From: an uncultured Bacteroidota bacterium
Lineage (GTDB): Bacteria > Bacteroidota > Bacteroidia > Chitinophagales > Saprospiraceae
Assembly: GCA_937870795.1 (NCBI GenBank)
Contig: CALMWS010000001.1
Span: forward strand, 1 to 32,105
Direction of reading: 5' to 3'
Length of the DNA stretch: 32,105 bases
Part shown: positions 1 to 32,105 of the stretch, piece after piece
How the letters are laid out: the number at the start of each line of letters is the position of its first letter
Position numbering within the stretch: position 1 is the stretch's first letter
Notes under the pieces: generated by a model
The model's database searches: none
What the model saw: the letters and a program-made list of their open reading frames with translations, nothing else
What the model was told of the DNA's origin: nothing
Position numbers and translations under genes: made by a program

Positions 1-4
1 TTAA

Positions 5-781
5 ATGAAAAATAAGGGAATGGAAAGAAAGCAGAATGGTAAATTATTAAATATATTTTTTACTGCCGGCTATCCGATGCTGCACAGCCTTGATGATATT
101 TTACCTTCATTGGTTGCAGCAGGGGTAGATATGATTGAGGTAGGCCTACCCTACTCTGATCCACTGGCAGATGGCCAATTGATTCAGGAAACCTCAAAAG
201 TGGCTTTGCAAAATGGAATGCACATTGATATACTCTTTGAGCAGCTGGACCGAAATTATGAAACTGTCAGTGCCCTTCCTGTTTATTTAATGGGATACTT
301 CAATCAGTTTTTGCAATATGGACCTGAAAGATTTTTGGCCAGGTGTTTTAAAGCAGGCGTAAAAGGTTTGATTTTACCTGATCTACCTATGGAGTACTAT
401 GAAACAGAATATGCGAAACTCTTTGAAAAATGGCAGGTAGGTATTTCTTTTTTAATATGCCCGGATACCAGTGAAGGCAGACTTGACAATGCAGATCGCC
501 TGAGCACCGGTTTTGTTTATGCCGTTAGTCAATCTGCTACAACAGGGAGCAAGTTGACTGCAGATACAACCTTAAAAACGTATCTGCAGCAACTACAAAA
601 CAGAACCTGGAAAAACAAAGTATTATTGGGTTTTGGCATTCAAAAGCATAATGATTTTGAAACAGCTTGCGCATATTTGGATGGGGCTATAGTGGGCAGT
701 GCCTTTTTGCAGCATATCAAACAACATGGAATAGGTAGGGAGGGTATAATTAAATTTGTAAAAAGTATCCGAAATGATTAA
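5..781 (+). CDS. trpA: Tryptophan synthase alpha subunit
   Basis: Cytoplasmic lyase that splits indole-3-glycerol phosphate into indole and glyceraldehyde-3-phosphate, passing indole to the beta subunit (TrpB). The 258 residues match the usual length of about 260. Seen directly: the strand FFTAGYP near residue 18, the loop IEVGLPYSDPLADG with the expected catalytic Glu45 and Asp56 (Glu49 and Asp60 in E. coli), GFGIQ and GAIVGSA phosphate-binding segments near the C-terminus. Gln57-Leu replaces the commoner Pro-Thr after ADG, a mild variation. The start at 5 follows a TAA at 2-4 that could end the previous gene, which in this phylum is normally trpB; it lies outside the window. A second ATG at 20 is possible. 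The product is certain; the exact start is not. Confidence 0.97.
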   Translation: MKNKGMERKQNGKLLNIFFTAGYPMLHSLDDILPSLVAAGVDMIEVGLPYSDPLADGQLIQETSKVALQNGMHIDILFEQLDRNYETVSALPVYLMGYFNQFLQYGPERFLARCFKAGVKGLILPDLPMEYYETEYAKLFEKWQVGISFLICPDTSEGRLDNADRLSTGFVYAVSQSATTGSKLTADTTLKTYLQQLQNRTWKNKVLLGFGIQKHNDFETACAYLDGAIVGSAFLQHIKQHGIGREGIIKFVKSIRND

Positions 782-831
782 AGTATTTGTAATTTTAGGT
801 GAAACTCATTACTAACCTAAAATTTATAAAC

Positions 832-1167
832 ATGAGTCAATTTGATGAAAAAATGAGCGTTTACCTCGAGGCAGTGGAAAGTCTCGGTTTGAACCTCGAT
901 GCAGACCTGGTAACTGCTGTTGCCAAAAGCCTTGGTCCTTCCATTTATTTGGCCGATGCAGGAACGGTATCAGCCTCTGATCCAGAAGAACTGGCTACCA
1001 TTAAAGAAAAATTTTTAATAGGTAAGCTTGGACTCAATGATGGACCAGAGCTGGATGCCGCTATACAGGAGGCCGTTGAAGCCATGGGTAAATCCAATCG
1101 CTCAAAACACAGAGCTATTTTTTATGCACTGCTGGTCAAAAAATTTGGCAAAGAAGGCATGTATTAA
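832..1167 (+). CDS. DUF2853 family protein
   Basis: A 111-residue, probably cytoplasmic, all-helical protein of the DUF2853 family, whose function is unknown. Family hallmarks visible are the N-terminal MSQFDEKM, the central LGPSIYLADAGTVSASDPEE, FLIGKLGL, and the C-terminal MGKSNRSKHRAIFYALLVKKF. The reading frame is open from a GTG at 799, but ATG at 832 gives the MSQFDEK start seen in family members, so 832 is preferred. It lies 50 bp after trpA with no clear promoter or terminator between, so it may be read from the trp transcript. A strong hairpin follows directly. No role can be stated beyond family membership. Confidence 0.9.
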   Translation: MSQFDEKMSVYLEAVESLGLNLDADLVTAVAKSLGPSIYLADAGTVSASDPEELATIKEKFLIGKLGLNDGPELDAAIQEAVEAMGKSNRSKHRAIFYALLVKKFGKEGMY

Positions 1168-1170
1168 TGA

Positions 1171-1195
1171 AAAAGGGGCCTAAGCCCCTTTTTTT
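1171..1195. terminator. Bidirectional intrinsic terminator
   Basis: A 9-bp stem AAAAGGGGC / GCCCCTTTT (1171-1179 with 1184-1192) with a CTAA loop is followed by a T run on the plus strand and by a run of T on the minus strand. It sits 3 bp after the DUF2853 stop codon and touches the stop codon of the convergent adhesin gene, so it can serve both transcripts. Confidence 0.85.
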
Positions 1196-4100
1196 ATCTC
1201 AACAATGAAACATTGCCTCGTTTGATTATTTCTTCGCCATCCTGACACCTTGCTTTTAGCCAGTAGGCATAAACATCGGGTGCAAGTTCTTCTCCTGCCA
1301 ATCTACCGCTCCATCCCACGTTTTGATCTTTAGTAGAAAAAACCTCCTGTCCCCATCGGTTGTAAATGATAAGTTCCATTTCAGTAATATAATTACTCCT
1401 GACCATGAGCACGTCATTGTTGTCATCACCGTTGGGAGAAAAGGCGGTAGGAATAAATACATCATCTGCACATTGTGGCGGTCTGACATCGATGCGGATT
1501 TGAGCAGTTCCGGTACAGCCATTGGCATCAGTAGCGGTTACTGTGAATGTAGTAGGTTCATTGATAACTACATTTTGTTTGACACCGGTAAATGAGTTTG
1601 ACCAGACGTAAGTCCAACCACTAACCGGATCTACTACCTTTAGTTCCACATTTTGGCCTTTCGGTACTGTTGTGTTGGGACTTGCTTCCAGGTCGAGGCT
1701 TAAAAAGTCTGGAGACACAGTAAAACTATCTCTGAGTCTGCAGCCCAATGTAGGATGCACCACATTTACATAAAATTTTTGTTCACCATTGATCTGTAGT
1801 GTTGCCGTAGCAGTATTGCCTCCACTCACCACCAGATTGGCTGGCTGCCAGTCGTAAATATATGCAACATTGCCATCAACGTCAATGCTGGCAACAGCAT
1901 TTTGATTCAAGCAAAAAACCTCAGGGGTATCCAGCTTGTATTTGTAATCAAACTTATCAAGGGTTATGGTTTTATCTTGCTTGCAACCCAAAGTGGGATG
2001 GGTCACAGTTACCTGATAACTACCCGATTTGGCTACATCGGCCAATATAGATGATGTGTTTTGACCGCTTACGATGCCAATTGCAGGCGACCATTGGTAA
2101 TTGAAATTGATGCCCTGCTGTGTTAATACAGTAATGGGATATTGACCGGTTGTACATACTGTGTCCTGTGCATCCAGGGTAAAATCAAATTCAAATGCTT
2201 TGACGCGGATGGTATCTTTGAAAGGACAGCCATTTTGGTCTTTTACCTCCAAAAGGTAATAAGTATCCCCGGTTATATTGACAACAGGATTGGCTTCAGC
2301 ACTCAAAAAAGTGCCATCTGCATTGAGCCACACAAAATCAAGTCCCTGTGCAGCTTGTGGTAAGGTCAATGTATAAGGTGCATTGATACAATTTTCCACC
2401 TCATTGCCTTCAAATACGGGGTAACTTGCATTCAAAGTAAGGGTATCGAGCACGTCCTTGAATGGACATTTTTCGCTAAAGTTGGCCAACTTGATAATAT
2501 ATTTGCCGGGGCCCGGATAGGTATGACAATCAGCAGTGAGGATGGAGTTGTTTTTTGGTCCAGAAGGAGGGTCTCCAAAATCCCATCTTGGGAAACCAAA
2601 GATGCTGCCATTGAGCTGAAAACACACATCGAAAGTATCACAACTTTTTACATTAAAATCAAAGTCTACAATTGGATTTTCAATGATTTTAAATTGAAGC
2701 GAATCACTGAGTTTACATCCATATTGATTGGCGGCATCAAGATACAGGGTGAAATCCTTGTCATTGGGTCCTGTGGTGCCCACAGTAATTTTATAACCAT
2801 CGTTGACAGCAATGATATGGGGATCCGGTTTCCAGGTGATAACGGTTGTATGTGTAGGATCAGTATTAAACACATTGCTGGTCTTTATGGTATCTCCTAT
2901 ACAAAATTCAAAGGGCCCGATGATGTCAATTTTCGGACTTTGGTTTTTAATAAGAATTTCTGCCGGAACTGCGCTGCACACATCACCTTTAAACCTTACA
3001 TAATATTTTTTCTCATCACCATTAAATGTTGTTGAAAGCTGAGCTTCGTTTGCTATTTCATTGCCAAAGCCGGGAACATCTGACCAAATGTACTGACCGG
3101 GTCCTACCCCACCCACGGCCGTCAATAGCACCTTGCCATCGCAGGTATAGTTTTCACCTTCGATAAACAAATTTATGGTTTCCAATACATCTACTGATAT
3201 ACTGCCACTTACCTGACATAAGCCATCTGTAACCGTCACCGAATAAATCTTGTCTTCTACCGCGGTGAGAGTGGGTTTTGTTGGATCCGTAAGATCAAGG
3301 CCAAGTTGTGGTGACCAAAAATAGTCAAAATTGGGGTTGGTATTTTCCAGCAAAAGTTTGCTTTCTCCGGGACACAATACAAGGGCTTGAGAGATGATGT
3401 GTAATGTTGCATATGGACCAGGTAGAAAGGAATCACTAAGTGTATCCCGACAGCCATTTTCAAATCGGGTATTGAGACTTGTAAATATGACACTGTCTTT
3501 AGGCACTGGTACAAGGAGGGTATTACCATTGTATGCCTGTGCATTTGATGAATTTCCGATAGTCCATTTTATTCCATCGTTGTTCAAACCTTTTGTAAAA
3601 TCATTTAAAAATTTGAATTGAAGTGCAACCGTAGAATCGGTCGGACAATCTTCCCCTTTGTAGCTATAGGCAACCTTAGGCCTCAGTTCATCAATGTCTA
3701 TTGGTTTTGTGATAGAAGCAGTACAATTGTTGGCAAAAGTCAATTTTAGCTCCATGTCAAAACTGTCTTTCAAATTGCGTACGACATCCAGCATTTTGCC
3801 TACACCGCTGCCGGTATTATAGGTCCAATCAAATTTTTCAATCGATGTAAAAGGCAAATTGTCTTCTGCCTGCTCTGTAAACCTTATGATGGCAGCATTT
3901 TCCTGGTCGCAACCTGTAAGATCGAAGATAAAATCAGCTTTGGGAACAAAGTCATCAATAGGAAACTTATCCACACTTTGAGATCTGCAAAATTTATCGG
4001 TGTTGATGTCGAGCTGAACTTCAAAGTTTTGTCTTTCAATGACCATATCAACCGTATCGCCCGTGTAGTTGAATGTGTTGTTGCCAATTCTAACCTGCCA

Positions 4101-5693
4101 ATCTCTTGTGGTAACTACATAGTTGTCATTTAGTGATTGACTCAGGTCAACCAGCCTGATTTTAAGTTTATTGTTTTCGTCACAGCCCAGCAATTCCACT
4201 TTAAATCCAGATTCAACTACTTTTGTGTTATAGTCTACACTCTCTGAAATCGTACCTGAACAGGCGTTGGAAGCCTTGACCCCCAATTGTACATCAAAAT
4301 CTGCGGGTTGAATGGTAAATATAGCAGGATTGGTGGTAGCGGTTTGTTCATTGCCATTCTGCGTCAACTTCCAGTTCCATTCGTTGGACACAACTCCGGG
4401 GTCGTCTGTATATGAAGAATCTGTAAGGATAACCGATATACTGCCATCCGGATTACATGCTTTGATATCGTAGGTAAAATCAGCGAAATAAGGCAAATCG
4501 GTTATGTGCAGGTTTTGTACGAGGGTATCAAAACATTTATCCGATCCACGTACCACTTTGAGGTAAACTTTGTAATCCCCGTTAGATGGGTAGGTAAAAG
4601 TTGGGTTCTTTTGGGTGGATTTAAAAGCAGGGTCAGTTGATGGATAGTTGAAATTCCACTCATAGGAATCTGATGAAACTGAGTTGTTGATGAAGCTGAT
4701 GGTCTTTGTATTGCACAGACTTGATGGCGCATCTACGATTGCAGTAGGAGGAGTTGAACATATGCGCGTATTGTATTGCAAATCCCTGCGCACCTCACCA
4801 ATTTTTACTCCATTTCTGTATTCTTCAACACAAATGGTCAAAACGTACTGACCCACAATATTCGGTGTAGCGGTAAGTTTTCCGGTATGAAGGTCTATTT
4901 TTAAAGGTACGCCTCCCATCAAGTTGTTGAGGTTGTACGGAAATTGGAAAATGATATCCTGATAAGGTGGTGCCTTTGCAGGATTGACATCGGAGATAAC
5001 GGGCGTAATGGAGTCAAGACCAGCTTTGGGCACGCACAATTTGTAAATCAATGAGTCGCCATCTGCATCGGTGGCTTTGAAATCAAAATTGTAGGGCTCA
5101 TTGACACACATATACACGTTTGGCCACATGGTAAACCTGGGAGAACTATTCCTGTTGTCGAAAGCAAATTTTGATATTTCTGCGGAGTAAGTGGCCCCAG
5201 TATTCAAGGGGTTAATAATGTTGTTGATACTGCCATTTCTACAACAGCGTTGGTACACAAATGTATATCCGCCATCTGCATTATCGGGCAATGAAACAAT
5301 TACTTTGTATTCGGTTTGTTCATAACAGATTTGAGAGCCTTCAAAGCCGCAATCCGATTCGATCTTATCATCAACCGAAGATGTAGTTGATTGCGCTACT
5401 TTTAAGATTTGAAATACAGTTTTTTTGTTGTTTTTATCATCCTTAAATATGGTAATCACGGCATTCTTATCAAAGGGCTCATTGACGTCTTTGCCATCTT
5501 TGTTTTTAGAACAGTCCCTTCGCACAGTGAGAATGATCTCGTACCGGTTTTGTCCGTTGGCGCGATCCAGGAACCGATAAGTAATGTCACCACCTACAAT
5601 GTGTGTGGCATTGGCAACACCGATGCTAAAAAAGACAACCAGGAAAAAAGTAAGCCAGGCAGTCCCATTTTTTATATATTGAATGACTTTCAT
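1194..5693 (-). CDS. PKD-repeat surface adhesin with T9SS type B sorting domain
   Basis: A 1499-residue exported protein. Residues 1-29 are a signal peptide (hydrophobic LTFFLVVFFSIG, cleavage likely after ANA). The mature start THIVGGDITYRF opens an N-terminal beta domain of about 300 residues common in large Bacteroidota surface proteins. Several PKD/Ig-like modules follow, many with paired cysteines; WNF and WDFGDPPSG are PKD-like signatures. The last 90 or so residues, from VFIPTAFSPNGDDNND to the NRWGQEVF motif, are a type B gliding-motility-associated C-terminal domain (TIGR04131/CHU_C type). Such proteins pass the outer membrane by T9SS and remain on the surface. It is the last gene of a three-gene unit with PorE-like and PorP/SprF-like genes, 15 bp after the former. 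The ligand is unknown. Confidence 0.93.
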   Translation of the reverse strand: MKVIQYIKNGTAWLTFFLVVFFSIGVANATHIVGGDITYRFLDRANGQNRYEIILTVRRDCSKNKDGKDVNEPFDKNAVITIFKDDKNNKKTVFQILKVAQSTTSSVDDKIESDCGFEGSQICYEQTEYKVIVSLPDNADGGYTFVYQRCCRNGSINNIINPLNTGATYSAEISKFAFDNRNSSPRFTMWPNVYMCVNEPYNFDFKATDADGDSLIYKLCVPKAGLDSITPVISDVNPAKAPPYQDIIFQFPYNLNNLMGGVPLKIDLHTGKLTATPNIVGQYVLTICVEEYRNGVKIGEVRRDLQYNTRICSTPPTAIVDAPSSLCNTKTISFINNSVSSDSYEWNFNYPSTDPAFKSTQKNPTFTYPSNGDYKVYLKVVRGSDKCFDTLVQNLHITDLPYFADFTYDIKACNPDGSISVILTDSSYTDDPGVVSNEWNWKLTQNGNEQTATTNPAIFTIQPADFDVQLGVKASNACSGTISESVDYNTKVVESGFKVELLGCDENNKLKIRLVDLSQSLNDNYVVTTRDWQVRIGNNTFNYTGDTVDMVIERQNFEVQLDINTDKFCRSQSVDKFPIDDFVPKADFIFDLTGCDQENAAIIRFTEQAEDNLPFTSIEKFDWTYNTGSGVGKMLDVVRNLKDSFDMELKLTFANNCTASITKPIDIDELRPKVAYSYKGEDCPTDSTVALQFKFLNDFTKGLNNDGIKWTIGNSSNAQAYNGNTLLVPVPKDSVIFTSLNTRFENGCRDTLSDSFLPGPYATLHIISQALVLCPGESKLLLENTNPNFDYFWSPQLGLDLTDPTKPTLTAVEDKIYSVTVTDGLCQVSGSISVDVLETINLFIEGENYTCDGKVLLTAVGGVGPGQYIWSDVPGFGNEIANEAQLSTTFNGDEKKYYVRFKGDVCSAVPAEILIKNQSPKIDIIGPFEFCIGDTIKTSNVFNTDPTHTTVITWKPDPHIIAVNDGYKITVGTTGPNDKDFTLYLDAANQYGCKLSDSLQFKIIENPIVDFDFNVKSCDTFDVCFQLNGSIFGFPRWDFGDPPSGPKNNSILTADCHTYPGPGKYIIKLANFSEKCPFKDVLDTLTLNASYPVFEGNEVENCINAPYTLTLPQAAQGLDFVWLNADGTFLSAEANPVVNITGDTYYLLEVKDQNGCPFKDTIRVKAFEFDFTLDAQDTVCTTGQYPITVLTQQGINFNYQWSPAIGIVSGQNTSSILADVAKSGSYQVTVTHPTLGCKQDKTITLDKFDYKYKLDTPEVFCLNQNAVASIDVDGNVAYIYDWQPANLVVSGGNTATATLQINGEQKFYVNVVHPTLGCRLRDSFTVSPDFLSLDLEASPNTTVPKGQNVELKVVDPVSGWTYVWSNSFTGVKQNVVINEPTTFTVTATDANGCTGTAQIRIDVRPPQCADDVFIPTAFSPNGDDNNDVLMVRSNYITEMELIIYNRWGQEVFSTKDQNVGWSGRLAGEELAPDVYAYWLKARCQDGEEIIKRGNVSLLR

Positions 5694-5708
5694 TGTTTCT
5701 CTTTTTGG

Positions 5709-8132
5709 TTATTTTTTGATTTTAACACTTATCACCTCTACCTTTCTTTCCTTGGATGCTTTTAAACTGTAAATAGATCCTTTTTCATCGTGAATGTTGT
5801 CATTCACATCAACAGGAGAAAGTTCTTCACCATAGGATATTTCAGTGATAATTAATTGTTCGTTGAGCAAATAAGGAGCGAGGGCGCCATTTTTGTATTC
5901 CATCATATTGTTGCGCACACTGTTGATCCTTCTTTGCCCCAATACCAGGTTGTAACGATCATCAAACCTCGGGGATGCATAACCTCTGATGGTCATGTCT
6001 ATTTTTTGACCTTCACTCAGGGCTTTGATCAATTCGTCCATAAATAAGCCAAATCTGTCGTAGCCACCACGAACATCTCCTTCAAAAAATGCTTCCATAT
6101 TGTCGATGGATTCCTGCTTTTCGGGACCCTTTATGCCTTTGCCGTATCGCTCCATAAATTCAGGCTTCCTGAGCATATAGGCTTTAAGCAAATCACCAAA
6201 CACTTTTTTGGTTGCAGTGGATTTACTATCGGGGTCAGGCTCGTCATTATCAAAATAAAGAGCCAATGGCAACAAACGATTGATGTCGGCTCTCGGTAAG
6301 TACAACTTGCGGGTAATTTTACCCGATCCACCGCGGGTATCGATTGTTTCGGTTACACCGCTGTAGCCGATTTTTGTGGCGGTAATCTTGTAGGTTTTAT
6401 TGGGTTCAATTTGAAAAGTAAAATCATTGCCCATTTCATTCATTTGAACCAGGATTGGGTTGGCAGGATCGGTAAGATCTTCCACCGTAATTTTTACACC
6501 CGAAAGTGGTTTTTTGTCGTTGGCATCGAATGTAAAGAGATCAAGGGATAATTTGTCTGTATCCAGGTACAGTTTTTTAATAAGGTTTTCTGATTTCCTG
6601 ATGGTATGTGTACTAAAGGAAATGGTATCTGCTTTGTACCCCGGCTTTGAGGCAATGATGAGGTAGGTCACCCCTTTGGTCAAGGCAAATGGATGCTCGT
6701 TGCTGTCTTCAGGGGTTAGCGAAGCCAGTTGTTTCTTTTTGACCTGATCAATAAGAACTACCGTTGCGCCAAACAGAGATTCACCTGTGTTTTTATCAAA
6801 GGTGAGTGCGTTGAGGTTGATTTGAAGATTTTTGATGTTTGCCTTGTAAATATCGTAACAACAAGATTTCAACAATTCGTCAACATAGGTAGCTCCTTCT
6901 CTATTGGAAGAAAATAAAGCTGTCTCACCTGCATCATCCGGCCTGTAATAAATGTCGTGGTATGTGCTGTTGTAGGGCATAGGGAGAATGGTGGCTTCAA
7001 TAAATTTGCCATCAACCCACTGACTACCAAAAATGTCATAGCCACCAAAGCCGGTTTTTCCCTCTGTACTAAAATACAGAGTTCTGCTATCTTGGTGAAA
7101 ATAGGGAGTTACATCATTTTCGGCTGTGTTGATCTCATTGAGATTGATAGGATTTGAAAAACCTAGTCTTTTGTCGTAGACTGCCATCCAGACATCCAAT
7201 TTACCCTCTCCACCAGGCCTGTCTGAAACAAAATAAAGAACTTCATTACCTGTAATAGGATCTTTTGCAAAGCTCGGCTGCGTAGTTGTATATCCTGGCA
7301 TGTTGATTGGGCCGCCCACCAGCTGTTCTTCTGAATAGGTACCATCTGCATTGACCTTTGAGGAATACAAATCACACCTCAATTCCGGGTCGGATTTGAA
7401 TTCACAAACCGTGTAATAAATCTTTGTTTTGTCTGTATTAAAAACAGCATTGGCAACTGAAATATCCCTTTTATTAAAATCTGCGGTAAGTTCATTACTT
7501 CCACTCTTACCGTTTTTAAGTACTTTAGCTATTTGTCGGGCCGGTTTCTGGAGGGCCTTGTTTTCCGTAAACCTTTGAGATGAAAAATAGATGGTAGTGT
7601 CCCATTGAATGGCACCGAAATCCGAATACTCTGAGTTGATAGAAGAACCCATTCTTTCTATGGAAACATTTTCATCCGGCTCTTTGCTATTGGTCGCTGC
7701 CCATGTACAGGAGGCCTTTTCCTTTTTGGCTTTTTTGGTGAGGTATTCTTTTTCATGGCTGTATTGACTCAGATACAGATCATAATATTCAATGGCTTTA
7801 TCAAATTTGCCCAATCTTTGGTTCATTTCACCTGCATAAAATAAGCAGGTTGAGTCGGGCACATTTTGCATAGAATCTATCAACAAGGCATACTTTTCTG
7901 CTGCCACGGCGTAAGAGTCAAATTTTCTGGCGGCTTCTGCTGATTTAAATATGATGTCGACATCTTTTTCATCAAAGGCCAATACTTCATTGTAATAAAC
8001 CAATGCAGCATAATAATTGCCCTGGACGTAGGCGGTTTCAGCAGCTTCCAGAAATTGTTTTTTGGATTGCCCACTACTCCACCCTGGTACAAGCATCAGA
8101 AGGATAACCGATAATCTTAAATATTTATACAT
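5709..8132 (-). CDS. PorE-like envelope protein: TPR, PD40 propeller, carboxypeptidase-regulatory-like and OmpA domains
   Basis: An 807-residue protein with a signal peptide (about 22 residues, ending SSGQ). Domain order: TPR-like helices at about 23-150; a PD40/WD40-like propeller at about 165-430 (YFSSQRF, LYFVSDRPGGEGKLDVW, LYFSTEGKTGFGGYDIF); two carboxypeptidase-regulatory-like beta domains (GESLFGATVVLID, KPLSGVKITVEDL); and a C-terminal OmpA-like domain opened by LYFDNDEPDP and containing GYASPRFDDRYNL. This is the architecture of PorE, a periplasmic T9SS component thought to tie the trans-envelope complex to peptidoglycan. Being next to a cargo gene it is more likely a paralogue dedicated to that cargo than the core PorE. 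The frame is open from 8168, but ATG 8132 gives a clean signal peptide and avoids overlap with the upstream gene. Confidence 0.88.
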   Translation of the reverse strand: MYKYLRLSVILLMLVPGWSSGQSKKQFLEAAETAYVQGNYYAALVYYNEVLAFDEKDVDIIFKSAEAARKFDSYAVAAEKYALLIDSMQNVPDSTCLFYAGEMNQRLGKFDKAIEYYDLYLSQYSHEKEYLTKKAKKEKASCTWAATNSKEPDENVSIERMGSSINSEYSDFGAIQWDTTIYFSSQRFTENKALQKPARQIAKVLKNGKSGSNELTADFNKRDISVANAVFNTDKTKIYYTVCEFKSDPELRCDLYSSKVNADGTYSEEQLVGGPINMPGYTTTQPSFAKDPITGNEVLYFVSDRPGGEGKLDVWMAVYDKRLGFSNPINLNEINTAENDVTPYFHQDSRTLYFSTEGKTGFGGYDIFGSQWVDGKFIEATILPMPYNSTYHDIYYRPDDAGETALFSSNREGATYVDELLKSCCYDIYKANIKNLQINLNALTFDKNTGESLFGATVVLIDQVKKKQLASLTPEDSNEHPFALTKGVTYLIIASKPGYKADTISFSTHTIRKSENLIKKLYLDTDKLSLDLFTFDANDKKPLSGVKITVEDLTDPANPILVQMNEMGNDFTFQIEPNKTYKITATKIGYSGVTETIDTRGGSGKITRKLYLPRADINRLLPLALYFDNDEPDPDSKSTATKKVFGDLLKAYMLRKPEFMERYGKGIKGPEKQESIDNMEAFFEGDVRGGYDRFGLFMDELIKALSEGQKIDMTIRGYASPRFDDRYNLVLGQRRINSVRNNMMEYKNGALAPYLLNEQLIITEISYGEELSPVDVNDNIHDEKGSIYSLKASKERKVEVISVKIKK

Positions 8133-8152
8133 AATTAGTAGTCGGTGAAGTA

Positions 8153-9160
8153 TTAATAAATAGGACAAATTTTGCGCTCTGCCAGCGGACGGACGGACTT
8201 GATGATGTACCTGACATGAAATTCTGGTCCGCCTCTGTTAGAGGACACAATCTTGTTGAAATTGGTTGCATCAAGATCATAGCTGAAGCTGGCATACCAT
8301 TCATTGTATTGGATGGCTATTGTTGGAATGGTAGATCCTGCGGTTCGATAAGCAAGCCCGGCATGTACCTGGGTTTCTTTGCCCCTTTTTTGATTCACAT
8401 AAAATTTGATAAGACCACCTATCAAGGTTTCCTTGTATTTTTCCTGTATCTGATGTAGGGCTGAAAGCTGTAAATCCAGCGAACTCATCAACTGAATATT
8501 CCCTACCGCATTTAAAGTCAGGTGGATGGGTAGACTTTGAGAAGGGGTATTGTAAAAAGTTGTGGAAGGCTGGTGTAAATGGTAAGCCCCTATGCCGGCA
8601 TCAACAAAGGTTCTGCTGCTCTGTTGGTATCTGTAGTTGACACCCAATGCAGTTTCCAGCATGTTGACCCTTTGAAAATTGAAATTTTCACCACTTGGAG
8701 CGTTGGGATTAAAAGAGACTCCATCCCATTGTTTATCCCAGGTGAGATTGGTGGTATTGAAGGCACGGGTTGAAAAGCCAAGCATGGCACCTCCTCCAAT
8801 GAGGTGGTTTTTTGTTAATTTTCGGGTATAGGATGCACCTACATTAATGCCTGTAAGCGTCAGCTTTGAATCTCCCTGCCGATCGTAGTTGAGGTTGCCC
8901 CCAAAACCTAAAAAATGCTTGTCATCTTCCAAATAGTATTTTCGATCGTAAGCCAGGCTGAAAGTAGTCCAGGTGACGGGCACAAATTTCCATTGATTGC
9001 GATAGCTGAGATTGAAACGTTGGTCGCCATTAAAAATACCGATCAATGCAGGATTGGTGTTGAGCGGCGAATTATAAAACTGCGAGTAATGCAGATCTTG
9101 GGCCTTTCCTTTGAAATAAAAAAGAAGGCACAACGAAAATATTAAAATTTTATTGCGCAT
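8153..9160 (-). CDS. Type IX secretion system membrane protein, PorP/SprF family
   Basis: A 335-residue outer-membrane beta-barrel protein. The signal peptide (MRNKILIFSLCLLFYFKGKAQ) is followed by DLHYSQFYNSPLNTNPAL, the family signature. Alternating aromatic beta strands run through the body, and the protein ends in ICPIY, resembling the short Cys-Pro tail common in the family. SprF in Flavobacterium is needed for secretion and surface attachment of SprB, and SprF-like proteins are generally paired with type B cargo. Here it is the first gene of the unit, 20 bp upstream of the PorE-like gene, so it very likely serves the adhesin at the end of the operon. ATG 9160 is chosen over the one at 9199 because the signal peptide starts there. 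Confidence 0.92.
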   Translation of the reverse strand: MRNKILIFSLCLLFYFKGKAQDLHYSQFYNSPLNTNPALIGIFNGDQRFNLSYRNQWKFVPVTWTTFSLAYDRKYYLEDDKHFLGFGGNLNYDRQGDSKLTLTGINVGASYTRKLTKNHLIGGGAMLGFSTRAFNTTNLTWDKQWDGVSFNPNAPSGENFNFQRVNMLETALGVNYRYQQSSRTFVDAGIGAYHLHQPSTTFYNTPSQSLPIHLTLNAVGNIQLMSSLDLQLSALHQIQEKYKETLIGGLIKFYVNQKRGKETQVHAGLAYRTAGSTIPTIAIQYNEWYASFSYDLDATNFNKIVSSNRGGPEFHVRYIIKSVRPLAERKICPIY

Positions 9161-9466
9161 ATTACTCGATTTTAATATTAAATATTGACTGATTATCAAA
9201 ACGTTATTTGTAAAATCTTAGTTCATTTTAGGTACAAAAACCATGCTAATTTGTGCTTTGAAGTAAAAAACTGTGTGCAATTACTGCCGTTTTTGCATGT
9301 ATTTGGAGTCAATGTTCAAAAGTATATAATTTATTTATATTTATTAGCATCTGATTATCTTTTTAATCTGTTTTTAATTTAGTTTAAAATTTGCAATTAC
9401 AAACCTATTTCCGGTTTTGATTTATACGGGATTGGGCAAAATAATCCTACTTTTGAAAGAAAAAGA
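9161..9466. promoter_or_regulatory. Divergent AT-rich intergenic region between porP-like operon and OsmC-like gene
   Basis: About 306 bp with no credible gene. Exact TAnnTTTG (-7) boxes of the Bacteroidota housekeeping promoter occur on the minus strand at 9317-9324 and 9400-9407 (candidates for the secretion operon) and on the plus strand at 9448-9455 (TACTTTTG, candidate for the OsmC-like gene, implying a leader of only a few bases). None has a well-spaced TTTG -33 box, so the assignment is tentative. No riboswitch or terminator was recognised. Confidence 0.35.
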
Positions 9467-9862
9467 ATGGAGATTACATTAAACAGACAAGCCCATCAAC
9501 TGTATGAAGGGATAAACAGTGCCGGCCAGTCTATTAACCTCGGCGGGGGTGGACAAGCCGTTGGGCCAATGGAGGCAGTTTTGATGGCGGGAGCCGCATG
9601 TGCAAGCATTGATCTCGAAATCATTTTGCAGAAAATGCAACAAGGGCTTACTGCTCTTAACATTCAGGTGAAAGGGGATCGGGCAGATGACGAAATTCCC
9701 AAAGTTTTCAGGAAAGTACACCTTCGCTTTCAATTATGGGGCGATTTGGAAGCATCCAAAGTAGAGAAAGCCATCGCACTGAGTGTCGAAAAATACTGCT
9801 CTGTGTTGACCATGGTAGCCAAAACGGCAGAAGTAAGTTTTGATTATGAAATAAACGATTAG
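9467..9862 (+). CDS. OsmC/Ohr family protein
   Basis: A 131-residue cytoplasmic protein of the OsmC superfamily, thiol-dependent peroxidases acting on organic hydroperoxides. Visible features are the glycine-rich loop LGGGGQAVGPMEAVL, then the first cysteine in ACAS (Cys45) and the second in EKYCSV (Cys111). This spacing and the EKYCSV motif fit the YhfA-like branch rather than classical Ohr. The branch's physiological substrate is poorly known. It precedes metZ by 7 bp, so the two are almost certainly cotranscribed; the link suggests a role around sulfur or thiol metabolism, which is inference. Confidence 0.88.
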   Translation: MEITLNRQAHQLYEGINSAGQSINLGGGGQAVGPMEAVLMAGAACASIDLEIILQKMQQGLTALNIQVKGDRADDEIPKVFRKVHLRFQLWGDLEASKVEKAIALSVEKYCSVLTMVAKTAEVSFDYEIND

Positions 9863-9869
9863 GTAAGAG

Positions 9870-11030
9870 ATGAATCGATTTGAAACCATAGCCATCCGCA
9901 TGCAATTAGAAAGGACAGCAGAAAAAGAGCACGCTGTTCCCATTTTTCCAACTTCAAGTTTCATTTTTTCCGACGCCGACGAGATGAGAATGGCTTTTAC
10001 AGAAGAAATTGAGGCCAATATTTACAGCAGGTACAGCAATCCTTCTGTTCGTGAGTTTGAAAATAAAATTGCCGCACTGGAAAAGGCTGAAGCGGCCATT
10101 GCTACTGCCTCTGGCATGTCGGCTGTATTTGCTTCCTTTGCCTGTTTTTTATCGCAAGGCGACCACGTTTTGCTATCGCAGGCAGTATTTGGCAGTACCA
10201 TAAAACTGTTTGAGAATTTTTTTGCCAAATGGGGCATTTCTTACGATTTAATCAATAGCACAAACCCAGTGAATTGGCAATCTGCATTCAAATCAAATAC
10301 TAGATTGGTTTACCTCGAGACCCCTTCCAACCCGGCCCTCGATATTTACGATCTTAAAGCATTTGCGGACCTGAGCCACGAGCACAATGCCCTTTTGATA
10401 GTGGACAATTGTTTTGCTACGCCCTACTTGCAAAACCCAATAAGCCTGGGTGCAGATTTGGTCATCCACTCAGCCACAAAATTCATTGATGGTCAAGGTA
10501 GAGTGCTGGGTGGCGTGATCGCAGGAAGTAAGGAACACATATCGCAGATCATACCTTTTATGCGGAATGCGGGTCCTACACTATCCCCTTTTAATGCCTG
10601 GATTTTGTCGAAAAGTCTGGAAACATTGGCGGTCAGGATGGATCGTCATTGTGAAAACGCACTCAAACTGGCAACTTTTCTGGAACAAAGAGAGGAGGTT
10701 TTGTATGTAAGGTATCCCTTTTTGAACTCGCATCCTGGCTGTGAAGTTGCCCGAAGTCAAATGAAGGCAGGGGGTGGCATCGTAGCGTTTGAATTGAAGG
10801 GTGGTATAGAAGCGGGTAAAAAAATGATCAATGGTGTGATGATGTTATCCATTTCACCCAATTTGGGTGATACGCGCTCCATCATTACACATCCCGCATC
10901 TTCTACGCACAGCAAATTGTCGCGACAGCAAAGAGAAGATGTGGGCATAACCGATGGACTGATCAGGATTTCTGTGGGTTTGGAACACATAGATGACATC
11001 ATCTCAGACATCCGCCAGGCCATCGGTTAA
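9870..11030 (+). CDS. metZ: O-succinylhomoserine sulfhydrylase (trans-sulfuration PLP enzyme)
   Basis: A 386-residue fold-type I PLP enzyme of the Cys/Met metabolism family. It most likely makes homocysteine from O-succinyl- or O-acetyl-homoserine and sulfide, in methionine synthesis. Visible: Tyr52 and Arg54 in YSRYSNPS (cofactor phosphate contact from the neighbouring subunit), SGMSA at 81-85, Asp179 in VDNCFATP (pairs with the pyridine nitrogen), and the Schiff-base Lys204 in HSATKF. The sequence IDGQGRVLGG after the lysine is characteristic of MetZ-type enzymes. Cystathionine gamma-synthase or an acetylhomoserine enzyme remain possible, as specificity in this family is hard to read from sequence. 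It is the second gene of an operon with the OsmC-like gene; the next gene converges on it after 10 bp. Confidence 0.88.
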   Translation: MNRFETIAIRMQLERTAEKEHAVPIFPTSSFIFSDADEMRMAFTEEIEANIYSRYSNPSVREFENKIAALEKAEAAIATASGMSAVFASFACFLSQGDHVLLSQAVFGSTIKLFENFFAKWGISYDLINSTNPVNWQSAFKSNTRLVYLETPSNPALDIYDLKAFADLSHEHNALLIVDNCFATPYLQNPISLGADLVIHSATKFIDGQGRVLGGVIAGSKEHISQIIPFMRNAGPTLSPFNAWILSKSLETLAVRMDRHCENALKLATFLEQREEVLYVRYPFLNSHPGCEVARSQMKAGGGIVAFELKGGIEAGKKMINGVMMLSISPNLGDTRSIITHPASSTHSKLSRQQREDVGITDGLIRISVGLEHIDDIISDIRQAIG

Positions 11031-11040
11031 GCCTCAAATT

Positions 11041-11415
11041 TTAGAGGAGGTCGTCAGTATCTTTGTAGTCATTTTTGAACGAATCAAGGCCACCTATTTT
11101 GCCATGCAGGTATTGGTGGTAATAAACCAGTGAAAAGCCTCCAAAGATGAAGATGCAGGCAAAGGTACAGGCTGGTTCTGTATGGAACAGATTGTCAAAA
11201 AAAATGCCCACCAGCAAACCGGCGCCAATACTCATAAAAAGTAGGCCCATTTTGAGCGCATTGTTTTTTCTTTCTTTGCCATGGAAGACTGAACTGTCTT
11301 TACCGTATTGGATCAAAGCCAATCTTTCTCTGTGTCTGTTTTTCAAAAAGATAATTCCCAGCACCATAACGGTGGTAAAAAATCCAATAACTGCTAATAT
11401 TTGATCTGCCATCAT
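11041..11415 (-). CDS. Small membrane protein, three predicted helices (DUF6249-like)
   Basis: A 124-residue inner-membrane protein of unknown function. Hydrophobic helices lie at about residues 5-24, 56-72 and 83-100. A short basic segment after helix 1 (NRHRERLALIQYGKD) resembles the region that marks the DUF6249-like group of Bacteroidota membrane proteins; this family placement is tentative. The C-terminus is charged and acidic (YKDTDDLL). It converges with metZ. The start can be the ATG at 11415 or the next at 11412. No enzymatic motif is seen. Confidence 0.7.
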   Translation of the reverse strand: MMADQILAVIGFFTTVMVLGIIFLKNRHRERLALIQYGKDSSVFHGKERKNNALKMGLLFMSIGAGLLVGIFFDNLFHTEPACTFACIFIFGGFSLVYYHQYLHGKIGGLDSFKNDYKDTDDLL

Positions 11416-11712
11416 AATTTGTTTTTAGTCACTACGCTTTGGGTAATAAATCGGTTACAATTTTTAAAACTAATTTTTTTAGAAATATTTGAATTAACAG
11501 ACCTGCTTTGGCTTAACATCCAATTTATAATTACATAAAGGTGCAGAGATATGAAAATCAACCAGGTTCCGTACAGATTTTAGTTGACAGGAGTGGAGCC
11601 GGTTCTATTTAACAAATCCTGATCCAAACAATAAAAAATGGCGGCAAAAAGCTGCAGTAGTTGTATTTTAGCCCGTAATAAAAAATCTTTTTAGCAACAT
11701 CAGTGTATTGAT
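11416..11712. other. Intergenic region without recognised feature
   Basis: Nearly 300 bp of AT-rich divergent spacer between the small membrane protein and the TPR glycosyltransferase gene. No open frame longer than about ten codons starts here in a believable context. A TTGACA at 11584 lacks a matching -10/-7 element. Promoters for both flanking genes should lie here but none is clear. Confidence 0.5.
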
Positions 11713-13719
11713 ATGGCAAAAAAACAATCGAAATCGATAGCAGCACACCCAAAAGAGGATGTACAAAAAGTGAAGCTACCTTCTTTTTATTCATGGAAAG
11801 ACTGGGCTATCCTGGGAGCTATCCTCTTTACCTGTTATTTGACTTTTTCCAATGTCAAAAATTTTCATTTTGTAAACTGGGACGATGACAGAAATTTTTA
11901 TGAAAATCAACTGATTACCTCTCTTAACAGTGAAAATTTTTGGTCCAACACCTCCCGGATTTTTAAGGAAGATGTGATTGGCAACTACAACCCACTTACC
12001 ATTTGGACATTTGCTCTCGAAAAAAGATTTTACGGCAAAGGTAATTACAATGGACTGGAAAGTCCCGGCAGCTGGCACCATACCAATCTCATTTTGCATT
12101 TGATCTGTGTCATGCTTGTTTTTTTCATATCCCGCAGATTGCGGCTTGGTTGGATCGGAGCAGCATTTGCTACTGCCTTATTTGCCTTGCACCCGATGAG
12201 GGTTGAATCTGTAGCCTGGGTGACAGAACGCAAAGATGTTTTGTACGGCATGTTCTTTTTAGCAGCTTTATTGCAGTACATAAGGAGTAAGGAAAAAGCA
12301 AGTTTTCTTAGGACATTTTCCATATATCTGTTCTTTATCCTTTCTTTATTTTCCAAAATCCAGGCTGTTGTTTTACCATTGGCAATGATTGCTGTAGATT
12401 TTTTAATGGATGATAAACTAAGTTGGCAAACCATTATTAAAAAATGGCCCTACTTCCTGGTTTCATTTTTATGGGGGGTATTCGGGATTTTTGTGTTGAG
12501 CCATGAAGGTTCGCTTGATGCCAATGATGTAACCTATGCGTTCTGGCAAAGGATTTTTATTGGTACGTATAGTTATCTGGTATACGTTGTAAAATCAGTG
12601 GTGCCATGGAGAATGTCTCCGCTTTACCCTTATCCACCTTCTATTCCGGCGTACTTCTACCCTACCATCCTCGTTTTACCCGCCGTACTTTTTCTGGGAT
12701 GGCAGGCATTTGTGAAAAACTGGAAGGTATTTGGGTTTTCGTTGGCCTTCTTCACTTTCAACATCATGTTTCTGCTCCAAATTCTCGGTGCAGGTCAAGG
12801 TTTTATTGCCGACAGGTTTACTTATATAGCCTATTATGGGATGTTTTTTGGTTTTGGCTATCTTGTAGATTGGCTTTCGAAAAAACAAAACGGACAAATT
12901 TTATCAGGTGCCTTAGGTGTGTTGGTCATAGGCATTTATGCAACCTTGACCTTCAGGCAGGTGGCTATTTGGGAGAACTCGGGTACGTTGTGGACCCATG
13001 TACTAAAATACTACAACCAGACGACCCTTCCCTTTGGAAACAGGGCTAATTTTTACAGGTCTCAAAAAATGTACGACGAAGCGTTGGTTGACTACGACAA
13101 AGCCATTAAACTCAAAGAAGACCCCCAAACCTTCAACTCCAGGGCTCGTTTGTATTTTGATACAGCTACAGACTCAACCCGGTTGATGCTTGCGTTAAGA
13201 GATTACAACAAGGCCATCGAATTAAAACCCGATGATGGAGAATTTTGGGTCAACAGGGGGGCTACCTATGCCCGACTTGGCAATCTCGACAAAGCAATCG
13301 AAAATATCAATACCGGCCTCAAGTTTAAGCCCGACCACGAGACAGGGTATTTGAATCGATCGGTTTTGAATTCAGCACTGGCATCACGCTACCAGCCTGG
13401 CAGTAAAGAATTTGGAGATTATACTTCACGAGCCATAGCCGACATTGATGAATACCAGAAGTTCAGACCATACAACGGAGATACCTGGTACGAAAAAGCA
13501 AGGATGAAAAGAAGCCTTGGCAATTTAATGGGAGCCATGGAAGATATCAACCGTGCAATACAGATTGATGCATCCAAGGGCATTTACTACTATGAGCGTG
13601 CCATTGAAAACAATTTGCTCAACCGCAATGATCAGGCGAAAATCGATTTGCAAACAGCTATTACTTCAGGCTACAATAACATCGATGCGGCAGTATTCTC
13701 TGCCATACAGGGTAATTAA
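11713..13719 (+). CDS. TMTC-like GT-C glycosyltransferase with C-terminal TPR repeats
   Basis: A 668-residue membrane protein. After a basic cytoplasmic start, about ten to eleven hydrophobic helices occupy residues 30-420, followed by tandem TPR motifs at about 430-668 (YDEALVDYDKAIKL, LRDYNKAIELKPDDGEFWVNRG, LDKAIENINTGLKFKPDH). GT-C marks are acidic Asp57-59 in the first extramembrane loop (NWDDDR) and the block from HPMRVESVAW (His160) to ERKDVLYGMFF, which is the signature of the TMTC/O-mannosyltransferase-like family, plus ADRFTYIAYYG. Relatives use a lipid-linked sugar to modify proteins on the far side of the membrane. The donor and acceptor here are unknown. The stop codon overlaps the aroK start by one base. 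Confidence 0.85.
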   Translation: MAKKQSKSIAAHPKEDVQKVKLPSFYSWKDWAILGAILFTCYLTFSNVKNFHFVNWDDDRNFYENQLITSLNSENFWSNTSRIFKEDVIGNYNPLTIWTFALEKRFYGKGNYNGLESPGSWHHTNLILHLICVMLVFFISRRLRLGWIGAAFATALFALHPMRVESVAWVTERKDVLYGMFFLAALLQYIRSKEKASFLRTFSIYLFFILSLFSKIQAVVLPLAMIAVDFLMDDKLSWQTIIKKWPYFLVSFLWGVFGIFVLSHEGSLDANDVTYAFWQRIFIGTYSYLVYVVKSVVPWRMSPLYPYPPSIPAYFYPTILVLPAVLFLGWQAFVKNWKVFGFSLAFFTFNIMFLLQILGAGQGFIADRFTYIAYYGMFFGFGYLVDWLSKKQNGQILSGALGVLVIGIYATLTFRQVAIWENSGTLWTHVLKYYNQTTLPFGNRANFYRSQKMYDEALVDYDKAIKLKEDPQTFNSRARLYFDTATDSTRLMLALRDYNKAIELKPDDGEFWVNRGATYARLGNLDKAIENINTGLKFKPDHETGYLNRSVLNSALASRYQPGSKEFGDYTSRAIADIDEYQKFRPYNGDTWYEKARMKRSLGNLMGAMEDINRAIQIDASKGIYYYERAIENNLLNRNDQAKIDLQTAITSGYNNIDAAVFSAIQGN

Positions 13720-14237
13720 TGGTAAAACACATCTTCCTGGTTGGCTTTATGGGAGCGGGTAAGACTACCATTGGAGCAGCGTTGCAAGCCCTCACAGGAA
13801 TGACTTTGTTGGATACAGACCAACAAATTGCTGAATCGGAAGGGAAAGCCGTTAGTTTGATTTTTGATGAATTTGGTGAGGCTCATTTCAGGCATCTGGA
13901 AAAACAGCTGCTCCAACAATTGAGTTTAAGCAATGAGCCATGCATCTTTTCTACAGGAGGAGGAATGTTCGCTGATTTGGAAAATCGACAATTGATGGGC
14001 TTGGTCGGAACTACTTTTTACATCAAGAAAAGTTTTCGTCAGCTATACAAGGAGATCAGACATGATCACACCCGCCCACTGGCTGCTAAGGCAACTAAAA
14101 AAGAACTGTACTTACTTTTCAAAAAAAGAAAAAGGTATTATCAAAAAGCAGATTTTACCATTCACAATTTTGGGTCTCCATCTCAAGTTGCTCATAAAAT
14201 CCTAAGCCATTTGCCCAAAAATGAACCAGGTAGATAA
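13719..14237 (+). CDS. aroK: Shikimate kinase
   Basis: A 172-residue cytoplasmic kinase that phosphorylates shikimate at O3 with ATP, the fifth step of chorismate synthesis. Seen: Walker A GFMGAGKT at 9-16 with Lys15, shikimate-binding Asp34 in DTD, Arg58 in FGEAHFRHLE, GGG at 80-82, the lid Arg119 in TRPLAA and Arg139 in KKRKRYYQKADF. Length is normal. Its ATG shares the last A of the upstream stop codon (TAATG), indicating coupled translation with the glycosyltransferase gene. Together with trpA it points to complete aromatic amino acid synthesis, although the two genes lie far apart. Confidence 0.96.
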   Translation: MVKHIFLVGFMGAGKTTIGAALQALTGMTLLDTDQQIAESEGKAVSLIFDEFGEAHFRHLEKQLLQQLSLSNEPCIFSTGGGMFADLENRQLMGLVGTTFYIKKSFRQLYKEIRHDHTRPLAAKATKKELYLLFKKRKRYYQKADFTIHNFGSPSQVAHKILSHLPKNEPGR

Positions 14238-14278
14238 GGTGATGTTTAATTGATTATTTTAGCTCAAAATTTATGTAA

Positions 14279-15682
14279 ATGAGAAAATATTTACTTCTGT
14301 TGCTTGTACTCGTTTCTTTGAAAAACAATGCCCAACAACTTGTAAGTGCAACCTATTTGAAATCGTATCCCGCCTCTTATTTTGCCCAGCAGTTTGGCTT
14401 GTTTGCAGGTTATGATGTAGACCTGTACAGAATTATTTATACCAGCAAAGAAGTAAATGGCGATGCCACCAATGTGAGTGGCCTGGTTTGCCTGCCTAAG
14501 GTCAAAACTTCAGGATACCCTATGTTGGTATACCAGCACGGCACAGCTGGCTCACGTGCAGAGGTTCCCGGTTATGAAAGTTTTGAAAGTGTATTGCCTT
14601 CCATATTTTCTTCCATCGGATTCATATCCATTGCCCCCGATTACCTTGGCCTTGGCGTTGACCAGGGTGTACATCCGTATGTGCACGCCGCTTCTGAATC
14701 CTGGGTTGGAGAGCACATGCTGGCTGCAGTACAACAGTTTTTGGACGAAGAGGGTTACAATACTACCAAAGATCTGTTCCTTTGTGGTTATAGTCAGGGT
14801 GGACACGCCAGCATGGCATTGCACCGAAGCCTGGAAGCCAATAACCGTGGTTTTACGCTTAAGGCAGCCAGCCACATGTCCGGACCCTATTCTATTTCCT
14901 CTGGCATGAAAGATTTATTGATCAGTGAAGAGGCTTATTCAACCGTGGCTTATTTACCGTTGGTGGCTTTAAGTTATAATGAGGTATATGGCATTTTTCC
15001 GCAAAACAACCTTAGGAATTTTTTCAAGGGTGAATATGCGGATCTAATTGAACAATTTGCCAATGGTGACTATGATTTGTGGGTGCTAAATACCAAACTC
15101 ATCGCTCGATTGGAAATGCAATACGGTAAAGCCATTCCCAAAAACATGTTGCTTCCGGAGGTATTAAACGCCATCGTTTCAGACAACAACCATCCGGTAA
15201 ATGTGGCCTTGAGAGACAACGATGTTTATGATTGGAAACCTACCATCCCTACCCGACTGCTTTATTGTAAGGCCGATGAACAGGTGACTTATGTCAATAG
15301 CATCATTGCAGAAACCAAGATGAAACAAAATGGCTCCATTTCAGTGGCTGCTTTTGATGTCAATACCAATGGGAGCCACTCTTCGTGTGTTTCTCCTGCC
15401 ATTACATCTACCTTATTTTTCTTCCTTGGTTTACAGCAGATTTCAGCAACGCAGCAGTTGACTGAAGCATTGAACATTTACCCCAATCCGGCAAGTAGCA
15501 TGGTTTATGTTAAAGGAAATACAGCGGTGGGTGTAAGCTTGCTCGATGCAAAGGGTACGGTATTTACGCCGACTTTAGAGGCCAATAGTTTTGACGTGCA
15601 GGGCATACCTGCTGGATATTACATCGTATTGATGAATTTTGAAGATGGCTCCAATGCCAGAACAAGTTTAATCATAAAATAG
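14279..15682 (+). CDS. Secreted alpha/beta hydrolase (lipase/esterase-like) with T9SS type A sorting domain
   Basis: A 467-residue exported enzyme. The signal peptide is about residues 1-18 (cleavage near NNAQ). The alpha/beta hydrolase body shows an oxyanion-type strand YQHGTAGS, the APDYLGLG segment, and the nucleophile elbow GYSQGG with Ser172. Asp333 (CKADEQ) and His367 (NGSHSS) are plausible for the rest of the triad. Similar folds occur in secretory lipases and acetylxylan or feruloyl esterases; the substrate cannot be read. From about residue 398 the sequence LNIYPNPASSMVYV, with the later IPAGYYIV, is a T9SS type A sorting domain, which is cleaved on export. It lies 41 bp after aroK and may have its own promoter. 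Confidence 0.88.
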   Translation: MRKYLLLLLVLVSLKNNAQQLVSATYLKSYPASYFAQQFGLFAGYDVDLYRIIYTSKEVNGDATNVSGLVCLPKVKTSGYPMLVYQHGTAGSRAEVPGYESFESVLPSIFSSIGFISIAPDYLGLGVDQGVHPYVHAASESWVGEHMLAAVQQFLDEEGYNTTKDLFLCGYSQGGHASMALHRSLEANNRGFTLKAASHMSGPYSISSGMKDLLISEEAYSTVAYLPLVALSYNEVYGIFPQNNLRNFFKGEYADLIEQFANGDYDLWVLNTKLIARLEMQYGKAIPKNMLLPEVLNAIVSDNNHPVNVALRDNDVYDWKPTIPTRLLYCKADEQVTYVNSIIAETKMKQNGSISVAAFDVNTNGSHSSCVSPAITSTLFFFLGLQQISATQQLTEALNIYPNPASSMVYVKGNTAVGVSLLDAKGTVFTPTLEANSFDVQGIPAGYYIVLMNFEDGSNARTSLIIK

Positions 15683-15709
15683 AATTCTCTTTCAATATTA
15701 TGTAGGGTA

Positions 15710-15737
15710 TTGATGGTATAATGAGTAATTAAGTTTT
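15710..15737 (+). promoter_or_regulatory. Possible promoter of the acyltransferase gene
   Basis: TTG at 15710-15712 and TAAGTTTT at 15730-15737 are 17 bases apart. The second box matches TAnnTTTG at all fixed positions but the last. The predicted start would leave a leader of about 20 bases before ATG 15762. A weak call. Confidence 0.3.
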
Positions 15738-15761
15738 ATATTTACCTCAAATAGCAGGTAA

Positions 15762-16862
15762 ATGATTCAGGAAAACCAACGATTACTTTCCATTGATGTT
15801 TTGCGGGGCATGACCATTGCATTTATGATCATTGTAAATACCCCGGGATCATGGGAATTTGTTTATGCTCCTTTGCGCCATGCAAAATGGGACGGATGTA
15901 CGCCTACCGATCTGGTATTTCCATTCTTTTTATTTATTGTGGGTTTGAGTATGGCCCAGTCCATCAAGAGCCACCAAAATTTTACAAAACAACAGCTTTT
16001 CCTTAAAGCACTTAAACGGACAGCCGTTATTTTTGGAATAGGTCTGCTTCTCAATTGGTTTCCTTTTTTTGACAAACCACTGGCTGAATTAAGGATCTTT
16101 GGTGTATTACAACGCATTGCGCTTGCTTATTTTGCAGGTGCTTGTATATCAATCTACGTTAAAGAGAAATACCATTTGTGGACAACCATGATTATCCTGG
16201 TATTGTATTATTTGGTATTAATTATGGGCGTAACCGTGGATCCCCTCACCCTGGAAAATAACCTTGTGCGAAAGATCGACCTTGCATTGCTTGGTGAAAA
16301 CCATGTCTACCACGGTTATGGTTTACCTTTTGATCCGGAAGGACTGCTCAGCACACTTGGTTCGATTGGCAATGTAATGTTTGGCTATATCCTTGCCAGG
16401 AAAATTGCAGCAATGGACTCCAGAACAAGGCAGATCCAATATGTTTTCTTCTTTGGAGCCATCCTCATTACGCTGGGTGTTGTTTGGAATTTTACGGGTT
16501 TTCCCATCAACAAGCCTATATGGAGTAGTTCGTATGCCATGTTTACGTCAGGCCTGGCTTCATGGCTTTTTGCCGTAATGATTTATTTGATTGACGTAAA
16601 ATCCATTACCCAATGGGCATTCCCATTCAAAGTTTTTGGAATGAATGCGCTCGCATCCTACGCCTTGTCAGGCCTTGTAATCCGCACATTGAACCTCATC
16701 AAATCGGGCGAAGATGGCTTGCCTGCCTTGTTTTATAAAAACATTACCAGTCCGATGGCAGGACCCTACCTTGGGTCATTCTTGTCGGCATTGATCTTTT
16801 GTTTTATAATTTGGCTGCTGGCCTATGCCCTATACAGGAATAAAATATTCATCAAAGCATAA
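15762..16862 (+). CDS. HGSNAT/NagX-like transmembrane acyltransferase (DUF5009 type)
   Basis: A 366-residue polytopic inner-membrane protein with about ten helices. The N-terminus SIDVLRGMTIAFMIIVN and the loop LRHAKWDGCTPTDLVFPFF are the hallmark of the heparan-alpha-glucosaminide N-acetyltransferase-like family, which moves acetyl groups from cytosolic acetyl-CoA to a sugar across the membrane. His40 aligns with the histidine implicated in acetyl transfer in the human enzyme. In Bacteroidota these genes often accompany amino-sugar or glycan use; no such neighbours are visible here, so the acceptor is unknown. It converges with the aminopeptidase gene 7 bp away, with no terminator between. 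Confidence 0.88.
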   Translation: MIQENQRLLSIDVLRGMTIAFMIIVNTPGSWEFVYAPLRHAKWDGCTPTDLVFPFFLFIVGLSMAQSIKSHQNFTKQQLFLKALKRTAVIFGIGLLLNWFPFFDKPLAELRIFGVLQRIALAYFAGACISIYVKEKYHLWTTMIILVLYYLVLIMGVTVDPLTLENNLVRKIDLALLGENHVYHGYGLPFDPEGLLSTLGSIGNVMFGYILARKIAAMDSRTRQIQYVFFFGAILITLGVVWNFTGFPINKPIWSSSYAMFTSGLASWLFAVMIYLIDVKSITQWAFPFKVFGMNALASYALSGLVIRTLNLIKSGEDGLPALFYKNITSPMAGPYLGSFLSALIFCFIIWLLAYALYRNKIFIKA

Positions 16863-16869
16863 AGCCAAT

Positions 16870-18243
16870 TTAACCGACCATCAGGCTCTCAATTTCATCA
16901 ATTTCTTTTGGGATATAAGAGCCCAGCACTTCTCTGCCATCTGCAGTGATGTGAACATTGTCTTCGATCCTGATTCCCCCGAAGTTATAATAACTTTGCA
17001 ATAAGCTGTAGTTGACAAAGTCGTGGTATTTATTGTCTGATTTGAACTTTTCGATCAATTGTGGTATGAAATAGATACCAGGTTCTACTGTAAAAGTGAA
17101 GCCAGGTTCAAGTCTTCTGGCCAGGCGTAGCGATTTGAGCCCCAGCATTTTACTTCTCTCCTGCCCCGCTTCATAGCCCACCAGATTTTCTCCCAGGTCT
17201 TCCATGTCGTGCACATCCAAACCAATCATGTGACCCAAACCATGGGGCATAAACATGCCATTGACCCCTTGTTCCAACATGTCGTCAACATTTCCTTTTA
17301 AAATGCCCAGTGCTACAAATTTTTCCAACATGATTTTATTGGTTGCCACGTGTACATCTCTGTAATAAACACCAGGCCCGGAAAGTGTGATACCTGCTTT
17401 TTCCATTTCCAAAACCACCTGGTAGATTTCTTTTTGTTGGGTGGTAAATTTTCCACTAACCGGAAATGTGCGCGTAATGTCGCCCGCATAAAGCATGTCG
17501 TTGTGAGCACCGGAATCGTTCAATGCAAGCCTGCCTGATGTCATGAGGTTGTCGTGGTGATGGTTGTGCAAGACCTGACCGTTGACACTGAATATTGGGC
17601 CGTAGGAGAAATCAGCATGATGGCGCCTGCATTCCCTTGCTATTTCTGCCACCACCTCATATTCGTACTTACCCGGTTTGGTATGTTGCATTGCAGCCAG
17701 GTGCATTTGTCTGGTGATGTCTACCGCTTGAGACATTTCCTTTATTTCATCGGCATCTTTGATGCTTCGTTGTTGGATTACTGCTTTAATCAAATCTTCA
17801 GATGGGCTATTCAAACCGGCTCTTGAAAGGTCATTGAAATGCTCAAGCCTGTAAGGAGGCAAAAAGTGGATAAGCCTGCCCGCACTTTTGGCTTTTTCCA
17901 GATCAACAAACAATTTTTCAGGGCTTTTGACGGTGGTAACACCTACCTTCAAACCCAGCCCAGAGAGTTTTTCGATTTCTCCCATCCAGATGATATCATC
18001 CATGGTGAGTTCATGGCCATACAAAATCGCCTCACCGGTTTCTATGTCAATGGTGGCATGAAGATCAGGAGCGTTGATACCAAAATAGTATAAGAAATTA
18101 CTATTTTGCCTGAATGGAAAGGTATTGTCCTTGTAGTTGGCTGCACTTTCGCCATTGCCCATAATCCATACCAGCCCGCTTGTCAGTTGTCCAACCAAAG
18201 CGGTTCTTCTTTGCTCATATTTTTCACGTGTAAATAATCTCAT
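16870..18243 (-). CDS. pepP: Xaa-Pro aminopeptidase (M24B, aminopeptidase P)
   Basis: A 457-residue cytoplasmic metallopeptidase that releases N-terminal residues preceding proline. Residues 1 to about 165 form the N-terminal AMP_N domain (FPFRQNSNFLYYFG). The pita-bread catalytic domain carries all five metal ligands: Asp243 (NDSGAHND), Asp255 (AGDITRTF), His338 (HGLGHMIGLDVHD), Glu387 (VEPGIYF) and Glu427 (GIRIEDN). The ATG at 18243 is chosen because it overlaps the upstream stop as ATGA and begins MRLFTREKY as in homologues; the longer open frame upstream is spurious. It is cotranscribed behind the FAD oxidoreductase gene, probably translated by coupling. Confidence 0.94.
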   Translation of the reverse strand: MRLFTREKYEQRRTALVGQLTSGLVWIMGNGESAANYKDNTFPFRQNSNFLYYFGINAPDLHATIDIETGEAILYGHELTMDDIIWMGEIEKLSGLGLKVGVTTVKSPEKLFVDLEKAKSAGRLIHFLPPYRLEHFNDLSRAGLNSPSEDLIKAVIQQRSIKDADEIKEMSQAVDITRQMHLAAMQHTKPGKYEYEVVAEIARECRRHHADFSYGPIFSVNGQVLHNHHHDNLMTSGRLALNDSGAHNDMLYAGDITRTFPVSGKFTTQQKEIYQVVLEMEKAGITLSGPGVYYRDVHVATNKIMLEKFVALGILKGNVDDMLEQGVNGMFMPHGLGHMIGLDVHDMEDLGENLVGYEAGQERSKMLGLKSLRLARRLEPGFTFTVEPGIYFIPQLIEKFKSDNKYHDFVNYSLLQSYYNFGGIRIEDNVHITADGREVLGSYIPKEIDEIESLMVG

Positions 18244-19352
18244 ATTGATGATTTTGCTTTTTCTACTAATAATTTGCCCAAATAACTGCCAATGGCCACA
18301 CCCATGCCTCCCAGGCGAACACCGATGTAACAATCTTTGTCAATCTCTTCGACAATGGGAAGTTTTGATGGCCCAATACCCAGAATACCTGTCCACCACT
18401 GCTCAATTTTCACCTCCGTGCCCTGGCAGATCTGGTCGGTTAAAAATCTAATAAGTTCGGCCCTTATGTGCTCATTGAACTCAAATTTATCGGTAGTTTC
18501 AATTTCAGGTTCCAGGTTTCTGGCACCACCCAAAAGAATACGATTGCCAATCCTTCTGAAATAATAATAACCTTTGTCGAAGTGGTAAACCCCATTCCAT
18601 TCCAGGCCAGCAATTTCTTCTGTTACACAAACCAAATTTCTTGCAGGTACTACATCCAGATGGGGAAACAGGTTGCGCGTAAACCCGTTGGTACAAAGAA
18701 ATAAGGTGCGGTAACCAAGCTGCAAACCGCTGGTAAAGCTTACATCTTTATCTTTGGTGTTGATGGTTTCTACGCTGTGCCCAAAGATAAATTTGACACC
18801 CAATTCTAGAGCAGTTTCATAAAGGGCGTTGAACATTTCCATGGTGTTGAGCTGGCCTTCATGGCGCATGACGATGCATTTATTATCAAAGCCTTCGAAA
18901 TCGGTGCAGTGACCTACTTCAAAATAATGATCGATGTCAAGTGCTTCCTTCATGAGTTTGTTGGCCAGCGCAATTTCAGAATCCGATGGAAAGCCGGCTT
19001 TTTTGAACAACTCCCTACCCCCTGAAAAATCAATGGCAACGTTGCGATTTTCCAGCCTTTGCCTTAAAATACCCAATCCTGTCCATCGCATTTTGATGAT
19101 TTGTTTTAAGACATCTTCTGACATGTGATCCAGGTCGTCCATCAATTCCGAGACACTGCCGAAACAGGCGAAGCCCGCATTTTTGGTGCTGGCACCCTGT
19201 GGGGGGTGGTATTTTTCAACAACAATGACAGATAAGGAGGGATCGCTTAGTTTGAGTTCAATGGCAGTACTAAGGCCCACAATTCCCGAACCAATCACCA
19301 ACATGGATTGATTGCTTTTGTAATAATTTTCTTCCCAAAAGCTGAATTGCAT
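18240..19352 (-). CDS. FAD-dependent oxidoreductase, DAO (D-amino acid/glycine oxidase-like) family
   Basis: A 370-residue flavoprotein. Near the N-terminus LVIGSGIVGLSTA (GSGIVG at 21-26) is the dinucleotide-binding loop, followed by the acidic VVEK at about 46, then GASTKNAGFACFG, a pattern seen in DAO-family enzymes. The C-terminal GVRLGGMGVAIGSYLGK closes the FAD site. Such enzymes oxidise secondary or primary amines of amino acids, for example D-amino acids, glycine, sarcosine or proline derivatives; the substrate is not evident. ATG 19352 gives a normal start; the ATG at 19382 lies upstream of the likely promoter. The stop overlaps the pepP start by four bases, hinting at related metabolism of released amino acids. 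Confidence 0.88.
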   Translation of the reverse strand: MQFSFWEENYYKSNQSMLVIGSGIVGLSTAIELKLSDPSLSVIVVEKYHPPQGASTKNAGFACFGSVSELMDDLDHMSEDVLKQIIKMRWTGLGILRQRLENRNVAIDFSGGRELFKKAGFPSDSEIALANKLMKEALDIDHYFEVGHCTDFEGFDNKCIVMRHEGQLNTMEMFNALYETALELGVKFIFGHSVETINTKDKDVSFTSGLQLGYRTLFLCTNGFTRNLFPHLDVVPARNLVCVTEEIAGLEWNGVYHFDKGYYYFRRIGNRILLGGARNLEPEIETTDKFEFNEHIRAELIRFLTDQICQGTEVKIEQWWTGILGIGPSKLPIVEEIDKDCYIGVRLGGMGVAIGSYLGKLLVEKAKSSI

Positions 19353-19379
19353 GGTTAACGATCTTTTGTTAATATTGCA

Positions 19380-19408
19380 CAAAATTACGCGAGATAAAAT
19401 GATTCAAA
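19380..19408 (-). promoter_or_regulatory. Promoter of the oxidoreductase-pepP operon
   Basis: On the minus strand TTTG (19405-19408) is separated by 17 bases from TAATTTTG (19380-19387), an exact TAnnTTTG -7 box. Transcription would start near 19374, giving a leader of about 20 bases. The -33 box lies inside the first codons of the divergent DUF4293 gene. Confidence 0.5.
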
Positions 19409-19836
19409 GAATTCAAAGCCTTTTATTATTGGTATCCGGACTCGGTTTTGTTGGCCAGTTTTTTACAGATTTTGCTGTGAGTACAGCCTCTATTCCTCAG
19501 TTGTTAGCCGATCAGCATTACGAGGTACAGGATAGCCCTATTTTGATGGCATTGACCATCATTGGTGCCCTTGCATGTATAACGGCAATAGCAACCTACA
19601 AAAACAGATTGTTGCAAAAAAGAATTACCATTTTATCACTGGTCGCTTCCATTTTGTTGCCTGCTGTGGCCTACTTTTTAATGTTCAGAGAGGCGAGCCC
19701 CATTCCTGCCGGAGCGCAAGTTATGGATACCTTGGGCATGTATTTGCCGGCTTTGTCTATTTCACTATCAGCATTGGCACTTCGTTTTATTAAAAAGGAT
19801 GACCAGCTGGTGAAATCAATGGATCGTTTGAGGTAA
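19399..19836 (+). CDS. DUF4293 family membrane protein
   Basis: A 145-residue protein with four predicted transmembrane helices. MIQRIQSLLLL is the typical start of DUF4293 proteins, found only in Bacteroidota as far as I know, of unknown function. Helices cover about residues 5-22, 46-63, 73-92 and 108-125, with a basic, charged C-terminus. ATG 19399 is preferred over 19351 on this basis. The gene is divergent from the FAD oxidoreductase with only 46 bp between starts, so the two promoters must overlap. Its stop codon abuts the T run of a terminator that serves the opposite strand. Confidence 0.9.
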   Translation: MIQRIQSLLLLVSGLGFVGQFFTDFAVSTASIPQLLADQHYEVQDSPILMALTIIGALACITAIATYKNRLLQKRITILSLVASILLPAVAYFLMFREASPIPAGAQVMDTLGMYLPALSISLSALALRFIKKDDQLVKSMDRLR

Positions 19837-19864
19837 AAAAAAAGGGCGGTAAAATTACACGCCC
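19835..19864 (-). terminator. Intrinsic terminator of the small-protein/queuosine-transporter transcript
   Basis: Read on the minus strand, GGGCG (19864-19860) pairs with CGCCC (19848-19844), extended by GTA(A)/(T)TAC after one bulged base, then nine consecutive T (19843-19835). The stop codon of the 37-codon gene is inside the hairpin. On the plus strand there is no T run, so it is directional. Confidence 0.8.
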
Positions 19865-19968
19865 AACCAGTTTTCGTACTCTTCTCCCTGAGGAAGCTGA
19901 GTAATCTTTTTTGACTTTTTGAATAGTCCAATCAAAAAAGACTTTACACTTTTAAGGATTATGTTCAT
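19855..19968 (-). CDS. Putative 37-residue basic small protein
   Basis: I do not recognise this protein. The frame from ATG 19968 encodes an N-terminal amphipathic, lysine-rich stretch (MNIILKSVKSFLIGLFKKSK) followed by a more polar tail ending EEYENWLGV. The stop TAA (19855-19857) is inside a strong minus-strand terminator, the position expected for a true 3' end. It lies 101 bp downstream of the queuosine-precursor transporter with no convincing terminator between, so it may share that transcript. The amphipathic start suggests membrane association. No typical ribosome binding site is seen, which is usual in this phylum; a C-rich run lies just before the ATG. Against it: very short and without known relatives. 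Confidence 0.45.
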   Translation of the reverse strand: MNIILKSVKSFLIGLFKKSKKITQLPQGEEYENWLGV

Positions 19969-20069
19969 TGTGGGGGGATTTTATACTATTAATACGTCTG
20001 CAGCCCCAAAAAGTTGCCTTAATTACATATTTATTGTGTTAATTATATGTCAATGCCTACAATTGGGCA

Positions 20070-20861
20070 TTATTCATTGCGCATAGCCTCCATTTTTAGG
20101 ATGGCTGCCTGATCGTGCCCAAGGTAAGCTTCTATGGCATTGTGTACCCAATAGATGACTGGGGTTAATAGAAAAGCCATGATGAATTTGTAGAGATAAT
20201 TCATGGTACCAATAGCCAGTACCCTCGACAAATCCCAGTCGGCTCCAATGTAAAAAGCAATGATCAAAACTACGTACGAGTCGATGAATTGAGAGATAAG
20301 TGTAGATCCTGTAGCCCTAAGCCAAATTCTACCCTCGCCTGTTACTTTTTTAATGCGGTGAAAAATAAAGACATCCAGAATTTGGCCAACCAAAAAAGCG
20401 ATGACAGATCCTACGATGATCCAAAGCCCCTGACCCATCACCTTTTTAAATGCCAGGTTCATGGAGAGAAGGTGGTTGGCAGGATTGACATCCAGTTTAC
20501 CACTTTCCAGGTTCCACCAATCATTGGGCGTGGTGGCAATGGCGGCGAAAACCATGATAAAGGCATAGAGGATAAGCCCTACCGTTAGCCAGGATAAAAA
20601 ACGAATGGCTTTGGGGCCATAATATTCATTGATCAAATCGGTCATTACAAAAACCACTGGCCAGAGCAAGACCCCGGCGGTGAGGTTAAAACTGAGCCCT
20701 TGCTGACCCAGTAAGTCGAAGGATACCGGTTCAAAACCCAGGGTTTTTTCCAGCGAAAATATTTTGATGCCAATAAACTCAGCCACGATGGCATTGACAA
20801 CAAAAAAACCTGCCAGCAGGATGAAGAGGGTCTGGGGCCTGGATTTGAGGAATGACGGCAT
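20070..20861 (-). CDS. yhhQ: Queuosine precursor transporter (VUT/YhhQ family)
   Basis: A 263-residue inner-membrane protein with about six helices, which imports a queuosine precursor (preQ0/preQ1 in E. coli YhhQ) for tRNA wobble modification. Signatures are TDLINEYYGPKAIR at about 74-87, GQILDVFIFHRIKK and the following RATGSTLISQFIDSYVV. Length exceeds E. coli YhhQ because of a loop at about 110-135 rich in Asn and Asp. No preQ1 riboswitch aptamer was recognised upstream: the region between the start and 20896 is only about 35 bp, with a weak TTTG / TAGCTTTA pair at 20900-20873. A terminator separates it from the giant gene upstream. Confidence 0.93.
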   Translation of the reverse strand: MPSFLKSRPQTLFILLAGFFVVNAIVAEFIGIKIFSLEKTLGFEPVSFDLLGQQGLSFNLTAGVLLWPVVFVMTDLINEYYGPKAIRFLSWLTVGLILYAFIMVFAAIATTPNDWWNLESGKLDVNPANHLLSMNLAFKKVMGQGLWIIVGSVIAFLVGQILDVFIFHRIKKVTGEGRIWLRATGSTLISQFIDSYVVLIIAFYIGADWDLSRVLAIGTMNYLYKFIMAFLLTPVIYWVHNAIEAYLGHDQAAILKMEAMRNE

Positions 20862-20895
20862 AATCTAAGTTTTAAAGCTACGATTGTGTGTATAA

Positions 20896-20929
20896 ACAAA
20901 AAGAGGGGCAAAATGATTTGCCCCTCTTT
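20896..20929 (-). terminator. Strong intrinsic terminator of the giant beta-helix gene
   Basis: A perfect 13-bp stem (20900-20912 with 20917-20929, core AGAGGGGC/GCCCCTCT) with a four-base loop, followed on the minus strand by TTTTTGTTTA. It begins 22 bases after the stop codon of the giant gene. Confidence 0.9.
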
Positions 20930-20951
20930 AAAGTATTTGGTGACTTACAAA

Positions 20952-23900
20952 TTATTCATTTTTGATCTCACTGCTACCTTCTGCATTGATGGTAGCACCT
21001 GTAGCATTTTGAACAACGGGTGGAACCGTGTTGCCAGTTTCCCCTGTCACCTTACTGTTTTTCAATGTAAGGATACCCTCGTTTTTGATGACAGGATGGG
21101 TAGCATCATTGGCTACATGTTTGACATGGATGTTATCCAACGTTACATTGCCCATGGTACCCACTTTAAATCCACCATTGGTTTCCGACATGAGTGCACC
21201 GCTGCTAAAGTCAAACTTCAACATCACAGGGCTGCCATTGTCGTCCAAAATCAACAGTGGTTTATCGATATTCAATTGAGTCAGTAGGTTGATTAAGTTG
21301 ACGCTACCTGAGCTAACAAAGACTGTATCGCCAGCAGCTGTACACTCGATGGCTTTGCGGAGGGAGCCGGTGCCGTCGTTGTTTTCGTTCATTACTTCGT
21401 CACCAGTGATTCCCACATTTACAGAGGCCGTATTTGTACAACCTGATGCAGATGTTGCAGTAACGGTGTACGTTGTTGAGGTTGTTGGATTCGCATAAAC
21501 AGCACTTAGGTTTTCACCCATATAGGCAATTGTACCAGCAATGTCGGTGAAAAGGCCACTAGTAGGAGACCAAGATTTGGTAACTGGGATATTATAATTA
21601 AATGTTATGTTAGGCCTAGTTGTAGAAACAGTTGCAGTTCCAGGTGTTCCGCATACGTCAGGTGTATTATCAGCTGAATAATAGGAGGTGAAATTTCCTG
21701 CAGCTGTATGTGAATTCACATTAGCAGAATTACTGCTAACACCTCCACCATTGTTGTTATTGAAACAGTATTCCACGATCAAATTTGAAGTTCCATCCCA
21801 TGTGAATGGTGTATTAAGAATATGCGTAACGTTAAATGGAGCAGTGCCTGACAATGTATAATTAGTAGGGTTAAGTACAGTTGTAGTACCACTTTCCAAT
21901 GTTGTTGTCAATGTTGATGAAGAAGTGTTCTTCATTGCAATGGTAAACCCGTTGAATGTATATGGACTGGTAAATGCAGAAATACTCATTCCCACTGATG
22001 TAATTTGAGAAGAGGTAAATAAACCAGCTGCAGTTAACTCTGAAGCAGTATACAAGAATTGCACTTTATTACCACCATAAAATCCTTTGTAAGGTGTGGA
22101 AAATGTATTTGATGAAGTTCCAGTTCCAATGGTGTTGTTGACATCTAAGGCTCCTCCAGAAGCAACCAAAGGCACAATTGTGTTGCTGCAACCATCAGAT
22201 GATGAAGGAGATATGTTGATAGTGGAAGGATTTGGATTAACTTTGAGTGTAGCAATTGAACTACTATCTTTACATCCTGTAGCTGAAACAGAAACTACGA
22301 CCATATAATCTCCTGCTAGAGTAGCTCCATACGAACTTGTGTTTGCCCCACTTATCATATTCCCATTTCGTTTCCATATGTAACTGTCACCAATATCTGT
22401 AGTAGCTGTATACACCTGCGTTTGCCCCTGGCAAATGTTACTGGTTCCTGAAGGTGTTAAGGTAGCTGTTGGATTTGGATTAACAGTTATTACTACAGAG
22501 GACGATGAAGTGGTTCCACAAGCATCACTTACAGTCACTGTGTATGTTGTTGAAGAGGAAGGGGTAACCATAACTGACTGAGAGGTTCCAATGTTCATTG
22601 ACCCATCATTCCAGATAAATGTAAATGGGGCACCTCCTCCATTTAAAGTAACATTTAGTGTTGAACCTCCACCCGCACAAATGTTCATGGCTGTGGCTGT
22701 GGCTTGTATAGATAAAGGTTCAGTGGTGATAGTGACAGTGTCAAGCTTTGAACACCCCGAAGTTGAATTAGTAATAGTTACGATATAAGTAGTTGTGGCA
22801 CTTACACCATTAGCCATGGGGTTAGGTACATTTGTTGACGATAAGAAGGTTGCTGGAGACCAATTGTAAGTTAAATTAGCAGCATTTAAGGCATAAGTAG
22901 TGCCACTAGGAAAATTCAATGCAGAAGAAATTGTATTATTTTCTGCAGTACTTGATACCGTTGATAAGCTTGAGGGATTTTGTGGATAAATACTCAAGTA
23001 ATCACCTGCACCACCTGAAACTCCAATGGAAGCCGTAGTAGATACTAAAGCTGAGCTGGTACTTCCAAAAACGATATTAATATTATTACTTCCTTCATAT
23101 AGGATAATCTGACAATCTATTGTTGGATTACTAGCTGATCCGCTGGATCCAACATGCATGCCCGTCCATTGAACAGTAAGAACCCTGTTTGGCATACTTC
23201 CAGTGGTAATATATTGCACGCTACCTCCAGTCATATTATTATCGTCCCACAAAGCGGCAATAATATCGACATTAGTGGCCAATGCATTAGAAATAACTGA
23301 AGGAGTAGAAGTTGCTCCCAACTGTACATATCCATTGGTAGATACCCCGAATGTTGTATAATTTTTTCCCCTGTGGTTAAATGTAAAACCTATTGGCAAA
23401 TTGAATACACCGTCATCGTCCTGTGTAGAAAATGTAACTGATGTCCCTGATATAGGAGTGTAAGTACCTGAACTACCCAAGAAAGTATAATCTGCGATCA
23501 AAGTATCACTCCCAGAAGAAAGTTGAGAATTTGCGCCTGTACAAACTAAGGCAGGCGTGGCAGTTGCATTGATGACTGGCTTATTCAATATCTGGAAACT
23601 TGCTTTCGTCGAATCTTTACATCCTGTAGCAGATGAGGTTACTACAATTTCATATGTTCCGGTAGTTGTTGCTGTGTAAGAAGAAGAAGTTTCTCCAGAA
23701 ATCGCAGTCCCATTTTTCTTCCAGATATATGTAGTTCCTGGATCTGTTGTCGTTGTATATAATTGACTTCCGTTACCACAAGTTTCGGTGGTTCCTGATG
23801 GACTCAGGTTCAATGATGGCAAGGGATTTACTGTCAAAGTAAATTCATTGGAGATGTTACTTTGACCTGAATTCATACAAGTGGTCTCCAAGACATAATA

Positions 23901-26900
23901 ATATGTGCCTGCAGTTAAAGCAGATGTGGTGTAAGAAGCTGTTGTAGCACCACTTCCACCGCTTACATTGACATAAGGGCCACCGGATGGTCCGATTTTC
24001 CATTGATATGAAATGCCAATACCTGTGCTGAGCCCTGTTGCGGTAATGACTTGTGTATTTCCAACGCATTTACTTGAATTCATTGGGGAAATAGAGCCTG
24101 CCATCGGCTGACCTCCACAACCGGCAAATGTAAATTCATCTGCTCCAATATCCGGGGTGGCAGCGTTCCTTGTTTCTCCATCAATATCTGTTGTTACCTG
24201 AGCCAACATGGTACCTAAATTATCAAATGGTAAATTGGAAACGCTTCCAAGGTGAAGATCTTTGGCTGAGTTGAATATGGGTTGTATATTCTGCGAATTT
24301 AAATTTGAGCCAAAGCCTGCCTGTATGGCTGCTAAGTCTACTCTATCACTTGTTAGAAATCCTAAAACACCTGCAGGTGCACTTACAAAATAATCATTGT
24401 AATTTATTGCTGTAAAGGCGGTGTTGGCTGCTGCGCTATAGATTGCATAGGTTTTATCAGTTGTTATTGTGGTATTATCCAAATTGGTTACTAAAATATT
24501 GTTTACAACTTCCATATTGGTAGATGTTGAACCAAAATATAATGCTGCTGATATGGAACCGGATGCATTACCAACAAATGTTCCGGAACCTAAATTGATA
24601 GTGTTATTGTATAACTTAATACCTCCACAAGCAGTAGAAGCACCAATTCTTATACCGACTATGGCATCCAATGTCAAAGAGCTCCAACCATCACCTTTAA
24701 TGTTGGATATGAAATTATTTTTAATTAATAAATTTGAAGAAGTATTTGCAGTATTGATGTCTATACCCTTGCCACCATATCCACTGGTTGTCACTGGATT
24801 AATGTCATAAATTTTATTACCACTGATCTCGCTATTAAGAACTGCTGTAGAAATATTAATGCCCCATGCATTAGCACCATCCGTATGCGTAACATTAGCA
24901 ATAACATTATTCTTAATTAATGCTGCATCTGCGGTTCCTAAGAAAATGCCATATCTCGCAATACTATTGGCGTCACTTAATGTATCGCCTATAAAGTTAT
25001 CCAACACCTGAAGATTGTTCATAACACCCGCACCATCTCCAATTGCTTGAATGCCATAAGAACATCTTCTAATGTGATTATTTTGGATTGTAACATTGTC
25101 ATTGTCTAAGCCATTGGCACCACCGTTAGCCATTCCGACAAAAACACCAAAGGTGGTAGTGGTGGATGTACCTGTTCCTTTAGAACCGTTTTGTACAATG
25201 CAGTTTTTGATGGTAAAATTGGTTACGCCCTGATTAATACCTAAACTACCTATCCATACGGGAACAGTGCCTGTGACTGTACCAGTGTAGTTAATTGTAA
25301 GGTTCCTTGAAGTAGTTCCATTATTTGAGCCATCTATGGTAACATAATCTGTACCTGCAAATCTTAAAACTGTATTACCAGTCCCCGTATTGATAGAAGC
25401 GTCAATTCCGGGAGCGGGTTTGATGGTTAAAGTATTGGTTGCAGAACTAAACTCGTTCGCTAAAACTGTCATGCCACTTGCTTCATTGTAAGTGGCATCT
25501 GTAAGTAAAAAAGTGACTGGCCCTGTTAAACATCTTGTATTATATGCATTAATAGCTTCTGTGATTGTAGCGAAATCACCCCCTGTACCTACATTAAAGA
25601 CACCTGTGAATGTCTGGTTTACAGAATATTTATTAACTGTTGGTGGTGGTGTAGTAATTGAATTTACATTTGTTGCAATTACTCCTGTTGGGTTTGAAGA
25701 AATATTTGGTGAAGGTGTTACTAAGTCTTGTGATATAACATAGTAAAAAACTGAATCTGTTAAAATTAAGCCTCCCATGTCTGCAACAAAAATATTAAAA
25801 GACCAAAACCCAGATTGACCTGTACCTGCACTTAAAACTCCTGGCTGACTACTCCAAGAACCTAATGAACCACCAGCAGGTTTTTTAGCATAATAGATTC
25901 TTGGAACCAAAGTTCCACTCGTGGGTACTCCAGTAAGATCAACAATTTCAACATTTGCCAAAATCCTATCATTCGTTTCGCAAGTAAATCCAAGTTTTGT
26001 ATAAGAAATAGAAGGACCCGTATTATCTAAAATTACGCCATCAAATTCATCAGCTCCAATATCAGGTTTACTTGCCCCTCCATTAACTGAGCCTGCTGGA
26101 CCTGGCCTTGCATCATTATCAAAATCATTTGATACATTAGTTATAGCAACAGTAGCTCCACTCGATTCCAGTTCAGAGGGAGTTATTCCATATCCTAAAT
26201 GAAGATCTGTGCTTGATACAAATATTGGGTTCGCGTTATAGCTCAAATTATCCTTTGAAGTTGCAGATTGCCAATTTGCTAGTGTAGTTCTAGCACTACC
26301 ATTGTAATAGCCAATATTTCCGCCTGAAGAATAATAATTATTGTTGTTAACATTTGCACTGGAAATGGATGCAGTATTACTGACATAGAAACAGTATGCT
26401 GAAGTACTAGTGGCATTATTTACCAATATGTTATTGTTAAACTTACTAAAGTTTACACCACTTACACTGGAATTTACGCAAAATGATGAGAAGTTTGTAC
26501 CTGATCCCAATTGAGTATTCATAACAACTGTGTTGTTTATGAAATTTACATTGGTAGCTCCTGCTGTAAAAAATAAACCGCACGGAATGAATGTACTTGT
26601 TGCAGATGTTTGATAAACAACCATTTTACAATCTCTGATAAAGTTATTTGTGATGGTTGACGAAGTATTGTTTGCACTGCCAGTAACATAAATGCCATGG
26701 GCGCCCCATCCAGCTGTACTTGGTTGGTTAATATCGTGTATATTATTTCTATCGATTGTAATACCGAAATTTGCTGTTTGAACTTCAATCCCTGCGATTG
26801 TGTTTGAATAACCAGTTGTACTAACTCCAACTCTTATATCATTTCCTTGTATGAGTGCTCCTGTTCCAGCTATAGCAGAATAATCAATATAAATACCTCT

Positions 26901-27668
26901 AAAACCAACAGTTGTAGCATCATCAAAAACTCCGTTTTCAGGGGTTCCAATTATGTTTTTTAAAATTTGGATGCCAGTATTAGGATATGTTGCACTTTCT
27001 CCATTTGCATAAATTCCATGCCAACATCTTGTAATCACATTGTTTTCCACTTTTGTATTTATACTGCTATATGCACCAGTCGTAATGGAAGTTGAGTTAG
27101 ATAAAACGATACCATAATTTACTGTTGTGGATGTAGCAGAACTTCTGGACCCAATTATAATACAATTTTTAACCGTATTATTATCAGCCCCATCTGTACC
27201 AGTAGTACTATTTGATGAGAGTCTAACACATGCGATGCCTGTAGTAGTTGCTGTAACCGATTGGATCGTCAAGTTTCTTGTACCAGCGGTGCCAGGATCA
27301 TCACCGTCAATAGTAACATTATCAGCTCCGTTTAATTCAATTATACCTCTACTTGCTGTAGGGGCTGCTGCAGAATTTATAATCCAGTTTCCACCAGAAG
27401 GTCTAATAATCACTGAACTATAAGAGGAAGGGCTGGAGCTCTTTAAAAGAGCTGTTGGTGTTGCTGCCTCTGTGGTATTCCCTGTTACTGAAATAAGAAT
27501 GTCTCCTTGATGGGTACCAGCGTTTATTGCTGTAAAAGCAGCACTAATTGTTGTGTATGCCGTAGGACCCATATCACCCGCCGTTGCAGTTACACTAATT
27601 TGACTGTTGGCAATAATTGCACTGCACAAAGAAAAAATAAATAAGAAAACGCGTAAGTTCTTCATCAT
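20952..27668 (-). CDS. Giant secreted protein with two beta-helix regions and Ig-like modules
   Basis: A 2238-residue exported protein. Signal peptide about 1-22 (FIFSLCSAIIANSQ). First right-handed parallel beta-helix about 25-545, rich in N-NN-I repeats (NNTVKNCIII, VENNVITRC) and ending PDIGADEF; a beta-sandwich about 550-690; second beta-helix about 695-1180 starting NVGTGGDFATITEAI and again ending PDIGADEF. Ig/PKD-like modules follow, interrupted near 1430 by IGFTFNHRGKNYTTFGVS (a beta-sandwich also seen in other secreted proteins). The last 135 or so residues begin GSLRKAIECTAAGDTVFV, another beta-helix-like module. Unlike other large exported proteins here, no type A or B T9SS sorting domain is seen and the chain ends EIKNE. 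Likely a surface or released adhesin or glycan-binding protein; no catalytic motif found. Confidence 0.88.
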   Translation of the reverse strand: MMKNLRVFLFIFSLCSAIIANSQISVTATAGDMGPTAYTTISAAFTAINAGTHQGDILISVTGNTTEAATPTALLKSSSPSSYSSVIIRPSGGNWIINSAAAPTASRGIIELNGADNVTIDGDDPGTAGTRNLTIQSVTATTTGIACVRLSSNSTTGTDGADNNTVKNCIIIGSRSSATSTTVNYGIVLSNSTSITTGAYSSINTKVENNVITRCWHGIYANGESATYPNTGIQILKNIIGTPENGVFDDATTVGFRGIYIDYSAIAGTGALIQGNDIRVGVSTTGYSNTIAGIEVQTANFGITIDRNNIHDINQPSTAGWGAHGIYVTGSANNTSSTITNNFIRDCKMVVYQTSATSTFIPCGLFFTAGATNVNFINNTVVMNTQLGSGTNFSSFCVNSSVSGVNFSKFNNNILVNNATSTSAYCFYVSNTASISSANVNNNNYYSSGGNIGYYNGSARTTLANWQSATSKDNLSYNANPIFVSSTDLHLGYGITPSELESSGATVAITNVSNDFDNDARPGPAGSVNGGASKPDIGADEFDGVILDNTGPSISYTKLGFTCETNDRILANVEIVDLTGVPTSGTLVPRIYYAKKPAGGSLGSWSSQPGVLSAGTGQSGFWSFNIFVADMGGLILTDSVFYYVISQDLVTPSPNISSNPTGVIATNVNSITTPPPTVNKYSVNQTFTGVFNVGTGGDFATITEAINAYNTRCLTGPVTFLLTDATYNEASGMTVLANEFSSATNTLTIKPAPGIDASINTGTGNTVLRFAGTDYVTIDGSNNGTTSRNLTINYTGTVTGTVPVWIGSLGINQGVTNFTIKNCIVQNGSKGTGTSTTTTFGVFVGMANGGANGLDNDNVTIQNNHIRRCSYGIQAIGDGAGVMNNLQVLDNFIGDTLSDANSIARYGIFLGTADAALIKNNVIANVTHTDGANAWGINISTAVLNSEISGNKIYDINPVTTSGYGGKGIDINTANTSSNLLIKNNFISNIKGDGWSSLTLDAIVGIRIGASTACGGIKLYNNTINLGSGTFVGNASGSISAALYFGSTSTNMEVVNNILVTNLDNTTITTDKTYAIYSAAANTAFTAINYNDYFVSAPAGVLGFLTSDRVDLAAIQAGFGSNLNSQNIQPIFNSAKDLHLGSVSNLPFDNLGTMLAQVTTDIDGETRNAATPDIGADEFTFAGCGGQPMAGSISPMNSSKCVGNTQVITATGLSTGIGISYQWKIGPSGGPYVNVSGGSGATTASYTTSALTAGTYYYVLETTCMNSGQSNISNEFTLTVNPLPSLNLSPSGTTETCGNGSQLYTTTTDPGTTYIWKKNGTAISGETSSSYTATTTGTYEIVVTSSATGCKDSTKASFQILNKPVINATATPALVCTGANSQLSSGSDTLIADYTFLGSSGTYTPISGTSVTFSTQDDDGVFNLPIGFTFNHRGKNYTTFGVSTNGYVQLGATSTPSVISNALATNVDIIAALWDDNNMTGGSVQYITTGSMPNRVLTVQWTGMHVGSSGSASNPTIDCQIILYEGSNNINIVFGSTSSALVSTTASIGVSGGAGDYLSIYPQNPSSLSTVSSTAENNTISSALNFPSGTTYALNAANLTYNWSPATFLSSTNVPNPMANGVSATTTYIVTITNSTSGCSKLDTVTITTEPLSIQATATAMNICAGGGSTLNVTLNGGGAPFTFIWNDGSMNIGTSQSVMVTPSSSTTYTVTVSDACGTTSSSSVVITVNPNPTATLTPSGTSNICQGQTQVYTATTDIGDSYIWKRNGNMISGANTSSYGATLAGDYMVVVSVSATGCKDSSSIATLKVNPNPSTINISPSSSDGCSNTIVPLVASGGALDVNNTIGTGTSSNTFSTPYKGFYGGNKVQFLYTASELTAAGLFTSSQITSVGMSISAFTSPYTFNGFTIAMKNTSSSTLTTTLESGTTTVLNPTNYTLSGTAPFNVTHILNTPFTWDGTSNLIVEYCFNNNNGGGVSSNSANVNSHTAAGNFTSYYSADNTPDVCGTPGTATVSTTRPNITFNYNIPVTKSWSPTSGLFTDIAGTIAYMGENLSAVYANPTTSTTYTVTATSASGCTNTASVNVGITGDEVMNENNDGTGSLRKAIECTAAGDTVFVSSGSVNLINLLTQLNIDKPLLILDDNGSPVMLKFDFSSGALMSETNGGFKVGTMGNVTLDNIHVKHVANDATHPVIKNEGILTLKNSKVTGETGNTVPPVVQNATGATINAEGSSEIKNE
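22230..23825 (-). repeat. Pair of homologous Ig-like modules inside the giant protein
   Basis: Two modules of about 80 residues are clearly related: one near 23590-23825 (SPSGTTETCGNGSQLYTTTT, YIWKKNGTAISG, SSATGCKDS) and one near 22230-22480 (TPSGTSNICQGQTQVYTATT, YIWKRNGNMISG, VSATGCKDS). At DNA level an 18-base stretch (22266-22283 and 23613-23630) is identical. They are separated by unrelated modules, so this is a dispersed rather than tandem duplication. Confidence 0.75.
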
Positions 27669-27702
27669 ACCAGATTAAAGTTTGGTTATATTGTTTAACC
27701 CT

Positions 27703-27733
27703 CAAATTTAACCGTTAACTTTTGTCTGACAAA
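27703..27733 (-). promoter_or_regulatory. Promoter of the giant beta-helix gene
   Basis: On the minus strand TTTG (27730-27733) and TAAATTTG (27703-27710) are 19 bases apart, an exact fit to the Bacteroidota TTTG-N19-TAnnTTTG promoter. Transcription would start near 27696, about 28 bases before the ATG. AT-rich DNA upstream to 27860 could act as an UP element. Confidence 0.65.
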
Positions 27734-27860
27734 GTAATTTTTATAGGAAATTGTGGTTTTGACATTAAATTTCGATTAAAATTTAATTTTCAATCAATTA
27801 TATTGTTACAGCGTCTAATTTATGCCCCAACGAAATTTTATTTTATCGTTTGTTGCCACA

Positions 27861-27889
27861 AATAAAAAAGCCCGGCTCTCACCGGGCTT
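27861..27889 (-). terminator. Intrinsic terminator downstream of dnaK
   Basis: AAGCCCGG / CCGGGCTT (27868-27875 and 27882-27889) with a six-base loop, followed on the minus strand by TTTTTTATTT. It lies 195 bases past the dnaK stop codon, with the fold-back element in between. Confidence 0.85.
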
Positions 27890-27905
27890 CCCACAATCCT
27901 TATTT

Positions 27906-28067
27906 GTAACTCTTCAGGTGGCTGCTTTCAGATTAAAAAATTTGGCAATTTTGAGTCAGATGAGGCTCATTTGAGGAATCATAGCAGCGCTATGGTGACG
28001 AGAATAGCCGAGATATCACACAAAATTGACTTTTTTTAATCGAAATTGAGTACACCTGAAGAGTTAC
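27906..28067. repeat. 162-bp fold-back element with perfect 15-bp terminal inverted repeats
   Basis: GTAACTCTTCAGGTG at 27906-27920 is exactly repeated in inverse orientation at 28053-28067. Inside, GATTAAAAAA/TTTTTTAATC and CAATTTTG/CAAAATTG continue the pairing, so the two arms of about 45 bases are largely complementary; the centre holds small hairpins. The outer flanks are CCTTATTT (27898-27905) and CCTTCTTT (28068-28075), 7 of 8 identical, resembling an aged target-site duplication. No open frame is inside. It is either a MITE-like non-autonomous element or the core of a structured RNA; the flanking duplication favours the first. Confidence 0.7.
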
Positions 28068-28084
28068 CCTTCTTTAAAATAATC

Positions 28085-29989
28085 CTATTTTTTGTCCTGA
28101 ACTTCTTCAAATTCTACATCGGTAATGTCATCAGCACCACTGGGCTGCCCTTGCTGTGCACCACCCTGAGCCTGACCTCCCGCTGCCTGCTGGGCATTGT
28201 AGATGTCCTGACTTGCTGCCATAAAGGCATCATTCAGGGTCTTGGTGGTGCTCTGTATTGCCTCTACATCCTGATTTTTGTGCGCTTCCTTCAATTGCGC
28301 CAGTGCTGTATCTATGGCTGACCGCTTATCAGCAGGTATCTTATCTCCAAACTCTGAAAGTTGCTTTTCTGTCTGGAAAATCAAGCTGTCAGCCTGATTA
28401 ATGGCCTCGGCTTTTTCTCTCGCTGCTTTATCTGAATCGGCATTGGCAGCTGCTTCTGCTTTCATTTTTTCGATTTCTTCTTTTGAAAGCCCTGTGGATG
28501 CCTCTATCCTGATGTTTTGCTGCTTGCCTGTGCCTTTGTCCATGGCGGATACACTCAGTATGCCGTTGGCGTCTATGTCAAATGATACTTCAATCTGTGG
28601 TACTCCCCTCGGTGCCGGTGGAATGCCATCCAGGATAAACCTGCCTATTGCCCGGTTGTCCCTGGCCATTGGCCGCTCTCCCTGCAAGATGTGGATCTCC
28701 ACACTGGGCTGGTTATCAGCCGCTGTACTATAGGTTTTTGATTTTTTGGTAGGAATGGTTGAATTGGACTCTATTACCACATCATACATACCTCCCATCA
28801 CTTCAATACCCATTGACAAAGGCGTCACATCGAGCAACAACACATCTTTTACATCACCACTCAATACCCCGCCCTGGATGGCAGCGCCTATGGCTACCAC
28901 TTCATCGGGATTTACCGACTTGTTGGGCTTCTTTCCAAAAAACGCTTCAACAGCTTCCTGGATCTTGGGTATCCGGGTACTTCCTCCTACAAGGATTACT
29001 TCATCGATGTCTCCTTTGTCAAGCCCGGCATCTCTCAGGGCATCGGCACAGGGTTTTAATGTTCTTTGTACCAGGGAGTCGGCCAATTGCTCAAATTTTG
29101 CCCTGCTCAATTTGGTTACAAGGTGTTTGGGCACGCCATCTACTGCGGTAACATATGGCAGGTTGATTTCGGTCTCTGCTGAGGATGAAAGCTCAATTTT
29201 AGCCTTTTCAGCCGCTTCTTTCAGCCTTTGCAGGGCCATGGGGTCTTTTCTAAGGTCAATATTCTCCTGTGACTTGAAACTTTCTGCCAGCCAGTCGATG
29301 ATCACCTGGTCAAAGTCATCTCCCCCCAGGTGGGTATCGCCATTGGTGGATTTTACCTCAAATACGCCATCACCCAATTCCAGGATGGAAATATCGAAGG
29401 TACCGCCACCCAGGTCATAAACCGCAATGGTAGAATCGTGGTGTTTTTTATCCAGGCCATAAGCCAATGCAGCTGCCGTAGGCTCGTTGATGATCCTTTG
29501 TACTTTTAAACCTGCTATTTCCCCGGCTTCTTTGGTTGCCTGTCTTTGTGAATCGTTGAAGTAAGCTGGAACGGTAATTACAGCTTCTGTTACGGTTTGC
29601 CCCAGAAAGTCTTCTGCTGTTTTTTTCATTTTTTGCAGAATCATGGCTGAAATTTCCTGTGGCGTGTACTGCCTGCCATCGATGTCTACCCGTGGGGTAT
29701 CATTGTCTCCCTTATCTACTTTATATGCCACTCTAGAGGCTTCGGTGCCTACCTCAGAAAAACGGTTGCCCATAAATCTTTTGATGGATGCCACGGTCCT
29801 CTTTGGGTTGGTGATCGCCTGACGTTTGGCGGGATCTCCTACTTTGCGTTCGCCGTTATCCAAAAATGCTACCACAGATGGGGTGGTTCTTCTTCCCTCT
29901 TCATTGGGTATTACTACCGGGTCATTGCCCTCCATCACGGCTACGCATGAGTTGGTGGTTCCCAGGTCAATTCCTATAATTTTTCCCAT
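28085..29989 (-). CDS. dnaK: Molecular chaperone DnaK (Hsp70)
   Basis: A 634-residue cytoplasmic Hsp70 that binds exposed hydrophobic peptides in an ATP-driven cycle with DnaJ and GrpE. The ATPase domain starts [21 protein letters not shown] and contains [16 protein letters not shown] and [13 protein letters not shown]; the linker region shows [15 protein letters not shown]; the substrate domain and helical lid follow, ending in a Gly/Gln-rich stretch and [15 protein letters not shown]. Length is normal. ATG 29989 is the true start; the frame happens to stay open to 30040. It stands alone: no dnaJ or grpE neighbours, divergent from an M28 peptidase gene. No TAnnTTTG box is seen upstream, but TGTCA/TGACA repeats are, perhaps reflecting heat-shock control. 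Confidence 0.98.
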
Positions 29990-30124
29990 TGTATTTGTTT
30001 TAGTTTTTTGTTTCTTTTCTCTTATCAATTGATGTGCCATGCCGTTTTTATGCTTTTTATTGTCTTTTTTACTGAAATCATGTCAGTAAAATGCCGATTC
30101 AACCTGTAAAAATTGCAGTTATAG

Positions 30125-30146
30125 TGTCATTTTGTCTAATATGACA
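30125..30146. promoter_or_regulatory. Palindromic site TGTCAT-N10-ATGACA in the dnaK / peptidase divergent region
   Basis: Perfect 6-base half sites at 30125-30130 and 30141-30146. Further TGTCA (30081) and TGACA (30150) copies lie nearby. The symmetry and the position, 136 bases before the dnaK start and 60 before the peptidase start, suit a regulator binding site. The regulator is unknown. Confidence 0.4.
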
Positions 30147-30178
30147 TACTGACAAGGCTCGCTTTCATGGCTATTCTG

Positions 30179-30186
30179 TATTTTTG
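30179..30186 (+). promoter_or_regulatory. -7 promoter box of the M28 peptidase gene
   Basis: TATTTTTG matches TAnnTTTG exactly and lies 19 bases before ATG 30206. No good TTTG -33 box is present. Its place supports ATG 30206 rather than 30167 as the start codon. Confidence 0.4.
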
Positions 30187-30205
30187 CGTCACAAAATTTT
30201 TATCC

Positions 30206-31447
30206 ATGTCCAGACTGTTTATCTACCTTTTTTCTTTTTTGCTTTTTGTTTCCTGCTCCCGCAAAATGGACATTCCGGGCGAAGATCCGGTGCAGGGCAT
30301 GACCATCGACATTGGTTTTTTGGCTTCCGATGAAATGGAAGGTAGAGAAATTGGTACGGCGGGTGAATCCAAAGCTGCCACCTACATTTCAGACAGATTC
30401 AAAGAAATAGGGCTCAAACCAGCTGGTACAGAAGGTTATTATCAGCCATTTTCAAGAAAAATCAAAGGCAACCCGCATGCCACCGAAGCCGCAGCCGATG
30501 ATCCTGTAATTTATGGTAAAAATGTCATTGCCCTGCTCGACAATAAGGCAGCCAATACCATTGTGATAGGAGCTCATTTTGATCACCTGGGCTACGGCAA
30601 AGAAGGATCTCTTTACACCGGTGCCCCCGCCATCCACAATGGAGCCGATGACAATGCCAGCGGTGTTGCCATGATGCTGTACCTGGCTGAAACTTTAAAA
30701 AAGAGTAAGTTGAAAAACAACAACTACCTTTTTATAGCTTTCTCCGGTGAAGAAAAGGGTCTTTGGGGGTCCAACTATTTTGTCAACCATCCTACCCTGC
30801 CCATCGCCAATATGAATTATATGATCAACATGGATATGGTGGGCAGGTTGAATCAGGACCGACAATTGGCTGTAAGCGGTACAGGTACGTCTGTTGCATT
30901 TGCAGATGTGCTTCAAAGTGCCAATACCGCAGCACTCAAATTAAAGTTGTCGGAATCAGGTGTCGGACCCTCTGACCACACTTCTTTTTACCTGCAAAGC
31001 CTGCCTGTGCTGGCCTTTTTTACAGGACAACACGAAGATTACCATAAGCCCAGTGACGACATTCAGCTTTTAAATTTTTCAGGAATGAGGGAAGTATCGG
31101 CTTATGTTTACAGAGTCATTCAGGGGCTGGATGGTAAAGGAAAACTTACCTATATTAAGACTAAGGATGAATCTACCGATGCACCGAGATTTACGGTATC
31201 CCTTGGTGTGATCCCTGATTACCTCTATGATGGCAAAGGCATGAGAATCGATGGCGTGAGAGAAGGAAAACCCGCACACAAAGCCGACTTACAGAAAGGG
31301 GACATCGTACTCAAAATGAATGATATGGAAATTTCTGACATGATGTCGTACATGAAGGCATTGGCGGCTTTCAAACAAGGAGAGTCGGCTACCCTGGTTA
31401 TCAAAAGAGGCGATCAGGAAATGGTCAAACAAGTTAAGTTTGAATAA
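30206..31447 (+). CDS. M28 family zinc aminopeptidase lipoprotein with C-terminal PDZ domain
   Basis: A 413-residue exported peptidase. A hydrophobic leader ends in FVSC, so Cys17 is probably lipidated, although the lipobox is loose. The catalytic M28 domain shows the co-catalytic zinc ligands: His124 and Asp126 (AHFDHLG), Asp148 (NGADDNASG), Glu182 as base with Glu183 as ligand (SGEEKGLWG), Asp210 (NMDMVGR) and His280 (HEDYHKPSDD). The usual inserted PA domain is absent. From about residue 325 a PDZ domain (IDGVREGKPAHKADLQKGD) may bind C-termini or help oligomerise. It probably trims peptides at the cell envelope. It converges with the GT2 gene 7 bp downstream and is divergent from dnaK. 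Confidence 0.92.
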   Translation: MSRLFIYLFSFLLFVSCSRKMDIPGEDPVQGMTIDIGFLASDEMEGREIGTAGESKAATYISDRFKEIGLKPAGTEGYYQPFSRKIKGNPHATEAAADDPVIYGKNVIALLDNKAANTIVIGAHFDHLGYGKEGSLYTGAPAIHNGADDNASGVAMMLYLAETLKKSKLKNNNYLFIAFSGEEKGLWGSNYFVNHPTLPIANMNYMINMDMVGRLNQDRQLAVSGTGTSVAFADVLQSANTAALKLKLSESGVGPSDHTSFYLQSLPVLAFFTGQHEDYHKPSDDIQLLNFSGMREVSAYVYRVIQGLDGKGKLTYIKTKDESTDAPRFTVSLGVIPDYLYDGKGMRIDGVREGKPAHKADLQKGDIVLKMNDMEISDMMSYMKALAAFKQGESATLVIKRGDQEMVKQVKFE

Positions 31448-31454
31448 ACACGTC

Positions 31455-32105
31455 TTATTTGCTGACTATTTCTTTGATGACATACAGCGGTCTGCCTTTG
31501 GTTTGAAAAAAGATGCGCAGTACGTATTCTCCCAATAAGCCGATGGCCATCATTTGGGCACCCCCAAATAAGGTGATGAGTAAAATAATGGCCGTAAAAC
31601 CCCTGGGAGCGGTGTCATACACGATTTTTTCAAATAAGATCCACGCCAGGTAGCCCCCGGATATAAAGATGGTAAGCATGCCAATCAAGGTGATAAACTG
31701 GATGGGTGCTTCGCTAAAGTTGAATACACCATTAAAGGCGAGTTTGAATAGTTTCGAAATGGGATATTTGGTATCACCGTCGGCCCGGGCGTCTCTGTGG
31801 TAGGCTATGCCGGTCTGATTGAATCCTATCCAGCTTCGCATGCCCCTTATATACCTGCTTTCTTCAGGCATGGAGTTGAGGTGGTCTACTACCCTCCTGC
31901 TCATGATACAAAAGTCTCCGCTGTCGATGGGTATGGCAATGTTGGTCAATTTTGACTGCAGCCGGTAAAAGCCTGCATAGGCCCACTGCTTCCACCATAC
32001 TTCTTTTCTTGTTTGTCTGATGGCGTAGACCACATCGTAACCTTCTTTCAGTTTTGCGTAGAAGGGATGGATCAACTCTGGTGGATCCTGCAAATCACCG
32101 TCCAG
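31455..32105 (-). CDS. GT2 family glycosyltransferase, DPM1/GtrB/ArnC-like (partial, 5' end beyond window)
   Basis: Only the C-terminal 216 residues are in the window; the frame is still open at the edge, where the last visible residues LDGDLQDPPEL form the DxD-containing LQDP motif of polyprenyl-phosphate glycosyltransferases. SGDFCIMSRRVV and RYIRGMRSWIG are further family blocks. Two C-terminal membrane helices (about IQFITLIGMLTIFISGGYLA and FTAIILLITLFGGAQMMAIG) are followed by a cytosolic tail ending YVIKEIVSK. Such enzymes load a sugar from a nucleotide donor onto undecaprenyl phosphate. GT-C enzymes such as the TMTC-like protein at 11713-13719 use such lipid-linked sugars, but a link is only a possibility. 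Confidence 0.9.
   Translation of the reverse strand: MDGDLQDPPELIHPFYAKLKEGYDVVYAIRQTRKEVWWKQWAYAGFYRLQSKLTNIAIPIDSGDFCIMSRRVVDHLNSMPEESRYIRGMRSWIGFNQTGIAYHRDARADGDTKYPISKLFKLAFNGVFNFSEAPIQFITLIGMLTIFISGGYLAWILFEKIVYDTAPRGFTAIILLITLFGGAQMMAIGLLGEYVLRIFFQTKGRPLYVIKEIVSK

Follow-up and report, generated by a model that had tools for sequence, protein, structure and literature searches.

A MITE inserted behind dnaK in a Saprospiraceae genome and the homology of its interior to elements with other ends

Insertion site and anatomy of the element

In the window, by which we mean the entire 32,105-nt stretch of DNA analysed here, the end of the dnaK gene and its intrinsic terminator lie 192 bases apart, with a fold-back sequence between them. 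The locus raises the question of how this sequence came to be there, what moved it, and what its interior consists of. The original prediction described a 162-bp element with perfect 15-bp ends, no coding capacity and flanks alike at 7 of 8 positions, and this anatomy is confirmed in the sequence (Table 1). The element contains no open reading frame of at least 80 aa; the last 22 bp on its right side are shared with a mechanical frame at 28046-28321 on the + strand, which is antisense to dnaK. The further claim that the element had split the terminator from dnaK also holds, as the distance would fall to ~22 bases if the element and one flank were removed, and a similar terminator in the sister species G002 lies ~30 bases past the dnaK stop codon. 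Folded together with both flanks as RNA of the dnaK strand, the element has an energy of -53.6 kcal/mol (z = -6.2, equalled by 0 of 200 shuffles). No Rfam family reached threshold in the window, all other Rfam matches falling below their gathering scores.

Table 1. Features at the dnaK insertion site, with positions in the window
Feature	Position	Strand	Remarks
dnaK intrinsic terminator	27865..27892	-	12-pair stem, 6 G-C, T tail; element now between terminator and gene
Left copy of 8-bp target duplication, CCTTATTT	27898..27905	.	7/8 identical to right copy
Whole MITE	27906..28067	.	162 bp, non-coding
Left terminal inverted repeat, GTAACTCTTCAGGTG	27906..27920	+	IS66/ISBst12-type end
Structured core hairpin	27953..28021	.	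stem covaries across superfamily; 61 distinct cores, tip-pattern selected
Conserved GAGGCTC, core left side	27962..27968	+
Hairpin tip, ATAGCAGCGCTAT	27981..27993	.	GCAGCGC invariant in 16 A1 copies
Conserved AGCCGA, core right side	28006..28011	+	AGCC pairs with GGCT of GAGGCTC
Right terminal inverted repeat, CACCTGAAGAGTTAC	28053..28067	-	perfect complement of left, 15 bp
Right copy of 8-bp target duplication, CCTTCTTT	28068..28075	.
dnaK (Hsp70), host gene upstream of insertion	28085..30040	-	PF00012, E 1.9e-262

Evidence for mobility

Three copies of the MITE are present in the window genome (G000), on three contigs. A search of 60 genomes with the element matched seven of them, namely its own genome, all five other genomes of the genus and G018, with the G003 match spanning 44 positions only and the G018 match covering the core only. 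The copies are dispersed at non-homologous sites, and the 3' end of dnaK carries no element in four of four readable same-genus genomes (G002, G003, G004 and G005), the corresponding region of G001 being cut by a contig end and hence outside this count. In G002 the site is orthologous and empty: the downstream gene start behind dnaK is the same as that of the window, and once the element and one 8-mer are taken out of the window sequence, the joined flanks align to G002 with a score of 185, versus 109 when the element is retained. The idea of a non-autonomous transposon behind dnaK is thus borne out by dispersed copies and by an empty site, and the genomes do not show the pattern that would speak for the opposite, a single conserved copy at dnaK with none elsewhere and no empty sites.

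The proposed 8-bp target duplication appears as a signal of the whole family. Candidate end pairs of the window's type (family A, below) numbered 68, of which some are chance pairs arising from loosely thresholded matching, and their flanks are identical in 15 pairs at 8 bp, in two at 7 bp and in one at 9 bp. Mean flank identity at 8 bp is 0.67 versus 0.37 in permutations, with 0 of 1000 permutations equal; at 6, 7, 9 and 10 bp the result is also 0/1000, with a smaller excess (0.41-0.52 versus 0.35-0.37). Many of the listed pairs match at fewer than six of eight flank bases, and these are partly chance pairs from the loose thresholds. Clear 8-bp duplications are seen at L132/6810 (agtaagtt), L203 (aaataaac), L214 (aaaaagtc), L253, L201 and L019. 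The window feature is a MITE that inserted behind dnaK, duplicating 8 bp of its target. That it might instead be an immobile, conserved regulatory or terminator structure of dnaK, as its strong fold and its position between stop codon and terminator could suggest, is barely credible when it stands behind dnaK in none of the four readable congeners, the G002 site is empty and the copies elsewhere carry target duplications.

Two further arrangements were seen among the copies. One copy in G002 (C86, L020) and one in G001 (C142, L008) apparently represent a single insertion, located behind a terminator that the two species share, so that at least one copy seems older than their split. On G002 contig C115 (L132), two MITE copies in the same orientation, at 6810-6996 and 10284-10469, flank ~3.3 kb with frames for a helicase-like protein (718 aa) and for a small helix-turn-helix protein, and a HipA/HipB-like pair lies just outside this bracket; all these names come from reading the translations.

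Candidate mobilizing transposase

The end pattern GTAACTATTCAGSTR was scanned for in 298 genomes of the family, 28 of which matched; the reversed pattern gave at most one match per strand in any genome among those listed, versus 14 true matches in G317. When two mismatches were allowed, control matches outnumbered real ones in each of the six genomes, and this loose scan served only to find the G004 copies. The transposase with matching ends for which the original prediction proposed a search was met with in part: IS66 sequences with such ends occur in relatives (G064 and G317), and none was found in the window's own assembly. In G064 (contig C84, L217), the ends GTAACTATTCAGGTA and GTAACCATTCAGGTC, the second at 13/15, stand 1477 bp apart and enclose three broken frames matching zf-IS66 and DDE_Tnp_IS66. 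The end of this relic is identical at 15/15 positions to the ends of the G317 MITEs and at 13/15 to the window end, and these 14-15 bp ends are the only sequence that it has in common with the window element; a target duplication of its own is not present. In G317 (contig C388, L238), a C-terminal stretch of IS66 is followed by TACCTGAGTAGTTAC, the right end of the G317 MITEs, at a distance of ~95 bp from the domain match. Only one end of that IS66 is visible, and an interrupted MITE copy adjoins the fragment. Another IS66, in G030, has ends GTAAGCG.

A search for IS66 genes found none in G000, G001, G002, G003 and G005, that is, in the window genome and four of its five congeners; the G000 assembly consists of 460 contigs, so an IS66 may have been lost from it. 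An IS66 gene does occur in G004 (contig C125), and it was rejected as the partner, such ends being absent from the available DNA and the gene reaching the contig end.

According to the accessible part of its description, ISDge4 of the ISBst12 group is a transposing element with ends GTGACTACTCAGCA and GTAACTGCTCAGCA and an 8-bp direct repeat, and a single transposase gene is the mark of this group within IS66 (PMC12898284). Because of the matching ends, the 8-bp duplications and the ISDge4 precedent, the mobilizer of the window MITE is likely to be an IS66 of the single-gene (ISBst12) kind, of which the relics with these ends are none of them intact; such a transposase would move the MITE in trans by recognizing GTAACTATTCAGGT-type ends. 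Taken this way, the window MITE is best read as an IS66 parasite whose effect at dnaK is probably small, with little beyond a longer 3' end of the dnaK message, to which it would add a 162-nt foldable stretch ahead of the old terminator. A REP/REPIN palindrome moved by a Y1 tyrosine transposase (RAYT) would likewise be palindromic, dispersed and hairpin-forming, and REP-like palindromes do lie inside some copies. Single-strand transposition of the Y1 kind makes no target duplications, however, and with defined 15-bp ends, 8-bp duplications and ends common to IS66 copies this origin is very improbable.

Several other candidates were set aside. ISL3 (PF01610) gave three partial matches in one of seven genomes, at contig ends, and was dropped once the IS66 ends had been found. 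A 1409-bp interval in G317 (contig C569) was considered as an autonomous element; its sole frame of at least 80 aa encodes a 153-aa helix-turn-helix protein whose Pfam matches are all below cut-offs, and the interval is read as a MITE copy broken up by other sequence. Three half-length matches in G004 (L145, L146 and L147) were rejected as ends of an autonomous element, no transposase being recognized, by reading, among the listed frames. Four elements of G317 and G148 (L198, L202, L211 and L212) have GTAACTATTCAGGTA ends and flanks alike at 7 or 8 of 8 positions around interiors of quite another kind, so these ends serve more than one sort of interior.

The same interior between other ends

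The core pattern GAGGCTC-N(9-15)-ATAGCAGCGCTAT gave 16 matches in 84,980 genomes. Fifteen are in records named Saprospiraceae, Lewinella, Phaeodactylibacter, Bacteroidota or Bacteroidetes; the remaining one is partial, in a record named Actinobacteria (L173), and extends over part of the core only (E 2.5e-5). In viral contigs the core pattern had no match, and the bare 15-mer matched 110 stretches, which were read as chance since the 80 listed have one match each.

Four families can be told apart by their ends. Family A, with ends GTAACTATTCAG, occurs in the window genus, G317 and G199; family B (GAAGCTGTTTGAATT) in DT_111 and Lewinella; family C (GAGCATGTTTGGAGG) in Phaeodactylibacter, with 132 exact end sites in one genome; and family D (GAAGTTGTTTAATGT) in H3_Bin. 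The flanks of family C are 3 bp of the form TNA, identical in 19 of 27 pairs (a level reached in 0 of 1000 permutations), and show no duplication signal at 8 bp (148/1000 permutations). Those of family B are also TNA, with identical 3-bp flanks in four of the seven rows read as true B copies; the flanks of family D are 3 bp long but are AGT and AAA, and hence not TNA. A 3-bp TNA duplication is the reported signature of the IS1031 group of IS5, as given in the available portion of PMC12016507. Family B is carried by G325, where GAAGGTGTTTAAAAA ends with TAA/TAA flanks enclose an IS5 transposase (NF033580); both ends and flanks were located by eye, and the ends agree with those of family B at 11 of 15 positions. 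A PF13340 search of five genomes with IS5-type elements matched in one only, and it found no partner for families C and D. The ends of families B to D would fit transposases of the IS5/IS1031 kind.

A profile of the interior had no match in the L217 relic, the IS5 locus L312 or the IS66 loci L139, L158, L235-L237, L239-L241 and L141, and in L238 it matched only the MITE beside the IS66 fragment. The interior of the window MITE is not a cut-down IS66.

Many contigs of a Phaeodactylibacter assembly (G321; e.g., C14, C17, C27 and C109) begin ~110-125 bases into a family C element, from which it appears that the repeat breaks short-read assemblies. On a 7.58-Mb contig of G272, a 182-bp element (L232, 1626-1807) resembles family D in its ends and has AGT/AGT as flanks and CATAGCAGCGCTATGG as tip; its match to the interior profile is weak (E 0.004 with filters off), and it may represent a more remote branch from a different genus.

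Homology of the interiors and change of ends

The elements of the different families are alike in layout. Among the copies compared, length is 162 bp in six of seven A elements (the other being 160 bp) and in four of four C elements, 160-161 bp in B (n=3) and longer in the two D elements, and the hairpin apex lies at position 73-76 in every A, B and C copy. With the ends and the core removed, 11 of 14 cross-type pairs of interiors are still more similar than shuffled sequences, at no more than 3 of 2000 shuffles (z 3.4 to 5.1). A G317 copy of family A gives z values of 5.1, 4.6 and 3.7 against three C copies and 4.4 against a B copy, with 0/2000 shuffles each, and the window copy compared in the same way with two C copies gives 1 and 2 of 2000. 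Three cross-type pairs are not significant: the window A copy against B (141/2000), the window A copy against D (941/2000), and C against B (430/2000).

The interior profile gave 94 distinct hits, from loci that had been fetched by their ends or core and are therefore not a random sample. Both ends could be typed in 73 of these (A 32, C 29, B 7, D 5), one end being untyped or cut in the other 21, and none of the 73 has mixed ends. An unrooted tree of 127 columns was built from the interiors of 68 of the 73 typed copies, five (two A, three D) being omitted as incomplete. On this tree a single branch separates each end type from all the others, with support of 92/86 for A and 91/91 for C and with the B and D branches starred; the split between A and non-A is not starred and is present in 88% of bootstrap trees. 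The end type changes three times in all, versus 28.8 times in shuffles, and the unrooted 68-copy tree requires no more than one switch between ends of the IS66 and IS5 types.

The core is conserved much better than the subterminal parts. This is what would be expected if the interior were common through repeated transfer of cores between co-resident MITEs by gene conversion, or through convergence on a site for a host protein, and the three pairs that are not significant outside the core point the same way. Against such transfer or convergence, the copies of A, B and C that were compared have their apex at the same position and are nearly equal in length, 11 of the 14 cross-type pairs remain significant with ends and core excluded, and the interiors cluster by end type on the tree, so that we regard it as unlikely. 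Descent with a change of ends is the preferred reading: the interior would be an older hairpin module that is also flanked, elsewhere in Saprospiraceae, by ends of another type that make 3-bp duplications (TNA in two of these three families), and from the interior homology and the tree we infer that this module has switched transposase family at least once. The route by which ends are exchanged may be imagined from the form of the element; because it is an inverted repeat, hairpin repair could copy an end newly acquired at one terminus onto the opposite one. As a whole, the reading of a MITE that inserted behind dnaK with an 8-bp duplication, moved by an IS66 of the ISBst12 group and built on an older module that changed transposase family at least once, is held with good confidence.

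The core hairpin

A structure of 26 pairs was applied to 61 distinct cores, which are the 65 available minus L173, L175 and two reverse-oriented duplicates. In these, 81.6% of cells are paired versus 66.7% in shuffles (0/500), and versus at most 47.4% when the structure is slid along the alignment, a control in which it is favoured by having been hand-written from the sequences. Changes on both sides occur in 20 of the 26 pairs, with 230 such cells versus 87.5 in shuffles. The stem formed by GGCT and AGCC varies in step, being found as GGCT/AGCC, AGCT/AGCT, CGCT/AGCG and GCCT/AGGC. The constancy of the tip is partly by construction, as the 61 cores were picked by a pattern requiring TAG-N5-CT; GCAGCGC of the tip is also invariant in the 16 A1 copies, which come from a whole-element search free of this choice. 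RNAalifold found almost no consensus in the 61 cores.

Palindromes undergo correction towards perfection, and this mutational process, acting by template switching on imperfect palindromes, could in part account for the covariation of the stem in place of selection for the fold. Some Phaeodactylibacter cores are indeed near-perfect inverted repeats, and the near absence of an RNAalifold consensus on the same alignment agrees with this explanation, but a bulged base and a mismatched GA/GA persist in many copies beside the covarying stems. As a full account of the covariation, we put template-switch correction at somewhat under even odds. The more ambitious proposal is that selection maintains the hairpin core as an independent module with the tip ATAGC-NNN-GCTAT, in the form of a folded RNA or of a hairpin in single-strand DNA, and that it has been carried across Saprospiraceae between the ends of unrelated transposases, exchanging IS66-type for IS5-type ends while its stem covaried and its tip was kept; this we offer tentatively, as a possibility about which we are doubtful.

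Short versions of ~55-79 bp, with both ends and no core, were seen in g99 genomes (L199, L200, L204, L205 and L209) and in G004 (L147), the flanks of the last being alike, by reading, at 8/8 positions. Either the core is dispensable for movement in such copies, or it was deleted after insertion. REP-like palindromes are inserted within some MITE copies beside the core hairpin: 24 bp like TGCTTCGGCAAGCTCAGCACCTCG are found in six of the 16 A1 copies (G000_C370, G002_C115a, G002_C115b, G002_C86, G001_C142 and G001_C111), and others lie inside L175, L176, L308 and L311.

Comparison with known systems

MITEs are usually viewed as the remains of one insertion sequence and as tied to that sequence. 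The interior of the window MITE seems to have outlived its own ends, being held between IS66-type ends with 8-bp duplications in one group of Saprospiraceae and between IS5-type ends with 3-bp duplications in others; if this is true, small non-autonomous elements can switch transposase and so escape the death of the parent IS. Titles and abstract openings of open-licence articles in PubMed Central yielded no IS66-ended MITE of Saprospiraceae and no MITE interior common to transposase families. The new part, which the original prediction did not include, is the interior homologous to that of other-ended Saprospiraceae elements.

The closest counterpart of the ends is ISDge4 (IS66, ISBst12 group), whose end GTAACTGCTCAGCA agrees at 10 of the first 14 bases of GTAACTATTCAGGTA and at 12 of those of GTAACTGTTCAGCTA. 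The 8-bp direct repeats of the window family are as in the available account of ISDge4 (PMC12898284), and the L217 relic is like it in having one transposase gene; unlike ISDge4, the window element is without a transposase. Families B to D resemble the IS5/IS1031 group, as represented by ISLrh in the accessible text of PMC12016507, in their GA-type ends around TGTTT and, for B and C, in the 3-bp TNA duplication; the window element, by contrast, has ends of the IS66 type and duplicates 8 bp.

Among MITEs, MITECca01 of Cardinium, also a member of Bacteroidota, is a multicopy element of 240 bp that, in the part of PMC9769881 available, is compared with the inverted ends of a resident IS, ISCca4, and linked to it. 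The window MITE is similarly small and multicopy, and differs from the element described there in that the interior of its family has no match to the mobilizing IS and is found with two end types. In QMITE1 of Coxiella burnetii the ends are variable and the core is conserved (PMC5896051, as far as its available text goes); that variation is among insertions of one genome, and the same portion of the article ties it neither to two transposase families nor to a covarying hairpin. TIMEs, which are non-autonomous elements derived from Tn3, have cores that are replaced between related ends, as far as the available text of PMC4133298 describes them. Set against that description, the two cases are opposite in direction: in TIMEs the ends stay and the core changes, whereas in the Saprospiraceae MITEs the core stays and the ends change.
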